Part shown: positions 1 through 64,000 of the stretch, piece by piece
Layout: each line of letters opens with the position of its first letter
Numbering within the stretch: position 1 is the stretch's first letter
Origin: Rhizobium phaseoli
Lineage (GTDB): Bacteria > Pseudomonadota > Alphaproteobacteria > Rhizobiales > Rhizobiaceae
Length of the DNA: 64,000 nt
Assembly: GCF_010668805.1 (NCBI RefSeq)
Contig: NZ_WUFT01000001.1
Span: 434,001-498,000 of the forward strand
Direction: 5' to 3'
The notes under the pieces: model-generated
The model's input: only the letters and a program-made list of their open reading frames with translations
The model's database searches: none
What the model was told of the DNA's origin: nothing
Translations under genes and position numbers: made by a program

Positions 1-129
1 ACCGAGCGGCTTTTTGCCGCCGGCGCTGGGCCTTTTCCCACTCAAACGGCTGTGGACGTTTTTGAAACCGATCGCGACAAAGTGGTGGTTCCGAGCGGTT
101 TCCTCATCGACCACTCCTGGATTCGATGA
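1..129 (+). CDS. 3' end of an unidentified gene (partial)
   Basis: An open frame enters from the left edge in frame 1 and stops with TGA at 127-129, giving 42 residues that end in FLIDHSWIR. Codon choice is compatible with coding, but too little is visible to name a family. The start lies outside the window. It could also be a chance open frame, because 42 codons is short for a GC-rich genome. Confidence 0.4.
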   Translation, partial: TERLFAAGAGPFPTQTAVDVFETDRDKVVVPSGFLIDHSWIR

Positions 130-234
130 AGTTCCCGACAGGTAGACGGTGGAGAGGGACTGCATCATCTTTTGCCCATCAATCGGCAGGGTGAGTGAAG
201 CGCGAGTCTGTGTGATATTACGCAGCCACCCCTG

Positions 235-708
235 TCATTCGCCATCCATCATTTTAAACTTTCGCGCCGCCCGAGGGCAGAGCATCGTGAACTGCTTGAT
301 CAGCGGCGGCATGCCTGAGGAGCACGAAACATCTGCATCCTCTGGTAATGGGAAAGTCACGCGCAGCGGTTCTCCGCTAGCAGGAAGGAAGGACAGGGTA
401 CCCTTGCGGCAATCGGCGGTGGAACGATAGGTGTCTTTGCCACTTTCTTTCAGATACATCGCCACGCACTGCTCGACAGTCAGTTTCCCGCCATGTGCGA
501 CCGTCTCGCATCCCGGATCTCGCTCGCAGTATTCCTGAAAGTTGGCCTGATTGACGTTCCCTTCCATAACCGCAGCGCGTGAATCGGTGCCGGTCCTGCT
601 GACCAGCGTTCCGTCCCACCCACTACATGAGGCGAGAGGGAAATCCTCGGCCTGTGCCGAGGACATGGCAAAGGTGAAAACCACGATACTGAGAAGCGAT
701 ATCCGCAT
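235..708 (-). CDS. small secreted cysteine-rich protein, unknown function
   Basis: The protein is 157 residues. It begins with a clear Sec signal peptide (MRISLLSIVVFTFAMSSAQA, cleavage after about residue 20). The mature part has about eight cysteines, consistent with periplasmic disulfides. The start at 708 is preferred over an upstream in-frame ATG at 837 because a strong ribosome site (TTAGGAGGAT) lies just before it and the signal peptide begins exactly there. No family is recognised. It stands alone on its strand, with tRNA-Thr about 200 bases upstream. Periplasmic location is inferred; function is unknown. Confidence 0.7.
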   Translation of the reverse strand: MRISLLSIVVFTFAMSSAQAEDFPLASCSGWDGTLVSRTGTDSRAAVMEGNVNQANFQEYCERDPGCETVAHGGKLTVEQCVAMYLKESGKDTYRSTADCRKGTLSFLPASGEPLRVTFPLPEDADVSCSSGMPPLIKQFTMLCPRAARKFKMMDGE

Positions 709-911
709 AAATCCTCCTAATTGGCAGCATGCTCGCGCTCGATCGACATCCAGCCGCTCATGCGAACTGAAGGGCAGCCCGACCGCTTTGAGTGAAGAAG
801 CCCACGATCTGTTGAAGCTTGCCCGCCGAGCGGCCAAACGTAGCTAAAGGTGGACGCAGGATACTAAAAGAGGCTTGTAATGGAGGTTGTTAGCACGCGA
901 TTGAGGAAAAA

Positions 912-987
912 TGGTGCCGCTTGCAGGACTCGAACCTGCGACCCCATCATTACGAATGATGTGCTCTACCACCTGAGCTAAAGCGGC
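912..987 (-). tRNA. tRNA-Thr (anticodon CGT)
   Basis: The minus strand folds into a standard cloverleaf: acceptor arm GCCGCTT/AAGCGGC, a D-arm with TAGCTCAGGTGGTAGAGCA, an anticodon arm CATCA-TTCGTAA-TGATG with anticodon CGT, and a T-arm with GGTTCGAGTCC. The CCA end is encoded (912-914). It reads ACG threonine codons. Confidence 0.96.
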
Positions 988-1108
988 ATCTCAGGGCCGA
1001 AGCATGCGGCCCGCGATTTGCATGGCGCTGATACAGCCATTGTCCGAAGATTTCAAGCACCCTGTCATGGCTTTGGCAAAAAAGACGGCGGGGGCGGCGA
1101 GAGCCGGT

Positions 1109-2068
1109 TCAGAGGCTGAGCCGGGCGCGGGCGGCCTTGTATTCGGCCTCCAGCCGGTCGACGAGTTTTGCCACCGGCTCGACGGCCTTGACGGTGCTGA
1201 TGCCCTGGCCGCTGCCCCAGATGTCCTTCCAGGCCTTGGCGCCGCCGACTGCCTGTTCGAAATCCATCTTCGAAACATCGGCTGCGGGCAGGTTGTCCGG
1301 GTCCATGCCGGCGGCGACGATCGAGGGCTTGAGATAATTGCCGTGCACGCCGGTGAAATAGTTGGAATAGACGATATCGCCGGCAGCGCCGTCGACGATC
1401 GCCTGCTTGTAGGCCTCGGTGGCGCGCGCCTCTTCAGTGGCGATGAAGGGCGAGCCGATATAGGCCATATCGGCGCCCATCGCCTCTGCGGCGAGAATGG
1501 CGCCGCCGGTGGAAATCGCGCCGGCGAGCAGCAGCGGCCCGTCGAACCATTCGCGGATTTCCTGGATCAGCGCAAAGGGCGACAACGTGCCGGCATGGCC
1601 GCCGGCGCCGGCCGCCACCGCGATCAGCCCGTCGGCCCCCTTGCGGATTGCCGAATGGGCGTGGCGGTTGTTGATAATGTCGTGCAGCACGATGCCGCCA
1701 TAGGAATGCACGGCGGCGTTCACCTCCGGCACGGCGCCGAGCGAGGAGATGACGATCGGCACCTTGTATTTGACGCAGAGTGACAGATCGTGCTCCAGCC
1801 GCTTGTTCGACATATGGACGATCTGATTGACGGCAAAGGGGGCGGCCGGCCTTTCCGGGTGGGCGGCGTCGTGGCGGGCAAGCTCCTCGGTGATTTCGGC
1901 CAGCCATTCGTCGAGCTGGCTTGCCGGCCGGGCGTTCAGCGCCGGAAAGGCGCCGATGACACCCGCCTTGCATTGCGCCAGCGTCAGCACCGGATGCGAG
2001 ATGATGAACAGCGGCGAGCCGATGACCGGCAGTCTCAATTTGTCGCTGAGGATCGGGGGCAGGGCCAT
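1109..2068 (-). CDS. nitronate monooxygenase / 2-nitropropane dioxygenase family flavoprotein
   Basis: This 319-residue protein has the TIM-barrel layout of FMN-dependent nitronate monooxygenases, which oxidise alkyl nitronates to a carbonyl compound and nitrite. Visible marks are the N-terminal PVIGSPLF strand, the AAGAGGHAGTLS loop with the usual catalytic histidine, and the phosphate-binding GAISTGGAI and GADMAYIGSPF segments. Length is normal for the family. The start at 2068 follows a weak GGAAGCG site. A 22-bp palindrome lies 16 bases upstream of the start and recurs before the beta-oxidation operon at 50.7 kb, suggesting shared control with lipid or branched-chain catabolism. The true substrate cannot be read from sequence. 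Confidence 0.9.
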   Translation of the reverse strand: MALPPILSDKLRLPVIGSPLFIISHPVLTLAQCKAGVIGAFPALNARPASQLDEWLAEITEELARHDAAHPERPAAPFAVNQIVHMSNKRLEHDLSLCVKYKVPIVISSLGAVPEVNAAVHSYGGIVLHDIINNRHAHSAIRKGADGLIAVAAGAGGHAGTLSPFALIQEIREWFDGPLLLAGAISTGGAILAAEAMGADMAYIGSPFIATEEARATEAYKQAIVDGAAGDIVYSNYFTGVHGNYLKPSIVAAGMDPDNLPAADVSKMDFEQAVGGAKAWKDIWGSGQGISTVKAVEPVAKLVDRLEAEYKAARARLSL

Positions 2069-2083
2069 GGTTCATCGCTTCCA

Positions 2084-2105
2084 TTGACGTTTACGAAAAC
2101 GTCAA
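2084..2105. promoter_or_regulatory. palindromic operator before the nitronate monooxygenase
   Basis: Arms TTGACGTTT and AAACGTCAA flank a 4-base centre (ACGA); 20 of 22 positions are symmetric. It sits 16 bases upstream of the start codon. The same palindrome, with centre ACGC, occurs at 50652-50673. The form resembles sites assigned to MerR-type LiuR regulators of branched-chain and fatty-acid catabolism. That assignment is inferred, as no such regulator lies in the window. Confidence 0.7.
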
Positions 2106-2354
2106 TTTCATAACAGAGAAGAAAACACGATAAAAGGGCGGCTGCCATGCCTTCGTCGATTTCAGCCCGAATATATATGTCTGTGATGGCTGATAAAATA
2201 AGGCCCGTCAGCGGTGAAACCCGGCAATAATCCCGCCGATGAACCGCAGCCGGGCCTGCAAGGCTTGCGGTTTGCCGCGCTTGCCGCTACCGAATTTTGA
2301 TGGAGAACGGCGGGGATTGCAGTCCGATGCCGGGTTCAAGGTGAAGGACTGAAT

Positions 2355-3551
2355 GTGAGCGGATTAGAAACGGCCATCAGAACAGCGCTTGAGAATTCCG
2401 ATCGCGACAATCCGGAGGTTCGAGCGAGGATCTATCAGTCGGCCCGCCAGGCGCTTGAGGCCGGCCTGCGCAAGCAGGATATCACCGATACCGAGGTCGT
2501 TGCCCATCACCGCCATCGCCTGGAAAGCACCATCCACGCCATCGAAGGCGAGGAGCGCGACCGCCTTCATCCACGCCAGAGGCCGCCTGAAGTGCCGGTG
2601 CCGCCCGTCGTCGAAATGCCGGCGCCGCCGGTTCATCAAGGTGATGAGGATGATATCGATAATCGCATCGACAGCCCCGTGGCCCAAGAGACCCGCGCTC
2701 CCGAGGTGGCCCATAGCCGCGGCGACGATTTCAGCCTCGACGACGTGCATGCCGGCAGTGCCGATCACCTCGCAGCCGCCCCCGTCGGCGAGGAGCGGCT
2801 TGCCCGCGGCCAGCGCGCCACCACCATGGATTTCCGCCCGGAGCGGGCGGCAGGCCGCCGCAAGCCGCGCAAGTTCTTTTCCAGGCTGCTGGTCTGGTGC
2901 GTCCTGCTTGCTTTCATCGGCATCGGTGCCTGGTGGGCGCACACCTCAGGCCTGCTGCTGACGGCGGCCGAGCGCGACACCAGCGTTGCCAATCCCCCGG
3001 CGAGCACTCAGCCCGAGGATTTCACCGGCAATGACGACAGCGCCGGCAAGGCCGCTCCTCACACAGACGAGCCGGTGACCATCGATCCGCAGAACAGTTT
3101 TTCCGCCGATTGGATCCCGCTGTTCAAGCCCGAAGAGGCCGACAAGATCCAGAGCGGTCCGCGGGCGCGCACCGAAAAGATCACCGAGAATGACGGCCCC
3201 GCCATCCGCCTGATTTCACAAAGCGGCGCGGCCGACGGCAATATCTCGATCAGCGTTCCCGCCACGGTGCTGCAGCAGCTGGCCGGCAAATCTTCGACCA
3301 TCGCGCTGACGCTGCAATCCACAAGCGACGAGCCGACGCAGGTCACCGTCGAGTGCAATTTCCAGTCGCTCGGCAATTGCGCCCGCCATCGCTTCAATGT
3401 CACCCGCGAAAAGTCGGATGCGTTGCTGCAGGTGAAATTCGACCGATCGCTGGCGCCGAATGCGCCGGGCACGCTGACGATCAACAGCGATCTCGACGGC
3501 AAGGCGCGCGGCATCAACCTCTTCGCCATCCGCATCCTGCCGGGGCAATAA
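2355..3551 (+). CDS. bitopic membrane protein, unknown function
   Basis: The 398-residue protein starts at a GTG preceded by AAGGA. Residues 1-75 form a charged helical region, 75-170 are proline-rich and probably disordered, and one transmembrane segment lies at about 176-198 (WCVLLAFIGIGAWW). A folded domain of about 170 residues with beta-rich periodicity follows. No named family is recognised. The positively charged run (RRKPRKF) just before the membrane segment favours a cytoplasmic N-terminus and periplasmic C-terminus. It stands between divergent genes without an obvious operon partner. Confidence 0.75.
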   Translation: MSGLETAIRTALENSDRDNPEVRARIYQSARQALEAGLRKQDITDTEVVAHHRHRLESTIHAIEGEERDRLHPRQRPPEVPVPPVVEMPAPPVHQGDEDDIDNRIDSPVAQETRAPEVAHSRGDDFSLDDVHAGSADHLAAAPVGEERLARGQRATTMDFRPERAAGRRKPRKFFSRLLVWCVLLAFIGIGAWWAHTSGLLLTAAERDTSVANPPASTQPEDFTGNDDSAGKAAPHTDEPVTIDPQNSFSADWIPLFKPEEADKIQSGPRARTEKITENDGPAIRLISQSGAADGNISISVPATVLQQLAGKSSTIALTLQSTSDEPTQVTVECNFQSLGNCARHRFNVTREKSDALLQVKFDRSLAPNAPGTLTINSDLDGKARGINLFAIRILPGQ

Positions 3552-3628
3552 CCCAGCCTCGGCGAAGCCGATGGCGCCGGCCTCGGCGAAGCCGGTAGCT
3601 TTCCGCCCGCCGCCTGTTTCAAAAAAAC

Positions 3629-4510
3629 CTATTTCAGGAACCCAGGCCCTGAGCCGATGATCTCTTCGTCGACCTCGCCGAGCGCCTTCTCGTCCTTGCC
3701 GTCATAATCCATCCGGTTCAGCATGTGGCGGATGAGTTCGAGCCGCGTCCGCCGCTTGTCGTTGGCGCGGATCACCGTCCAGGGCGCGAAATCCGTGTGG
3801 GTTTCCTTCAGCATCCGGTCGCGCTTGTCGCTGTAGTCGCCCCATTTCGTCAGCGCGGCGATGTCCATCGACGACAGTTTCCAGACTTTCAGCGGATCGT
3901 GCCTGCGGTCGTGAAAACGCTTCAGCTGCATTTCGCGGCCGATATCGAGATAGAATTTGAAGAAGAAGATGCCCTCATGGGCGATGATCTTTTCGAGCTG
4001 CGGCGCCTGTTTGAGGAAATCCTCATATTGCTGCGGCGTGCAGAAGCCCATGACCGGCTCGACGCCGGCGCGGTTGTACCAGGAGCGGTCGAACAGCACG
4101 AATTCGCCAGCGGTCGGGAACTGGGCGACATAACGCTGGAAATACCATTGTCCTTGTTCGCGCTCGGTCGGCTTGGTCAGCGCGACGACGCGTGCAAGGC
4201 GGGGGTTCATATTCTCCGAGGAGGCCGAGATCGCGCCGCCCTTGCCGGCAGCGTCGCGTCCTTCAAACAGCGCCATCACCCGCTTGCCCGATGCCTGCAG
4301 CCAGAACTGTACCTTCACGAGTTCTATCTGCAGCTTTTCCAGCTGCTCCACATAGTCCTCTTCCTTGAGCTTCTTCTTGTGGGGAAAGTCGCCGGATTCC
4401 AGTGCGTGTTCATCCACCCAGTCCGGCAGGACGGGATTGTCGACATCGAAGGTGCGCTTCTTGCCGCGGATCTCCAGCTCCACAGCCCTGTTTTCGACGG
4501 TCTCGGCCAT
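3629..4510 (-). CDS. ppk2: polyphosphate kinase 2
   Basis: PPK2 enzymes transfer phosphate between polyphosphate and nucleoside di- or monophosphates in the cytoplasm. The 293-residue protein shows the Walker A loop GRDAAGKGG (about 84-92), the Walker B-like DRSWYNRAG (about 141-149) and the family's lid region with many basic residues. Length fits a single-domain class I PPK2. The start at 4510 is chosen over an upstream in-frame start at 4552 because AGGAGGAGC lies directly before it. It is divergent from phoR, so polyphosphate metabolism and phosphate sensing are neighbours here. No Pho box is visible in the short gap between them. Confidence 0.93.
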
Positions 4511-4652
4511 ATGCTCCTCCTCAGCGATCGGTTCTTTCTTGCAGGCGAGCATAGTTACCGTTGAAAATCAAATCTTTCGCGTTCGGCCGGTATTTTTTGT
4601 GGGTTTCGCCCGCGGCCTTTCGCATCGGAGCGGCAGCCCGAAAACTACTGTC

Positions 4653-5972
4653 ATGAATTGCCGCTATCAGGCAGAGTTCAATATCAAGAACAACGAATCG
4701 ACGCCGCGAGGGCACTTGCAAGACGAAATTCCGTGGAGAAAAAACCTGTCGGCGCGCATCCGGCGCGGACGGCCGGTGCTGCTGGCGACGATCCTTTGTG
4801 CGCTCGTCGCCCTTGCCGCCGGCATGAACAAGTGGGTGGTGCTCATCCTGCTGCTTGTGATGATCGTCACCGCGCTTTTCAACGAGGCGCCTGATATCAA
4901 GGCAGAACCGGTCGAGCCGGTTGAGATCAAGCCGGAGGTGCGGCCAAGCCGCCTGCCTGAGGTGTCGGCCACGCTCGCCGGCCTCGATATCCCGGTCATG
5001 GTGCTGTCGGACGATGCCTCGGTGCTCTTCCAGAACCGGGCTGCCGAAAAGGCCTTCGGCGAGGTGGCGCTCGGCGCCCATATATCGGCCCGCCTGCGTT
5101 CGCCCGGCGTGCTCGACATGGTGCGCGAAACCATCGCCACCAACGCCCCGAACCAGATCGAGCATGCCGAGCGGCTGCCATCCGAGCGTGTCTATATCGT
5201 CCGCAGCGCGCCCATCGAATTTTCGGCAGATGGCGGCCCGCATGAGCGCTATTTCATCCTCTCCTTCCGCGATATTTCAGAGGTCCGCCGCATCGATCGC
5301 ATGCGCTCGGATTTCGTCGCCAATGCCAGCCATGAGCTGCGCACGCCGCTTGCCTCGCTGCGCGGCTTCATCGAGACCATCCAGGGACCGGCGAAAAACG
5401 ATCTGAAGGCGCAGGCGCGGTTCCTCGCCATCATGTTCGATCAGACGACACGCATGAGCAGGCTGGTCGACGACCTGCTGTCACTGTCGCGGCTGGAGCT
5501 GAAATCGCACATCGCCCCGGATGAGAAGATCGACCTGGTGCCGCTGCTCGGCCATGTCAGGGATGCGCTGGTGCCGCTGGCAAGAGATGTCGGCGTCGAC
5601 ATCAATCTGCATCTGCCCGAAGGCAAGGTCGAGGTGCTGGGCGACCGCGACGAGCTTGTCCAGGTCTTCGAGAACCTGATGGAAAACGCCTGCAAATACG
5701 GCCAGGAGGGCAAGACCGTCGATGTCTGGCTGAAGAACGGCACCGGCCAGCCGGTCGAGGTCAGCATCGTCGACAAGGGCCCGGGCATCCCGGCCGAGCA
5801 TGTGCCGCGCCTGACCGAGCGCTTCTACCGCGTCAGCATCGAGGACAGCCGCTCGAAAAAAGGCACCGGCCTCGGCCTTGCCATCGTCAAACACATCCTC
5901 ACCCGCCATCGGGCACGGCTGATCGTCAAATCGGAAGTCGGCAAGGGCACGGATTTTACGGTGCGCTTCTGA
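4653..5972 (+). CDS. phoR: phosphate regulon sensor histidine kinase PhoR
   Basis: PhoR phosphorylates PhoB when phosphate is scarce. In this reading (439 residues) two hydrophobic segments (about 42-58 and 60-76) anchor the N-terminus, a PAS domain covers about 105-210, and the phosphoacceptor His is about 227 in ASHELRTPLAS. The ATPase domain carries the N box LMENACKYG, the G1 box DKGPGIP and the G2 box GTGLGLAIVKH. The start is uncertain: ATG 4653 lacks a good ribosome site, while TTG 4716 follows GAGGG and would give 418 residues. It lies upstream of pstS on the same strand, but 383 bases with palindromes and a Pho box separate them, so it may be transcribed apart. Confidence 0.94.
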   Translation: MNCRYQAEFNIKNNESTPRGHLQDEIPWRKNLSARIRRGRPVLLATILCALVALAAGMNKWVVLILLLVMIVTALFNEAPDIKAEPVEPVEIKPEVRPSRLPEVSATLAGLDIPVMVLSDDASVLFQNRAAEKAFGEVALGAHISARLRSPGVLDMVRETIATNAPNQIEHAERLPSERVYIVRSAPIEFSADGGPHERYFILSFRDISEVRRIDRMRSDFVANASHELRTPLASLRGFIETIQGPAKNDLKAQARFLAIMFDQTTRMSRLVDDLLSLSRLELKSHIAPDEKIDLVPLLGHVRDALVPLARDVGVDINLHLPEGKVEVLGDRDELVQVFENLMENACKYGQEGKTVDVWLKNGTGQPVEVSIVDKGPGIPAEHVPRLTERFYRVSIEDSRSKKGTGLGLAIVKHILTRHRARLIVKSEVGKGTDFTVRF

Positions 5973-6217
5973 TGTGTCCTATGCGAGGTCTGCGAGGAGC
6001 GGAGAGGTTGCGGCATGTTCCTTCTCCCCAGTGGGGAGAAGAGGGAGTCGAGCGGTAGCGGCACGTGCCTTTCGCCCGTTTGCGGGCGTCCGGCAACCGG
6101 CGGGCCGTTTATGAAAAATTTTGCAATTCCAGGTCGAGTATGCGGTCCAAACTTTGCGCCCGCTGACGTGACTGGCTGAATGCCGTATAATTTATAATTC
6201 AATATCAATTACTTAGT
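5973..6217. repeat. intergenic palindromes between phoR and the Pho box
   Basis: Two perfect hairpins follow phoR. One has arms CTTCTCCCCA/TGGGGAGAAG around a single base at 6021-6041. The other has CGCCCG/CGGGCG with a TTTG loop at 6073-6088, followed by another GC-rich palindrome near 6090-6107. Neither has a T-run, so they look like repetitive intergenic elements rather than a classic terminator. The rest, down to 6217, turns AT-rich as the pstS promoter approaches. Confidence 0.6.
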
Positions 6218-6246
6218 CTGTCACAAATGTTTCACCGATTTGACAT
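6218..6246 (+). promoter_or_regulatory. Pho box (PhoB binding site) upstream of pstS
   Basis: Three 7-base repeats occur at an 11-base period: CTGTCAC (6218), GTTTCAC (6229) and TTGACAT (6240), separated by AAAT and CGAT. The first two make the 18-base Pho box known from enteric and rhizobial Pho regulons; the third is a degenerate extra half-unit. It lies about 110 bases before the pstS start. Confidence 0.85.
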
Positions 6247-6355
6247 AAAAGGACGGTGCTTACAGCGCTAAGAGAGTCCCGCCGATGAAAAAAGGCACTG
6301 CGAGGGCCTCTCTAAAGGCCGCACTCACACAAGCCAAAATGCCGGGAGATTTCTA

Positions 6356-7390
6356 ATGAACACCTTCAAGCTCACCGTTGCCGCGCTCGCTGCAACTGCT
6401 GCTTTCGCTGGCGCTGCTGTCGCCCGCGACCAGATTCAGGTTGCTGGTTCGTCCACCGTCCTGCCTTACGCAAAGATCGTTGCCGAGTCCTTCGGCGAAA
6501 CCTTCACCAACTTCAAGACGCCGGTCGTTGAATCCGGCGGCACGGGCGCTGGTCTGAAGGAATTCTGCAAGGGCGTTGGCGAAGACACCATCGACATTGC
6601 CAACGCTTCGCGTCCGATCAACAAGAACGAAGCCGAAGCCTGCAAGGCTGCCGGCGTCACCGACATTCAGGAAGTCAAGATCGGTTATGACGGCATCGTC
6701 TTCGCAACCGATGCTTCCAACCCGGATGTCGCCTACGTTCCCGCAGACATCTACAAGGCCCTCGCAGCCCAGGTCGTTGTCGACGGCAAGCTCGTCGCCA
6801 ACCCTTACAAGAAGTGGTCGGAAGTCAACCCGAAGCTTCCGGCTGTTGATATCGCTGCCTATATCCCGGGCGAAAAGCACGGCACCCGCGAAGTCTTCGA
6901 ACAGAACGTTCTCGCCGCCGGCTGCAAGGCTTCTGGCGCAACCGACGTGATCGCCAAGGAAATCGCCGACAAGGCTGCCCAGGGCAAGGCCTGCGTCGCA
7001 GTCCGCAAGGACGGCGCTGCTGTCGACATCGACGGCGACTATCCGGAAACCCTGGCCCGCATCGCCGCCAACAAGACCGGCGTCGGCGTATTCGGCCTTT
7101 CCTTCTATGAAAACAACGCCGACAAGCTCAAGGTTGCCAGCATGGGCGGTATTGTTCCGTCGACCGAAACGATCGCCAACGGCACCTACCCGGTGTCCCG
7201 CCCGCTGTTCTTCTACGTCAAGAAGGCACATCTCGGCGCCGTTCCGGGCCTGAAGGAATACGTCAACTTCTTCGTATCCGACCAGATGATCGGCCCCGAC
7301 AGCCCGCTCGTCGAATACGGCCTGGTTGCCGCTCCGGATGCTGAGCGCGACGCGATCCGCAAGGAAGTCGAAGCCGGCAAGGCTATGTAA
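6356..7390 (+). CDS. pstS: phosphate ABC transporter, periplasmic phosphate-binding protein PstS
   Basis: PstS captures phosphate in the periplasm and hands it to PstCA. The 344-residue protein begins with a signal peptide (residues 1-23, ending AVA). The mature protein opens with the typical QVAGSSTVLPYAK strand and loop that binds phosphate, and the GTGAGLKEF segment is also conserved. Codon use is strongly biased to abundant tRNAs, as expected for a highly made binding protein. It is the first gene of the pst operon, behind the Pho box, and is followed by pstC after 136 bases. Confidence 0.97.
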   Translation: MNTFKLTVAALAATAAFAGAAVARDQIQVAGSSTVLPYAKIVAESFGETFTNFKTPVVESGGTGAGLKEFCKGVGEDTIDIANASRPINKNEAEACKAAGVTDIQEVKIGYDGIVFATDASNPDVAYVPADIYKALAAQVVVDGKLVANPYKKWSEVNPKLPAVDIAAYIPGEKHGTREVFEQNVLAAGCKASGATDVIAKEIADKAAQGKACVAVRKDGAAVDIDGDYPETLARIAANKTGVGVFGLSFYENNADKLKVASMGGIVPSTETIANGTYPVSRPLFFYVKKAHLGAVPGLKEYVNFFVSDQMIGPDSPLVEYGLVAAPDAERDAIRKEVEAGKAM

Positions 7391-7526
7391 TGACTTTGCC
7401 GGCGCGACGCTTTAAAGGCCCGCGCCGGCATTGCCTTGAACCCTGGCGCGCCGACATTTCCGCTTCAGGGTTGAATTCATTCCGCATGATTGGGCTTTTT
7501 GGGGCTATGGCCTGGGGACGTAACGA

Positions 7527-9008
7527 ATGAGCACATCCATCATACTCTTGTGCCTTGTGGTGATCGGTGCCGCCGCCTATCTGGTCGCGCGCAGCCGGGC
7601 CACGGCACTTGCCGGGGGCCGGTCCTCCGCATTGCATTCACGGCCGGCCTATTACGGCGCCTATGCGGCGATCTGGGCGGTTCTTCCTGCTCTCCTCGCG
7701 CTCTGCATCTGGCTGTCGGTCAGCCCCGGTATCATCCAGTCCTCGGTTCGCAGCCACTTCCCTGAAGACGTCAAGGCGCAAGCCGCCGTCGAGCAGGATC
7801 TGGGTTATTCGATGGTGGCGACGGTCGCCCGCGGCCTGACGATGCTGAGCTCGGATGAAATCGCAGCGGTTGCCGGCGATCCGGCCGCCCTGCAGGCCAA
7901 GCTCAGCGAAAAGGGTGTGCCGCTTGCCGGCCAGCCGCTGCCTTATATGCTCGACGCCGCCAAGACGCTCAACGCCAAGAGCATGACGAGCCGCCTTGCG
8001 ATGACGGCGGTGGTCTTCAATCTCGCCATTGCCGGCGCCTCCTATGCGCTGCGCGCCATCGCGCCGCGCTTCCGCGCCCGCAATCGGGTCGAGCGCGTCA
8101 TGCTCTGGGGCCTGCTGCTCGCCTCGTCGATCGCCATCCTGACGACGATCGGCATCGTATTCTCCATGCTGTCGGAAGCCGCCCGCTTCTTTGCCGCCGT
8201 TCCCGCTGCCGACTTCTTCTTCGGCACCGTCTGGGATCCGCGTTTTGCCGGCGCCGGCAGCTCGTCCTTCGGCCAGTTCGGCCTGATCCCGCTGCTGCTC
8301 GGCACGCTTTATATCGGCATGGTCGCCATGCTGGTCGCCGTTCCGGTCGGCCTGTTTGCAGCGATCTACATGGCCGAATACGCCTCGCCGAAACTGCGCG
8401 GGGTCGCCAAGCCGCTGCTTGAAGTGCTCGCCGGCATTCCGACGATCGTCTACGGCTTCTTCGCGCTCGTCACCGTCGGCCCGTTCCTGCGCGATTTCTC
8501 CGCTCAGATCAGCGGCCTGCTCTCCGGCAACTACACCAACTTCATTCAGGCGCAGAGCGTTCTGACGGCCGGTATCGTCATGGGCATCATGCTGATCCCC
8601 TACGTCTCCTCGCTGTCGGACGACATCATCACCGCCGTGCCGCGGACGCTGCGTGACGGTTCGCTCGGTCTTGGCGCCACACGTTCCGAAACCATCAAGA
8701 AAGTGGTCTTGCCCGCGGCTCTTCCCGGCATCGTCGGCGCGCTTCTGATGACCGCCTCGCGCGCCATCGGCGAAACCATGATCGTCGTGCTGGCCGCCGG
8801 TGTCGCCGCCCGCATCCAGATCAACCCCTTCGAGCCGATGACGACGGTGACCGTCAAGATCGTCAATCAGCTGACCGGCGACCTCGAGTTCACCTCGCCA
8901 CAGACGCTGGTTGCCTTTGCACTTGGCATCACGCTGTTCTGCATCACGCTTTGCCTCAACATCTATGCGCTCTACATCGTGCGCAAATACCGGGAGCAGT
9001 ACGAATGA
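7527..9008 (+). CDS. pstC: phosphate ABC transporter permease PstC
   Basis: This inner-membrane permease subunit forms the phosphate channel with PstA. At 493 residues it is far longer than enteric PstC (about 320) because of an N-terminal extension of roughly 200 residues with extra membrane segments and a soluble loop, which is usual in alphaproteobacteria. The permease core (about 240 onward) has the binding-protein-dependent transport EAA-type loop with GLGATRSETIKKVVLPAALPG split over the conserved segment near residues 385-405. The stop codon overlaps the pstA start (ATGA), indicating translational coupling. Confidence 0.96.
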   Translation: MSTSIILLCLVVIGAAAYLVARSRATALAGGRSSALHSRPAYYGAYAAIWAVLPALLALCIWLSVSPGIIQSSVRSHFPEDVKAQAAVEQDLGYSMVATVARGLTMLSSDEIAAVAGDPAALQAKLSEKGVPLAGQPLPYMLDAAKTLNAKSMTSRLAMTAVVFNLAIAGASYALRAIAPRFRARNRVERVMLWGLLLASSIAILTTIGIVFSMLSEAARFFAAVPAADFFFGTVWDPRFAGAGSSSFGQFGLIPLLLGTLYIGMVAMLVAVPVGLFAAIYMAEYASPKLRGVAKPLLEVLAGIPTIVYGFFALVTVGPFLRDFSAQISGLLSGNYTNFIQAQSVLTAGIVMGIMLIPYVSSLSDDIITAVPRTLRDGSLGLGATRSETIKKVVLPAALPGIVGALLMTASRAIGETMIVVLAAGVAARIQINPFEPMTTVTVKIVNQLTGDLEFTSPQTLVAFALGITLFCITLCLNIYALYIVRKYREQYE

Positions 9009-10327
9009 CGGATATTGTTTCTCCCACATCAGGCGTCATCGTTTCCAAGGCGCCAGCGCGCCGCGATATCGGCATCAAGCGCCGCTACGCCGCCGAGCGC
9101 CGGTTCCAGGCCTATGGCATCGCCGCCATCTCCTTCGGCCTGATCTTCCTGTTCATCCTGCTGTGGACGGTGATCGGCAAAGGCTACACCGCCTTCCAGC
9201 AGACGGCGATCACCCTGCCGATCGAATTCACCGAGAAGACGATCGACCCTGGCAATAAGCGCGCGACCGACCCTTCGGTGCTGATCGCCGCCAACTATCC
9301 GGTTCTCCTGCGCGACGCGATCGTCAAGCAGCTGAACGTCAATGCCTCGAGCAAGCCTGACGTGCGCGATGCATCCGCCATGCTCTCCAAGGGCGCGCCG
9401 GTGCAGCTGCGCGACATGGTCGTCGCCGACCCGTCGATCATCGGCAAGACCATCAATGTCACGGTGCTCGCCGACGCCAATGTCGACAGCGCCAACAAGG
9501 GCCAGATCGACCTGTCGGTCGATGAGAAGAACCGCAAGGTCAACGACAAGCAGGTTGGCTGGATGAACGAGCTGAAGGCGAGCGGCGCTCTCCACAAGCA
9601 GTTCAACACCGGCCTCTTCGTCAACGGCAATTCCAGCCGTCCGGAAGCCGCAGGCCTTGGCGTCGCCCTCATCGGCTCGCTCTACCTGATGCTGATCGTG
9701 CTGGTGCTGGCGCTGCCGATCGGCGTTGCCGCCTCGATCTATCTCGAGGAGTTTGCGCCGAAGAACAGGCTGACCGATCTGATCGAGGTCAACATCAACA
9801 ACCTCGCCGCCGTTCCCTCGATCGTCTACGGTCTGCTCGGCCTTTCCGTCTTCATCAACTTCGTCGGCCTGCCGCGCTCGGCGTCGCTGGTCGGCGGCCT
9901 GGTGCTGACGCTGATGACCCTGCCGACGATCATCATCGCGACACGCGCCGCACTGCGCGCCGTGCCGCCGTCGATCCGCGCCGCAGCCCTTGGCCTCGGC
10001 GCTTCGAAGATGCAGATGGTGTTCCACCATGTTCTGCCGCTTGCCATGCCCGGCATCCTCACCGGCACGATTATTGGCCTGGCCCACGCGCTCGGCGAAA
10101 CCGCGCCGCTGCTCCTGATCGGCATGGTCGCCTTCGTCGCCAACGCGCCGACGACGCCGCTCGATCCCTCGACGGCTCTGCCCGTGCAGGTCTATATGTG
10201 GGCCAACGAGGCCGAACGGGCCTTCGTCGAGCGGACTTCGGGTGCCATCATCGTCCTGCTCCTGTTCCTGATCGTCATGAACATGGGCGCCATCCTCTTG
10301 CGTCGTCGCTTCGAGCGCCGCTGGTAA
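9005..10327 (+). CDS. pstA: phosphate ABC transporter permease PstA
   Basis: This is the second permease subunit of the phosphate channel. The 440-residue protein has one N-terminal membrane segment, a periplasmic insertion of about 150 residues absent from enteric PstA, and a C-terminal six-helix permease core with the EAA-type loop [18 protein letters not shown]. The ATG at 9005 overlaps the pstC stop by four bases; an upstream in-frame start would overlap pstC deeply and is unlikely. pstB follows after 16 bases. Confidence 0.95.
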
Positions 10328-10343
10328 ACGGAGTTACAAGATC

Positions 10344-11159
10344 ATGAACATGTTGACGGAAGCTGCAGTTGAAAAAGCGCTGGATCAGAAGATGAGCAAC
10401 GTCCCCTATAAGATGATCGGCAAGGATGTCTCGGTTTACTATGGCGAAAAGCGCGCGCTTTTCGATGTGAACCTGAACATCCGCGAAAACACCGTCACCG
10501 CGCTGATCGGCCCGTCGGGCTGCGGCAAGTCGACCTTCCTGCGGAGCCTCAACCGCATGAACGACACCATCGACGGCTGCCGGGTCACCGGCAAGATCAC
10601 CCTCGACACCGACGATATCTACGATCCCGATATCGACGTCGTCGAACTCCGCGCCCGCGTCGGCATGGTCTTCCAGAAGCCGAACCCGTTCCCGAAGACG
10701 ATCTATGAAAACGTCTCCTACGGCCCGCGCATCCATGGCTTGGCCAAATCGAAGGCCGATCTCGACCAGATCGTCGAGACCAGCCTGCAGCGCGCCGGCC
10801 TCTGGAACGAGGTCAAGGACCGCGTGCATGAATCCGGCACCGGCCTGTCGGGCGGTCAGCAGCAGCGCCTCTGCATTGCGCGTGCCGTCGCCGTCAGCCC
10901 TGAAGTCATCCTGATGGACGAGCCCTGCTCGGCGCTCGACCCGATCGCCACCGCCAAGGTGGAGGAACTGATCCACGAGCTGCGCGAGAACTATACGATC
11001 GTCATCGTCACCCACTCCATGCAGCAGGCCGCGCGTGTCTCGCAGCGCACCGCCATGTTCCACCTCGGCAATCTCGTCGAGGAGAACGACACCGACAAGA
11101 TGTTCACCAATCCCGACGATCCGCGCACCCAGGACTACATCATGGGTCGCTTCGGTTGA
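10344..11159 (+). CDS. pstB: phosphate ABC transporter ATPase PstB
   Basis: PstB is the cytoplasmic ATPase that powers phosphate import and takes part in PhoR signalling through PhoU. In 271 residues it shows Walker [10 protein letters not shown] (56-64), a Q-loop glutamine at 111, the signature LSGGQQQR (168-175), Walker B VILMDEP (188-194) and the D-loop SALD. Length and order match the family. It sits 16 bases after pstA and 44 bases before phoU. Confidence 0.97.
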
Positions 11160-11203
11160 TTTTGGCGACACCAAGCCTTCCCGTTATTCGAGGATAAAGC
11201 CCT

Positions 11204-11917
11204 ATGGCATCGACACATATTTTTTCTGCCTATGATGATGATCTGAAGTTCCTGTCCCGGCGGATTTCCGAAATGGGCGGCCTGGCCGAGCAGATGGTCA
11301 GCGAGGCCGTCCGGGCGCTCGTCAACGGCGATACCGCGCTGGCGCAGAAAGTCATCTCCGACGACGTGATCCTCGATCACGCCGAGCGCGAAATCGGCGA
11401 CAAGGCGATCGTCACCATTGCCCGCCGTCAGCCGATGGCTTCGGACCTGCGCGAAATCATGGGTTCGATCCGTATCGCCGCCGATCTCGAACGCGTCGGC
11501 GACCTCGGCAAGAACACTGCCAAGCGCGTCATCGCCGTGCAGAGCACCGGCGTTCCGCGCAAGCTCGCCCGCGGCCTCGAGCATCTGTCCGAGCTGGCGC
11601 TCGTCCAGCTCAAGGAAGTGCTCGACGTCTATACGACGCGCTCTGCCGACAAGGCCAATGCGATCCGTGAACGCGACAACGAGATCGACGCGATGTACAC
11701 CTCGCTGTTCCGCGAACTCCTGACCTACATGATGGAAGATCCGCGCAACATCACCAGCTGCACGCATCTGCTCTTCTGCGCCAAGAACATCGAGCGCATC
11801 GGCGACCACGCCACCAACATCGCCGAGACGATCTATTACATGGCGACCGGCGCACAGCCGGAAGGTGATCGTCCGAAGGACGACAGCGCCAACACCGTCG
11901 GCGCGGTCACCGAATAA
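11204..11917 (+). CDS. phoU: phosphate signalling regulator PhoU
   Basis: PhoU links the Pst transporter to PhoR and keeps the Pho regulon off when phosphate is plentiful. The 237-residue protein is all-helical with two repeated three-helix bundles. The conserved metal-binding E/D-rich motifs appear in both repeats (DLERVGDLGKN near 92-102 and NIERIGDHATNIAE near 195-208). It is the fifth gene of the operon; a GC-rich hairpin separates it from phoB. Confidence 0.96.
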   Translation: MASTHIFSAYDDDLKFLSRRISEMGGLAEQMVSEAVRALVNGDTALAQKVISDDVILDHAEREIGDKAIVTIARRQPMASDLREIMGSIRIAADLERVGDLGKNTAKRVIAVQSTGVPRKLARGLEHLSELALVQLKEVLDVYTTRSADKANAIRERDNEIDAMYTSLFRELLTYMMEDPRNITSCTHLLFCAKNIERIGDHATNIAETIYYMATGAQPEGDRPKDDSANTVGAVTE

Positions 11918-11938
11918 AGCCCCTGCCAACTGATTGCG

Positions 11939-11961
11939 TGCGCGCCCATGGGGGGCGCGCA
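11939..11961. repeat. GC-rich hairpin between phoU and phoB
   Basis: A nine-pair stem (TGCGCGCCC / GGGCGCGCA) with a five-base loop lies in the 134-base phoU-phoB gap. No T-run follows, so it is not a canonical terminator. It could act as an mRNA stabiliser or partial stop that lowers phoB relative to the transporter genes; this role is inferred. Confidence 0.6.
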
Positions 11962-12051
11962 AGAGGTCGCAGCCACTTTTCTGAAATTGCGCAGGATGCA
12001 TTGCTTAAATCACCCCCGGTTTAAGGATCATGCGCGAGGAGACCGACAGGC

Positions 12052-12735
12052 ATGATCCCGAGAGTTGCAGTTGTTGAAGACGAGGAAGCCTTGAGCGTGC
12101 TTCTTCGCTACAATCTCGAAGCGGAAGGCTTCGAGGTCGATACCATCCTTCGTGGCGACGAAGCCGAAATCAGGCTTCAGGAGCGCACGCCCGACCTGCT
12201 CATCCTCGACTGGATGCTGCCCGGCGTCTCCGGCATCGAGCTCTGCCGGCGCCTGCGCATGCGGCCGGAGACCGAACGCCTGCCGATCATCATGCTGACG
12301 GCGCGCGGCGAGGAGAGCGAGCGCGTCCGCGGACTGTCGACCGGGGCCGACGACTACGTCGTCAAGCCGTTCTCGACCCCGGAGCTCGTTGCCCGCGTCA
12401 AGGCGATGCTGCGCCGCGCCCGCCCCGAGGTGCTGTCGACCGTGCTGAAATGCGGCGATATTGAACTCGACCGCGAAACCCATCGTGTCCATCGCAAAAG
12501 CCGCGAAGTCCGCCTCGGCCCCACCGAATTCCGCCTGCTGGAGTTCCTGATGTCGTCACCGAGCCGGGTCTTCTCCCGCTCGCAGCTCCTCGACGGCGTC
12601 TGGGGCCACGATATCTATGTCGACGAACGCACCGTCGACGTCCATGTCGGCCGCCTGCGCAAGGCACTGAACTTCTCCAACATGCAAGACGTCATCCGCA
12701 CCGTCCGCGGCGCCGGCTATTCGATGGAAGCCTGA
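12052..12735 (+). CDS. phoB: phosphate regulon response regulator PhoB
   Basis: PhoB is the transcription factor phosphorylated by PhoR; it binds Pho boxes such as the one before pstS. In 227 residues the receiver domain has acidic residues at 10-11, phosphoacceptor Asp53 in LILDWMLPG, and Lys105 in YVVKPF. The C-terminal winged helix (about 130-225) contains the OmpR-type recognition helix near DERTVDVHVGRLRKAL. It follows phoU on the same strand and ends the Pho block before a bidirectional terminator. Confidence 0.97.
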   Translation: MIPRVAVVEDEEALSVLLRYNLEAEGFEVDTILRGDEAEIRLQERTPDLLILDWMLPGVSGIELCRRLRMRPETERLPIIMLTARGEESERVRGLSTGADDYVVKPFSTPELVARVKAMLRRARPEVLSTVLKCGDIELDRETHRVHRKSREVRLGPTEFRLLEFLMSSPSRVFSRSQLLDGVWGHDIYVDERTVDVHVGRLRKALNFSNMQDVIRTVRGAGYSMEA

Positions 12736-12764
12736 GGGGGTTCTAATTTTTATGCCGGTGTCGG

Positions 12765-12935
12765 CCTCACCCTAACCCGACCAGGGTCGAGCCACTCGTC
12801 TCGACCCGTCTTTCCGACCCCCGTAAACGGGGCGAGGGACGTGCCCTGCGAGAGGTTGAGGCGAACTGAGAGGCCGCGACTTGCCCCCTCCGCCCCGTGC
12901 ACGGGAGAAGGTGCCGGCAGGCGGATGAGGGGCAG
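12765..12935. repeat. RIME-like intergenic element, copy 1
   Basis: This 170-base block runs from CCTCACCCTA to GGATGAGGGGCAG. It holds complementary GGGGCGAGGG and GCCCCGT-type arms and the shared phrases GACGTGCCCTGCGAGA and AGAAGGTGCCGGCAGG. The same phrases recur in the same order at 21911-22052. Such mosaic intergenic elements are common in rhizobia. No gene is seen between phoB and the terminator. Confidence 0.7.
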
Positions 12936-12953
12936 CCACCCACTCCAACACAC

Positions 12954-12981
12954 AAAAAAACGGGCCTTCCAGCCCGTTTTT
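12954..12981. terminator. bidirectional rho-independent terminator between phoB and gcrA
   Basis: The stem CGGGC/GCCCG with loop CTTCCA is extended by a run of seven A on one side and five T on the other. It can therefore stop transcripts from both directions. It serves the convergent pair phoB (plus strand) and gcrA (minus strand). Confidence 0.85.
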
Positions 12982-13004
12982 GCATGTCGACAATGTCGCC
13001 CGCC

Positions 13005-13538
13005 TCAGCTCGCCCGCGCTGCCGCCCGGCGACGTTCGTTGACGGGTTGGTAGGCGAGTTTCTGGTGATAGCCGCAATAGGGTGAATTGTCGGGGGACTC
13101 GCAGCCGCAGAAGTGGAAGTCATCCTTCAGCGGATCGCCGACTGGCCACTTGCAGGTGCGTTCGGTCAGTTCCGTCAGGCCGAGGCGGCGGGAGATTGGC
13201 ACGACCACGTTGCCTTTCGGCACGTATCTCATTTCCTCGACCGTTTCGATCTCGATCTCTTCCTTCAGCATCGTTGCGCCCTGCTGGCGGGTAACGGTGT
13301 GGGTCGTGATCCGAGAGGTGTAGTTCGGCGCCCGCGGTGCCGATGTGTTGCGTTTCGGCGTTCGCGCCGTGGCGGTCGTGCCGCCGGCCTTGGCGCGGCC
13401 CGGAAGGTTCAGCCGATGCACCTTGCCGATAACGGCGTTTCTGCTGACGCCGCCAAGTTGTGCCGCGATCTGGCTGGCGCTCAGTCCTTCGGCCCAAAGC
13501 TTCGTGAGTTTCTCGACCCGCTCGTCTGTCCAGTTCAT
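13005..13538 (-). CDS. gcrA: cell-cycle transcription regulator GcrA
   Basis: GcrA works with sigma-70 RNA polymerase at promoters carrying methylated GANTC sites and drives part of the alphaproteobacterial cell cycle. The 177-residue protein opens with the conserved MNWTDERVEKLTKLW helix-turn-helix domain, including SASQIAAQLGGVSRNAVIGK. A linker follows, then a cysteine-rich polymerase-binding end (CKWPVGDP, CGC, CGYHQKLAY). The start at 13538 is chosen because homologues begin at MNWTDE and GGAGACAGGGC precedes it. Its upstream region is unusually rich in GANTC sites, suggesting methylation-linked control. Confidence 0.94.
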   Translation of the reverse strand: MNWTDERVEKLTKLWAEGLSASQIAAQLGGVSRNAVIGKVHRLNLPGRAKAGGTTATARTPKRNTSAPRAPNYTSRITTHTVTRQQGATMLKEEIEIETVEEMRYVPKGNVVVPISRRLGLTELTERTCKWPVGDPLKDDFHFCGCESPDNSPYCGYHQKLAYQPVNERRRAAARAS

Positions 13539-13683
13539 GCCCTGTCTCCACCTTCTGCGTTGGTGATGGCAGAATCCCTCACCGTTGCCTCGGAAGCTCC
13601 GAAACAAGAAACGCTTGATCAATTTTGGTGACTAGTTCCGCCGCATGCAGTCTAGTAATTGATCTTTAACCTAGTGTGAGCGT

Positions 13684-13720
13684 GACTCCGTGACAAGAGT
13701 CGCATGAATCCGGATGAATC
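13684..13720. promoter_or_regulatory. cluster of four GANTC (CcrM) sites upstream of gcrA
   Basis: GACTC (13684), GAGTC (13697), GAATC (13706) and GAATC (13716) fall within 37 bases; another GAATC lies at 13572. Random expectation is about one per 256 bases. CcrM methylates GANTC, and GcrA reads that mark at promoters. The cluster could control gcrA (minus strand) or a transcript running toward argD (plus strand). Confidence 0.65.
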
Positions 13721-13872
13721 GAATTCGGAGTTTTCCCCAACTTGCTGCCTCTGCGTGGCATTTCTGCAATAAAGCCTGTTGAAGGTTGAAAACACCGCTG
13801 TACAAGCTTGCTGCATGCGCTAAGGGCGCAGTTTTGTTGACATTGCAGCGCGAAAAGGAAATAGTACCGCTG

Positions 13873-13901
13873 GCCGCCGCAAGGCGGCATTTTTAATTTT
13901 T
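13873..13901 (+). terminator. rho-independent terminator just upstream of argD
   Basis: Stem GCCGCC/GGCGGC with loop GCAA is followed by ATTTTTAATTTTT on the plus strand. No plus-strand gene precedes it, since gcrA runs the other way. It therefore ends either an unannotated small RNA from the 13620-13870 region or an argD leader (attenuator). A TTGACA at 13837 with ATAGTA 18 bases later could be a promoter whose start falls at the hairpin itself. The rest of 13539-13961 shows no convincing gene. Confidence 0.75.
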
Positions 13902-13961
13902 CGGGCCTGGTTTTCTTAGCCGGAGTCCGTTGCTTGATAACTCTGATCGGGAGACCGCGCC

Positions 13962-15161
13962 ATGGCTGAAGCCGCGCCGCTTTATGACACCTATTCTCGT
14001 GCCCCGCTGCGGTTCGAGCGAGGCGAGGGCGTGTGGCTGATTACCGAAAGCGGAGAACGTTATCTCGATTTCGGCGCCGGCGTCGCCGTCACCTCGGTCG
14101 GTCATAGCAATCCGCATGTGGTCGCCGCGCTGAAGGAACAGGCCGACAAGGTCTGGCACCTTTCCAACATCTATGAGATCCCCGGCCAGGAGCGCCTGGC
14201 CAAGCGGCTGACGGAAGCGACTTTCGCCGACAAGGTGTTCTTCACCAATTCAGGCGCCGAGGCGCTCGAATGCGCGATCAAGACGGCGCGCCGCTACCAG
14301 TTTTCCAAGGGCCATCCCGAGCGCTTCCATATCATCACCTTCGAAGGCGCCTTCCACGGCCGGACGCTGGCGACCATCGCCGCCGGCGGCCAGGAGAAAT
14401 ATCTCGAAGGCTTCGGCCCCAAGGCGCCGGGCTTCGATCAGGTGCCGTTCGGTGACATCGAAGCGGTCCGCGCCGCCATCACCGACGCGACGGCGGCAAT
14501 CCTGATCGAGCCGGTGCAGGGTGAGGGCGGCGTGCGCCCGGCCACGCCTGAGTTCATGAAGGCGCTGCGCCAGATCTGCGACGAAAACGGCCTGCTGCTG
14601 ATCCTCGACGAGGTCCAGACCGGCGTCGGCCGCACCGGCAAGCTCTTCGCCCACGAATGGTCCGGCATCTCGCCCGATATCATGGCGGTTGCCAAGGGCA
14701 TTGGCGGCGGTTTTCCGCTCGGCGCCTGCCTTGCCACGTCAGAGGCCGCCTCCGGCATGAAGGCTGGCACGCATGGTTCGACCTATGGCGGCAACCCACT
14801 CGCCATGGCCGTCGGCAGCGCCGTGCTCGACATCATCCTCGCTGATGGCTTTCTCCAGCATGTGGGCGACGTCGCACTCGTTTTCCGCCAGGGCCTCGCT
14901 TCGCTGAAGGACCGCTATCCCGACGTGATCGAGGATATCAGAGGCAATGGGCTGCTGCTCGGCATCAAGGCGGCGGTTCCTTCAGCCGAACTGCTGCAGG
15001 CGATCCGCGCCGCGCATCTGCTCGGCGTGCCCGCCGGCGACAACGTCATCCGCCTTCTTCCGCCCCTCGTCGTCACCGCCGAGGAAGCCCGAGAGGGCCT
15101 TGCCCGCATCGAGCGCGCCGCCGAGAGCATCCGCGCCGCGAAGGTCAAGAAGACGGCTTGA
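13962..15161 (+). CDS. argD: acetylornithine aminotransferase ArgD
   Basis: ArgD is a cytoplasmic PLP-dependent class III aminotransferase that makes N-acetylornithine in arginine synthesis; many homologues also act in lysine synthesis. In 399 residues it shows the cofactor-phosphate loop NSGAE (96-100), the Asp of LDEVQTG (about 216) that holds the pyridine nitrogen, and the Schiff-base lysine in AVAKGIGGG (about 245). It heads an argD-argF-hslO run with a 37-base gap to argF, and lies 60 bases behind an orphan terminator. Confidence 0.96.
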
Positions 15162-15198
15162 AGAGATTGCAGCCTTCGGGCGCAGCACAGGTAAGAAC

Positions 15199-16113
15199 AT
15201 GGCTCCTAAACATTTCCTCGACCTTTCGGCGGTCACCACAGCCGATCTCAGAACCATCATGAACGATGCGCTCGCCCGCAAGCAGGCCTTCAAGGCTGGC
15301 AAGGGCGACAAGCCGCTCGCCGGCAAGATGCTGGCGATGATCTTCGAAAAGCCGTCGACCCGCACCCGCGTCTCCTTCGATGTCGGCATGCGCCAGCTCG
15401 GCGGCGAAACGCTGTTCCTGTCCGGCACCGAGATGCAGCTCGGCCGCGCCGAGACGATCGGCGACACCGCCAAGGTGCTGTCGCGTTATGTCGATGCGAT
15501 CATGATCCGCACCACCGAGCATTCCAGGCTGAAGGAGCTTGCGGAGCATGCGACCGTGCCGGTGATCAACGCGCTGACGGATGACACGCATCCCTGCCAG
15601 ATCATGGCCGATATCATGACCTTCGAAGAGCACCGCGGCCCGATCAAGGGCAAGACTATCGCCTGGACCGGCGACGGCAACAATGTGCTGCATTCGCTGG
15701 TCGAGGGCGCCGCCCGCTTCGGCTACCGCATGAACATGGCCGTGCCCCTTGGCTCGGAGCCTAAGGATCACTATCTGAACTGGGCCCGCAATGAGGGCGC
15801 CGAAATCATGCTCTGCCATGATGCCGACCGTGCGGTCGAAGGCGTCGATTGCGTGGTGACCGATACCTGGGTCTCCATGAATCAGGAACATCGGGCCCGG
15901 GGTCACAATGTCTTCCAGCCTTACCAGGTCAACGCGGCCTTGATGGCGAAGGCCGGCAATGATGCATTATTCATGCATTGCCTGCCCGCTCATCGCGGTG
16001 AGGAAGTGACGGATGAGGTGATCGACGGTCCGCAATCCGTGGTCTTCGATGAAGCGGAAAACCGTCTTCATGCGCAGAAGTCGATTCTTGCTTGGTGCCT
16101 GGGCGCGATCTGA
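15199..16113 (+). CDS. argF: ornithine carbamoyltransferase ArgF
   Basis: ArgF condenses ornithine with carbamoyl phosphate to give citrulline. The 304-residue protein has the carbamoyl-phosphate loop STRTR (53-57), the HPxQ-type motif (HPCQIMADI) and the ornithine-closing HCLP (260-263). The ATG at 15199 gives the standard length; a longer upstream frame overlaps argD and is discarded. It is the second gene of the arginine run, so ArgD and ArgF are made together. Confidence 0.97.
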
Positions 16114-16201
16114 ACCATAATCGGACGCCGCGTGTGAAAAACGCGCGGCCGCGCGAGCGAAGGGCACCTTGTCCTTTCGCTTGAAAACTAGGAGTGAATC
16201 C

Positions 16202-17194
16202 ATGGCAGAAGCTGCAGCCGCCCTCGGCCAGTTCGATTTCGCCGGCGATGACCATGTCGTCCCCTTCCAGGTGGACGGGCTGGATGTGCGCGGCCGCGCC
16301 GTCCAGCTCGGCCCGATGCTTGACGCGATCCTCGAGCGCCATCATTATCCGGCCCCTGTCGCCCGGCTGCTCGCCGAAGTCGTCGTGCTGACGGTACTGC
16401 TCGGCACCTCGCTGAAGTTCGACGGCAAGTTCACCGTGCAGACCAAGGGCGATGGCCCGGTCGATCTTCTCGTCGCCGATTTTTCGACGCCGGAAAATGT
16501 CCGTGCCTATGCCCGTTTCGATCAGGCGCTGCTCAACAAGGCTATTGAAGCTGGCGAAACCGAGCCGGAGCAATTGCTCGGCCATGGCGTGCTTGCCTTC
16601 ACCATCGACCAGGGCAAGTTCGGCCAGCCCTACCAGGGCATCGTCGCGCTCGACGGCACCACGCTTGAGGACATTGCCGGCGTCTACTTCCGCCAGTCGG
16701 AGCAGATCCCGACGCGCGTGCGGCTGGCTGCGGCCGAGCTTTTCGACCGCGACAATGCCGGTAAGCCGCGCCATCGCTGGCGGGCTGGCGGCCTTGTCGC
16801 CCAGTTCCTGCCGGAAGCGCCGGAGCGCATGCGCCAGCCGGATCTCCACGGCGGCGATGGCGACACCGGCAGCGGCCCGCACGGCGAGGACGATTCCTGG
16901 GCCGAAGCGCGGTCGCTGGTCGAGACCATCGATGCCGATGAACTCACCGATCCGCTGGTTGGCACCGAGCGGCTGCTGTTCCGCCTGTTCCATGAGCGCG
17001 GCGTGCGCGTCTACGAACCGCGCGCAGTTTTCGATCGCTGCAGCTGCTCGCGCGACAAGATCAAAGGCGTGCTGAAAGGCTTCACTGCCGAGGAGATCGA
17101 GGCCAGCCAGGAAGACGGCGAGATCGCCGTCACCTGCGAATTCTGCTCGACCACCTACCGCTTCGAGCCGACCGAACTTCAGCCGGCGGAGTAG
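16202..17194 (+). CDS. hslO: redox-regulated chaperone Hsp33 (HslO)
   Basis: Hsp33 is a cytoplasmic holdase switched on by oxidation. The 330-residue protein keeps the zinc-binding redox switch at the C-terminus: CxC at about 280/282 and CxxC at about 312/315. The start at 16202 follows AGGAG and is preferred to an in-frame ATG at 16169 without a good ribosome site. It follows argF by 88 bases on the same strand; an argF-hslO neighbourhood is common in Rhizobiales. No terminator is evident after it. Confidence 0.95.
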   Translation: MAEAAAALGQFDFAGDDHVVPFQVDGLDVRGRAVQLGPMLDAILERHHYPAPVARLLAEVVVLTVLLGTSLKFDGKFTVQTKGDGPVDLLVADFSTPENVRAYARFDQALLNKAIEAGETEPEQLLGHGVLAFTIDQGKFGQPYQGIVALDGTTLEDIAGVYFRQSEQIPTRVRLAAAELFDRDNAGKPRHRWRAGGLVAQFLPEAPERMRQPDLHGGDGDTGSGPHGEDDSWAEARSLVETIDADELTDPLVGTERLLFRLFHERGVRVYEPRAVFDRCSCSRDKIKGVLKGFTAEEIEASQEDGEIAVTCEFCSTTYRFEPTELQPAE

Positions 17195-17563
17195 GATTGG
17201 TTGTCGCTGAGGATCCACGGCCGCGGGTACTGCGTCCAGGTTGGTACTCAGGGGCGACTGCATCCGATCGCAGCCGAACACAGGCACGCGGAGTGCTGCG
17301 GCATGGATACTCGGGTCAAGCCCGAGTATGACGGAGAGTGGCGGGCGCGATCGGCAGGAGGCGAGACGTCTGGAGGGAACTCCAGCAAAACGCGCGAGGG
17401 GTTTTGCATGGGGTTGCACGATCAAAAACGGCAATTCCAACAAAACCGCTGTGCGCTTGCGCTACTTGCGAGATAAGCCCCCCCAACCTCCGTCGTCCTC
17501 GGGCTTGACCCGAGGACCCACGCGGCAAGCACTGCCTTCGTGTTCGAACTGACAAGCAACCCG
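17195..17563. repeat. gene-free gap with two divergent palindromes of the TCAAG family
   Basis: Two perfect nine-pair hairpins lie here: ATACTCGGG/CCCGAGTAT with loop TCAAG at 17307-17329, and GTCCTCGGG/CCCGAGGAC with loop CTTGA at 17495-17517. They are the two halves of the element seen intact at 34.8 kb and 44.3 kb, but in the opposite order and 165 bases apart. No gene is supported between hslO and apaG. Confidence 0.75.
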
Positions 17564-17956
17564 TCAGTTAAGCACGCGCAACAAACCCGGCGAATCCAGC
17601 GAGAAGGCAGGAATGTCGACATCGAACATGTCGCCTTCGTCCGTCTCCATCTGGTAATGGCCGAACATCAGCCCGGAGGGGGTGTCGAGCGGGCAGCCCG
17701 AGGAATATTCGTAGGTGTCGCCGGGGCCGAGCCGCGGCTGTTCGCCGACGACGCCCGGACCGGTGACCTCGTCCACCTGTCCGTTCTGGTCGGTGATATT
17801 CCAATAGCGATTGACCAGCCGAACGGCGATGCCGGAATTGTTGCTGATGACAATCCGGTAGCCCCAGACATAGCGGTCGTCGTCCGGATCGGATTGCTCC
17901 TCCAGATAGAATGGTTCGACGACGACTTCGATATCTTTTGTGAGGGCGCGATACAT
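17564..17956 (-). CDS. apaG: ApaG domain protein
   Basis: ApaG proteins (formerly CorD) are small immunoglobulin-like beta-sandwich proteins of uncertain biochemical role, linked to Mg/Co efflux phenotypes and nucleotide phosphate metabolism in other bacteria. The 130-residue protein shows the family's [11 protein letters not shown] strand, the [11 protein letters not shown] turn and the GHYQM segment. The ATG at 17956 matches homologues (MYRALT) and follows AAGGTG; the TTG at 17974 is discarded. It is convergent with hslO and followed in the same direction by nothing. Confidence 0.94.
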
Positions 17957-18149
17957 GCCTTGCACCTTAGTCAAGATATCTTACCCGTATCTTATAAGAG
18001 GCGCTGTCCGTCAAGAAACGGAACGTTGATCGTCACTAAAACGGTCGTGATCGAAGTGTTTCGATCGTTAAGCCTAATTGTCGGTGTCAATTGCACTTCC
18101 GAACGCCAGCGCGACCGAACTTGTTCCCCCGGCCTCGCCTTCAAGGCCT

Positions 18150-18182
18150 GGCGAGCCGAACCCTTTCAAGGTTCGGCTCGCC
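18150..18182 (-). terminator. strong 3' hairpin downstream of metZ
   Basis: A perfect 13-pair stem (GGCGAGCCGAACC / GGTTCGGCTCGCC) with a seven-base loop starts 12 bases after the metZ stop. It lacks a T-run, so it may mark the transcript end or protect the 3' end rather than act as an intrinsic terminator. Confidence 0.6.
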
Positions 18183-18194
18183 ATTATCCCTGGA

Positions 18195-19379
18195 TCAGGC
18201 CGAGACCTTGGCAAGCGCCTTGGCGAAATCCTCGATCAGGTCGTCGGTATCCTCGATGCCGGCCGAAAGGCGGACCGTACCCGGGGAAATGCCGAGTTCG
18301 GCGCGCGCCTCCTCCGACAGGTTCTTGTGGGTGGTGGTTGCCGGATGGGTGATCAGGCTCTTGCTGTCGCCGAGATTGTTGGAAATCTTGACGATGTCGA
18401 GCGCGTTCTGCAGCGCGAAGGCCGCTTCCTTGCCGCCCTTCAGTTCGAAGGCGACGAGGGTCGAGCCGCCGGTCATCTGCTTGGCGATGATATCGGCCTG
18501 CGGATGGTCCTTGCGGCCGGGATAGATCACCTTGGCGACCTTGCTCTGCTCGGCGAGGAAATCGGCGATCTTCGCCGCATTCCCGGTCTGCTGCTTGACG
18601 CGCAGCGGCAGCGTCTCGATGCCCTTCAGCAGCGTCCAGGCATTGAACGGCGACATGGCCGGGCCGGTGTGGCGGAAGTAGTCGTGCAGGTTCTCGTCGA
18701 TCCAGTCCTTGTCTGACAGTACCACGCCGCCGAGGCAGCGGCCCTGGCCGTCAATATGCTTGGTGGCGGAATAGACGACGATATGGGCGCCGAGTTCCAG
18801 CGGTTTCTGGAACAGCGGTGTCGCGAAGACATTGTCGACGATGACCTTGGCGCCGACCTGGTTGGCGAGCTTGGCAACGCCTGTGATATCGACCACTTCG
18901 AGCGTCGGGTTGGTCGGGCTTTCCAGGAAGAACACCTTGGTGTTCGGCCGGATGGCCTTTTCCCAGTTGGCGAGGTCCCGGCCGTCGACCAGCGTGCACT
19001 CGATGCCGTATTTCGGCGCCAAAGTCTCGACAACCCAGCGGCAGGAACCGAACAGCGCGCGGGCCGCAACGATATGGTCGCCTGCCTTGACCTGGCAGAG
19101 CACTGCCGCGGTGACGGCCGCCATGCCCGAGGCCGTGGCGCGGGCGTCTTCCGCGCCTTCGAGCATGCACATGCGCTTTTCGAACATGTCGTTGGTCGGG
19201 CTGCCGTAGCGGGCGTAGATGTAGCCTTCCGTCTCGCCCTTGAAGCGGGCTTCGGCCGCCTCCGACGTCTCATAGACGAAACCCTGCGTGAGATAGATTG
19301 CTTCGGACGTCTCGCCATATTGCGAACGCAAGGTTCCGCCGTGGACGAGTTGGGTTGCCGGGCGCCAGGTCTTGCTCAT
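18195..19379 (-). CDS. metZ: O-succinylhomoserine sulfhydrylase MetZ
   Basis: MetZ is a cytoplasmic PLP enzyme that makes homocysteine directly from an activated homoserine and sulfide, for methionine synthesis. The 394-residue protein has the cystathionine-gamma-synthase fold with the PLP lysine at about 207 in YSATKHIDGQGR. It also has the YARYGSPTN and ESPTNPTLEV segments typical of the MetZ branch. The ATG at 19379 follows GAAGGTGATGG. A SAM-II riboswitch and a terminator precede it, so S-adenosylmethionine is expected to shut it off. Substrate choice (O-succinyl versus O-acetyl) is inferred from similarity. Confidence 0.94.
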   Translation of the reverse strand: MSKTWRPATQLVHGGTLRSQYGETSEAIYLTQGFVYETSEAAEARFKGETEGYIYARYGSPTNDMFEKRMCMLEGAEDARATASGMAAVTAAVLCQVKAGDHIVAARALFGSCRWVVETLAPKYGIECTLVDGRDLANWEKAIRPNTKVFFLESPTNPTLEVVDITGVAKLANQVGAKVIVDNVFATPLFQKPLELGAHIVVYSATKHIDGQGRCLGGVVLSDKDWIDENLHDYFRHTGPAMSPFNAWTLLKGIETLPLRVKQQTGNAAKIADFLAEQSKVAKVIYPGRKDHPQADIIAKQMTGGSTLVAFELKGGKEAAFALQNALDIVKISNNLGDSKSLITHPATTTHKNLSEEARAELGISPGTVRLSAGIEDTDDLIEDFAKALAKVSA

Positions 19380-19398
19380 GCCATCACCTTCACATAAC

Positions 19399-19429
19399 AA
19401 AAAAACCGGTCGCAAAAGCAGACCGGTTT
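19399..19429 (-). terminator. regulatory terminator of the metZ leader
   Basis: On the minus strand, ACCGGTC pairs with GACCGGT across a nine-base loop and is followed by seven T. It lies between the SAM-II aptamer and the metZ ribosome site. The upstream arm can instead pair with the aptamer's last stem strand (AGACCGG with CCGGTCT, 19420-19440), forming an antiterminator. Confidence 0.85.
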
Positions 19430-19433
19430 CAAC

Positions 19434-19493
19434 CCGGTCTTTTTAGCCACTTGTTTAACGTGGCTGCAAGCCGACCGGCCAAATCACCACGGG
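19434..19493 (-). ncRNA. SAM-II riboswitch upstream of metZ
   Basis: The minus strand carries the SAM-II core in order: P1 strand CGTGG, the loop GTGATTTGG, pseudoknot strand CCGGTC, the conserved CTTGCAGCCACG, then GTTAAA, CAAGTGGCTAAAAAG and closing strand GACCGG. Two helices of the H-type pseudoknot can be drawn (CGTGG/CCACG and CCGGTC/GACCGG). SAM-II elements precede methionine genes in alphaproteobacteria and turn expression down when SAM is abundant. Confidence 0.92.
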
Positions 19494-19573
19494 ATAATTC
19501 TGCAATACTGCTGTTAGCTGCTTGCGTCAATTCCCCGAGTTTGGTTTTGTCGGCGGCAAATGATGGATGAGGC

Positions 19574-20668
19574 ATGATGGCTCGTGAAACGGGAATTCTG
19601 GCGGACGGCGCGATAGCGGCGCTGTTCGAAACGGGTCGTCTGATCTCCGAACGGGAGCTGGACCGCGACCAGATCCAGCCGGCAAGCCTCGACCTGCGCC
19701 TGAGCGCCAAGGCTATTCGCGTGCGCGCCAGCTTCATGCCCGGCCCCGCCCATCGGGTGGCCGACAAGCTCGACCGGCTGAGCCTGCATGTGGTCGACCT
19801 TTCCGAAGGCGCGGTGCTCGAAACCGGCTGCGTCTACATCGTGCCATTGATGGAGAGCTTAGCGCTGCCGGCCGACATGTCGGCCTCGGCCAATCCGAAG
19901 AGCTCGACCGGCCGGCTCGACATTTTCACCCGCGTCATCACCGATTACGCCCAAGAATTCGACAAGATCCCGGCTGGCTATTCCGGCCCGCTCTATCTGG
20001 AAATCAGCCCGCGCACCTTCCCGATCGTCGTGCGCCGCGGCTCGCGCCTGTCGCAGATCCGCTTCCGCGTCGGCCATGCTTTGCTCAGCGAGCCGGAACT
20101 GTTGAAGCTGCATGAAAGCGAGACGCTGGTCGCCAGCAAGCAGCCGAACGTCTCCGGCAGCGGCATCGCGCTGTCGATCGACCTCGCCGGAGATGAAGAC
20201 GGCCTGATCGGCTATCGCGGCAAACACCACACCGCCGTCGTCGATGTCGACAAGAAGGCCCAGCACGATATCTATGATTTCTGGGAACCGCTCTATAGCC
20301 GCGGCCGCAACGAACTGATCCTCGATCCCGACGAATTCTATATCCTCGTCTCGCGCGAGGCCGTGCATGTGCCGCCGGACTATGCCGCCGAGATGACCCC
20401 GTTCGATCCGCTGGTCGGCGAATTCCGCGTCCATTATGCCGGCTTCTTTGATCCCGGCTTCGGCCATGCGCCGGCCGGCGGCCGCGGCAGCCGCGCCGTG
20501 CTCGAAGTGCGCAGCCACGAAGTGCCCTTCATCCTCGAAGACGGCCAAATCGTCGGCCGCCTGGTCTACGAGCACATGCAGGAAAAGCCGGCCAGCCTCT
20601 ACGGCTCCGGCCTCGGCTCCAACTACCAGGCCCAGGGCCTCAAACTCTCGAAGCATTTTCGCCTCTGA
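19574..20668 (+). CDS. dcd: 2'-deoxycytidine 5'-triphosphate deaminase family protein (double-domain Dcd/dUTPase fold)
   Basis: Dcd enzymes deaminate dCTP to dUTP for thymidylate synthesis. The N-terminal half of this 364-residue protein has the family's QPASLDLRLS motif (near 35-44) and the ANPKSSTGRLDIFTRV segment with the substrate-binding Arg/Ser. The C-terminal half repeats a beta-rich fold, so the protein is about twice the length of enterobacterial Dcd (about 190). Long forms of this kind are annotated in Rhizobiales. Two adjacent ATG codons (19574, 19577) are possible starts. It is divergent from metZ. The exact activity (deaminase alone or with dUTPase) is not certain. Confidence 0.85.
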   Translation: MMARETGILADGAIAALFETGRLISERELDRDQIQPASLDLRLSAKAIRVRASFMPGPAHRVADKLDRLSLHVVDLSEGAVLETGCVYIVPLMESLALPADMSASANPKSSTGRLDIFTRVITDYAQEFDKIPAGYSGPLYLEISPRTFPIVVRRGSRLSQIRFRVGHALLSEPELLKLHESETLVASKQPNVSGSGIALSIDLAGDEDGLIGYRGKHHTAVVDVDKKAQHDIYDFWEPLYSRGRNELILDPDEFYILVSREAVHVPPDYAAEMTPFDPLVGEFRVHYAGFFDPGFGHAPAGGRGSRAVLEVRSHEVPFILEDGQIVGRLVYEHMQEKPASLYGSGLGSNYQAQGLKLSKHFRL

Positions 20669-20726
20669 GACTTCTCGGCTGCCGCGACTTGACAGCGGCC
20701 CCCATCTGTTGGAAATCTCAGCTATC

Positions 20727-20800
20727 GCGGGTGTAGCTCAATGGTAGAGCAGCAGCTTCCCAAGCTGAATACGAGGGTTCGATTCCCTTCACCCGCTCCA
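20727..20800 (+). tRNA. tRNA-Gly (anticodon CCC)
   Basis: A cloverleaf is readable: acceptor GCGGGTG/CACCCGC, D-arm TAGCTCAATGGTAGAGCA, anticodon loop TTCCCAA with anticodon CCC, T-arm GGTTCGATTCC, discriminator T and encoded CCA at 20798-20800. It reads GGG glycine codons. Confidence 0.96.
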
Positions 20801-20828
20801 GCTACCCGCGCGCGAAGCCGGCCAAGAC

Positions 20829-21107
20829 CTAATCCCCAAAGAACCGGATCGGCTTGTACCGGCGGTGCGCGATGATCAGGCTGCGATCGGGCTGGATGAT
20901 GTAGGTTTCCTCCACCTGCTGGCCGTACTGGTCGATGAAATTATGCGGAAAGGCCGAACCAACAGGTGATTTGGTAAGCTTGCTGCGCGGCTGGCCGTTA
21001 TAAGTGATGCTTCCCGGGATCGGCTCCAGGCCGGGGCCGCTATAGTTACCGGTGCTGCACCCGGCAAGAACGAGTATGCCGATAAGGCCAAGGAGTGCGG
21101 GTTTCAT
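20829..21107 (-). CDS. small RcnB/YobH-unlike outer-envelope lipoprotein, unknown function
   Basis: This 92-residue protein begins MKPALLGLIGILVLAGC, a clear lipoprotein signal with the lipidated Cys at 17. The mature part is short, with YNGQPRSKLTKSPVG and a repeated tyrosine- and arginine-rich end. No family is recognised with confidence. The start at 21107 sits behind AAAGGGATGG; an ATG two codons upstream is also possible. It stands alone next to tRNA-Gly on the opposite strand. Confidence 0.75.
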   Translation of the reverse strand: MKPALLGLIGILVLAGCSTGNYSGPGLEPIPGSITYNGQPRSKLTKSPVGSAFPHNFIDQYGQQVEETYIIQPDRSLIIAHRRYKPIRFFGD

Positions 21108-21165
21108 GTCCATCCCTTTAGATGCCGCCAACAAAGCGATCTTACTCTCTATTGGCGCCGGCGCA

Positions 21166-21420
21166 TCATGCAAACGGCATGGACAGTTTCAATCCTTCGA
21201 GACGTATCGCTTGGAATGGCGTGATCGTGTCAGCGCTTCCATTGCCGAAACCGCGGGGGTCTGCTAGATCAGCAGCGTCGAAAAAGGCAGGATCGGTTGA
21301 GGTAAGCCCGATCCCTTCCGTTGGAGCGTCAACAGCGCTCTCAAGAAGCTCTGCTCCGTAGCCCATGGCACGAGAACCCGCGACGTGATCCGCATGGAAA
21401 TGCGGGATCCCGGCGGCGTG
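21166..21420 (-). pseudogene. possible C-terminal gene remnant
   Basis: A minus-strand frame reads as protein-like sequence, including AMGYGAELLESAVDAP, DPAFFDAADLADPRGFG and ITPFQAIRLEGLKLS before a TGA at 21166-21168. It has no start and runs into the antisense of the next gene. Its codon use is less GC-biased than its neighbours. It looks like the tail of a decayed gene, but the family is not recognised and chance is possible. The rest of the 21108-21468 gap shows nothing. Confidence 0.3.
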
Positions 21421-21468
21421 CGGAGACGGCAAATTGCAGTCCCGGGATTTTTTCGAACGGAGACTGTC

Positions 21469-21849
21469 ATGCGCTTGAACCATCTCGATTTTCACGTACC
21501 CGATATCACTGCGACGGCGGATTTCTTCATCCGCCATTTCGGCCTGAAACTGAAGGATATGCGCGGCAATAATGGCCTCGCGATCCTCAGCGACGATGCG
21601 GGCCTCGAAATCGTCCTCAGCCACGCGATTGCCAAGTTCGGCACCGCCGACCAGGTAGACCTGCAGCGCCAGACCTATCATATCGGCTTCATCCTGCCTG
21701 AAAGGGCGGATGTCGATAGGGTGCATGCCGGGCTTGCTGCCGCCGGCGCGGCGCTCTCCGGCCCGCCGGCCGCCATGCGCGGCGGCTCGTTGTTTTATTG
21801 CACGGCGCCGGGGAATATCCTCGTCGAGATTGGTTGGCGGCCGGGTTGA
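21469..21849 (+). CDS. VOC (glyoxalase/bleomycin-resistance fold) family protein
   Basis: This 126-residue protein carries one VOC domain, starting MRLNHLDFHVPDITATADFF, where the His of the metal site is present. The second half has the QTYHIGFIL strand and a terminal acidic strand NILVEIGW, which supplies the last metal ligand. VOC proteins include glyoxalases, extradiol dioxygenases and resistance proteins; the substrate cannot be told here. The start at 21469 follows GGAGAC. It is a single gene. Confidence 0.85.
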   Translation: MRLNHLDFHVPDITATADFFIRHFGLKLKDMRGNNGLAILSDDAGLEIVLSHAIAKFGTADQVDLQRQTYHIGFILPERADVDRVHAGLAAAGAALSGPPAAMRGGSLFYCTAPGNILVEIGWRPG

Positions 21850-21910
21850 TTAAGGCGAGAGGTGTTTGCTGCAAAGAGAAAGCTGGGCTCTGGCTTGAGC
21901 CCGAGGGCTG

Positions 21911-22052
21911 CCCCTCACCCTAGCCCTCTCCCCGTAAAAAACGGGGCGAGGGGACGTGCCCTGCGAGACGTTGGTGGGGGACGGAGAGGTTGAGGCTTGC
22001 CACCTTCGCCCCGTTTATGGGGAGAAGGTGCCGGCAGGTGGATGAGGGGCAG
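21911..22052. repeat. RIME-like intergenic element, copy 2
   Basis: It shares CCTCACCCTA, GACGTGCCCTGCGAGA, GAGAAGGTGCCGGCAGG and GGATGAGGGGCAG with the 12765-12935 copy, in the same order and orientation. Complementary CCCCGT/ACGGGG arms give a cruciform. It fills the gap between the VOC gene and the chemoreceptor. Confidence 0.7.
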
Positions 22053-22079
22053 GCGGCGAACGCTGGGGTATTGTTTGCC

Positions 22080-24089
22080 TCAGAATTCCGTCCAGTCACC
22101 ATCCTGGCCTTTCGGCGCGCTGTTGGTTGCACCGAAGGCGCTGGCAAGCGTCTGGCCGAGGGCGCGGGCTGGCGAGGCTGTCGGGCGGGCAGCACCTTCC
22201 CGTGCGACGCGGATTGCGGGTGCCTTGGCCACAGGGCGCGCGTCGGCGCGTGGTGCCGCTGCCGGCGGTCGGGCCGAGCCGATCGGTGCGGCGGCGGCAA
22301 AGCCGCCGGTGCCGGTCAGCCTGAATTGGCCGAGCAGGTTGTTCAGCGCCGTCGCTTCCGTCGCCAGGCTGTGGCTGGCGGCCGTTGACTGCTCGACCAT
22401 AGCCGCGTTCTGCTGCGTGCCCTGGTCCATCGTGTTGACGGCGGTGTTGATCTCCTGCAGCCCGATCGACTGTTCGCGCGAGGCTTCGGCGATGGCGTGG
22501 ACGTGCTGGTTGATTTCCTGCACCTCCTGGACGATCGCGTCGAGCGCCTTGCCGGTTTCGCCGACCAGCGAAACGCCGGTCTGCACATGCGTGCCGGAGT
22601 TGGTGATCAGGCCCTTGATTTCCTTTGCCGCCTTGGCGGAACGTTGGGCGAGTTCGCGCACTTCCTGGGCAACGACGGCAAAACCCTTGCCGGCTTCGCC
22701 GGCACGCGCCGCTTCGACGCCGGCGTTCAAGGCCAGAAGGTTGGTCTGGAAGGCAATGTCATCGATGACGCCGATGATGTTGGAGATTTCGCCCGAGGAC
22801 TTTTCGATCTGCTGCATGGCGGAGACCGCCTTGCGGACGATGTCGCCGGATTTCTCGGCGCCGAGGCGGGTGCGGGCGACGAGCTGGCTCGCCTCCTCGG
22901 CACGCTTGGCGGCGTCGCGTACCGTCGTGGTGATTTCCTCCAGCGCCGCCGCCGTCTCTTCGACGGAGGCCGACTGTTGTTCCGTCCGCCTGGAAAGCTC
23001 GTCTGCGGAAGACCGGATCTCGTTGGCGCCGGCGCCGATCGCCCGGGCGTTGGCACCGACCGTGTGCAGAGTTTCGTTGAGCTTCTCGACCGAGTTGTTG
23101 AAATCCTCGCGCAGCGCATCGAGATGCGCGACGAAGGGCTGGTCGATATGCGAGGCGAGATCGCCGGCGGCAAGACGGCGCAGGCCGTCGCCGAGCGCGG
23201 AAACTGCGCCTTCGAGTTCGGATGCTTCACGGGTTTTCTGCGCGTCGCGTTCACGCCGCTCGCTGTCGCTGAGGTTACGGTCGGCTTCGGCCCGCGCCTC
23301 GATCCGCCCACGCTCGATCGCATTGTCGCGGAAGATCGACACGGCCTTTGCCATCTGGCCGACTTCGTCGCCGCGGTCGAGCCCGCTGACCTCGCTTGTG
23401 GTATCGCCTTCGGCAAGCCGCGTCATGCGCAGGCGCAACTGCGTCATCGGGCCGGCAATGCCCATCTGGGCGACGACGACGCTGAAGCCGACGGCGGCGA
23501 GCACAGCAATGCCGATCAGAACGAGGCAGAAGACGATCTGCCCGTTGGCCGAAGCCGAAAGCGCGTCGCCGCCGTCCTTGAGCATCGCCATCATCGCATC
23601 ATTGTTGGCGATCATCTTCGGCGTCAACGCATTGAGCTTGGCATTGACCAGGGCAACATTCGCCAGCGCCCCGGCGCTGTCCTTGGCTTTGCTCTGCTCG
23701 ATGATCTTGTTCGCCAGCGTTTCGATTTCATCGATGCCGGCCTGAATTTCATCAATCGCCGGCTTGCGGCTGGGCACCAGCGCCAGCGCATCTTTCATCC
23801 GGTCTCGGGCCTGCGGCAGCTTGCTCGGCGTGGCGAGCGCTGTGGCGAATGCCGGCGTATCGGGCTTCGTGTCGGCGAGCAGGGTTACTTGCAGCACCGA
23901 GGCCACCACCGAGGCGCTGGCGCGCGCGCTCTGCATCGAGGCCAGCGCTTCATGGTCGATGAAGGCGCTGTAGGCGGCGTCCGCACGGCGGAACTCGGCG
24001 ATGACAAAGATCAGTCCGGCCATCGTGATCAGCCCCAAGAGCGCCACGACCGATATGATTTTCGTGCGGATTTTCAGATGCTTCAACAT
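22080..24089 (-). CDS. methyl-accepting chemotaxis protein with four-helix sensor
   Basis: This transmembrane chemoreceptor signals to CheA through CheW. The 669-residue protein has a membrane segment at about 10-32, a helical periplasmic sensor to about 190, a second membrane segment at about 190-213 and a HAMP domain. A long coiled signalling domain follows, with hairpin tip [18 protein letters not shown]. The C-terminus is DWTEF, matching the x-W-x-x-F pentapeptide that tethers CheR/CheB to receptors. The start at 24089 ([10 protein letters not shown]) is the usual one; an ATG at 24116 is an alternative. No che genes lie in the window. Confidence 0.93.
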
Positions 24090-24658
24090 GGAAATGTCAC
24101 CCGGTTGACCAGGCATCGCGCGCCCGGTGCTTTGAAATCAATTGTTGCAAACAGAGCGCCGCGTCAGTGCCGCAGCTCAGGGATTATGGCGGGGTTGACG
24201 CATGCATCATGCAATCGGCCGGCGGGTCCGTGTCGTCGCCACAAATAGAGGCGATATTCTTTAATTCCGCGCTAACGGCGGGGCGGCGATGCTCACGATT
24301 TTTGGGGACAAGGAGGGCACGTGCCATGCGAAAGCGAGCGCGGAACGGAGAGGTGGGGCGCCAAGGCCAAGCCTCGCCCCGGCGATCAAGAGAGCCTCAT
24401 CCTGAGGCGCCCCGCCTCGAAGGACGGGCGGGCGTTCCGGCGTTGGATCTATGCAACAAGGAGCAGCGTTGCGGCGTGTCCTTCGAGGCTTCAGCCTTCG
24501 GCTTCCACGCCTCAGGATGAGGGACGTCGGTGGGTGCCGCGCGGCTGCGAGGCCGATGAGTTCGCGACCGTCGTTCGCTGCCCGCCTATTGATATTCCCC
24601 GCCACGTCTGACTCTGTTACATCTCTGCAACGCTTCGCGCTTAGAGACCGAGACCACG
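24090..24658. repeat. gene-free gap holding a nested inverted repeat (24395-24522)
   Basis: Outer arms CCTCATCCTGAGGCG (24395) and CGCCTCAGGATGAGG (24508) and inner arms CCTCGAAGGAC (24415) and GTCCTTCGAGG (24478) are perfect and nested. They can form a long cruciform or RNA stem over 128 bases. Such modules are dispersed in Rhizobiales genomes. No gene is supported elsewhere in this 569-base stretch; the last 60 bases should hold the promoter of the next gene. Confidence 0.75.
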
Positions 24659-25534
24659 ATGACCGAATCCAAGCTGGCATCCCCGACTTTGAGGAGTCTT
24701 CTGGCGTTCGGCCTGTTTCTGGGCGTGCTTTTTTCGGGTTTTGCCGCATCCGCCCAGCAGGCCGCACCCTCGCTGCCGCTGCTTTTCGATGCGCGCGAAC
24801 GTCTGGCGAGGCCCGATCTCTCCTCGCTGGTCCGCCTGCGTTTCCTGACCTCGGTCGACTTTCCGCCGTTCAATTTCACCGATCAGAACGGCAAGCTTTC
24901 CGGTTTTGACGTCGACCTCGCCCGCGAAATCTGCAGCGAGCTGGAGATTTCCGACAAGTGCCAGATCCAGGCGCTCCCTTTCGCCGATCTCAAGGATGCG
25001 CTCGCCGCCTCGCAGGGCGATGCCGTCATCGCCGGTCTTGCCGTGACGCCGGAGCTGCGCCGGCAATTCGTCTTCTCCCGGCCCTATCTGATGCTGCCAG
25101 CGCGCTTCGTGCGCAATCTCGCCGTGCCGCTCGACGGCAAGACGGCTGCCGCGCTTTCGGCGCACCCGGTCGGTGTAGTCAAGGGCACGGTGCACGAGGC
25201 GATGTTGGCCGCCTTCTTTCCGGCGATCAAGGCTGAGGCCTTCGACACCAAGGACGCCCTGCTTGCGGCATTGAAGGAGCGCAAGGTCGATGCCGCCTTC
25301 GCCGACGCCCTGCAGCTTTCCTTCTGGGTTTCCTCGCCGGCCTCGGCCAAATGTTGCGCGCTGTTCGACGGCCCCTATCTCTCCGAACATTTCCTCGGCG
25401 AGGGCATGACGATCATGCTGCGGCAGAAGGACAGCGTGCTGACGTCAGCCATCGATCATGCGCTCGCCACGCTGTCGCGCAACGGCCGTCTGCAGGAAAT
25501 CTATCTGCGCTATTTCCCCTACGGGCTCTACTGA
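24659..25534 (+). CDS. periplasmic substrate-binding protein, amino-acid type (SBP family 3)
   Basis: The 291-residue protein starts with a signal peptide (cleavage near 32, ASA-QQ). It has the family 3 solute-binding layout: LRFLTSVDFPPFNFTDQNG near the start of the mature domain, then GFDVDLAREICSELEI. Family members deliver amino acids or similar solutes to ABC importers or act as sensor domains. No permease or ATPase gene is adjacent, so its partner is elsewhere or it acts with another receptor. The ligand is unknown. Confidence 0.87.
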   Translation: MTESKLASPTLRSLLAFGLFLGVLFSGFAASAQQAAPSLPLLFDARERLARPDLSSLVRLRFLTSVDFPPFNFTDQNGKLSGFDVDLAREICSELEISDKCQIQALPFADLKDALAASQGDAVIAGLAVTPELRRQFVFSRPYLMLPARFVRNLAVPLDGKTAAALSAHPVGVVKGTVHEAMLAAFFPAIKAEAFDTKDALLAALKERKVDAAFADALQLSFWVSSPASAKCCALFDGPYLSEHFLGEGMTIMLRQKDSVLTSAIDHALATLSRNGRLQEIYLRYFPYGLY

Positions 25535-25540
25535 CATCCA

Positions 25541-25590
25541 TGTCGCCCAAACCTGTGCAGCGGTTTTGGGATAACGACATGCATAAAACA
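25541..25590 (+). repeat. small dispersed repeat, copy F1
   Basis: This block, containing TGTGCAGCGGTTTTGGGATA and ACGACATGCATAAAACA, matches 62567-62616 at about 43 of 50 positions and is partly matched at 58006-58050 and 58606-58660. It lies between two convergent genes. Nature unknown. Confidence 0.7.
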
Positions 25591-25604
25591 GCGAGCCTCG
25601 GGCC

Positions 25605-26018
25605 TCAGCCCTTGCGGAAACGGGCAATCGCACTGCGCTCGATCGCCGCGCAGGTCAGCTTGTCGAGGCCGAGCCGGTCGCGCAGCAGGCTGAGCAGCCG
25701 CAGTTCTTCGGCCTTGACCGAGAGATCGGCCGAAGCTACTTCGACGGCAAGCGCATAGGCGGTGTCGTAGAGCTTGACGGGCAGGGTGTCGCGCACGGTT
25801 TCGAGAACGACGTCAAGGCCCTCAGGCCCGGAAAGCAGCGAGGCGCAGTCGCGAGCCACGGAAATCAGCTTGTCGTCGTCGAAATCCCGGAAAACCGGCA
25901 GGAATCCGATCAGTTGGCCGATCCTTTCCAGCTCTCTGTCGTTCATCGTGCTGTCCACGGCGGAGGCCATCACCATCACGTAGATCAGGGCATCATGGGC
26001 GGAAAGCGGCTTTTTCAT
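25605..26018 (-). CDS. TerB-like tellurite-resistance family protein
   Basis: The 137-residue, all-helical protein resembles TerB-like domains, which carry conserved acidic residues for metal binding. Visible segments are the helix with MVMASAVDSTMNDRELERI near the start (the D-x-x-x-x-D/E pattern) and a second acidic helix with ASADLSVKAEELRLL. TerB domains occur in stress and membrane-associated roles, and a tellurite phenotype is not implied. The ATG at 26018 follows AAAGGAATC; the TTG at 26036 is rejected. It precedes no other gene in its direction until the small repeat. Confidence 0.8.
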   Translation of the reverse strand: MKKPLSAHDALIYVMVMASAVDSTMNDRELERIGQLIGFLPVFRDFDDDKLISVARDCASLLSGPEGLDVVLETVRDTLPVKLYDTAYALAVEVASADLSVKAEELRLLSLLRDRLGLDKLTCAAIERSAIARFRKG

Positions 26019-26099
26019 CTCTGATTCCTTTTTCAATCAGCGGAGATTAGGAATTGGCAGCCGCCATTACAAGGGATTGGTCCCGCTCATGACCGCCGC

Positions 26100-26819
26100 T
26101 TATCTCCGGCGCGGATCGTCGCCGTAAAGGCCTTTTCCTGCCTGCTTGGCCTTCTCGGCAGCCGATTCCAGCGGCGAACCTGCGGCGACCTCAGCCCAGC
26201 CGTTTTCGGCAAGCCAGGCGCCGAGGTCCTGGGTGCCGAGCCGGCAGGCGGTCGTCGTCATCTCCCTCCATTCGGCTGGATCGATATCACAGGCGATGCT
26301 GCGGTTTCGCAAAAGCTGGCGCAGCGCCGTCTTCGCCATCATGCCGCAGGGCCATTGCCGGCCCGCCGGCCCGCATATCCTGTCGGCCGGCGTCGGCACC
26401 ACGCCGGCAAGCTGAAGCTTGCGCTCGCCAAACGACAGCATGCCGGCATTTTCGACCGCCGGCCGCGTCAGCTCCATCGGCTTTTTCGCGGGAGTACTTG
26501 CGGCTTGCCCGGCGGCAATCTCGGCGCGTGGTCCGGTATCGGCGGGTTTGGGCGCCGTGCCGTCGGCTGGCCCGGGGGAGGGCGGCGCCGGCGGTTGCGC
26601 CGCCGGTTCCGCCGAATGGGCGATCACCTCGGCCCGGTCGTCCGAAATCGTCGGCGGTTCGCCGGCCTCGAGGTTCGGATCCACCGAAGTCGCCGTCTCC
26701 TCTGCCGACACGGTCTCTTCCCCGGCCGTGCCGCCGCGCAGCCTTGTTTCGCCCGCCATCAGCAGGCCGGCCACCACTGCCATTCCCGTAAGACCTGTGA
26801 ACAAGGCGGCAGGGCGCAT
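26100..26819 (-). CDS. membrane-anchored thermonuclease-like (SNase fold) protein, probably non-catalytic
   Basis: The 239-residue protein has an N-terminal hydrophobic segment (residues 4-22) and a proline/alanine-rich linker to about 120. A C-terminal region like the second half of staphylococcal nuclease domains follows: LQLAGVVPTP, then RICGPAGRQWPCGMMAKTAL, LGAWLAENGWAEV and AKQAGKGLYGD. The usual catalytic stretch (GIDAPE-type Asp/Glu) reads GVVPTPAD, so hydrolysis of nucleic acid is doubtful. It starts 11 bases after the S24 gene and is probably co-transcribed with it. The start at 26819 follows GGAAG. Confidence 0.75.
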   Translation of the reverse strand: MRPAALFTGLTGMAVVAGLLMAGETRLRGGTAGEETVSAEETATSVDPNLEAGEPPTISDDRAEVIAHSAEPAAQPPAPPSPGPADGTAPKPADTGPRAEIAAGQAASTPAKKPMELTRPAVENAGMLSFGERKLQLAGVVPTPADRICGPAGRQWPCGMMAKTALRQLLRNRSIACDIDPAEWREMTTTACRLGTQDLGAWLAENGWAEVAAGSPLESAAEKAKQAGKGLYGDDPRRR

Positions 26820-26830
26820 GGAATATCTTC

Positions 26831-27532
26831 CTATTGACTGGCCCAGATGATGCGGGCGATCCAATCGACGTCGGAAAGCTCGAGTGTGCGGTTGGCATGT
26901 TCGGGATTGAGCGACATCAGCTCGATCGATCGCGGGCTCTGGCGCAGCAGTACTTTGGCCATCACCTCGCCCGCGCATGTGCGCACCACGACGCGGTCGT
27001 TGCGGCGCACCTGCGCTCCCGGCGCGACGATTAGCACGTCACCGTCGCGGTAGAGCGGCATCATGCTTTCGCCCTGCACCTCCAGCGCATAGACGCCGGA
27101 TTTCTGTGTCGGGGCCGCCGGAAATTCCACCACGTCCCAGCCATGGCCGGCCGGAAAACCGCCATCGTCGAAAAAGCCGCCGGCGCCGGCCTGCGCGAAG
27201 CCGAGCAGCGGAATCGAGCTTCCCTGCGGCGGAAAGGCGTCGTCGGGCTCTCCGCCAAGCTCTCCGGCCAACTGCTTGGCCAGCTGTCCGGAAAGACCGG
27301 CATCCGGCCGCAAGAAGACGAGAAACTGCTCCATGCTCGCCCCGGTCGCACCGAGCACCTTGGCAATCGATTCCGTCGAAGGCCAGCGCAGCCGCCCGTC
27401 GGCGGAAAGCCGTTTCGACTTGTTGAAGGAGGTGGGGTCGAGCCCGGCGCGGCGCGCAAGACCGGATGGAGTCAGGTCATGCCGTTCGGCAAGCCTGTCG
27501 ATCGCTCCCCAGATCTGGTCGTGTGACAGCAT
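26831..27532 (-). CDS. S24 (LexA/CI-like) peptidase-domain transcriptional regulator
   Basis: The 233-residue protein has an N-terminal helix-turn-helix (about 10-70, with LTPSGLARRAGLDPTSFNKS). Its C-terminal S24 domain has Ser in GESMMPLYRDGD (about 156) and Lys in EVMAKVLLR (about 193), the expected serine-lysine dyad. An Ala-Gly pair at about 115-116 could be a self-cleavage site, as in LexA and CI. Targets are unknown; no phage genes surround it. It is followed after 11 bases by the thermonuclease-like gene. Confidence 0.88.
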   Translation of the reverse strand: MLSHDQIWGAIDRLAERHDLTPSGLARRAGLDPTSFNKSKRLSADGRLRWPSTESIAKVLGATGASMEQFLVFLRPDAGLSGQLAKQLAGELGGEPDDAFPPQGSSIPLLGFAQAGAGGFFDDGGFPAGHGWDVVEFPAAPTQKSGVYALEVQGESMMPLYRDGDVLIVAPGAQVRRNDRVVVRTCAGEVMAKVLLRQSPRSIELMSLNPEHANRTLELSDVDWIARIIWASQ

Positions 27533-27647
27533 ATGCGCCCGATTCCGTGCGGCTCGTGCATGCCGCGCTTAAACCAGGTCGAATATTAACTGACCGTGCC
27601 GCCCGAGTAAAGGTAAAGGAGGAATAAAATCCTGTTATTGAAAGTGT

Positions 27648-28295
27648 TTAGGCGACCATCGCCATATTGATCTTGCCGAGCTGGATGACCGCCTGGGTGC
27701 GGCTGTCGACGTCGAGTTTCAAGAGGATCGCCGAGACATGCGCCTTGATCGTCGCCTCGGAGACGCCGAGTTCATAGGCGATCTGCTTGTTCAGCAGGCC
27801 CTCGGCCAGCATGGTCAGCACCCGGCTTTGCTGCGGCGTCAGCGTATGCAGGCGGTGGATCAGGTCGGCGACATCGGGATCCTGCTCCTGCCCGTCGCGA
27901 TAGTTTTCCGGCGTGGCGATATCGCCGGCGAGCACCGTCTGGATGCTGCGGCGAATGCCCTCGATGCCGGAGGATTTGGAAATGAAGCCGGACGCGCCGA
28001 GTTCCAGCGCCCGGCGGATCGTCGTCGCATCGTCGCTTGCCGAGACGATGATGATCGGCAGGCTGGCGAATTCGGAGCGCAGCGCCATCAGGCCGGAAAA
28101 ACCGCTCACCCCGGGCATGGCGAGGTCGAGCAGCATCAGGTCGGCATCCGGATGGGCGCCTGCAGCCGTGCGCGCAGCGGCGAAATCGCCGGCCTCGACG
28201 ATCGCCTGCCGGCCTTCCATGCCGATCACCGCCTGACGCAGCGCATCCCGGAAAAGCGGATGATCGTCCGCAATGATGATGGTCTGTTCGTGCAT
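27648..28295 (-). CDS. LuxR/NarL-family response regulator
   Basis: In 215 residues, a receiver domain (Asp10-Asp11, phosphoacceptor Asp57 in LLDLAMPG, Lys107 in FISKSS) is joined to a LuxR-type helix-turn-helix (about 148-205, with LTPQQSRVLTMLAEGLLNKQIA). The start at 28295 follows GGGAGGGAG. No sensor kinase is adjacent. The hybrid kinase at the right edge of the window is of a type often paired with such regulators, but that link is speculation. Target genes are unknown. Confidence 0.9.
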   Translation of the reverse strand: MHEQTIIIADDHPLFRDALRQAVIGMEGRQAIVEAGDFAAARTAAGAHPDADLMLLDLAMPGVSGFSGLMALRSEFASLPIIIVSASDDATTIRRALELGASGFISKSSGIEGIRRSIQTVLAGDIATPENYRDGQEQDPDVADLIHRLHTLTPQQSRVLTMLAEGLLNKQIAYELGVSEATIKAHVSAILLKLDVDSRTQAVIQLGKINMAMVA

Positions 28296-28387
28296 CGAAA
28301 ACTCCCTCCCAAGAGCCCGATCATTGCCGGCGCGCGAACGCCATCCCTCCGCGTTCCATGCCGGCTTTCTCAAGTGATTATATCAGA

Positions 28388-28786
28388 TCAGGTCTTCTGC
28401 GGAAGGGGATTGACGTTTTCCTCAGCCTGGAACTCCTTCACCATCCCCATGAAACTCTTCATCATCTTCTCCATGATGCTGATCGAGCGGTCGACTTCGG
28501 CATCGCTCGGCAGCGCGCGCTGGATGGGGCCGCCTTGTTCCAGCTTCGTCACCCGCTCGGAAAGCCGGTCGAGTTCGTCCTCATAGGCCGCCCGTTCGTC
28601 GGCCGCCATCCGGCAGACCAGGGCGCCGTCCTTGTCCTGGCAGATCGACATTGCCCCGGTCTGCCGGTCGAGCCGGACGAAATGGTCGCCGCTCTTTTCC
28701 ACCTGGAAGCGGCTTGCATCGGCCTCGGCCGCCGCGGCGCCAAGCGGCAGGAGGGTAACGCCAAGTATCAGAACCAAAATCTTCAT
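28388..28786 (-). CDS. small periplasmic coiled-coil protein, unknown function
   Basis: The 132-residue protein has a signal peptide (residues 1-20, ending AAAAEA). A beta segment with DRQTGAMSICQDKDG suggests one disulfide pair (Cys near 49 and 58). Then comes a helical stretch (about 65-85) with heptad-like spacing and an amphipathic C-terminal helix rich in Met. A perfect ribosome site (GGAGGATGAG) precedes the ATG. The family is not recognised beyond being a conserved rhizobial-type small exported protein. It lies upstream of the response regulator on the same strand, 92 bases apart. Confidence 0.78.
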   Translation of the reverse strand: MKILVLILGVTLLPLGAAAAEADASRFQVEKSGDHFVRLDRQTGAMSICQDKDGALVCRMAADERAAYEDELDRLSERVTKLEQGGPIQRALPSDAEVDRSISIMEKMMKSFMGMVKEFQAEENVNPLPQKT

Positions 28787-28901
28787 CGTCTCATCCTCCG
28801 GAATTTTTTTCTGCCGATCCCGTTTTTAACGGCCGGGGCGTGGACATCGCCGCCTCTTTCCGGCAAAGCGCTGGTGATCGAGGACCAGCAATCGCGAGGC
28901 C

Positions 28902-29258
28902 ATGATGAGCGTGACACCGACCCTTTACAAGATCGTGACGGAAACGCTCTGGCAGCAAGCCAGACAAACCGGCATTTTTCATGGCGCCGGCATCGATCTC
29001 AAGGATGGCTTCATCCATTTCTCCACAGCCGATCAGGTGAAGCAGACCGCGGCGCTGTATTTTGCCGGCCAGTCCGGCCTGCTGCTGATTGCCGTCGATG
29101 GCGGGGGTTTTGGCGATAAGCTGGTGTTCGAACCCTCGCGCGGCGGCGATCTCTTTCCGCATCTCTATGCCGACCTGCCGCTTGAAGCCGTGCTCTCGGA
29201 AGTACCGCTGCCGCTCGACGAGACCGGCGCCCATGTCTTCCCGGAGCTGCAGCCATGA
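28902..29258 (+). CDS. DUF952 family protein
   Basis: The 118-residue protein matches DUF952 by its segments LYKIVTETLW, GIDLKDGFIHFSTADQV, and FPHLYADLPLEAV. The family adopts a compact alpha/beta fold and has no settled biochemical role. Its stop overlaps the pyrD start (ATGA), so the two are translationally coupled, an arrangement common in Rhizobiales. Two adjacent ATG codons are possible starts. Confidence 0.88.
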   Translation: MMSVTPTLYKIVTETLWQQARQTGIFHGAGIDLKDGFIHFSTADQVKQTAALYFAGQSGLLLIAVDGGGFGDKLVFEPSRGGDLFPHLYADLPLEAVLSEVPLPLDETGAHVFPELQP

Positions 29259-30343
29259 TTGATCCCTTCAAGCGCCTCGCCCGCAAGGGTCTCTTCCTGT
29301 TCGATCCGGAAACGGCGCATGGCATGTCGATCGCCGCGCTGAAATCCGGCCTGGTGCCGGCCTGCCAGCTCACCCCCGATCCGCGCCTGCGCCAGACCGT
29401 CGCCGGACTCGTCTTCGAAAACCCGCTCGGCATGGCCGCTGGCTACGACAAGAATGCCGAGGTGCCGGAAGCGCTCTTGAAACTCGGTTTCGGCTTTACC
29501 GAAATCGGCACGGTGACGCCGAAGCCGCAATCCGGCAATCCGCGGCCACGCATCTTCCGCCTGGTCGAGGATGAAGCCGTCATCAATCGCCTCGGCTTCA
29601 ACAATGAAGGCCATGAGGCGGCTTTCGTGCGCCTTGCCGCGTTGAGCGGCAAGGGCATGGTCGGCGTCAATATCGGCGCCAACAAGGACAGCGACGATCG
29701 CATCGCCGATTACGTCGCCGGCATCCGCCGTTTTCATTCAGTGGCGCGGTATTTCACCGCCAACATCTCTTCGCCGAACACGCCGGGCCTGCGCGACCTG
29801 CAGGCGCGTGAAAGCCTGGCGGCGCTGCTGTCATCAGTGCTGGCGGCGCGCGACGAGGCAGCAGCGACATCCGGCCGCAAGGTCCCGGTCTTTCTGAAGA
29901 TCGCTCCTGATCTGACCGAGGAAGGCATGGACGATATCGCCGCGGAAGCGCTGTCGCATGCGCTGGATGGCCTGATCGTCTCCAACACCACGCTGTCGCG
30001 CGACGGCCTCAAGGATCAGCGTCAGGCGACGGAAATGGGCGGCCTTTCCGGCGTGCCGCTGTTCGAAAAATCGACTTCGGTGCTCGCCAGGATGCGCAAG
30101 CGTGTCGGCGCCGCGCTGCCGATCATCGGCGTCGGCGGTGTCTCCTCGGCCGAAACCGCGCTGGAAAAGATCAGGGCGGGCGCCGATCTCGTCCAGCTTT
30201 ATTCCTGCATGGTCTATGAAGGCCCAGGTCTGGCCGGCGATATCGTCCGCGGCCTCTCCAAACTCCTGGATCGCGAAAAGGCCGGCTCGATCCGCGACTT
30301 GCGCGACACAAGGCTGGACTACTGGGCGGCCCGAAAAGCCTGA
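29255..30343 (+). CDS. pyrD: quinone-dependent dihydroorotate dehydrogenase PyrD (class 2)
   Basis: PyrD oxidises dihydroorotate to orotate in pyrimidine synthesis, passing electrons to membrane quinone. The 362-residue protein has the class 2 N-terminal amphipathic helices for membrane contact (residues 1-45), then the FMN barrel. Typical segments are NPLGMAAGYDKNAE, NRLGFNNEG, NISSPNTPGLR with the catalytic serine region downstream, and GVGGVSSAETA. It follows DUF952 with a 4-base overlap. Its end overlaps the convergent MATE gene by 25 bases. Confidence 0.96.
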   Translation: MIDPFKRLARKGLFLFDPETAHGMSIAALKSGLVPACQLTPDPRLRQTVAGLVFENPLGMAAGYDKNAEVPEALLKLGFGFTEIGTVTPKPQSGNPRPRIFRLVEDEAVINRLGFNNEGHEAAFVRLAALSGKGMVGVNIGANKDSDDRIADYVAGIRRFHSVARYFTANISSPNTPGLRDLQARESLAALLSSVLAARDEAAATSGRKVPVFLKIAPDLTEEGMDDIAAEALSHALDGLIVSNTTLSRDGLKDQRQATEMGGLSGVPLFEKSTSVLARMRKRVGAALPIIGVGGVSSAETALEKIRAGADLVQLYSCMVYEGPGLAGDIVRGLSKLLDREKAGSIRDLRDTRLDYWAARKA

Positions 30344-31665
30344 TCGGCCCGCGGCTTGACGAGTATCGCCAGGAAAAAGCCGCGGAAGAGCAGGAAGGCG
30401 TTCATTGCCAGCCACAGGCCGTGATTGCCAAAGAGCGGCACGAAGACGGCGAGCATCAGCAGATAACCGGCAAAGGACATCAGCATCCGGTTGCGCATCT
30501 CGGCCGACCATGTGGCGCCGATGAAGACCCCATCCATCAGGAAGGCGAGCGCGCCCGTCAACCCGGTCACCGCCGCCCAGGGCAGGTAGCTCGCTGCCGC
30601 CTGCCGCACCTCCGGTGGGGTCGTCAGCACCGAGATCAGCCAGGGCCCGGCGAGGAAGAAGAAGGCGGAAACGATCGCTGCCAGTCCGAAGGACCACAAG
30701 ATGGTCAGCTTCAGTCCGCGGTCGAAGGCCGGCCGGTAACGTGCACCGATCGCCCGGCCGGTGATCTGCTCGGCGGCATTGGCAAGCCCGTCGAGATAGT
30801 AGCTGGAGAGCAGGACGAAATTCATCAGCACCGCATTGGCGGCAAGGGTGACGGCGCCGAAACCGGTGCCGATCCGGGTCATGATGGTGAAGGCACCGAT
30901 CAGCACGAAGGTGCGGATCAGGATATCGCGGTTGAGCGCGAAAAGTTCCGCCAGCCGATGCCGCGAAAAGATCTCCGCCCATGCCGGCCGCTCGGCCCTG
31001 GCAAAGCCGCCGAGCACGATGAAAAGCCCGGCGAGCGCGCCGGCCGTCTCGCCGGCCATCGTTCCCCAGGCGACCCCCGCCACGCCCCAATCGAGCGTCA
31101 GGCCGAGATAGATGGACAGCAGGATGTTGATGCCGTTGATGATTGCCTGCAGCAGCAGCCCGATCTTGCCCTGTCCGCGCCCGAGCACGAAGCCGAGGAT
31201 GGCGTAATTCCCCAGTGCAGCCGGTGCGGCGAGGATGCGGATCGAAAAATAGGTGCTGGTCGCCTCGGCGATCGCGCCTTCCGCGCCCATCAGCCGCAAC
31301 CCAGCCGCACTCAGCAGCGGCGAAAGACAGAGCAGCGCCAATCCGCAGCCGAGCGCCGAAATCATCGCCCGGGAGAAGACCGCCTGCTGCTCGTGCCCAT
31401 CCCGCCGGCCATAGGCCTGCGCCATCAGACCGGTCGTCGAGGCGCGCAGGAAGTTGAAGCTGCCCATGATCAGATCGAACAGCATCGCGCCGATCGCCAG
31501 CCCCGCCAACGCTTCCGGATCACCCATACGGCCGACGACGGCGGTATTCGTCAGCCCGAGCATCGGCGTCGTCATGAAGCCGAGCGTCATCGGAATGGCG
31601 ATCGACAGCACCAGCCGGTGCGTCACATCGAAAGCGAATCTGTTGTCGTTGCTGCGCGTATCCAT
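30319..31665 (-). CDS. MATE family efflux transporter
   Basis: The 448-residue integral membrane protein has about twelve hydrophobic segments in two similar halves, as in multidrug and toxic-compound extrusion (Na+/H+ antiport) proteins of the DinF/NorM type. Conserved segments include PMLGLTNTAVVGRMGDPEALAG near the start. It shares its last 25 bases with the pyrD 3' end on the opposite strand. The start at 31665 follows AAGGCTGG and fits homologues; an upstream in-frame start is discarded. Substrate unknown. Confidence 0.93.
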   Translation of the reverse strand: MDTRSNDNRFAFDVTHRLVLSIAIPMTLGFMTTPMLGLTNTAVVGRMGDPEALAGLAIGAMLFDLIMGSFNFLRASTTGLMAQAYGRRDGHEQQAVFSRAMISALGCGLALLCLSPLLSAAGLRLMGAEGAIAEATSTYFSIRILAAPAALGNYAILGFVLGRGQGKIGLLLQAIINGINILLSIYLGLTLDWGVAGVAWGTMAGETAGALAGLFIVLGGFARAERPAWAEIFSRHRLAELFALNRDILIRTFVLIGAFTIMTRIGTGFGAVTLAANAVLMNFVLLSSYYLDGLANAAEQITGRAIGARYRPAFDRGLKLTILWSFGLAAIVSAFFFLAGPWLISVLTTPPEVRQAAASYLPWAAVTGLTGALAFLMDGVFIGATWSAEMRNRMLMSFAGYLLMLAVFVPLFGNHGLWLAMNAFLLFRGFFLAILVKPRADQAFRAAQ

Positions 31666-31693
31666 GCCAGCCTTATCTCGAGGCCGAATCGCC

Positions 31694-32191
31694 TCAGCTG
31701 GAAAGCACCATGGCCCAATAGGGCAGGTTCCTGGAAGATGCATTATGGGCGACGGCGACGCCGAGGCCGTCATAGCGCCCGAGCATATTTTCCAGATGAT
31801 GCGGCGAGTTGATCCAAGCCGTCACAACGGCATCGACGCTCTGCTGGCCGGAAGCTATATTCTCAGCCGCCGGCAGCTGGACGCCGCTCGCTTTGACCCG
31901 TGCCCCGAAACTGTCGGTCAGCCCCATCAGATGCGCCATCTTGCCGGCGCTCGCCATGCGTTTGGCCTGGAACAAGGCGGCCGTGCTCGCCGCCGGATCG
32001 ACAGCTAGCGGCGGCAGACCGTTCTTCGCCCTCAGCTGGTTGACCAGCGGCAATACGCTCGCCGTTTCGTCCTCGCCGTTCGACGGCGTGCCGGCAAGGT
32101 GCGGGGTGGTGGTGCAGCCGGCGATGCCGGCGGCAAGCGAAAGCCCGGAAAAGATGAGCAGGCTGCGTCTGGAAAGATCGATCGATGTCAT
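31694..32191 (-). CDS. CAP/SCP-domain lipoprotein
   Basis: The 165-residue protein starts with a lipoprotein signal (LLIFSGLSLAAGIAGC) preceded by SRRS, a possible twin-Arg-like feature, then a CAP (cysteine-rich secretory/PR-1) domain. Motifs are QLRAKNGLPPL, AENIASGQQS and the SPHHLENML helix with the conserved His and Asn. Bacterial CAP proteins are extracytoplasmic with mostly unknown roles. It starts one base after the DUF6460 gene, so they form an operon, and precedes the MATE gene by 28 bases. Confidence 0.9.
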   Translation of the reverse strand: MTSIDLSRRSLLIFSGLSLAAGIAGCTTTPHLAGTPSNGEDETASVLPLVNQLRAKNGLPPLAVDPAASTAALFQAKRMASAGKMAHLMGLTDSFGARVKASGVQLPAAENIASGQQSVDAVVTAWINSPHHLENMLGRYDGLGVAVAHNASSRNLPYWAMVLSS

Positions 32192-32192
32192 G

Positions 32193-32459
32193 TTACCGGC
32201 GATAGCTGAAAAGGCGAAGGATGACGAAGAGCGGGATGACGATCGTCGCCCCGAGCAGGAGATAGTCGCCGACGCGCCCGAGCGCCGAGAAACCCCGATG
32301 CCAGATTTCCAGGATGAAGTCCCGGAACCCATAGATGATGTTCCACGGCGTCAGGCCAAAGACCGTCATGACGAAACCGACGATCAGCGACACGACGATA
32401 AGCTTTATCAATGTGCGGGCGAAGGAATCGCCGAGGAACTTGTTCACCTGATCGGACAT
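32193..32459 (-). CDS. small two-helix inner-membrane protein (DUF6460-like)
   Basis: The 88-residue protein has two membrane segments (about 21-40 and 65-84) joined by an amphipathic loop with WNIIYGFRDFILEIW. It resembles DUF6460 proteins of Rhizobiales, of unknown role. The ATG at 32459 follows AGGAGATGG; longer upstream frames are not coding. Stop and start of the next gene are one base apart, suggesting coupling to the CAP lipoprotein. Confidence 0.85.
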   Translation of the reverse strand: MSDQVNKFLGDSFARTLIKLIVVSLIVGFVMTVFGLTPWNIIYGFRDFILEIWHRGFSALGRVGDYLLLGATIVIPLFVILRLFSYRR

Positions 32460-32600
32460 GCGCCATCTCCTGTTTGCCCTTGGAATAAGGTTGCGGCGTT
32501 CTACCCGCAAGCCCTTTCCGGAATTGGCTGCTTCGCCTGTGAAATAGGACTTGAGTTTTTTTGTGGCCGCCGCCAAATGCGGGCAAACCAAGGTTGAATT

Positions 32601-33533
32601 ATGCAGTCCCACCAGCTTTCCTCAGGCGATGTCATCGCCGACCGCCGCGCCGATTATGCCCGCATGCTCGAAGAAGGCGGTGAGCCGGAGGCGGCGGCCG
32701 AGCTGATGGAGCAGGCCCTCGAACTCGTGCCCGGCTGGGCCGCCGGCTGGTATCGCCTCGCCACCTATCGCGAAAAGGCGGGCAAGAGCGATGCCGCGAT
32801 CGAAGCCTATCGCAGCACGCTCGCCCTCGATCCTGAAGATATCTTCGGCGCCGCCCTCAAGCTCGCCCTTCTCGGCGACGTCGCCACACCCGATCGGCCG
32901 CCGAGCCGTTATGTCGAGCGCCTGTTCGACGACTATGCCGACCGTTTCGAATCAGCGCTGGTCGAAAAACTCGATTACAGCGTCCCGCAGAAGCTCGCAG
33001 CCCTCGTCGCGTCCACCGGCAGGCAATACCGATTGGCCGTTGATCTCGGCTGCGGCACCGGCCTGCTCGGCCCGGAAATCCGTGGCCGTGTCAGCCGCCT
33101 CGAAGGCTTCGACCTCTCGCAGAACATGCTGGCCAAAGCCGCCGAGAAGCAGGTCTATGACAGTCTCGCCCAGGCCGATTTGTCGCTGGTACCGGATCTC
33201 TCCAGTCTCTTTGCCGATGCCGCGCGCCATCGCGCTGATCTGGTGACGGCCGCTGACGTTCTGATGTATCTCGGCAATCTCGAAAGCGTCTTTGCCATCG
33301 TCGAAGACCTCGCCTCCACTGGTGCCGACATCGCCTTTTCCGTCGAGGATGCGGGGGAGGGCGACGGCTTTCATCTCGCCCCATCGCTGCGTTACGCCCA
33401 TTCGGAAGCCTATGTGCGGAAGCTGCTCGCCCGTCACGGTCTCGAAATCCTTGAGATCGTCAAAACGGTCATTCGCAAAGATGGCGGCAAACCGGTTGCC
33501 GGCATTCTGTTTCTTACGCGAAAGTCTGCGTGA
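32601..33533 (+). CDS. TPR-containing class I SAM-dependent methyltransferase
   Basis: The 310-residue protein joins two TPR units (about 20-95, GWAAGWYRLATYREKAGKSD) to a Rossmann methyltransferase domain with motif I LAVDLGCGTGLLG (about 145-157) and an acidic residue in GFDLSQNML. The TPR part suggests a protein or assembled substrate. Homologues exist widely in Rhizobiales without a proven target. It is divergent from DUF6460 and alone on its strand. Confidence 0.9.
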   Translation: MQSHQLSSGDVIADRRADYARMLEEGGEPEAAAELMEQALELVPGWAAGWYRLATYREKAGKSDAAIEAYRSTLALDPEDIFGAALKLALLGDVATPDRPPSRYVERLFDDYADRFESALVEKLDYSVPQKLAALVASTGRQYRLAVDLGCGTGLLGPEIRGRVSRLEGFDLSQNMLAKAAEKQVYDSLAQADLSLVPDLSSLFADAARHRADLVTAADVLMYLGNLESVFAIVEDLASTGADIAFSVEDAGEGDGFHLAPSLRYAHSEAYVRKLLARHGLEILEIVKTVIRKDGGKPVAGILFLTRKSA

Positions 33534-33557
33534 GCGAATATTTCTTGCGATGTTTTT

Positions 33558-33580
33558 ATAGGTCAGTATTGCTTACCTAT
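33558..33580. promoter_or_regulatory. candidate operator palindrome before YitT gene 1
   Basis: Arms ATAGGT and ACCTAT, 11 bases apart, with an inner AG/CT match. It lies between the methyltransferase and the first yitT gene, 160 bases from the latter. The regulator is unknown. Confidence 0.4.
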
Positions 33581-33741
33581 TTCGCTTGATCGGCTCACCG
33601 AAAAACCCGATACTGCACCGCATCGGCAGCGAGCCCAGCAATAAACGCCAAGGCGCTCAAGCTCATTTCATAACCCAAAATTTCGCCGCGCCCGGGCTTT
33701 CCGGCGTGTTCTTGAACTCGTCTGCCGTGGAGACTGGCGAC

Positions 33742-34380
33742 ATGACACAGCTCATCAATGCCCTTGGCGGCTTCTGGAATGCCAGCGCCACGCGCCATGC
33801 CCCGATCGAAGATGTGCAGGGCATATTCTCCGGCAGCCTCGTCGCCGCCCTCGGCCTCTACGTGCTTGCCAGCGCCGGGCTTCTCACCGGCAGCACCGCC
33901 GGTGTGGCCTTCCTTCTGCATTATGCCTTCGGCGTCAATTTCGGCCTTGCCTTCTTCCTGCTCAACCTGCCGTTCTTCTGGCTCTCCTGGAAGCGTCTCG
34001 GCATGGCTTTCACCATCAAGACCTTCATCGCCATCGGCCTGACTTCGGTGCTATCAGACGTGCAGTCGCGCTTCTTCTCCATTTCGAGCATCCATCCGGC
34101 CTGGGCAGCCCTTCTCGGCGGCCTGCTGCTCGGCTTCGGCGTGCTGGCGCTCTATCGCCACCGCGCCAGCCTCGGCGGCGTCGGCATTCTCGGCGTCTAC
34201 CTGCAGGAGCGTTTCGGCATCCGCGCCGGCCTCGTCCAACTCGCCATCGACCTATGCGTGCTCGCCGCCGCCTTCCTCGTCACCACGCCGCCAGTGGTCT
34301 TCTATTCCGTCCTCGGCGCCGTCGTCCTCAACCTCTTCGTCGCCATCAATCATCGGGCTGACAGGTACATCGCGCTCTAA
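33742..34380 (+). CDS. YitT family membrane protein, paralogue 1
   Basis: The 212-residue protein has about six membrane segments of the YitT/YczE type. The conserved loops are AGLLTGSTAGVAFLLHY and ALYRHRASLGGVGILG, and the end is INHRADRYIAL. YitT-type proteins are widespread and of unsettled function. The ATG at 33742 follows GGAGACTGG. A close paralogue lies at 36123-36755, about half identical by eye, with the RHRASLGG loop and the FTIKTF segment kept. Confidence 0.88.
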   Translation: MTQLINALGGFWNASATRHAPIEDVQGIFSGSLVAALGLYVLASAGLLTGSTAGVAFLLHYAFGVNFGLAFFLLNLPFFWLSWKRLGMAFTIKTFIAIGLTSVLSDVQSRFFSISSIHPAWAALLGGLLLGFGVLALYRHRASLGGVGILGVYLQERFGIRAGLVQLAIDLCVLAAAFLVTTPPVVFYSVLGAVVLNLFVAINHRADRYIAL

Positions 34381-34478
34381 CATTACAAATCGGTAAGGCA
34401 TTCTAAACAAACCGTAACTTGCCTCTGCTCAGCCATGACGCGACACTGCTTCCTGCGCCGGATTTGATGAGGTGAGTT

Positions 34479-34646
34479 ATGTCAGATTTGGAAAAGCTTG
34501 TGAGACGCCGCATGCAGGAAGAATACGCCAAAGGCGCTTCCGCAGAGGAAATCGCGAAAGTCGTCCGCGATCTCTTCAACAGCATCGACCTTTCGTGCCC
34601 ATCGCCTGATGCCGTTGCCGTGCGAGCCACTCAGAATTACGAGTGA
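34479..34646 (+). CDS. 55-residue acidic helical protein, unknown function
   Basis: The frame begins at ATG 34479 behind GATGAGGTGAG and ends with TGA at 34644-34646. It reads MSDLEKLVRRRMQEEYAKG, then SAEEIAKVVRDLFNSID and a short tail. The first 40 residues form an amphipathic, highly charged helical hairpin. A nine-pair hairpin follows 13 bases after the stop. No family is recognised; clean codon use and a ribosome site support a real gene. Confidence 0.6.
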   Translation: MSDLEKLVRRRMQEEYAKGASAEEIAKVVRDLFNSIDLSCPSPDAVAVRATQNYE

Positions 34647-34658
34647 CCCTATATTCAA

Positions 34659-34681
34659 CCGACCCGAGATTTTCGGGTCGG
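34659..34681 (+). terminator. hairpin after the 55-residue gene
   Basis: A perfect nine-pair stem CCGACCCGA/TCGGGTCGG with loop GATTT follows the stop codon at 13 bases. It has no T-run, so it is a transcript-end or stabilising hairpin rather than a standard terminator. Confidence 0.5.
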
Positions 34682-34800
34682 TCGCGGGGATGCCATCATA
34701 AAGGCGCCCGTAGGGCCGATGATGGAGCTGATAAGCCCACGTAAAAATCGCAGTGGCGCCCCGATTCCTCGCTGCTCTTGCTCCACAAACCACCCCACAC

Positions 34801-34890
34801 TCCGTCCTCCTCGGGCTTGACCCGAGGATCCACGCTGGCCTCCATCGGGCGGGGCGTGGATCCCAGGCTCAAGGCCTGGGATGACGGAGG
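34801..34890. repeat. double-palindrome element, copy D2, in a 372-base gap
   Basis: Two hairpins sit side by side: TCCTCGGG/CCCGAGGA with loop CTTGA-type at 34808-34828, and CCCAGGC/GCCTGGG with loop TCAAG at 34862-34880. They are bracketed by CCGTC and GACGG. The same design occurs at 44277-44362 and, with the halves swapped, at 17.3-17.5 kb. The rest of the 34647-35018 gap shows no gene. Confidence 0.75.
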
Positions 34891-35018
34891 TTGGGGGCTG
34901 TTTTGCCAAACTCGCCGTTGATGCAGCGGATGGCACGTCGCACTTCCTGGCTCAACGCGGTGCCGTGTGGCCCCGCGTTTGCTTGGGTTGAACTGGTCTC
35001 AACCCGGTGGCATTGGCC

Positions 35019-35480
35019 TCACGCGGCCTTTGTCACCGCATCGATCGGATGCTGCGAGCGGAAGCCAACGGCAAGGCGGTTCCAGATATTGATCGCGCCG
35101 ATCGCCACGGTGATCTTCGTCATTTCCCCCTCGGAGAAATGCGCCTTCAGCGTCTCGTAATCGGCATCCGGCGCGCCGGTTTTAGCAATGTTCGTCACGG
35201 CGTCGACCCAACCGAGCAGCGCCCGTTCGCGGGCGTCATAAACAGGTGATTCCCGCCAGACACACATCAGGTTGATCCACTGCTCGCTCAGCCCATCATG
35301 GCGGGCTTCCTTCACATGCATGTCGACGCAATAGGCGCAGCCATTGATCTGCGAAGCGCGCAGCTTGATCAGGTGAATGAAGCGGCGCTCCAATCCGGAA
35401 GACTGGATGTACTGCTCGAGCGCGACGATCGCCTTATAGGCATCGGGGGCGGCTTTGGCGAAGTTGAAACGCGGTTGCAT
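35019..35480 (-). CDS. AhpD-like carboxymuconolactone decarboxylase family protein
   Basis: The 153-residue helical protein has the peroxidase-type CxxC (Cys48 and Cys51 in NGCAYC) with a nearby His55, as in AhpD. The family includes alkylhydroperoxidases that receive electrons from lipoyl proteins and act on organic peroxides. The ATG follows AGGAGAAG. It lies 21 bases after an Rrf2 regulator in the same direction, so the two form an operon, probably answering to redox or nitrosative stress. Confidence 0.92.
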   Translation of the reverse strand: MQPRFNFAKAAPDAYKAIVALEQYIQSSGLERRFIHLIKLRASQINGCAYCVDMHVKEARHDGLSEQWINLMCVWRESPVYDARERALLGWVDAVTNIAKTGAPDADYETLKAHFSEGEMTKITVAIGAINIWNRLAVGFRSQHPIDAVTKAA

Positions 35481-35501
35481 GGTCTTCTCCTTTGTTATGG
35501 C

Positions 35502-36002
35502 TCAGCGAGCCGTCTTGCGTTCGTGGATTTCCAGGAAGGCGCAGCTTCGGGCTGCGATCGATCCGTCGTCGAGAGCGGTCAATTCGATACCGAGGTCGGC
35601 GATGCTGGTCTTGGCGAGTTCGGCCCGATAGGCTCGTTCGGCTTTGAGCATCGCCGCGCTGATGTTGCAGGGCGTGGCGAAGAGGCGATCGGCGACCGGG
35701 TTCGGTCCACGCTGGCGGATTTCGGCGCAGCGGAAAGCCGGTGCCGGTCCCTCGACCGCGAGAAGAATGTCGAGCAGCGAGATCTCCTCGGCCGCCTTCG
35801 CCAGGCGGTATCCACCTTTCGGCCCTGGGACGGTATTGAGGAGGCCGGCGCCCGACAGCGCCTGCAGATGTTTCAGGAGATAGCTCGTCGAAACGCCGTG
35901 GAACTCCGCTAGTGCTGCGGCCGAAAGCACGCCGCCTTCGGAGAGGCCGGCAAGCATCGCGACGCTGTGAATGGCCTGCTCGACCCCATCGCTCATCTTC
36001 AT
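35502..36002 (-). CDS. Rrf2 family transcriptional regulator
   Basis: The 166-residue protein has the Rrf2 winged helix (LSAAALAEFHGVSTSYLLKHL, about 26-46) and wing PGPKGGYRLAK. Cysteines are at about 92, 112 and 154. The canonical three-cysteine cluster spacing of IscR/NsrR is not kept, so an Fe-S cluster is uncertain and a thiol switch is possible. A perfect palindrome 19 bases upstream suggests autoregulation, with the AhpD gene under the same control. Confidence 0.92.
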   Translation of the reverse strand: MKMSDGVEQAIHSVAMLAGLSEGGVLSAAALAEFHGVSTSYLLKHLQALSGAGLLNTVPGPKGGYRLAKAAEEISLLDILLAVEGPAPAFRCAEIRQRGPNPVADRLFATPCNISAAMLKAERAYRAELAKTSIADLGIELTALDDGSIAARSCAFLEIHERKTAR

Positions 36003-36020
36003 CGAAACTTCTCCCTAGGT

Positions 36021-36041
36021 CGTGGATAAAATATATCCACG
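36021..36041. promoter_or_regulatory. palindromic operator of the Rrf2-AhpD operon
   Basis: A perfect inverted repeat has arms CGTGGATA and TATCCACG around AAATA. It sits 19 bases before the Rrf2 start and also lies in the promoter region facing the second YitT gene. Autoregulation is inferred from position. Confidence 0.7.
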
Positions 36042-36122
36042 ATTATGCCGGTTGTCAACAGGGCGCTGCTTGCCTTTCTCCCGGCGCCGGATAGAAACTG
36101 AAAAAGTCGACAGGGGAACATC

Positions 36123-36755
36123 ATGGCATCCAACGCCTTCGCAGGCCTTCTGAATTCCAGCGCCGATCGCCACTCGCCGTTCGATGACGCCCAGGGCATC
36201 GTCGCCGGCAGCATGCTCGCCGTGCTTGGCGTCTCCCTTCTCTCCGGCGCGGGGCTGCTTGCCGGCGGCACGGCGGGCCGCGCCTTCCTCGCGCATTATG
36301 CGACCGGAATCAGCTTCGGCCTTTGTTTCTTCGCGGTGAACCTGCCCTTCTATTATCTCGCCTTTCGCCGCCTGGGTCTTGCCTTCACCATCAAGACCTT
36401 CGCCGCCATCGCCCTGACATCGGTCCTGTCCGAATTCGTCCCGGATTTCATCGGCATCGCCCATGTCAATCCTTTCGCCGGGGCGCTCTTTGGCGGCCTC
36501 GTCATCGGCGCCGGCATGCTGGCGCTGTTCCGTCACCGCGCCAGCCTCGGCGGCATCGGCATTCTCGCCCTCTATATTCAGGATCGTTTCGGCTGGCGCG
36601 CCGGCTTCGTTCAGCTCGGCTTCGACGGCATCATCCTGGCGCTCTCCTTCTTCGTCGCCAGCCCCTTCATCATCGCCTGCTCCGTGCTCGGCGCGGTCGT
36701 GCTCAATCTCACGATTGCCATCAACCATCGCAAAGACCGCTATATCGCCATGTGA
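36123..36755 (+). CDS. YitT family membrane protein, paralogue 2
   Basis: The 210-residue protein has about six membrane segments with GAGLLAGGTAGRAFLAHY, FTIKTFAAIAL and LFRHRASLGGIGILAL, ending INHRKDRYIAM. It is divergent from Rrf2, whose operator lies in between. It is a paralogue of the gene at 33742, so a duplication flanks the Rrf2-AhpD pair. The ATG follows AGGGGAAC. Function unknown. Confidence 0.88.
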   Translation: MASNAFAGLLNSSADRHSPFDDAQGIVAGSMLAVLGVSLLSGAGLLAGGTAGRAFLAHYATGISFGLCFFAVNLPFYYLAFRRLGLAFTIKTFAAIALTSVLSEFVPDFIGIAHVNPFAGALFGGLVIGAGMLALFRHRASLGGIGILALYIQDRFGWRAGFVQLGFDGIILALSFFVASPFIIACSVLGAVVLNLTIAINHRKDRYIAM

Positions 36756-36802
36756 AAAGCCGCCGCTCTTCTTTTTCCCTCGGATTTCACTAGTTTCAGG
36801 GC

Positions 36803-39313
36803 GTGGACCAGATCGATGCCGAAGCCCGCGTTTTGCTGCCTGCCGCCTTCACCCGCTGGTTTGCGGAAAAGGGCTGGCGGCCGCGCGCCCATCAGCTGGA
36901 ATTGCTCGCCCGCGCCGAGGCCGGTGAAAGCACGCTGCTGATTGCGCCCACCGGCGCCGGCAAGACGCTCGCCGGTTTTCTGCCGTCGCTTACCGATCTC
37001 ACCCGCCGCGGTAGGATTCCGCCCGGCTCTGCCTTCACCGGCATCCACACGCTCTATGTTTCGCCGCTGAAGGCGCTTGCGATCGATATCGAGCGCAACC
37101 TGACGAAGCCGGTCGAGGAGATGGGCCTGCCGGTCACCGTCGAAAACCGCACCGGCGATACGCCGAACGCCAAGCGCCAGCGCCAGAAGCTCAACCCGCC
37201 GGATATTCTGCTGACGACGCCGGAACAGGTCGCCCTGCTTCTGGCCAACCGCGAGGCCGAGCGCTTCTTCAAGGACCTGAAATATGTCGTGCTCGACGAG
37301 CTGCATTCGCTCGTCACCTCCAAGCGCGGCCATATGCTGTCGCTCGGCCTTGCCCGTCTGCGCCGCCTTGCCCCCGGCCTCCAGACCATCGGCCTGTCGG
37401 CGACCGTCGCCGAACCGATGGATCTGCAGAAATGGCTGGTCCCTCAACAGGAGGGCAGCGAACATCACGCCGGTCTCGTCGTCGTCGAAGGCGGCGCCAA
37501 GCCTGACATTTCGATCCTGTCGACCGAAGAGCGCATTCCCTGGGCCGGCCATTCCGCCCGCTATGCCATCCCCGATGTCTACCGGCAGCTGCTCCACCAC
37601 CAGACGACGCTGCTCTTCGTCAACACCCGCAGCCAGGCGGAAATGCTGTTTCAGGCGCTGTGGACGATCAATGACGACAATCTGCCGATTGCCCTCCATC
37701 ACGGCTCGCTCGATGTCGCCCAGCGCCGCAAGGTCGAGGCGGCGATGGCCGAAAACCGGCTGCGCGCCGTCGTCGCCACCTCCACCCTCGATCTCGGCAT
37801 CGACTGGGGCGATGTCGATCTCGTCATCCATGTCGGTGCGCCGAAGGGCGCCTCGCGTCTTGCCCAGCGCATCGGCCGCGCCAATCATCGCATGGACGAG
37901 CCGTCGAAAGCGATCCTCGTGCCCGCCAATCGCTTCGAGGTGATGGAGTGCCAGGCGGCCCTCGACGCCAATTATATCGGCGCGCAGGACACCCCGCCGG
38001 TCGGCCGCGGCGCGCTCGACGTGCTCGCTCAGCACGTGCTCGGCATGGCCTGCGCCGAACCCTTCGACATGCTGGAACTCTACGATGAAATCATCAGCGC
38101 CTCGCCCTATGCCGACCTCAGCTGGGAGACCTTCGAGCGTATCGTCGATTTCGTCGCGACCGGTGGTTATGCGCTCCGCACCTACGAGCGTTACGCCCGC
38201 ATCCGCAAGACCAAGGAGGGCCGTTGGCGCGTTTCCAATCCGGCCGTCGCCCAGCAATACCGCCTCAACCTCGGCACCATCGTCGAAAGCCCGATGCTGA
38301 ACATCCGCATGGTCAAGCGCGGCGAGGGCGGCCGGATCGGCCGCGGCGGCGCCACGCTTGGAAAGGTCGAGGAATATTTCCTCGAGCAATTGTCGCCGGG
38401 CGATACATTTGTCTTCTCCGGCAAGGTGCTGCGCTTCGAGGGCATCCGCGAAAACGAATGCCTGGCATCGCAGGCCTTTTCGCTCGATCCGAAAATCCCC
38501 TCCTACAACGGCGGCAAGTTCCCGCTGTCGACCTATCTCGCCGAGCAGGTTCGGGCGATGATCGCCGATCCCGACCGCTGGCGCCATCTGCCGGATCAGG
38601 TGCGCGACTGGCTGTCGCTGCAGAACGACAAGTCGATGCTGCCGAAGCGCGACGAGTTCCTGATCGAAACCTTCCCGCGCGGCAGCCGCGCCTATATGGT
38701 CGCCTATCCGTTCGAAGGCCGTCTTGCCCACCAGACGCTCGGCATGCTGCTCACCCGCCGGTTGGAGCGGGCCGGCGCCAAGCCGCTCGGCTTCGTCGCC
38801 ACCGATTATTCGCTGGCCGTCTGGGGCCTCGAGGATTTGGGGCTGATGATCGCCAATGGCAGGCTCAGCCTCTCAGACCTCTTCGACGAGGATATGCTCG
38901 GCGACGATCTCGAAGCCTGGCTCGACGAATCTTTTCTGTTGAAGCGCACCTTCCGCAATTGCGCCGTGATTGCGGGCTTGATCGAGCGCCGTCATCCGGG
39001 CAAGGAAAAGAGCGGCCGCCAGATCACCGTCTCGGCCGATCTGATTTACGACGTGCTGCGCAGCCACGAGCCGGATCACATCCTGCTGCAGGCGACGCGG
39101 CAGGATGCGGCGACGGGACTTTTGGATATTGGCCGGCTTGGCGATATGCTGAGGCGAATCAGGGGCCACATCACTCACCGCGCTCTCGACCATATTTCCC
39201 CGCTCGCCGTGCCGGTGATGCTGGAAATCGGCCGCGAATCGGTGCCGGGCGAGGCCCATGATGCGCTGCTCGCCGAAGCGGCCGACGATCTGATCGCCGA
39301 AGCGCTCGCTTGA
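36803..39313 (+). CDS. ligase-associated DNA damage response DEXH-box helicase (Lhr-like)
   Basis: The 836-residue superfamily 2 helicase has Walker A IAPTGAGKT (about 47-55), motif II DELH (165-168), motif III GLSATVAEP and motif VI QRIGRANHR. An Lhr-type winged-helix and C-terminal region completes it. Homologues belong to a bacterial repair set with a metallophosphoesterase (PdeM), an exonuclease and an ATP-dependent ligase. Here only PdeM follows, 22 bases downstream; ligase and exonuclease genes are not in the window. The start is a GTG 47 bases after YitT. Confidence 0.94.
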   Translation: MDQIDAEARVLLPAAFTRWFAEKGWRPRAHQLELLARAEAGESTLLIAPTGAGKTLAGFLPSLTDLTRRGRIPPGSAFTGIHTLYVSPLKALAIDIERNLTKPVEEMGLPVTVENRTGDTPNAKRQRQKLNPPDILLTTPEQVALLLANREAERFFKDLKYVVLDELHSLVTSKRGHMLSLGLARLRRLAPGLQTIGLSATVAEPMDLQKWLVPQQEGSEHHAGLVVVEGGAKPDISILSTEERIPWAGHSARYAIPDVYRQLLHHQTTLLFVNTRSQAEMLFQALWTINDDNLPIALHHGSLDVAQRRKVEAAMAENRLRAVVATSTLDLGIDWGDVDLVIHVGAPKGASRLAQRIGRANHRMDEPSKAILVPANRFEVMECQAALDANYIGAQDTPPVGRGALDVLAQHVLGMACAEPFDMLELYDEIISASPYADLSWETFERIVDFVATGGYALRTYERYARIRKTKEGRWRVSNPAVAQQYRLNLGTIVESPMLNIRMVKRGEGGRIGRGGATLGKVEEYFLEQLSPGDTFVFSGKVLRFEGIRENECLASQAFSLDPKIPSYNGGKFPLSTYLAEQVRAMIADPDRWRHLPDQVRDWLSLQNDKSMLPKRDEFLIETFPRGSRAYMVAYPFEGRLAHQTLGMLLTRRLERAGAKPLGFVATDYSLAVWGLEDLGLMIANGRLSLSDLFDEDMLGDDLEAWLDESFLLKRTFRNCAVIAGLIERRHPGKEKSGRQITVSADLIYDVLRSHEPDHILLQATRQDAATGLLDIGRLGDMLRRIRGHITHRALDHISPLAVPVMLEIGRESVPGEAHDALLAEAADDLIAEALA

Positions 39314-39335
39314 GACTTGTTTGGGAATATTGACC

Positions 39336-40064
39336 GTGATCAACCGCCTGGCGCTTGCGCGCGATATATCGGGACAGACCGCGATGCCGGGGATCGAGAC
39401 ATCGGTCCATGGCATTGCCGCCGTCTGCGATCCGCTCGGCGCGCTTTATCTGCCGGATGCCGGCCTGCTCGTCGTCTCCGACCTGCATCTGGAAAAGGGT
39501 GCCGCCTTCGCCCGCCGCGGCATGATGCTGCCGCCTTATGATACGCTGGCGACGCTGACCGTGCTTGCCGCCGTCATTTCTCGCTATGATCCGAAGCTCG
39601 TCGTCTCGCTCGGCGACAGTTTCCACGACCGCATCGGATCGGCGCATCTGCCGGAGAATTTCCGGGCGCTGATCGTTGCCATGGCCCGCGGCCGCGAATG
39701 GATCTGGGTCAATGGCAATCATGATCCCGAGGGCGTCGTCGATCTGCCAGGCGCCTCGGTCGACGAGATGCATTATGCCGGCCTGACCTTCCGCCACGAG
39801 CCGAGGAGCGGTTTGCAGAGCGGCGAAATCGCCGGCCACCTGCACCCGTCGGCGACGGTGCGCCGCCGCGAGAAATCCGTCCGCCGCCCGTGTTTCGCCA
39901 CCGACGGCGCCCGCCTGCTGATGCCGGCCTTCGGCGTCATGAGCGGCGGCCTGGATCTCGCCCATCAGGCGATGAAGGGCCTGTTCGACACATCTTCGCT
40001 GATGGCGCATTTGCTGGGGCGCGATCGGATCTATTCGGTCAAGTACGGGAATTTGCGGGGGTAG
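39336..40064 (+). CDS. pdeM: ligase-associated DNA damage response endonuclease PdeM (metallophosphoesterase)
   Basis: This calcineurin-like phosphoesterase of about 242 residues keeps the metal motifs in order: SDLHLEKG (48-55), GDSFHD (93-98), GNHDP (127-131) and GHLHP (167-171). Such proteins cut nucleic acid and are tied to the Lhr-like helicase upstream. The start is uncertain: GTG 39336 (after GGGAAT) is chosen; TTG 39321 and ATG 39384 are alternatives. A large inverted-repeat element follows at once. Confidence 0.9.
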   Translation: MINRLALARDISGQTAMPGIETSVHGIAAVCDPLGALYLPDAGLLVVSDLHLEKGAAFARRGMMLPPYDTLATLTVLAAVISRYDPKLVVSLGDSFHDRIGSAHLPENFRALIVAMARGREWIWVNGNHDPEGVVDLPGASVDEMHYAGLTFRHEPRSGLQSGEIAGHLHPSATVRRREKSVRRPCFATDGARLLMPAFGVMSGGLDLAHQAMKGLFDTSSLMAHLLGRDRIYSVKYGNLRG

Positions 40065-40099
40065 CGATTGCTATCTCGGATAGGGCGTGCCGTGTGATA

Positions 40100-40275
40100 C
40101 CCCCCTCTGCCCTGCCGGGCATCTCCCCCACAAGTGGGGAGATCGGCAAAACGTTGGCTCGCCAGTCCCTCTCCGACGCCGTGCGGAACACCAGTTCGTC
40201 ATTGCTTGGGGAAACCATCGCGCCCAGCCAATCTCCCCACCTGTGGGGGAGATGCCCGGCAGGGCAGAGGGGGGC
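40100..40275. repeat. large inverted-repeat element, copy C1
   Basis: Arms of about 45 bases (CCCCTCTGCCCTGCCGGGCA and ATCTCCCCCAC on the left, mirrored on the right) enclose about 80 bases. Each arm also contains a smaller CTCCCC/GGGGAG hairpin. A second copy with nearly the same arms but unrelated core lies at 56242-56413. Confidence 0.8.
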
Positions 40276-40295
40276 GGCCACGGCACACCCTGAAA

Positions 40296-40877
40296 TCAAT
40301 CACACTCCTGCAACTGCTGCTGATACGTCCCGGCCATCCGCGCAAATTTCTGCGCCGTCTGCTGCAATTGCCCGTTCGAGCGCCAGTCGCCGCGTTTGTA
40401 CCCTGTCGGGCCGGAATAATAGGCGAGATAGAGATTGTATGCGTCGTTCAGCGGAATGCCGGTCTCGGCGCTGTTCTGGGCGTGATACCAACCGATGAAA
40501 TCGATCGCGTCGGCGAAGTTCGCCCGCCGCGCCGTCCAGTTCCCGGTCTGCGACTGATAGTGATCCCATGTCCCGTCGAGAGCCTGCGAATAGCCGTAGG
40601 CGGTCGACGGCCGGGTCCAGGGAATGAAGCCGAACAGCTTGGTGCGCGGCGGCCGGGCGTAGGGCTGGAAGCCGGATTCGGTATACATCGTCGCCATCAG
40701 GATCGGCACCGGCACGCCGTATTTCTTCTCCGTCCGCTCGGCCGCACGCTGCCAGCTGGAGAAGAGCCCGTCGCGCTCGTCGAAGACGGCGCAGATGTTC
40801 CTCGTCTGCTTCGGCGCCGTCGCGCAGCCGGCAAGCAGCGCGAGACCCACGGCGGTCAGAACGATACGAGTACGCAT
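40296..40877 (-). CDS. lytic-transglycosylase-like (SLT fold) lipoprotein
   Basis: The 193-residue protein has a lipobox LLAGC (Cys18) and a lysozyme-like domain: LMATMYTESGF with the catalytic-position Glu at about 67, STAYGYSQ, and DFIGWYH, followed by AYYSGPTGYKRG. It probably acts on peptidoglycan from the outer membrane. The ATG follows GAGAGG. It lies 28 bases after the hydrolase gene in the same direction, so they may be co-transcribed. Confidence 0.9.
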   Translation of the reverse strand: MRTRIVLTAVGLALLAGCATAPKQTRNICAVFDERDGLFSSWQRAAERTEKKYGVPVPILMATMYTESGFQPYARPPRTKLFGFIPWTRPSTAYGYSQALDGTWDHYQSQTGNWTARRANFADAIDFIGWYHAQNSAETGIPLNDAYNLYLAYYSGPTGYKRGDWRSNGQLQQTAQKFARMAGTYQQQLQECD

Positions 40878-40905
40878 GACAAAACCTCTCGTTTCCGAGA
40901 GATTA

Positions 40906-41892
40906 CTAACTCGTAAATGTTAAAAACCGGTTTTTAGTCGAATACGAACTTCCCTGGATAGCTGCCTGTGCCGGCCAGGGATGGATGCCGTCGCGCAGCC
41001 AGAGGACGCTGTCGCGCCAGAAGCCCTCGGAATGGCGTGCATGGAACAGGCCGAAATGGCCGATCGCCTCGAAGTTGAGATCGGCGGGCTGCAACAGCAC
41101 TTCGCCGATCTCGGCGTTGCGGTAATAGGCAAGCGTGCGACGGATCGCCGGCACGGTTCCGAGTTCGTCGTCCGACATGGCGACAGCAAGAATAGGTGCG
41201 GTCACCGCAGCAAAACGTTTGAGCACCTCGTCGCGCTCCGCGGCCGGGTGGCTCATCTCCATGCGCGCCCGGCGAAAGCTCCATTCATGGGCGACGCCGG
41301 CCGGCAGATCCTCGAGCCAGCCGAGCCGTTTGCCGGGAAAATAGCCGAAGAGCGCCGTCAGCACCGGCATGACGAAGTGCCATTTCATCAGCAGCCGCAT
41401 CCGGTGCGCAGGCGCATAATCGCGCCAATAGGCGTATTGGGCGCCCACCGTCAGCATGCGGTCGATCCGGCCGGCATGTTTCGAGAGGCCCGGCAGAAAA
41501 CCGCCGATGCTGTGGCCGACGACATAGAGCGGCTGGTCTGCCCGTCCGTCCATCAAGCACAGCGCCGCGTCGAAATCCTGTTCGCCCCACTCCCGCCAGC
41601 GATAATCGCAGCCGCGGAGTCGCACCGGCCGCGAAAGCCCGATGCCGCGATAATCATAGGTCAGCACGTCGAAACCGTGAGCGGCGAGAAAGTCGGCGTA
41701 ACGATGATAATAACGCGCAAGCACGCCAGTCGCCGGATTGATGATGACGCTGGCACGTGCCTTCGCTTCACCCGAGGTCCAGAGATGGCCGCCGAGCAAC
41801 ACGCCGTCGCTGCATCGGATCTCCACCGGTGCAGCTACTGCCGGCCGTTCATCTTGTTCTTCCGCAAGCGGCAGGTCTGCGCCTTCGGCCAT
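40906..41892 (-). CDS. alpha/beta-fold hydrolase
   Basis: The 328-residue protein has an alpha/beta hydrolase core with the nucleophile elbow GHSIGG (Ser about 128), an upstream TYDYRGIG loop and a conserved acid/His end (MSDDELG, IGHFGLFHAR). It looks like the COG4757 type of predicted hydrolases; the substrate is unknown. The start at 41892 follows GGGGAGACGGAG; a start five codons upstream lacks such a site. No signal peptide, so cytoplasmic. Confidence 0.88.
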   Translation of the reverse strand: MAEGADLPLAEEQDERPAVAAPVEIRCSDGVLLGGHLWTSGEAKARASVIINPATGVLARYYHRYADFLAAHGFDVLTYDYRGIGLSRPVRLRGCDYRWREWGEQDFDAALCLMDGRADQPLYVVGHSIGGFLPGLSKHAGRIDRMLTVGAQYAYWRDYAPAHRMRLLMKWHFVMPVLTALFGYFPGKRLGWLEDLPAGVAHEWSFRRARMEMSHPAAERDEVLKRFAAVTAPILAVAMSDDELGTVPAIRRTLAYYRNAEIGEVLLQPADLNFEAIGHFGLFHARHSEGFWRDSVLWLRDGIHPWPAQAAIQGSSYSTKNRFLTFTS

Positions 41893-41998
41893 GCTCCGTC
41901 TCCCCATGTTCGGGGCGATGATAGAGGCGGGATTTCAGCAGGAAAAGCCGAATGCGGCCACAGATTGGGCCGCCGGCGTCATCAGATAGTCTAACCCT

Positions 41999-42172
41999 CT
42001 ACGCTTTGATGGGCTCGTAACGCAGGATCACCGCGCCGCTTTCCGTCGTCGAGGATTGGATGAGCTTCAGCGCCACCTGCTCCCCTGCAGGCTTGAAAAG
42101 CGGGTAGCCGCCGCCGAGAAGGACGGGCACGACGCAAATCCTGACTTCATCGATAAAGGCCGGATTTCAGCG
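41999..42172 (-). pseudogene. remnant of a dihydrofolate-reductase-family (RibD C-terminal type) gene
   Basis: A minus-strand frame gives IDEVRICVVPVLLGGGYPLF, then TTESGAVILRYEPIKA and a stop at 41999-42001. This matches the C-terminus of RibD-type reductases. Upstream the frame breaks; a different frame yields WQAVKRAHGADAVILNPAE, perhaps a shifted or unrelated piece. No start or N-terminus exists. The remaining 42173-42264 stretch shows nothing else. Confidence 0.6.
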
Positions 42173-42264
42173 GGATTGAGGATGACCGCATCGGCGCCAT
42201 GCGCTCGCTTGACCGCCTGCCATGACAAGGAAGAAATTCGCTTGATACCGGGCCTTGCTGCAGA

Positions 42265-43065
42265 TCAGTCCTTGCGGAAGATCAGGCTGGCGCCCCAGCC
42301 GGTGATGACGGCGAGCAGGACGGACGCACAGCCGTAGAGGATCGGCTGGCCATGCGCAGCGTCGGTAATCGTCTGCTCGATGCCGGTCTTGATGACGCGC
42401 AGCGGCAGCGATTGCTGGGTGATAAGATTGCCGCTCTTGAACAGATAGGCGCGCACCGTGTGGACGCCGTTCGGAATGTTTGCCGGCAGGCGCAGGCTGG
42501 CCTTGAAGAGGTTGGAGGAAACGAAGCGCACGCCGCTCGGGTTGCGGTCGTAGAACCCGCCGCCCTGCTGCAGCCGCCGGAAGGCATCGCGGAATTCGCC
42601 GAGATTGCTGCCATCGCCGACAAAGCCGACCGGCGTCAGCGGAATGTGATCGATGCCGATCCCCTGATCGGTCAGCTCGAGCGGCGTCGTCAGGTCGTCG
42701 ATCATCCGCGAACTCGACATCGAATAGGAGTGCGGCACCGCCTCGAAAGTCATCGAACGTGTATTGACCCAGATCCCGAAGACGCGCTCCTTCTTGCGCA
42801 CCGTCGCATCCTGGCGCGGACCTTCCAGCACCACGACCACGTCATATTGGCCGATGGCGAGCAGCAGCTGGTCGGTGTTCGAGAGCGCCCCGAAGATCGT
42901 CAGGTCGGCGCCATGGAAATCCGAGGTGATGGCGATTTCGCTGGTCGACGTGCCGATCTCCAGCCCTTCACGCACCGCTTCGCTTGCCTGCCCAGGCAGC
43001 CATTGTGCTCCGGCGGCCGCCGGCAGCAGGCAAAGAAGCGCGATGGCGGCAGCAAGCAGGCGCAT
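42265..43065 (-). CDS. TIGR02186 family membrane-anchored protein
   Basis: The 266-residue protein has a signal peptide (residues 1-20), a beta-rich periplasmic domain (VRKKERVFGIWVNTRS, then YSMSSSRMIDDL) and one C-terminal membrane helix (ILYGCASVLLAVITGW). This is the TIGR02186 (Alph_Pro_TM) family, which sits next to TauE/SafE exporters in alphaproteobacteria. Its start overlaps the exporter stop by one base (TGATG), so translation is coupled. The role is unproven, probably accessory to the exporter. Confidence 0.9.
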   Translation of the reverse strand: MRLLAAAIALLCLLPAAAGAQWLPGQASEAVREGLEIGTSTSEIAITSDFHGADLTIFGALSNTDQLLLAIGQYDVVVVLEGPRQDATVRKKERVFGIWVNTRSMTFEAVPHSYSMSSSRMIDDLTTPLELTDQGIGIDHIPLTPVGFVGDGSNLGEFRDAFRRLQQGGGFYDRNPSGVRFVSSNLFKASLRLPANIPNGVHTVRAYLFKSGNLITQQSLPLRVIKTGIEQTITDAAHGQPILYGCASVLLAVITGWGASLIFRKD

Positions 43066-43988
43066 CACTTGCCCGCTCCCATCACCACCGAATAGATGTC
43101 GGCCGGCGTCACCACCAGCGCGATCGCCAGACGCACGCCGACGGCGAGCACCAGCAGGCCGAGCAGGGCGCGTAGCTGCTCTCCGCGCAGCTTCTGGCCG
43201 ACACGCACGCCGTATTGCGCGCCGATGACGCCCGCCACCATCAGGATGAAGGCGAGCACGATATCGACGGAAAAGTTCGTCGCCGCCTGGACGATCGTTG
43301 TATAGGCGGTCACGAAAATGATCTGGAACAACGAGGTGCCGACAACGACATTGGTTGGGATGCGCAACAGATAGATCATTGCCGGCACCATGATGAAGCC
43401 GCCGCCGACACCCATGATCGAGGTGAGGATGCCGATCGCAAAGCCGAGGGCAACGATCGGAATGACGCTGAGAAAGACCTTCGATTTCTTGAAACGCACC
43501 TTCAGCGGCAGTCTGTGCACCCAGTGCTGGTGGCCGGGCTTGCGTGGCGCCGGCGGCTCGTTGCGCGCCGCCCGCCGCATGGCATTGATGCTTTCGAGCA
43601 GCATCAGTCCGCCGACCGTGCCGAGGAAGATGACATACATCAGCGAAATGATCAGGTCGAGCTGGCCGATGGCGCGCAGCAGCGAGAAGATCCAGATGCC
43701 GACCGTCGCCCCCGATAGGCCGCCGATCAAAAGCACTGTGCCGAGCTTGACGTCGAGCGTGCCGCGCCGGAAATGGGTGATCGCGCCCGAAATCGACGAC
43801 GCCACCACCTGGTTGGCGCCGGTGGCGACCGCAACGATCGGGGGGATATTGTAGAAGATCAGCAGCGGCGTGATCAGAAAGCCGCCACCGACGCCGAACA
43901 TTCCAGACAGGAATCCGACGGCCGCTCCCATGCCGAGAATGATGAAGATGTTCACCGACAATTCTGCGATGGGCAGATAGATTGTCAC
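43065..43988 (-). CDS. TauE/SafE (TSUP) family anion exporter
   Basis: The 307-residue protein has eight or so membrane helices in two repeats, each with the FGVGGG/MGVGGG motif (SGMFGVGGGFLITPLL and SIMGVGGGFIMVPAM). Family members move sulfite, sulfoacetate or related organosulfur anions. The GTG at 43988 (MTIYLPIAE in homologues) is chosen; TTG 44000 is possible. It is coupled to TIGR02186 downstream. Substrate direction is inferred. Confidence 0.9.
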   Translation of the reverse strand: MTIYLPIAELSVNIFIILGMGAAVGFLSGMFGVGGGFLITPLLIFYNIPPIVAVATGANQVVASSISGAITHFRRGTLDVKLGTVLLIGGLSGATVGIWIFSLLRAIGQLDLIISLMYVIFLGTVGGLMLLESINAMRRAARNEPPAPRKPGHQHWVHRLPLKVRFKKSKVFLSVIPIVALGFAIGILTSIMGVGGGFIMVPAMIYLLRIPTNVVVGTSLFQIIFVTAYTTIVQAATNFSVDIVLAFILMVAGVIGAQYGVRVGQKLRGEQLRALLGLLVLAVGVRLAIALVVTPADIYSVVMGAGK

Positions 43989-44532
43989 AGCCGACCCCAA
44001 ATGATGACCACCCCTGCCGGGCGGTTTCTGTCACGACCCCGTTCGAATGCGCACCATACTGTGAAATCGTTGCCAGAGGCTTTCGATCCGCCCCTATGGC
44101 GATTGAGATCGAAAGCGGACGATTCGGCAGGTGCGACGATCGATCTGTCCCGCATAATCCGGCTTTTTTCAGATTGCGTGACAGGCGGGGGTAAAAAGTG
44201 GAGAAAGCCTGGCGGCATAGTGCCGCCAGGCTCGGATTGCTGACAAAGTCCAGCCGACTCTTTGGGTTCGCGCCACAATCCTCGGCCTTGAGCCGAGGAT
44301 CCATGCCGCGGCTGTTGGCGGATGCCGTGTGGATGCTCGGCTCAAGGCCGAGCATGACGGAGGGCGGGCGGGCACAAGGGACTGTTCACGGCTCAGAGCC
44401 CGGTTCTGGAATGCCATCCACCAACTGAACCAGCCCGTGCGGGTCACGGTCTAATCCGACTTGGCGACGGAGTAACCGCTTTCTCCTAACCTTTCAGCCA
44501 ATGCGGATAAAGACCGTCCGCCGCGGCGCCTC
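43989..44532. repeat. gene-free gap with double-palindrome element D3 (44277-44362)
   Basis: Element D3 has hairpins TCCTCGGC/GCCGAGGA with loop CTTGA at 44279-44299 and GCTCGGC/GCCGAGC with loop TCAAG near 44335-44353, with a trailing TGACGGAGG. It resembles D2 at 34.8 kb in layout. The left 280 bases should contain the promoter of the exporter gene; no further gene is supported. Confidence 0.7.
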
Positions 44533-47500
44533 TCAGATCGCCTTGGCCCCCTGCTTGTTGCGTTCGAGCAGTGCCTTGACGGTTGCGTCTGTCACCTTGC
44601 CGTCCGGCTCCTGGCCGACCGACTTCTGGAAGTTTTTGATCGCGGTCACGGTCTTTGCGCCCATTTCGCCATCGGGTGAGCCGGCGTCGAAACCGTTATT
44701 GTTGAGGATCGCCTGGATATTGCGGATCGCCTTCTTCATGTCGACGGTCGCCGTCTTGAGGCCGGTGCCGGCCCATTCGTCGGGAATGTCGATGGCGTTG
44801 GTGCGATGGTCGACCGGCTCCGGCTTCCAGAGATCGGCCTTGGCGCGCGCCCGCTCGAGTTGGTCCGGCTTCATGGCTTTGGCCACTTCGTCGCGTTTCT
44901 GCGCCGCGTCCTTGTCGCCGGCCTTGGCGGCGATCGAAAACCATTTGTAGGATTCTTCGATATCCGCCGGAACCCCGTTGCCCCTCGCGCAAAGGATCGC
45001 CAGGTTGAACTGGCTGTCGGTGATGCCGAGGTTGGCGGCCTTGGTGAACCATGAGGCGGCCGTCGCATAATCCTGCTGGCCGAGCGCGCCGGAGGCGTAG
45101 AGCACGGCGAGATTGTGCATGGCGCTGGCATTGCCCTGGCTTGCCGCCTGCTCGTAGAAGCCCTTCGCCTTCGCGATGTCGCGTTCGACGCCGTTGCCCT
45201 TCTCGTACATGCTGCCGAGCCGGTATTGCGCCGGCGCAAAGCCCTTGTCGGCCGAAAGCTGATACCAGCCTGCGGCCTGCTTCTGATCGACGGTGATGCC
45301 GTTGCGGCCGTCGGAATAACGCGCGCCGATCTCAAACAGGGCCAAGACATCGCCGGTTCGCGCCGCATCGGCAAGCGATTTCGGCTGGATGGTATCGGGA
45401 ATGGTGATGGCGGACTGCGGTGCCGATGCGGCCGGCGTGTTTGCAACGAAGCCCGATGTCTCCTGCGCAGCACCCGACGGGGCGGCAGGCGCAAATGTCG
45501 CGGCGTCTTCGCCGTCGAGCGGTGCGGCATCGGTCAGATGATCGCCGGCAACTGGCGGGGTCGTCTCCGGCGCAGCCTGTTCGGCGGCCGGGGGCGTCGC
45601 CAGCGCTGTCGGAGCGGCCGTTTCTGCAGCGTTGGTGTCCGGCTGGGCGGATGTTGCCTCAGGCACGGCCGGCGGCGGATTCTCCGTCGCGCCGGTCAGC
45701 GCCGAGACTTCGGCTGGCGCCTGCGGGGCGCTCTCGCCGCTCGTCAGCGTCCGGGCAAGCGGGAAGGCCATGATCGCCAGCAGCACGGCGCCGACGGCCA
45801 GCAGGATCGGCCGGCGGTAGCGCGAAAAGGCGCTGGTCTTGCCCGTCTTGTCAGACCCATCGGTCTTGCCAGCCTTGTCGACGCTTGCGCCCTTCTTCTC
45901 GGCCTTGCCAGCTTGTTTCGGATTGGCGTCCACTTCCATGGCGGCGGCCTGCGCCGCACGGCGCGCGGCTGCGATATAATCGGCGCGATCGGTTTCGGCG
46001 GCAGGTTTGCCGCGTGCAGCGCTTTGGCTGGCGCGGACGCGTTCGAGGATCTTCTTCACGTCCGGTGCGCCCGAGCCCGGCTCGAGCAGTTCGTTTGCGG
46101 CATCCGTCGGCACCACGTCGGTCGGATCGATCGATGGCGCGGGGTCGATCATCGGGCGTTCGGTTGCCCGGCTCTCGGCTTTCTTGCCGGGCAGCAGCCG
46201 CTTGCCGAGGCTGGCGAGCAGGCTGGCCTTGGCCGGCGCCGATGCGTGCGTCGCAGCCTCCTGCGGCCTGGTCGCGGCTTCGATGGCGATCGTGCTCGTT
46301 CCGCTCATGGCATTGGCTTGCGCCGGGGCGGCAATTTCGGCTGTAACCTCGGCCGTGCGGATGACAGGAGAGGCCTTTGCTGTGAGGGCAGCGGCCGATG
46401 TCCTCTCCATCTCGGCCTCGGCCACCATCAGCGCGTAGGGATCGACATCGAAGTCGACATCGGCCACCGGCATCTGCGCACTCAACCGCCCGCCGCGCTC
46501 TTCCATGCCGTCGAGGCGGTCGGCGATATGCACCAGCGTCTCGTGCAGCGCCTTGAACGTCTTGTGCGTGCGCTCCTCGCTGTCGCGGCTGATATCCTCA
46601 AGGTGACGCAGATCCTCGGCCAGAGCCGTCAGCGCCGACATGTCGGCAGCGGGAACAGTGCCCTGCGGGCCGCCATGGCGCGAATAGGCCTCGACCACGG
46701 CTTCTGCCGCCTGGCGTGCTGCCTCGATGATATATTCGTCGCTGGTCGCCATATAGTCTTCGATCGCGCCCATGCGGCGATCGAATTCGGCAGGGATCGC
46801 GGCGCTTTCGCGCGGCGCGTTCATCAGTGCCGAAAGATTGGCGATCTGGTCTTCAAGGTTCTTCAGCGCATGTGGATCGGTCGGCGCTGCCGATGTGCTC
46901 TCTTCCAGCCGGGCGGCAATGTCGCTCAGCCGTCCTTCGAGACGCAGGAAGGCACCGTCATCGACCGCGGCGGCCGGTGCGGGCTGTTGATAGGCCATCT
47001 CGTCGATGCGCCGGGCGAGATGATCGAGCCGCTGCGCCAAGACGTCGTTGACCGCGCCGTTCTCAAGCGCATCGATCTTGCGGGAAATGTCGGAAAGCGC
47101 GCCGGTGAGATCGGGCTGCGTCGTCGTCTGCGTGCGCTCCAGGAGATAGGAAAGATGCTCCAGCCGTTCGTCGAGCCGTGACGTCGCTTCCGCCTTCGTC
47201 AGCTCTTCGACCCGTCCCGTCAGCGCCTCTAGTCGCATCGCCAGCTCGTCATCAGGCGTTGCGCGGTTGGCCGCATCATGGCTCATCAGGTCGATCTGAT
47301 CGGCCAGTGCCGAAAGCCGGCCTTCCAGCCGCTGCATCAGCGCCGGATCGTTGGTGGCAGCCGCGCGCCCGCTTGCCGCGATTGCCCGGCTGATCTCGTC
47401 GAGCCGCGTGTCCATGGCGGCGAACTGTTCCGACATGACCCGGTCGTGCGGCTGGATCATGTTGCCGAACTGCTCCATCGCCGTGGCGATGGCGATGAGC

Positions 47501-48315
47501 TTGTCCTCAAGCGCCCGGACCGCCGGGCTTTCGCCCATGCCGCCGATATGGCGCTTGATGTCGTCGAGCCGGTAGGCGAGCGAAACCAGCTCTTCCTGCA
47601 GCCCCTCGGTATCGAGCGCCGCAAGCCGGCTCTCGAAGCCGTCCCAGCGGTTTTCCATATGGCGCAGCGAATCCTCGCGCGCCAACCCGTCCATCAGCGA
47701 ACGCAGCTCCTCGAAATCTTCGCGCAGCCCGGTCGCCTCCGGGCCGCTCGAACGGCCGGTCAGCTGAGTGATGCTCTGGGCAAGGCGGCCCATATCGGCG
47801 CGCATGTCGTCGGCGAAGCGGCCGTCTCCGGCATTGGTCTTGATCTCGCGAAGTTCGGCGCGCAGCGCGGTCATCTCGCGGGTGACGCCTTCGGAAATAT
47901 CGCGCTTCAGGTCCTGGCGCAGGTTGACGAGCGCCTGGGCGATCTCGGTCATCGTGTCGTCGCCCGCACGGAAGGCGGGTGCGGGTTGTGGTGCGGCGGC
48001 GCGCGGCGCGGGTTCGCGCAACTGCGGGGCCGGCTCGCGTGTGTAGGCTCGCTCGCGGCCCGCTTCAAGCGCGCGCTGACGCTGGCGGATTTCGGAAAGC
48101 GGATCCGGCCGCGGCTCGAGCGGCGCCCTTGCCGGGCGCGGAGCATTGGAGGCCGGGTAGGGTTCGCGCTCGGCCGGTGCCGTGCGCGGCCGCTGTTCGC
48201 GCCCGCTGCCCATCAGCCCTTCGATGCGTGCCTCCAGCCCTTCGATCGTGCGGTTCAGCGCATCGAGCGAGGTCCTGTCGGACTGTCGGGAAGGATTTGA
48301 TCGCGATCCGTTCAT
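44533..48315 (-). CDS. podJ: polar localization factor PodJ-like protein
   Basis: PodJ organises the new pole in alphaproteobacteria. The 1260-residue protein has a long cytoplasmic region (1-830) rich in coiled-coil heptads, one membrane segment at about 836-853 (LLAVGAVLLAIMAF) and a Pro/Ala-rich periplasmic linker. Sel1/TPR repeats (about 985-1140, such as WYQLSADKGFAPAQYRLGSM) and a C-terminal peptidoglycan-binding domain (about 1193-1255) follow. This order matches Caulobacter PodJ, and the neighbouring fatty-acid operon matches the S. meliloti podJ1 locus as I recall it. The start at 48315 (MNGSRSNP) is chosen over GTG 48393. Confidence 0.9.
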   Translation of the reverse strand: MNGSRSNPSRQSDRTSLDALNRTIEGLEARIEGLMGSGREQRPRTAPAEREPYPASNAPRPARAPLEPRPDPLSEIRQRQRALEAGRERAYTREPAPQLREPAPRAAAPQPAPAFRAGDDTMTEIAQALVNLRQDLKRDISEGVTREMTALRAELREIKTNAGDGRFADDMRADMGRLAQSITQLTGRSSGPEATGLREDFEELRSLMDGLAREDSLRHMENRWDGFESRLAALDTEGLQEELVSLAYRLDDIKRHIGGMGESPAVRALEDKLIAIATAMEQFGNMIQPHDRVMSEQFAAMDTRLDEISRAIAASGRAAATNDPALMQRLEGRLSALADQIDLMSHDAANRATPDDELAMRLEALTGRVEELTKAEATSRLDERLEHLSYLLERTQTTTQPDLTGALSDISRKIDALENGAVNDVLAQRLDHLARRIDEMAYQQPAPAAAVDDGAFLRLEGRLSDIAARLEESTSAAPTDPHALKNLEDQIANLSALMNAPRESAAIPAEFDRRMGAIEDYMATSDEYIIEAARQAAEAVVEAYSRHGGPQGTVPAADMSALTALAEDLRHLEDISRDSEERTHKTFKALHETLVHIADRLDGMEERGGRLSAQMPVADVDFDVDPYALMVAEAEMERTSAAALTAKASPVIRTAEVTAEIAAPAQANAMSGTSTIAIEAATRPQEAATHASAPAKASLLASLGKRLLPGKKAESRATERPMIDPAPSIDPTDVVPTDAANELLEPGSGAPDVKKILERVRASQSAARGKPAAETDRADYIAAARRAAQAAAMEVDANPKQAGKAEKKGASVDKAGKTDGSDKTGKTSAFSRYRRPILLAVGAVLLAIMAFPLARTLTSGESAPQAPAEVSALTGATENPPPAVPEATSAQPDTNAAETAAPTALATPPAAEQAAPETTPPVAGDHLTDAAPLDGEDAATFAPAAPSGAAQETSGFVANTPAASAPQSAITIPDTIQPKSLADAARTGDVLALFEIGARYSDGRNGITVDQKQAAGWYQLSADKGFAPAQYRLGSMYEKGNGVERDIAKAKGFYEQAASQGNASAMHNLAVLYASGALGQQDYATAASWFTKAANLGITDSQFNLAILCARGNGVPADIEESYKWFSIAAKAGDKDAAQKRDEVAKAMKPDQLERARAKADLWKPEPVDHRTNAIDIPDEWAGTGLKTATVDMKKAIRNIQAILNNNGFDAGSPDGEMGAKTVTAIKNFQKSVGQEPDGKVTDATVKALLERNKQGAKAI

Positions 48316-48645
48316 CTTCTTGCTCGCTTCGACTGCTCGACTCCTCGTCAGAGCTCGATCCGTGGCTTTTCCGTCTGTGGCCGGCGTCTTCACGCCGACC
48401 GGAGCACATCATTCATAAGAGGTTAGTCAATTAGACTTTCCTCAAGCTGGACGATGTAGCGGCATCCCTGGGAAACGCGAGATTGGGAAAAGGAATGCGG
48501 ATTGCTACTGCTCAATCCGCACCTTTCACGAAACGTGGTAAACAAGCCGTTAATGTCGATGAGAATTTTTTAACGTTTGTGTTCCAAACGCCGTCTTAGG
48601 CGGCAATTGCCCGTGAATTCGTCAGATCGAATGGCGGTGGGGCGC
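48316..48645. promoter_or_regulatory. podJ promoter region
   Basis: This AT-richer stretch upstream of podJ holds an inverted repeat CGTTAA/TTAACG (48548-48553 and 48570-48575) that carries two TTAA cores, as in CtrA half-sites, though the spacing is not the standard seven bases. No gene is seen. Any role in cell-cycle control is a guess. Confidence 0.3.
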
Positions 48646-49011
48646 CTAGGTCGGCCGCTTATATTGCAGCTCGATCTTCACGCCTTCGGGACCATAGACG
48701 AAGACCGGGCCGAGATCGGTGTCGGGAATATCGTAATATTCGTAGCGATAGCCGCTCGCCTTGATGCGCTCCAGCGCTGGGCCGAATTCATAAAGGCTGA
48801 AGGCGACATGATTGAAGATTCCCGGCGGAAAATCGGTGCTGCGCGACGTCAGGCTGAGGTGGATGACCGGGCGTTCGTCCAGATAGAGCCAGTGGCCGGG
48901 CGAGTCGAAGGGTGGCCGATAGCCTTCCTCGACGCCGAGCACGGTTTTGAGGAAGCCGATCATACGAGGGGCATCGCGGGTATCGATGGTGACATGGTCC
49001 AGGCGCGGCAT
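48646..49011 (-). CDS. VOC family protein
   Basis: The 121-residue protein is one VOC (glyoxalase-fold) domain: MPRLDHVTIDTRDAPRMIGF with the N-terminal His ligand, PVIHLSLTSR, IFNHVAFSLYEF and the last ligand in GVKIELQYK. The specific reaction is unknown. GAGGGGAGGACA precedes the ATG. A longer frame extending upstream to 49365 is not coding. It follows the SDR gene in the same direction by 82 bases and may be co-expressed. Confidence 0.87.
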   Translation of the reverse strand: MPRLDHVTIDTRDAPRMIGFLKTVLGVEEGYRPPFDSPGHWLYLDERPVIHLSLTSRSTDFPPGIFNHVAFSLYEFGPALERIKASGYRYEYYDIPDTDLGPVFVYGPEGVKIELQYKRPT

Positions 49012-49093
49012 CGGTGTCCTCCCCTCAGTTCCGGCGACGAAACATAGTCTGTTCATTGTCGCCGCGAAAGCTGCCTTCTCCGCCGAGGGCAGC

Positions 49094-49798
49094 TCAGAAA
49101 TTCTCCGTCCAGGGCCGGACTTCCACTTCCAGCGACCATGCGCTTCGGTGCTGGCGAAGCACGTCGATATAGGTCTGGGCGATCGCCTCCGGCGAGAGCG
49201 TGCCATCCGGCTTCTCCGCCAGGTCCGGCCGCATCTGCGAGCGCACCGCCCCGTCGATGACGAAATGCGCGACATGGATGCCCATCGGCCCGAGTTCACG
49301 GGCCGCGCTCTGGGCAAGGCCGCGCAGCGCAAATTTGCCCATCGCGAAGGGGGCCGATTGCGCATAACCCTTCACGCTCGCCGAAGCGCCGGTGAACAGG
49401 ATGGCGCCGCGGCCGTGCGGTATCATCCGCTGCGCCGCCTGCTGCGCCACCAGAAAACCGCCGAAGGCGGTGGTCGCGATCGCCTTTTCGACATCGGCGG
49501 GATCGAGTTCGGCCAGCGGCCCGCGCAGGCGGGCGCCGGCGTTGAAGATCACCACGTCGGGACCGCCGAGCGCGCCGGCAGCCTCTTCGAACAGCGCCGC
49601 AACGCTTGCCGGCTGCGAGACGTCGGCGGCAAAGGCGCTGGCGCCGGTCTGCTCGATGAGCAGCTGGAGCTTTTCGACATTACGGGCGGCAAGCCCCACC
49701 TTGACGCCGAGCGCCGATAATTGCCGGGCAAGCGACGCACTGATGCCGGAGCCCGCGCCGACGATGAGGGCGCTGCCATAGGGAAAGTCGGTCATCAT
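49094..49798 (-). CDS. atypical SDR (short-chain dehydrogenase fold) protein
   Basis: The 234-residue protein has the SDR cofactor loop GAGSGIS (14-20), the NAG motif (about 86-88) and the Ser near 139. The catalytic Tyr of YxxxK is replaced: the site reads FAMGK (Phe151, Lys155). Classic proton transfer is therefore doubtful. The C-terminal SLEVEVRPWTENF is a conserved tail of this subgroup. The ribosome site GAGGAGGAT precedes two adjacent ATG codons. It lies near the VOC gene and upstream of podJ on the same strand. Confidence 0.85.
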   Translation of the reverse strand: MMTDFPYGSALIVGAGSGISASLARQLSALGVKVGLAARNVEKLQLLIEQTGASAFAADVSQPASVAALFEEAAGALGGPDVVIFNAGARLRGPLAELDPADVEKAIATTAFGGFLVAQQAAQRMIPHGRGAILFTGASASVKGYAQSAPFAMGKFALRGLAQSAARELGPMGIHVAHFVIDGAVRSQMRPDLAEKPDGTLSPEAIAQTYIDVLRQHRSAWSLEVEVRPWTENF

Positions 49799-49850
49799 AT
49801 CCTCCTCGATGAATCGTCCGGAAGACGTAGGAACTCCGAGCGGCCTTCGC

Positions 49851-49985
49851 TACTGCCCGTGCGAATTTCCGTGCGGGTGCGCCGCATCGATCGAATAGGC
49901 GCTGATGCGCGACAGGTGGATGAAGGAAAGGCCAGTCTCCTCCGCCCAGCCGTTGAAGGTGGGATCGAAGTCAAGACCGCGGCGG
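49851..49985 (-). pseudogene. C-terminal remnant of an unidentified gene
   Basis: A minus-strand frame reads GLDFDPTFNGWAEETGL, then FIHLSRISAYSIDAAHPHG, and stops at 49851-49853. The text looks like a conserved protein end, but no start or upstream domain exists; the previous gene ends directly before it. The family is not recognised. Confidence 0.4.
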
Positions 49986-50005
49986 CTCTTTGCGCAGAGG
50001 CGCTA

Positions 50006-50365
50006 CTACGGCTTGTCGATCAAAAGAGGAGCCACCAACGGCTTTGGTTTGTTACCCTTGTAAAACATCAGTCTTGCTAACGAACAGTAGCTCTTCAGAT
50101 CGCCGTTGGCTTCCTTCTCAAGCCGCTTCATTTCTGACCGGAAATAGGGATCAAGGGGCGGAGAGATACCGGTTCCGGACTCATACCCGGCGAAGAAATC
50201 GCCATTTAATTCAAGCTTTCCGCAATACATACCCGCAACGACCGCCCCGGCGGAATAAGATAGGAACTGCTCTTTCGTCAACATGGGATGGGGCGTGGGT
50301 TCCTGGGCAATTACCACAGAACAACTGATCAACAATCCTGTGGCGGCACCAATTACATGTTTCAA
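50006..50365 (-). CDS. small exported protein, unknown function
   Basis: The 119-residue protein has a signal peptide (residues 1-21, ending VVIAQ). A mature part follows with AGAVVAGMYCGKLELNG and a helical C-terminus with Cys, suggesting a disulfide. Its start codon is TTG behind AGGAAATC, since no in-frame ATG is nearby. Base composition is more AT-rich than its neighbours, hinting at recent gain. It lies next to a broken gene remnant. No family recognised. Confidence 0.65.
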   Translation of the reverse strand: MKHVIGAATGLLISCSVVIAQEPTPHPMLTKEQFLSYSAGAVVAGMYCGKLELNGDFFAGYESGTGISPPLDPYFRSEMKRLEKEANGDLKSYCSLARLMFYKGNKPKPLVAPLLIDKP

Positions 50366-50736
50366 ATGCGATTTCCTGAACGCCCTATTTCATTATGCTC
50401 CGGTATAGCAGCTGGCCACCGAGCGATCGAAACCAATTTTTCGCGATGGTTAAGACAGTGCTGCTGACCTACCGCGATGCTACGATTTGCTGCCGCCGGC
50501 CCGAAGAGCTGGCCGCGTGATAGACGCTTCCGCTTATACCCCCCTCTGTGATGGAAAAGGAAGATGAGATGGCGTTTGTTCCTCGCGGCGCTTCGTCGCC
50601 GCGGATTCGTCCTCTCGAATTTTTCAAGAAAAGACGGTGCAACCCCGGAATTTGACGTTTACGCAAACGTCAATATTTTGTAAGACAGTGCCCGAGGCCG
50701 GCGCGACCCGGCAATCGAATGGGAGGAATTTGAGAG
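50366..50736. promoter_or_regulatory. promoter region of the beta-oxidation operon
   Basis: This 371-base gap ends in the operator at 50652-50673 and the acyl-CoA dehydrogenase ribosome site GGGAGGAATTTG. The left part shows no gene or strong repeat. Confidence 0.5.
50652..50673. promoter_or_regulatory. palindromic operator before the beta-oxidation operon
   Basis: Arms TTGACGTTT and AAACGTCAA flank ACGC. It is identical to the site at 2084-2105 except for one central base. It lies 63 bases upstream of the acyl-CoA dehydrogenase start, inside the expected promoter. A LiuR-like regulator is proposed by similarity of site form only. Confidence 0.75.
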
Positions 50737-52533
50737 ATGCCAGTCTACAAGGCCCCGGTGACCGATACGCTCTTCGTCCTGAACGACGTGCTGGGCCTCG
50801 AACGCTACAACAATCTTCCCGGTTTTGCCGACGCGACGCCCGACATGATCGAGGCGATCCTCGGCGAGGCTGGAAGGGTTGCCGAGGAGGCTCTCTTCCC
50901 GGTGAATTATTCCGGCGATCAGGAAGGCTGCCATCGCCACGACGACGCCAGCGTCTCGACGCCGAAGGGCTTCAAGGAGGCTTACAAGGCCTATCGCGAA
51001 GGCGGCTGGATCGGCCTTGCCGTGCCGGAGGAATTCGGCGGGCAGGGGCTTCCCTATACGCTGCATACCGCCGTTGGCGAATATACCTCCGCCGCCAACA
51101 TGTCGCTGATGATGTATCCGGGCCTGACGCAAGGCGCGATCGCCGCGATCCTCGTCCATGGTTCGTCCGAGCAGAAGAGCACCTATCTGCCGAAGATGGT
51201 GGACGGCACGTGGACCGGCACCATGAACCTCACCGAGCCGCATTGCGGCACCGATCTCGGCATGCTGCGCACCAAGGCGGTGCCGCAGGCCGACGGCAGC
51301 TACAGGATCTCAGGCCAGAAGATCTTCATCTCCGCCGGTGAGCACGATCTCGCCGACAATATCGTCCACCTGGTGCTTGCCCGCATCGAAGGCGCGCCCG
51401 AGGGCACCAAGGGCATCTCGCTGTTCATCGTTCCGAAATTCCTGGTCGGCAAGGACGGTGCGCTCGGCGCCCGCAATGCTGTCTCCTGCGGCGCGATCGA
51501 GCACAAGATGGGCATCCACGCCAACGCCACCTGCGTGATGAATTACGACGAGGCGACGGGTTTCCTGATCGGCGTCGAAAACCGCGGCCTCAACGCCATG
51601 TTCGTGATGATGAACGAGGCCCGACTGATGGTCGGCCTGCAGGGCATCGCCATTTCCGAGATCGCCTATCAGAACGCCGCCAATTACGCCCGCGACCGTA
51701 TCCAGGGCCGTTCGCTGTCCGGCCCCAAGGCGCCTGATAAGAAGGCCGATCCGATCATCGTTCATCCCGATATTCGCCGCACCCTGATGACCATCCGCGC
51801 CTTCAACGAGGCTGGCCGCGCCTTCCTGCTGTGGACCGCGCTCAAGTCGGACATTGCCCACCGCGCCACCGACGACAAGGAGCGCCAGACGGCCGACGAT
51901 ATTCTCGGCCTCGTCACCCCGATCCTCAAGGGCGTGATGACCGACAAGGGCTTCGATCATGCCGTCATGGCCCAGCAGGTCTTCGGCGGCCATGGCTATA
52001 TCGAAGAACACGGCATGAGCCAGTATGTGCGCGATGCCCGCATCGCCATGATCTACGAAGGCGCCAACGGCATTCAGGCGCTCGATCTGGTCGGCCGCAA
52101 ACTCGCCCTGAACGGCGGCCGCGCCGCCATGGCGCTGTTCAAGGAGATCGGCGATTTCTGCGAGGAGAATCGGGATAACGAAAAGCTCTCCTTCTTCACC
52201 AAGCATCTGAAGAAGGGCTTGAACGACGTCCAGGGCGCGACCATGTGGTTCATGCAGAACGCCATGGCCAAGCCCGACAATGCCGGCGCCGGCTCCACCG
52301 ATTACATGCACCTCTTCGGCCTCGTCGTTCTCGGCTATATGTGGGCAAAGATGGCGAAAGCCGCCGAGGACGGCCTCGCATCCGGCGACGGAGCCCGCGA
52401 GGATTTCCTGAGGAATAAGCTGATCACGGCGAAATTCTTCATGGAGCGCATCATGCCGGAAACCGCCCTTCGCAAGGCCCGCATCGAAGCCGGCGCCGAC
52501 ACGATGATGGAACTGGCCGCCGAAGCGTTTTGA
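50737..52533 (+). CDS. acyl-CoA dehydrogenase (long form with C-terminal extension)
   Basis: This FAD enzyme performs the first step of beta-oxidation. The 598-residue protein has the N-terminal helical domain and beta-barrel (LTEPHCGTDLG, FISAGEHDL), then the C-terminal helices with VFGGHGYIEEHG and the catalytic-base region MIYEGANGIQALD. An additional C-terminal domain, present in the long acyl-CoA dehydrogenase class, completes it. It is first in a three-gene operon with thiolase and the FadB-like protein, behind the palindromic operator. Chain-length preference cannot be told. Confidence 0.95.
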   Translation: MPVYKAPVTDTLFVLNDVLGLERYNNLPGFADATPDMIEAILGEAGRVAEEALFPVNYSGDQEGCHRHDDASVSTPKGFKEAYKAYREGGWIGLAVPEEFGGQGLPYTLHTAVGEYTSAANMSLMMYPGLTQGAIAAILVHGSSEQKSTYLPKMVDGTWTGTMNLTEPHCGTDLGMLRTKAVPQADGSYRISGQKIFISAGEHDLADNIVHLVLARIEGAPEGTKGISLFIVPKFLVGKDGALGARNAVSCGAIEHKMGIHANATCVMNYDEATGFLIGVENRGLNAMFVMMNEARLMVGLQGIAISEIAYQNAANYARDRIQGRSLSGPKAPDKKADPIIVHPDIRRTLMTIRAFNEAGRAFLLWTALKSDIAHRATDDKERQTADDILGLVTPILKGVMTDKGFDHAVMAQQVFGGHGYIEEHGMSQYVRDARIAMIYEGANGIQALDLVGRKLALNGGRAAMALFKEIGDFCEENRDNEKLSFFTKHLKKGLNDVQGATMWFMQNAMAKPDNAGAGSTDYMHLFGLVVLGYMWAKMAKAAEDGLASGDGAREDFLRNKLITAKFFMERIMPETALRKARIEAGADTMMELAAEAF

Positions 52534-52543
52534 GCTAACGGAC

Positions 52544-52580
52544 TCCCTCCCCCTTGTGGGGAGGGTTGGGGAGGGGTCTT
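52544..52580. repeat. GC-rich palindrome in the acyl-CoA dehydrogenase-thiolase spacer (E1)
   Basis: CCCTCCCCCTTG-type and GGGGAGGG arms pair directly across TTGTG, followed by GGGGAGGGGTC. The same module occurs in the next spacer (53855-53949). Both lie inside a probable operon. Confidence 0.65.
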
Positions 52581-52635
52581 CTCTCCTCCTTCCAAGATTC
52601 GAGGCAAGATAGATTGCCGCCAGGGAGACGAGACA

Positions 52636-53844
52636 ATGACCGAGGTTTTCATTTACGATCACGTCCGCACACCGCGCGGCCGCGGCAAGAAGGACGGCGC
52701 CCTGCATGAGGTGCCCTCCGTCCGCCTTGCGGCCAAGACGCTGGAGGCGATCCGCGACCGCAACGGGCTCGACACAGCGACCGTCGACGACATCATCATG
52801 GGCTGCGTCGATCCCGTCATGGATGCCGGCGCCGTCATCCCCAAGGCAGCCGCCTTTGAAGCCGGTTACTCCAACAGGGCGCCCGGCATGCAGATCTCCC
52901 GTTTCTGCGCCTCCGGCCTCGATGCCGTCAATTTCGGCGCCGGCAAGATTGCCCAAGGGGCCGACGACATCGTCATCGCGGGCGGCGTCGAAAGCATGTC
53001 GCGCGTCGGCCTCGGCATGTCGGGCGGCGCCTGGTTCATGGACCCCTCGGTGAATTTCCCGGCCTATTTCATGCCGCAGGGTGTCTCGGCCGATCTGATC
53101 GCCACCAAATACGGTTTCAGCCGAACCGATGTCGACGCCTACGCCGTCGAGAGCCAGAAGCGCGCCGCCCATGCCTGGCAGCAGGGCTGGTTCGATAAGT
53201 CGATCGTTTCGGTCAAAGACCAGAACGGTCTGACGATCCTGGATAAGGACGAGCATATGCGCCCCGGCACCGACATGCAGGCGCTGGCGTCCCTCAACCC
53301 CTCCTTCCAGATGCCCGGCGAGATGGGCGGCTTCGAGGCCGTCGGCATCCAGGCCCATCCGGAAATCGAGCGCATCAACTATGTCCACCATGCCGGCAAT
53401 TCCTCCGGCATCGTCGATGGCGCCGGCCTCGTCCTGCTCGGCTCGAAGGCCGGCGGTCAGAGCATGGGCATAAAGCCGCGCGCCCGCATCAAAGCCTTCG
53501 CCAATATCGGCTCCGATCCGGCCCTGATGCTGACCGGACCTGTCGATGTCACCGAGAAGCTGCTGAAGCGGACCGGCATGCGCCTTGCCGACATCGACCT
53601 CTTCGAGCTCAACGAAGCCTTTGCCGCCGTGGTGCTGCGCTATATGCAGGCCTTCGACATCGACCACGACAGGATCAACGTCAATGGCGGCGCCATCGCC
53701 ATGGGCCATCCGCTCGGCGCCACCGGTGCGATGATTCTCGGCACGGTGCTGGACGAGCTCGAACGCCGCGACTTGAACACCGCGCTGGTGACGCTCTGCA
53801 TCGGCGCCGGCATGGGCACGGCGACGGTTATCGAACGCGTTTAA
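52636..53844 (+). CDS. acetyl-CoA C-acyltransferase (thiolase)
   Basis: This thiolase cleaves 3-ketoacyl-CoA in the last step of beta-oxidation. In 402 residues the catalytic residues are visible: Cys91 in [11 protein letters not shown], His358 in GHPLGATGA and Cys388 in LCIGAGMG. Length is normal. It is the second gene of the operon, 102 bases after the dehydrogenase with a palindrome between, and 140 bases before the FadB-like gene. Confidence 0.95.
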
Positions 53845-53854
53845 TGGGATTTAA

Positions 53855-53949
53855 CCCTCCCCCTTGTGGGGAGGGTCGAGCAAAGTGAGGGGAGGGGTCT
53901 TTTGTCGAGAAGCCCCTCCCCAACCACTCCCCACAAGGGGGAGGGGCTT
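53855..53949. repeat. inverted pair of GC-rich palindromes in the thiolase-FadB spacer (E2)
   Basis: The left hairpin (CCCTCCCCC TTGTG GGGAGGG) at 53855-53875 is mirrored by CCCCACAAGGGGGAGGGG at 53928-53946, giving a larger cruciform. Related to E1 at 52544. Confidence 0.7.
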
Positions 53950-53984
53950 CACCGCAAGAGAATTCAGGGAGAGGAATTCCCAAG

Positions 53985-56201
53985 ATGAGCACCTACACCA
54001 ATTTCACGCTCGAAACCGACGCCGACGGCATCGCTCTCGTCACCTGGGACATGCCCGGCAAATCGATGAACGTCTTCACCGCCGAAGTGATGGCCGAGCT
54101 CGACGCCATTATCGACGCCACGGTTGCCGATGCCGCCGTCAAGGGTGTCGTCATCACCTCGGGCAAGTCCACCTTCTCCGGCGGCGCCGATCTGTCGATG
54201 GTCAAGTCGACCTTCACTTTCTACCAGGATGAGAAGGAAAAGAGCCCGCAAACGGCCGTGCAGAAGCTCTTCGATAGGGTCGGCAGCATGACCGGCCTGT
54301 TCCGCAAGCTCGAAACATCGGGCAAGCCCTGGGTTTCCGCCATCAACGGCACCTGCATGGGCGGCGCCTTCGAAATGTCGCTTGCCTGCCACGGCCGCGT
54401 CGCCTCCAATGCCAAGAGCGTCAAGATCGCGCTGCCCGAGGTCAAGGTCGGCATCTTCCCCGGCGCCGGCGGCACACAGCGTGTGCCGCGCCTGGCCAAT
54501 GCCCAGGATGCGCTGCAGATGATGACGACAGGCCAGTCGCTGACCGGCTCCCGCGCCAAGGCGATGAACCTCGTGCATCAGGTGGTCGAGCCGGACCAAC
54601 TCATCCCCGCCGCCAAGCAGATGATCAAGGATGGCCTGAAGCCGATCGCCCCCTGGGACGAGAAGGGGTTCAAGGCGCCCGGCGGCGGCATCTGGACGCC
54701 GGCCTCGGCCCAGCTCTGGCCGGCAGCACCCGCGATCCTGCGCCGGGAGACTTCGGGCAATTATCCGGCAGCGCTTGCCATCCTGAAGTGCGTCTATGAA
54801 GGCTTGCAGGTGCCGTTCGACACCGGCCTGAAGATCGAGCAGCGTTATTTCACCGAGGTAGTGCAGACCCGCGAAGCCTTCTCGATGATCCGTTCTCTGT
54901 TCATCTCCATGCAGGAACTCGGCAAGGGTGCGCGCCGTCCAGCCGGTCACCCGAAGACCGAGCTGAAACATGTCGGCGTCGTCGGCGCCGGCTTCATGGG
55001 CGCCTCTATCGCTTATGTCACCGCCGCCGCCGGCATTCCGGTGACGCTGATCGACCGTGACTTGGAGGCTGCTGCCAAGGGCAAGGCTGTCTGCGAAGGT
55101 CTCGTCAAGGATTCCGTCGGTAAGGGGAGATTTACGCAGGACGAGGCCGCAGCCCTGCTCTCCCGCATCACGCCCTCGGCCGATTACGCCGACCTCGCCC
55201 ATGCCGATCTGGTCATCGAGGCGGTGTTCGAGGATCGCGAGGTGAAGAAAGCGGTCATCGAGGCTGTGGAAGCCGTGCTGCCGGAAGGCGCGATCTTCGC
55301 CTCCAATACCTCGACCCTGCCGATATCAGGGCTGGCAAAGAATTCCAAACGCCGCGCCGATTTCATCGGCATCCATTTCTTCTCGCCGGTGGAAAAGATG
55401 ATGCTGACCGAGGTCATCCTCGGTAAGGAGACCGGCGACAGGGCGCTCGCCGTCGCGCTTGATTATGTCGCGGCGATCAAGAAGACGCCGATCGTCGTCA
55501 ACGACACCCGCGGCTTCTTCGTCAATCGCTGCGTGCTGCGCTACATGTCGGAAAGCTACGATATGCTGATCGAAGGCGTGCCGCCCGCCATGATCGAGAA
55601 TGCCGCCAAAATGGCCGGCATGCCGGTGGGACCGTTGGCGCTCAACGATGAAGTCGCCATCGACCTGTCGCTGAAGATCCTCAAGGCCACCGCCGCCGAT
55701 CTCGGCGAGACGGCGATTGATCCGAGGCATATGGAGCTCATCTCCCGCATGGTGGAAAAGGAGGGTCGCTTCGGCCGCAAGAATTCCAAGGGCTTCTACG
55801 ATTATCCGCCGAAACCGGCGAAGAAATCGCTCTGGCCCGAGTTGAAGAGCCTCTACCCGCAGAAGAAGGCGGATGACATTGACATCACAGTCCTAAAGCA
55901 ACGCTTCCTCGTCACCATCGCGCTCGAAGCCGCCCGCACCGTCGAGGAAGGCATCGTCACCGATCCGCGCGAGGCCGACGTCGGCTCGATCCTCGGCTTC
56001 GGCTTCGCGCCCTATACCGGCGGGGCGCTGAGCTACATCGACGGCATGGGCGCAACGGCCTTCGTGGACTTGGCGGAAAAGTTAGCTAGGACTTACGGAG
56101 ATCATTTCAAGCCGACGCCGCTGCTGAGGGATATGGCTGCCAAGGGTGAGACGTTTTACGGACGGTTCGATCCCTATGCGGGGGCGAAGGTGGCGGCGTA
56201 A
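53985..56201 (+). CDS. fadB: FadB/FadJ-like bifunctional enoyl-CoA hydratase / 3-hydroxyacyl-CoA dehydrogenase
   Basis: The 738-residue fusion carries an N-terminal crotonase domain (GTCMGGAFEMSLACHGR; PEVKVGIFPGAGGTQRVPRL), then an NAD Rossmann domain with GAGFMG at about 333-338. A C-terminal 3-hydroxyacyl-CoA dehydrogenase region follows with FSPVEKMMLTEV and FVNRC. It hydrates and then oxidises acyl-CoA intermediates, in the middle of beta-oxidation. It is the third gene of the operon, with a GAGAGGAAT ribosome site. Confidence 0.95.
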   Translation: MSTYTNFTLETDADGIALVTWDMPGKSMNVFTAEVMAELDAIIDATVADAAVKGVVITSGKSTFSGGADLSMVKSTFTFYQDEKEKSPQTAVQKLFDRVGSMTGLFRKLETSGKPWVSAINGTCMGGAFEMSLACHGRVASNAKSVKIALPEVKVGIFPGAGGTQRVPRLANAQDALQMMTTGQSLTGSRAKAMNLVHQVVEPDQLIPAAKQMIKDGLKPIAPWDEKGFKAPGGGIWTPASAQLWPAAPAILRRETSGNYPAALAILKCVYEGLQVPFDTGLKIEQRYFTEVVQTREAFSMIRSLFISMQELGKGARRPAGHPKTELKHVGVVGAGFMGASIAYVTAAAGIPVTLIDRDLEAAAKGKAVCEGLVKDSVGKGRFTQDEAAALLSRITPSADYADLAHADLVIEAVFEDREVKKAVIEAVEAVLPEGAIFASNTSTLPISGLAKNSKRRADFIGIHFFSPVEKMMLTEVILGKETGDRALAVALDYVAAIKKTPIVVNDTRGFFVNRCVLRYMSESYDMLIEGVPPAMIENAAKMAGMPVGPLALNDEVAIDLSLKILKATAADLGETAIDPRHMELISRMVEKEGRFGRKNSKGFYDYPPKPAKKSLWPELKSLYPQKKADDIDITVLKQRFLVTIALEAARTVEEGIVTDPREADVGSILGFGFAPYTGGALSYIDGMGATAFVDLAEKLARTYGDHFKPTPLLRDMAAKGETFYGRFDPYAGAKVAA

Positions 56202-56648
56202 GCTGTTTTAGGGCGGGCGACTTTTACCGTCATACCGTGGCCGCCCCCTCTGCCCTGCCGGGCATCTCCCCCACAGGTGGGGAGATCGGCTGGGCGCACC
56301 GCTTCCCCAATCAACTGGCGTCGCAGCCGGGTCAACGGTAGGGAGACGGAAAGGTTTGGCCACTTGCCAATCTCCCCACCTGTGGGGGAGATGCCCGGCA
56401 GGGCAGAGGGGGCTTGCACGGCACGACGTTCAAAAAATGCTCCACCAAGCTGAACTCGACTTTTCCGTGCTGCGGCCTTGCCACGGACACAATTTCCGAT
56501 TAAACGTTCTCGCATCGATCTTGCTAGATGAACTTTGAAACGACGCTCGCGTCGTTCCTGGCGAACTTCCTCCAAAATCGGTTTTCATCGCTGCTCGGCA
56601 TTTTTCCGGGCTGCAATCTTCTATGAACGATTCGAAAAGGATATCGTC
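56202..56648. repeat. gap with large inverted-repeat element C2 (56242-56413) and the cspA leader
   Basis: C2 has the same arms as C1 at 40.1 kb, CCCCTCTGCCCTGCCGGGCA and GGTGGGGAGA-type parts, but an unrelated core. Bases 56414-56648 hold the untranslated leader of the cold-shock gene, which is expected to be long; no distinct motif is claimed. Confidence 0.75.
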
Positions 56649-56858
56649 ATGAGCACAGGTACCGTTAAGTGGTTCAACGCAACCAAGGGCTTCGGCTTCA
56701 TTCAGCCGGATGACGGCGCTGCCGACGTTTTCGTCCACATCTCGGCCGTTGAACGCGCCGGCATGCGTGACCTCAAGGATGGCCAGAAGCTGTCTTACGA
56801 GCTCGTCCGCGACAACAAGTCCGGCAAAATGTCTGCAGACCGCCTCCAGGCGGCCTAA
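56649..56858 (+). CDS. cspA: cold-shock domain protein
   Basis: The 69-residue single cold-shock domain has RNP1 KGFGFIQ and RNP2 VFVHISAV. Such proteins bind single-stranded RNA and DNA, melt RNA structure and often rise on cold or growth transitions. The ATG at 56649 follows AAAAGGATATC. It stands alone, with a terminator about 95 bases after its stop. Which of several rhizobial Csp paralogues it is cannot be said. Confidence 0.96.
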
Positions 56859-56952
56859 ATCTTGACGCGTCCTCTTGGATGCGTGAAGTTTTGAATATCA
56901 TCTCCCTATCGTGACCACGGATGTACTGGCACGGTTCGTTGAGATGGCAGGG

Positions 56953-56977
56953 AAGGTCGGGTTAGCCCGGCCTTTTT
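56953..56977 (+). terminator. rho-independent terminator downstream of cspA
   Basis: AAGGTCGGG pairs with CCCGGCCTT (one G-U) around loop TTAG and is followed by TTT on the plus strand. Confidence 0.75.
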
Positions 56978-57028
56978 CGTATCTGGTCGGCCGATGCCGC
57001 GCCTCCTCAAGAACTGCCGTTCGAATTC

Positions 57029-57472
57029 TCAGTCGCGAGACGCCTCTACGGCCTCCAGCATCTCCATCACCCGCGCCATCACCGCCCTCGCGGCATCGAG
57101 CTCGGTAGCTGTAAACGCGGCGCCCAGCCCATCCGCCCATCCGGCCTGCGCCGCCTCGATCAGCCCCAGCCGTGCGGCTCCTTCGGCCGTCAGCCGGACC
57201 AGCTTGGCCCGCTGGTGCTGCGGGTTGTCGGCATAGGCGATCAGCCCTTCCTTCTCCAGCACATCGGCAAGCCGTTGCACGCCCTGGCGGGCGAGACCGA
57301 GCGCGCGGGCAATCTGCGCCACCGACATGTCGCCTCGCCTTGCCGCAGCCAGCACCTGCCAGCGCGCGCTTGTCTGTCCTGCAGGCTTTGCCAGATGGTC
57401 GCCCGCCGCCGTCAGATGGCCGGCCAGGCGAAGGGCGGTGATTGCGAAAGCGGAAAAGGCATTCCCTTCCAT
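57029..57472 (-). CDS. MarR family transcriptional regulator
   Basis: The 147-residue protein has a MarR-type winged helix: LAAARRGDMSVAQIARALGLARQGVQRLADVL, split over about residues 40-72, then a dimerising C-terminal helix. The start at 57472 follows GGAGCGGACG; an ATG at 57529 lies upstream but one of its operators would fall inside the coding part, so it is less likely. It is divergent from the GFA gene, with two palindromes in between, and so probably represses itself and that gene. Confidence 0.9.
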   Translation of the reverse strand: MEGNAFSAFAITALRLAGHLTAAGDHLAKPAGQTSARWQVLAAARRGDMSVAQIARALGLARQGVQRLADVLEKEGLIAYADNPQHQRAKLVRLTAEGAARLGLIEAAQAGWADGLGAAFTATELDAARAVMARVMEMLEAVEASRD

Positions 57473-57496
57473 CGTCCGCTCCGGTCGATTTTGTTT

Positions 57497-57547
57497 GACA
57501 ACATGTTGTCCATTTTGTATTTCATTCATAGTGACAACATATTGTCA
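57497..57547. promoter_or_regulatory. two palindromic operators between marR-like and GFA genes
   Basis: GACAACATGTTGTC (57497-57510) is a perfect 14-base palindrome. A second, TGACAACATATTGTCA (57532-57547), has perfect TGACAA/TTGTCA arms. Centres are 36 bases apart. Form and position fit a MarR-type regulator controlling both directions. Confidence 0.75.
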
Positions 57548-57587
57548 TATGGCGGCGCTGAACGCAACATCGAAGGAGGAGCGCGAC

Positions 57588-57992
57588 ATGAAGAAAACCC
57601 ATAAGGGAAGCTGCCACTGCGGCAGAGTGCACTACGAGGTGGACATCGACCTCGAGGAGGGCACTGGCCGATGCAATTGTTCGATCTGCGCCAAGCGGCG
57701 TTATTGGGGCGCCAACGTCAAGCCGGAAGATTTTCGGCTGATGTGCGACGAGGCTGAGACATCGGACTACCAGTTCAACACGATGAGCGGTCATCACCGC
57801 TTCTGCCGCACCTGCGGCGTGCCGGCCTACGGCAACGGTTATGTCGAGGCGATCGGCGGCGCCTATGTCTCGATCAACATCGCCTGCCTCGACGATATCA
57901 CTCCTGAGGAACTGGCAGCCTTATCAGTCCGTTATTACGACGGCAGGCACGATGCCTGGTGGAACGAGCCTGAAGTGACGAGTTATCTCTGA
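57588..57992 (+). CDS. GFA (CENP-V/glutathione-dependent formaldehyde-activating) family protein
   Basis: The 134-residue protein has the GFA zinc pattern: Cys9 and Cys11 (GSCHCGRV), Cys29, Cys31 and Cys34 (CNCSICAKR), and CRTC (about 73-76). The family's name comes from Gfa, proposed to bind glutathione adducts of formaldehyde, though many members have unknown roles. A strong AAGGAGGAGC precedes the ATG. It is under the MarR-type operators and precedes an NTF2-like gene. Confidence 0.9.
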   Translation: MKKTHKGSCHCGRVHYEVDIDLEEGTGRCNCSICAKRRYWGANVKPEDFRLMCDEAETSDYQFNTMSGHHRFCRTCGVPAYGNGYVEAIGGAYVSINIACLDDITPEELAALSVRYYDGRHDAWWNEPEVTSYL

Positions 57993-58005
57993 AGCAATTC
58001 AGGCA

Positions 58006-58050
58006 AGACTGCGCGGCGGTTTTGCATCCGGAATGACGCAAAGAGAAATG
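58006..58050 (+). repeat. degenerate dispersed repeat, copy F4
   Basis: Contains CTGCGCGGCGGTTTTGCAT and ATGACGCAAAGAGAAATGCA, recalling F1 and F3. It lies between the GFA and NTF2-like genes. Confidence 0.4.
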
Positions 58051-58112
58051 CATCTTGTCGGATCGTCCTCCCGCCGTTCGTCCTCTGTCTATCGTGAAAA
58101 AGGAGAACGGTT

Positions 58113-58577
58113 GTGAAAGACGAAGCCAATGCCAGGCACGAAGAAGAGGCAATCATCGCCATGCTGATGATGCGGGCCAAGGCGCTCGGTGAAAAGAACG
58201 CCGAAGAGGCGCTTTCCTATGAGGCTGAGGATTCCGTCGAGTTTTCGCTGGCGCCGCCGCTCGTCATCAATGGCAAGGACGAGGCCGGCGTGCAGGCCTG
58301 GTTCGATACCTGGGAAGGCCCGATCGGCGGCGAAGTGCGCGATGCCAGATTGACGGTCGGCGGCGATGTCGCCTTCTGGAGCGGTCTGACGCGCATGACC
58401 GGCACCAAGACCGATGGCACCGCGGTCGATCTCTGGTTCCGCCAGACCCTCGGCCTCGTCAAGCGGGATGGCCGCTGGCTGGTCGTCCATCAGCACGCTT
58501 CCGTCCCCTTCGCCATGGATGGCAGCGGCCGCGCGCTGCTCGATCTGACGCCGCAAAGTGCTGGCCCTGTTGAATAA
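58113..58577 (+). CDS. NTF2-like (SnoaL) fold protein
   Basis: The 154-residue protein starts at GTG after AAAGGAGAACGG. It has an N-terminal helical hairpin and then a curved beta-sheet with VAFWSGLTRM, DLWFRQTLGLVKR and GRWLVVHQHAS, typical of SnoaL-like cyclases and unknown ketosteroid-isomerase-fold proteins. The substrate is unknown. It follows the MarR-controlled GFA gene after 120 bases on the same strand and may share its regulation. Confidence 0.85.
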   Translation: MKDEANARHEEEAIIAMLMMRAKALGEKNAEEALSYEAEDSVEFSLAPPLVINGKDEAGVQAWFDTWEGPIGGEVRDARLTVGGDVAFWSGLTRMTGTKTDGTAVDLWFRQTLGLVKRDGRWLVVHQHASVPFAMDGSGRALLDLTPQSAGPVE

Positions 58578-58605
58578 TTGCGTTGCCGGTCAAGCATCTC
58601 GCGCA

Positions 58606-58717
58606 GACTGTGCAGCGGTTTTGCGGCAAAGGAATATCTAAAAACAAAGACTTAAATCACGAGCGCGAACTTGAGGGATCGCGAGCGTGATTTAGAGAAT
58701 AAGAACTTTGTTTTAAT
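58606..58717. repeat. dispersed repeat copy F2 with a nested inverted repeat
   Basis: F2 begins TGTGCAGCGGTTTTGCGGC and continues into ACAAAGACTTAAATCACG. Arms AAAACAAAG/CTTTGTTTT (58641-58649, 58706-58714), TAAATCACG/CGTGATTTA (58653-58661, 58686-58694) and CGCGA/TCGCG (58664-58668, 58679-58683) are nested. They can form one long stem over about 75 bases, ending TTTTAA, and may stop transcripts of the NTF2-like gene. Confidence 0.65.
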
Positions 58718-58838
58718 CAAATTTTGCAAGCATGGGGATTGGGAGGCCTTCAGTTTCTGCTGGATGACGGTTGTTTAAACGTGCCGGCGAATTGGACTTA
58801 AGGCGTGCGTTAGTACAGCAGCGAAGGCGGGCGGGAAC

Positions 58839-61196
58839 ATGCTTTTCAAGTCTACGACAAGTCGCAATCTTTTCTCTGTGGCGGCCTGCGGCGTCATTGC
58901 CGTTATTGTCGCTTCGGGTGCCATTTTCTATCGGTCCTATACCGAAATTCGCAGCGGCAGCATCGAACAGATGCGCCAGATCGCGACATCAGAGGCGCTG
59001 AAAGTCGAAAGGGATATCGGCGGTACCGTGCATATCGTGGACGGACTGGACTCGGTGCTGACGACGATGAAGGAGATGGGCGACACTGATCGTGCCAGGG
59101 CGGACAAGGTCCTGCTCAACCTGCTGCAAGCCAACCCCCCAGTCCTTGGAACTTGGACCGGATGGGAACCGAATGCTTTCGACGGCAAGGACAAGGACTA
59201 TGTCGGCAAGGAAGGACACGACGCGACAGGCCGCTATGTGCCCTATTGGGTGCGGAGCGGGGGGCAGATCACGCATACGGCGTTGACGGATTACACCGTG
59301 GCCGGAGCGGGCGATTACTATCAACTGCCGTTTACGCAGCGCAAAACCGTTGTCATCGAGCCGTATTCTTATGCGATCGATGGAAAAGACGTCTTGATGA
59401 CCTCTGTCACCAAGCCGATTGTCATCGATGGCAAGGCGGTCGGCGTTGCAGGCCTTGACCTTTCGCTCCAGGACACCAACAAGGCGCTGTCAGCGGTTCG
59501 ACCGATGGGAGCGGGCTTGCTTGGCCTGGTGACCACTGCCGGCAAGATCGTCAGTCATCCGGATGCAGGTCTCATCGGCAAAAGCCTTTCCGAAACCGGA
59601 GCGAAAACTGCGGATTGGGACCGTCTGATCGCCAATCCCGGTGTTGAGCGTGAAGTGACCAATGAAGACGGCAGTGTCTCCCTGGCAATTGCCATCGCCG
59701 TCAAGCTTGCCGAGAGCCCCAATTGGTATGCGATCGTTTCGGTTCCGAAGGCAACACTGTTCGGGCCGCTCTATGCGGTGGTGCGGGATGCCATCGTCGC
59801 GACGAGCCTGGCGGCGGTGCTGCTGGGTCTTGCCGGGTGGCTGATCGCACGCCGGTTTGTAGGCCGGATTTCCGGCGTCATCGCCGAGACCGCCGAGATT
59901 GCCGCGGGCAAGCTCGATGTGACCCTGAAGGATGGCGAGGCGAAGGATGAAATCGGCGACCTGTCGCGCTCGCTGAAGGCGCTGCTGGAGGGCAATCGCG
60001 CAAAGGCGCGGCTGGAGGCCGAGGCATCAGAAAACCGCGCGCTGCAGGAAAAGGAGCGTGCCGAGCGCGCCCGGATCGACCAGGCCCAGGAAGCGGACGT
60101 CAAATTCGCCGTCGGTGAATTGGCACTTGGCCTGGCGAAGCTTTCGGAAGGCGACATGACGGTCGCACTCGATCATGCTTTCGCAGCAACGCTGGACGAG
60201 ACTCGCATCAATTTCAACGAGTCGGTCGTTAAATTGCGTTCGGCGCTGGTGTCTTTCTCGCAAAATGCCGAGGTCATCCAAAGCGGCACCGAGGAGATCC
60301 GTTCTGCGGCCGACGATCTTGCCCGGCGCACGGAACAGCAGGCTGCCTCCGTTGAAGAAACTGCCGCAGCGCTCGAGCAGATCACCACATCCGTCAAGGA
60401 TTCCACGGCACGTGCGGAAGAGGCCGGATCGATGATTGTTCGCACCAAGGAAAATGCCGAACGGTCCGGCCAGATCGTGCAGCGGGCTGTCGAAGCGATG
60501 AATGACATCGAACAGTCGTCCAAGTCGATATCGAATATCATCGGCGTCATCGACGAGATCGCCTTCCAGACGAACCTGCTTGCGCTGAATGCCGGCGTCG
60601 AGGCCGCGCGCGCCGGTGAAGCCGGCAAGGGCTTCGCCGTCGTTGCCCAGGAAGTCCGTGAATTGGCGCAGCGCTCGGCTGGCGCAGCCAAGGAGATCAA
60701 GGCGCTGATCGGCGCTTCGGGCGGCCAGGTGCGACATGGTGTTGCCCTGGTGCGTGAGACCGGCGATGCCTTGGACGGGATTGTTCAGGAGGTGCAGCAG
60801 ATCGACCGCAATGTCCACGCGATCGTTCAATCCGCCCGCGAGCAGTCGACCGGCCTTCAGGAAATCAATACCGCCGTCAATCAGATGGATCAGGCGACGC
60901 AGAAGAATGCGGCGATGGTCGAGGAGTCGAATGCGGCGGCCCACACGCTTGCGACCGAGGTCTCCGCCCTGTCCGGACGGTTGGGCCAGTTTCGCCTCGA
61001 TACCGGCACGGGCATGACGTCGGCGATATCGCGCTCGAATGCGCCGCGTCCGATCGCCGCTCCGAAAATCGTATCATCGCACACGGCCATCCCGGTTCCC
61101 TCTCCGGCCCGTGCATTGAAGAGGACGCTGGCGACCGCTCTGGGTGGCGGTTCAAAGGCAACCGCTCCGGCCGACCACGGCTGGGAGGATTTCTGA
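58839..61196 (+). CDS. methyl-accepting chemotaxis protein with Cache sensor
   Basis: The 785-residue chemoreceptor has a first membrane helix (about 13-34) and a periplasmic dCache-type sensor (about 40-290, [33 protein letters not shown]). A second membrane helix (about 312-335), HAMP and a signalling domain with [18 protein letters not shown] follow. The C-terminus is GWEDF, another x-W-x-x-F pentapeptide. The ligand is not identified. It is monocistronic. Confidence 0.93.
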
Positions 61197-61257
61197 CCCG
61201 ATCCGTTCAACGGAACGCGGTGACGGATCCCCGTCACGGGTGGTCGCGGCCACGCCC

Positions 61258-62451
61258 TCACGCGGTCGCCTTCCGACGGCCGGCGCGAAGCCCCAGCAGT
61301 CCGACGCCCATCAGCAGCAGGATGGCCGTCGCATAGATATCGGTCGTCAGGGCATAACCGGCCGATTTCGCCAGGAACCCGGCAAGGATCGCCGGCAGGC
61401 TGAAGGCGAGATAGCTCTGGACATAGAAGGCCGATAGCAGTCCGGCCCGCTCATCCGCCTTGGCGAGCGGCATGATGGTGCCGATCGAACCGAGGAAATT
61501 GGTTCCGAAACCGGCGCCGGTGAAGACCGTGCCGATGAGAAGCAGCGGCACATTGGCGAGATGCACGCCGGCAACCACCGTCAAAATGCCGAGCGTTTTG
61601 GCCGACACGCCGAAACCGAGATTGGCCGAGGCCGACTTGCTGCGCCTGAGATAGACGGCGATCGCCCCGCTCGCCATCAGCGCGGTCACGACGGCCCCGC
61701 CGGTCAGCGGCGCGCCGCTGCCGGTGGTGCTGGCGACCAGCGACGGGACCAGCGAGAGATAGAAGCCGGCGAGCGTCCAGTTGGCGATGTTGATCGGCGT
61801 CACCAGCGACAGCGGCCGTTTCACCTGCTGGGGAATGGCGACGCTCGGGATCAGCGAACCGAGCGCGCCCGGTCGCGTGCCGCCGGTCTCGTGCGTCAAC
61901 CAGATGCCGGCTGCCAGCACCGTGAAGGCAAGGAGCAGCAGCGCATAGGTGAGATGCATCGGGAAGGGGCCGTATTGGATCAAAGCGCTGGTGCCGACCG
62001 CGCCCACCGCCATGCCGCAAAGCGGCGCGATCGAATTGACGATCTGCCCCTTTGCCCGGTCGACATCGACGAGAGCGGCGCCAAGCGAGGCGCCGGCGAT
62101 CCCGGTTGCAATACCTTGGACGATCCGCGCCGCGATCAGCCAGCCGGGGCCGCTGGCGATAACGAAGAGGCCCATGGCGATGATTTCGAGCACCAGGGCG
62201 AAAAAGATCACCGGCTTGCGGCCGAGATGATCGGAGATCGAACCGGCAGTCAGCAGTGCCGCCAGCAGCGCGAAAGCGTAGACCGCGAAGACCACCGTGA
62301 TCAGCACCGGCGAAAGCGAGAAATTTTCCTGATAGATCCGGTAGAGCGGCGTCGGCGCCGCGGAGGCGCCGAAGAAGGTGGCGAGCGTCAGCGCATGAAA
62401 ACCGATCGAGGGTCTCTGCGCATTCCCGGTGGATTTGGCTGCGGCGACCAT
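61258..62451 (-). CDS. MFS transporter (drug:H+ antiporter-like)
   Basis: The 397-residue integral protein has about twelve membrane helices, the MFS loop motif SDHLGRKPV after helix 2, and a helix 5 with glycines (GIATGIAGASLGAAL) as in antiporters. The substrate is unknown. The ATG follows GAGGACTTA. It is divergent from a TetR gene; an imperfectly spaced palindrome lies 17 bases before it. Confidence 0.9.
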   Translation of the reverse strand: MVAAAKSTGNAQRPSIGFHALTLATFFGASAAPTPLYRIYQENFSLSPVLITVVFAVYAFALLAALLTAGSISDHLGRKPVIFFALVLEIIAMGLFVIASGPGWLIAARIVQGIATGIAGASLGAALVDVDRAKGQIVNSIAPLCGMAVGAVGTSALIQYGPFPMHLTYALLLLAFTVLAAGIWLTHETGGTRPGALGSLIPSVAIPQQVKRPLSLVTPINIANWTLAGFYLSLVPSLVASTTGSGAPLTGGAVVTALMASGAIAVYLRRSKSASANLGFGVSAKTLGILTVVAGVHLANVPLLLIGTVFTGAGFGTNFLGSIGTIMPLAKADERAGLLSAFYVQSYLAFSLPAILAGFLAKSAGYALTTDIYATAILLLMGVGLLGLRAGRRKATA

Positions 62452-62467
62452 ATATAAGTCCTCTTAA

Positions 62468-62488
62468 AGCTAATCCGTTGCGTTAGCT
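62468..62488. promoter_or_regulatory. candidate TetR operator between MFS and TetR genes
   Basis: Arms AGCTAA and TTAGCT lie nine bases apart, 17 bases upstream of the MFS start. Typical position for TetR repression; binding is inferred. Confidence 0.55.
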
Positions 62489-62566
62489 CCATGTAGGACG
62501 AATGCATGGTAAAGGCAAATTCTTTGCGTTTATGGTTCTGTCAAAGATATTGAACCATGGTATGCC

Positions 62567-62616
62567 TGTCGCCCGGAAGTGTGCCGCGGTTCCGGGATAA
62601 CGACATGCATAAAACA
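62567..62616 (+). repeat. small dispersed repeat, copy F3
   Basis: Shares GGGATAACGACATGCATAAA and flanking parts with F1 (about 43 of 50 bases). Here it lies in the leader of the TetR gene, ending 25 bases before the start. Confidence 0.7.
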
Positions 62617-62641
62617 AAGAAACGAAAGTTGGATTGCAGGC

Positions 62642-63199
62642 ATGGCGGTAAAAGAGACTCTCCGTCCGGGCGGTAGAAGCGCTCGGGTTCAGGCATCGGT
62701 GCATAAGGCGGTCCACGAGTTGCTGGCCGAGATGAACCGCGCTGAGGTGACGATCCCGCTGATCGCCGCCAGGGCCGGCGTGACGCCGTCGACCATCTAT
62801 CGCCGCTGGGGTGAGCTGCAGGCGCTTCTTGCCGATGTTGCCGTCGAGCGGCTGCGGCCGGATATGCAGCCGGTCGATGCCGGCAGCGGTAAGGCGGACC
62901 TCGAAGCCTGGGCCGAGCAGTATGCCGAGGAAATGTCCTCCGGGCCGGGCCGCGAGATGATCCGCGACGTGCTGGCTGCGCAAACGGGCGCAAATGCCTG
63001 CAAATGCAGCGAATATACCCGCCAGCAGATCATAGTCATCGCCGAAAGGGCAAAGGCGCGCGGCGAGATCTTTCCGGATCTCGACCGCGTTATGGATCAG
63101 GTCGTGGCGCCGATCATGTACCGCATCCTGTTCGGTGACGTGCCGGATGCGGCGCGTGTGCGCGATCTTATCGCGCGTGTCATGAGTACTGTGAACTGA
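62642..63199 (+). CDS. TetR family transcriptional regulator
   Basis: The 185-residue protein has a TetR helix-turn-helix (AEVTIPLIAARAGVTPSTIY, about 34-53) followed by the signature RRWG and a helical ligand domain with a TetR_C-like end. It is divergent from the MFS gene and so is its likely repressor; the inducer is unknown. The ATG at 62642 is used because homologues start MAVKETLRP; an earlier in-frame ATG at 62579 would place repeat F3 in coding sequence. Confidence 0.88.
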   Translation: MAVKETLRPGGRSARVQASVHKAVHELLAEMNRAEVTIPLIAARAGVTPSTIYRRWGELQALLADVAVERLRPDMQPVDAGSGKADLEAWAEQYAEEMSSGPGREMIRDVLAAQTGANACKCSEYTRQQIIVIAERAKARGEIFPDLDRVMDQVVAPIMYRILFGDVPDAARVRDLIARVMSTVN

Positions 63200-63202
63200 C
63201 TG

Positions 63203-64000
63203 TTACTCCGCAGCCGCGCGCTTCAACCCGGAAATCTGGGTGATATAGGCGCGCAGCGCTGCCGGCCGCACCGGCTTGTGCTGAACGGCGATGCCGTATC
63301 GCTCGGCTTCGCTGCGCACCTCCGGCGTCCGGTCGGCCGTGATCAGCAAAGCGGGGATATCGGCGCCGAACTGCCGACGAAGATGCAGGATTGCGGCAAT
63401 GCCGGTGCCGTCGTCGAGATGATAATCGGCGATGACGAGATCCGGCGGCCCGCCATGGCCGTCGCTTGATATCACCTCGGCGAGACTATCCAGCGCCTCC
63501 ACCTCGCAGCCCCAGCCGCTGAGCAGCAGCCGCATACCTTCGAGAATCTTTGGTTCATTATCGATGCAGAGGATCTTCAGCCCCTTGAGCGGTTGCCCCG
63601 GCCGGTCGGCAGCAGTGGTTGCCGTTGCAGCCTCCGCGGGACGCGAAACGTCGAGCGGCATGGCGATGCGGAATTCCGTGCCCTTGCCATGCGTCGAGTG
63701 CAACTCCACAGGATGGTTGAGAACGCGAGCGATGCGATCGACGATCGACAGGCCGAGCCCGAGGCCGGAGGCGGTTTTGGCGCCTTCGTCCAGCCGGGCG
63801 AATTCCTTGAACACCGTGCGGAATTTCGACGGAGGAATGCCGATGCCGGAATCGATCACCTGAATGATCACCTGGTTGCCGCGCCGCCGCGCCCCGACCA
63901 GCACCTTGCCGGTGATCGTGTATTTGATGGCGTTGGAAACGAGGTTCTGCACCAGCCGACGCAGAAGATTGGGGTCGGAGCGCACCCTGAGCGACGTCGG
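63203..64000 (-). CDS. hybrid sensor histidine kinase/response regulator (5' part beyond window)
   Basis: The visible 265 residues are the C-terminal part. An ATPase domain has N box LVSNAIKYT, G1 DSGIGIP and G2 GLGLGLSIVDR. A receiver domain follows with DNEP at its start and phosphoacceptor Asp in VIADYHLDDGTG. The frame runs open through the right edge. The layout is of the NahK/ErcS type: a cytoplasmic PAS kinase with a receiver. The stop at 63203 is three bases from the TetR stop, in convergent array. Confidence 0.92.
   Translation of the reverse strand, partial: PTSLRVRSDPNLLRRLVQNLVSNAIKYTITGKVLVGARRRGNQVIIQVIDSGIGIPPSKFRTVFKEFARLDEGAKTASGLGLGLSIVDRIARVLNHPVELHSTHGKGTEFRIAMPLDVSRPAEAATATTAADRPGQPLKGLKILCIDNEPKILEGMRLLLSGWGCEVEALDSLAEVISSDGHGGPPDLVIADYHLDDGTGIAAILHLRRQFGADIPALLITADRTPEVRSEAERYGIAVQHKPVRPAALRAYITQISGLKRAAAE

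Follow-up and report, generated by a model that had tools for sequence, protein, structure and literature searches.

The leader of the methionine-biosynthesis gene metZ of Rhizobium phaseoli lies on the minus strand of the 64,000-nucleotide stretch analysed here (contig NZ_WUFT01000001.1, positions 434,001 to 498,000; hereafter the window). The gene encodes a 394-amino-acid O-succinylhomoserine sulfhydrylase, identified with NF005696 at 801.6 bits against a cut-off of 675, while its divergent neighbor, encoding a 364-amino-acid dCTP deaminase, runs on the plus strand from 19574 and points away from the leader. The initial annotation had proposed a SAM-II aptamer before metZ, to be checked with a covariance search. 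When the whole 64 kb window was searched with the model RF00521, a full-length match (model positions 1-79 of 79) was obtained at 82.7 bits (cut-off 36, E 3.8e-17), and the aptamer and its parts were located where the annotation had put them, on the same strand as metZ. The P1 stem is present in the RF00521 alignment, and P2, the pseudoknot helix, can form as well through strands designated s1 and s1'. The features of the locus, in the order in which they would be encountered by RNA polymerase, are as follows.

19502-19530, minus strand: promoter-like TTGACG (19530-19525) and TATTGC (19507-19502) with a 17-base spacer (sequence reading; weak)
19422-19500, minus strand: SAM-II (SAM_alpha) aptamer, full-length match to RF00521 (covariance model)
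19473-19478, minus strand: s1, CCGGTC, 5' strand of the P2 pseudoknot helix (sequence, pair counts)
19434-19440, minus strand: s1', AGACCGG (GACCGG at 19439-19434), 3' strand of P2 and 5' strand of the predicted antiterminator (sequence, folding)
19420-19426, minus strand: s2, CCGGTCT (CCGGTC at 19426-19421), 3' strand of the predicted antiterminator and core of the terminator 5' arm (sequence, folding)
19406-19411, minus strand: s2', GACCGG, terminator 3' arm (sequence, pair counts)
19399-19405, minus strand: seven T, U tract of the intrinsic terminator (sequence)
19387-19391, minus strand: GAAGG, Shine-Dalgarno-like, 3' of the terminator and outside the aptamer (sequence reading)
18195-19379, minus strand: metZ, O-succinylhomoserine sulfhydrylase, 394 amino acids, ATG at 19379 (NF005696)

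The promoter-like hexamers would place the transcription start near 19495 ± 3, and the terminated RNA would then measure about 94-100 nt. A simple scan of 19300-19700 for terminators and consensus promoters flagged neither this pair nor the terminator, because TATTGC fails its rule for the second hexamer and because it allows loops of 3-8 bases, while the loop of the terminator hairpin has 9 unless the inner G-C clamp is counted.

The four arms of the leader follow one another in the order s, s', s, s' (CCGGTC, GACCGG, CCGGTC, GACCGG). The intrinsic terminator sits between the aptamer and metZ, and the predicted antiterminator shares one of its strands with P2 of the aptamer and the other with the terminator, AGACCGG (19440-19434) being fully complementary to CCGGTCT (19426-19420). 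Folded alone, the terminator hairpin reaches −17.4 kcal/mol (z −4.2) and the less stable antiterminator −11.7 kcal/mol (z −4.0), and each value was equalled by 0 of 200 shuffles.

The growing and the finished leader were folded with ViennaRNA, which cannot model a pseudoknot or SAM; to mimic the SAM-bound pseudoknot, the aptamer positions were blocked. In the leader with a free aptamer strand, the probability of the antiterminator is 0.62 as soon as s2 has been fully transcribed (3' end at 19420) and 0.90-0.93 at 3' ends 19412-19409, before s2' emerges. With the strand blocked, the terminator forms with a probability of 1.00 from 19406 on. At equilibrium, the antiterminator of the free leader stands at 0.79 with the 3' end at 19403 and at 0.33 by the last U, against 0.67 for the terminator at that point; through the start codon the values are 0.48 for the antiterminator versus 0.52 for the terminator, and with a slightly different 5' end the terminator reaches 0.82. 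Since the finished SAM-free leader leans to the terminator at equilibrium (P 0.52-0.82), any switch must be kinetic, and the folding models suggest that control would be decided during transcription, as is usual for attenuators of this kind, rather than at equilibrium. Folding was also applied to a wide set of 306 loci, which yielded 284 distinct leaders, 255 of them with a terminator and 210 of these belonging to metZ. In 191 of the 210, the P2 strand pairs with the terminator 5' arm at P > 0.5, and the mean probability of this pairing in metZ leaders is 0.91, compared with 0.30 when the aptamers are shuffled. Blocking the aptamer raises the terminator above 0.9 in 185 of the 210, while with a free aptamer it falls below 0.5 in only 44.

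RF00521 was found in all 60 genomes of a sample drawn from the genus, in 114 of 121 genomes of the family and in 227 of 297 genomes of the order, with the window's own genome counted each time. A metZ protein search in named genomes, from which the best 80 of 405 relatives were taken, has Rhizobium sp. CCGE 510 as the nearest of these (98% identity; records of the window's own genome may be excluded from this search), and the aptamer with its four-arm layout is present in 80 of these 80 loci. A sequence pattern for the aptamer fits 226 of 227 loci, detecting none at the remaining one (L215). The narrower four-arm pattern fits 126 of the 226; the other 100, with other registers, other genes or no terminator, were judged by folding only. 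Terminators were sought computationally with a loose hairpin search, which halts once a run of T with a hairpin is reached, and were found in 203 of the 226 loci (177 of 189 for metZ, 11 of 15 for metA and 15 of 22 for genes that are different or unassigned); a stricter version (196 of 226) took a few coding hairpins and was dropped. The search found no terminator in 23 of the 226 loci and, within 160 bases after the aptamer core, none in 29 of the 284 distinct leaders, 8 of which precede metA. These leaders (L154, L155, L161 and others) may be controlled at the level of translation, or their terminators may have been missed by the search.

An order-wide alignment of 68 distinct rows misplaced s2 in sequences from outside Rhizobiaceae; 19 rows were therefore left out, and pair counts were made on the other 49 distinct leaders, from the window's genus and named Rhizobiaceae. 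Among these, row L130 retains a one-base shift, from which several of the unpaired cells arise. The share of paired cells is 99.0% for P2, 98.2% for the antiterminator and 99.3% for the terminator, and sliding one column lowers these values to 52-54%, 45-47% and 55-62%, respectively. In the antiterminator, two pairs are changed on both sides, from A-U to G-C, in 9 cells; 9 cells were reached by 0 of 500 shuffles and two such pairs by 254 of 500, a comparison in which sequences of common descent can beat shuffles even without structure. One pair of P2 is changed on both sides, in 2 cells (reached by 18 of 500 shuffles), and changes in the terminator are one-sided only.

Of the 246 metZ loci among the 306, 135 match a slightly wider pattern, and the variable base of the arms was followed through these. 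Read in the order s1, s1', s2, s2', it is TATA in 49 loci, TATG in 48, TGCG in 14, CGCG in 13 and TGTG in 8, with CGTT, CGCC and TGTA in one locus each. All 135 loci allow a standard pair at this base in P2 and in the antiterminator, and 133 of them allow one in the terminator; the forbidden A-C combination of s1' with s2 occurs in none of the 135. On the metZ gene tree, s1' changes 7 times and s2 9 times. Three or four of the contrasts are independent and well supported; on average 2.4 and 2.9 of them are concordant, none is opposed and the rest are equal, and with so few events a sign test is not significant. The switching arms thus covary, but on few events. A paired change of the pseudoknot itself, the P2 variant CCGACC/GGTCGG, is seen in L229, L247 and L265, three metZ leaders found in the family but outside the window's genus; inspected by eye, s1' of L229 still pairs with s2 through G-U pairs.

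We propose that this leader acts as a SAM-II riboswitch and attenuates the transcription of metZ, stopping it when SAM is plentiful, a reading to which we assign a probability of about 0.9 and which the sequence and a close relative, S. meliloti (see below), support well. RNA polymerase would make the aptamer first. With enough SAM, which the aptamer at this locus would bind, the H-type pseudoknot would close and hold s1' (19439-19434) on s1 (19478-19473), leaving s2 free for s2', so that the hairpin and its seven U would end transcription after about 94-100 nt. When SAM is scarce, s1' would instead take s2 once it is made, and this antiterminator would keep the terminator arm busy while the polymerase crosses the U tract, allowing metZ to be transcribed. 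The initial annotation had read the arms in the same way: its pairing of AGACCGG with the terminator arm CCGGTCT and its terminator with seven T are both borne out, and its mutually exclusive terminator and antiterminator are supported by the sequence, by folding with and without a blocked aptamer and by conservation in relatives, where the covariation that it had asked for is present, though on few events.

The ON state may be more elaborate than this. In a nested double clamp, which we consider possible but rather unlikely, s1':s2 and s1:s2' would form together and capture both arms of the terminator. In the free leader the s1:s2' helix has a probability of 0.90 at 19406, 0.79 at 19403 and 0.33 at the last U, and its variable base can pair in 133 of the 135 loci. 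Conservation cannot separate the double clamp from the simple model, because the s1:s2' pairing follows from the other three helices. If the double clamp were true, the empty aptamer would itself take part in antitermination.

Other explanations of the arms were considered. The leader is GC-rich and the aptamer demands CCGG anyway, so that composition might produce complementary arms by chance. When arms were exchanged between loci, own arms paired at −12.4 kcal/mol and those of other loci at −11.5, an average cost of only about 1 kcal/mol; 29% of the swapped arms suit the window's s1' equally well, and in only 51 of 94 distinct pairs does the own arm outperform 95% of the shuffled ones. The swap test is, however, a weak one, since the CCGG core hardly varies. 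At the window locus, 0 of 100 shuffled arms match the observed pairing and 0 of 200 shuffles fold as well, and these results, along with the absence of the forbidden A-C pair, make a chance origin scarcely credible. More is to be said for a translational switch, in which SAM would hide the ribosome-binding site and the terminator-like hairpin would be incidental. As described in the consulted parts of the respective papers, the metX SAM-II element (PDB 2QWY), which shares the aptamer fold, has its ribosome-binding site inside P2 (PMC10907184), and reporter data back a translational role for Sinorhizobium meliloti metA (PMC9373788). In the window, by contrast, it is a terminator that follows the aptamer, and GAAGG (19391-19387) lies 42 bases beyond the last P2 base and past the terminator, so that P2 cannot cover it. 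By layout, a terminator is also present in 80 of 80 named metZ loci (best 80 of 405 relatives), and the hairpin search found one in 177 of 189 metZ loci. Translational control is very improbable as an account of this leader.

Alternatively, the terminator could be constitutive, capping most transcripts at any SAM level and mainly making a small RNA, with control left to the promoter and to RNA stability. In its favor, the equilibrium of the free leader leans to the terminator. In S. meliloti, moreover, according to the accessible text of PMC9373788, leader RNA greatly exceeds metZ mRNA in both media, and high SAM lowers promoter activity and stabilizes both RNAs. A constitutive terminator would not need an antiterminator, and the conservation of one therefore speaks against it: pairing on the exact P2 strand is kept in 98.2% of cells, with paired changes, and is possible at the variable base in 135 of 135 loci, and P2 constrains s1' but not s2 against s1', although the independent events are few. 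We regard a constitutive terminator as very improbable and retain SAM-dependent attenuation.

Transcriptional control by SAM-II had been presented in the initial annotation as noteworthy, on the grounds that many such elements are thought to act on translation. This did not hold up: many SAM-II elements were reported to carry terminators in 2005 and 2007 (PMC1273637, PMC2258182, in the portions consulted), and SAM-induced termination was predicted for S. meliloti metZ by Scheuer in 2022 (PMC9373788). The available text of the latter also describes a metZ leader RNA of about 100 nt in cells (the RZ small RNA), which rises while metZ mRNA falls when SAM or MetK is increased, the reverse being seen upon metK depletion; promoter and stability effects act alongside, and the in-cell data are correlative with respect to termination. 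The S. meliloti element (leader L113) has in common with the window the riboswitch class, the gene, the four-arm layout, the predicted SAM-induced terminator and an expected leader of about 100 nt. It differs by a few bases in the loops and by an s1' of GGCCGG, which gives U-G in P2 and G-U in the antiterminator where the window has U-A and A-U. As far as the portions consulted of the family descriptions go (Corbino et al. 2005, PMC1273637; Barrick and Breaker 2007, PMC2258182), the SAM-II/metA element RF00521 shares with the window its family, its pseudoknot, the likely position of the start site and the terminator between P2 and the reading frame, with no difference of substance, the descriptions being of the family and not of the window locus. 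Class, gene and mechanism are thus already published for close relatives, and little new is added here.

Further reports, each cited from part of its text, concern the same family. A comparative study of 2014 places SAM_alpha before metY in two alpha-proteobacterial lineages (26 of 30 genomes) and, in six genomes of Rhizobiales, most of them Rhizobiaceae, before metA (PMC4239095), and tandem SAM-II/SAM-V elements have a terminator after SAM-II (PMC9481103). In the consulted sections, PMC12218461 cites SAM-II and measures only the half-life of metZ mRNA, and PMC3723493 and PMC13273304 name SAM-II in their reference lists only. Our literature search, which covered some papers in part, found no experiment in which purified components were used to show directly that a SAM-II element terminates transcription in response to SAM; mentions of "in vitro" in the main text of Scheuer 2022 (PMC9373788), as far as it was available, refer to spike-in RNA and a reference title. 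Its short length, its well-defined arms and the single-position differences among its relatives would make the window leader a good template for such a direct test.

The switching strand of SAM-I (S box) riboswitches is that of the outer P1 helix, whereas in the window it is the pseudoknot strand, and the two aptamers are unrelated. Shared with the Gram-positive SAM-I elements, as they are described in the consulted part of PMC1273637, are termination by a ligand-bound aptamer, the action as an OFF switch and the association with methionine genes.

The genome carries a second SAM-II aptamer (L002, contig C103, 133064-133141) before a gene that matches the homoserine O-acetyltransferase MetA model at 478.5 bits. 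Its leader has a terminator and a predicted antiterminator (P 0.98), with a terminator probability of 0.95 when the aptamer is free. For S. meliloti metA, the available text of PMC9373788 states that an antiterminator driven by SAM-II could not be predicted; set beside the one predicted at L002, this suggests that rhizobia may not all share the same metA platform. In one genome of the 60-genome genus sample (G005), a third, weak SAM-II match (contig C13, 8684-8762, minus strand) scores 35.7 bits, just below the cut-off, and the other genomes of the sample have one or two matches each. Elsewhere in the window are a tRNA-Thr (CGT) gene at 912-987 on the minus strand, a tRNA-Gly (CCC) gene at 20727-20800 on the plus strand and, at 56854-56981 on the plus strand, a match to the small RNA family ar35 (RF02346; 46.8 bits, cut-off 45) that ends in a hairpin followed by T.
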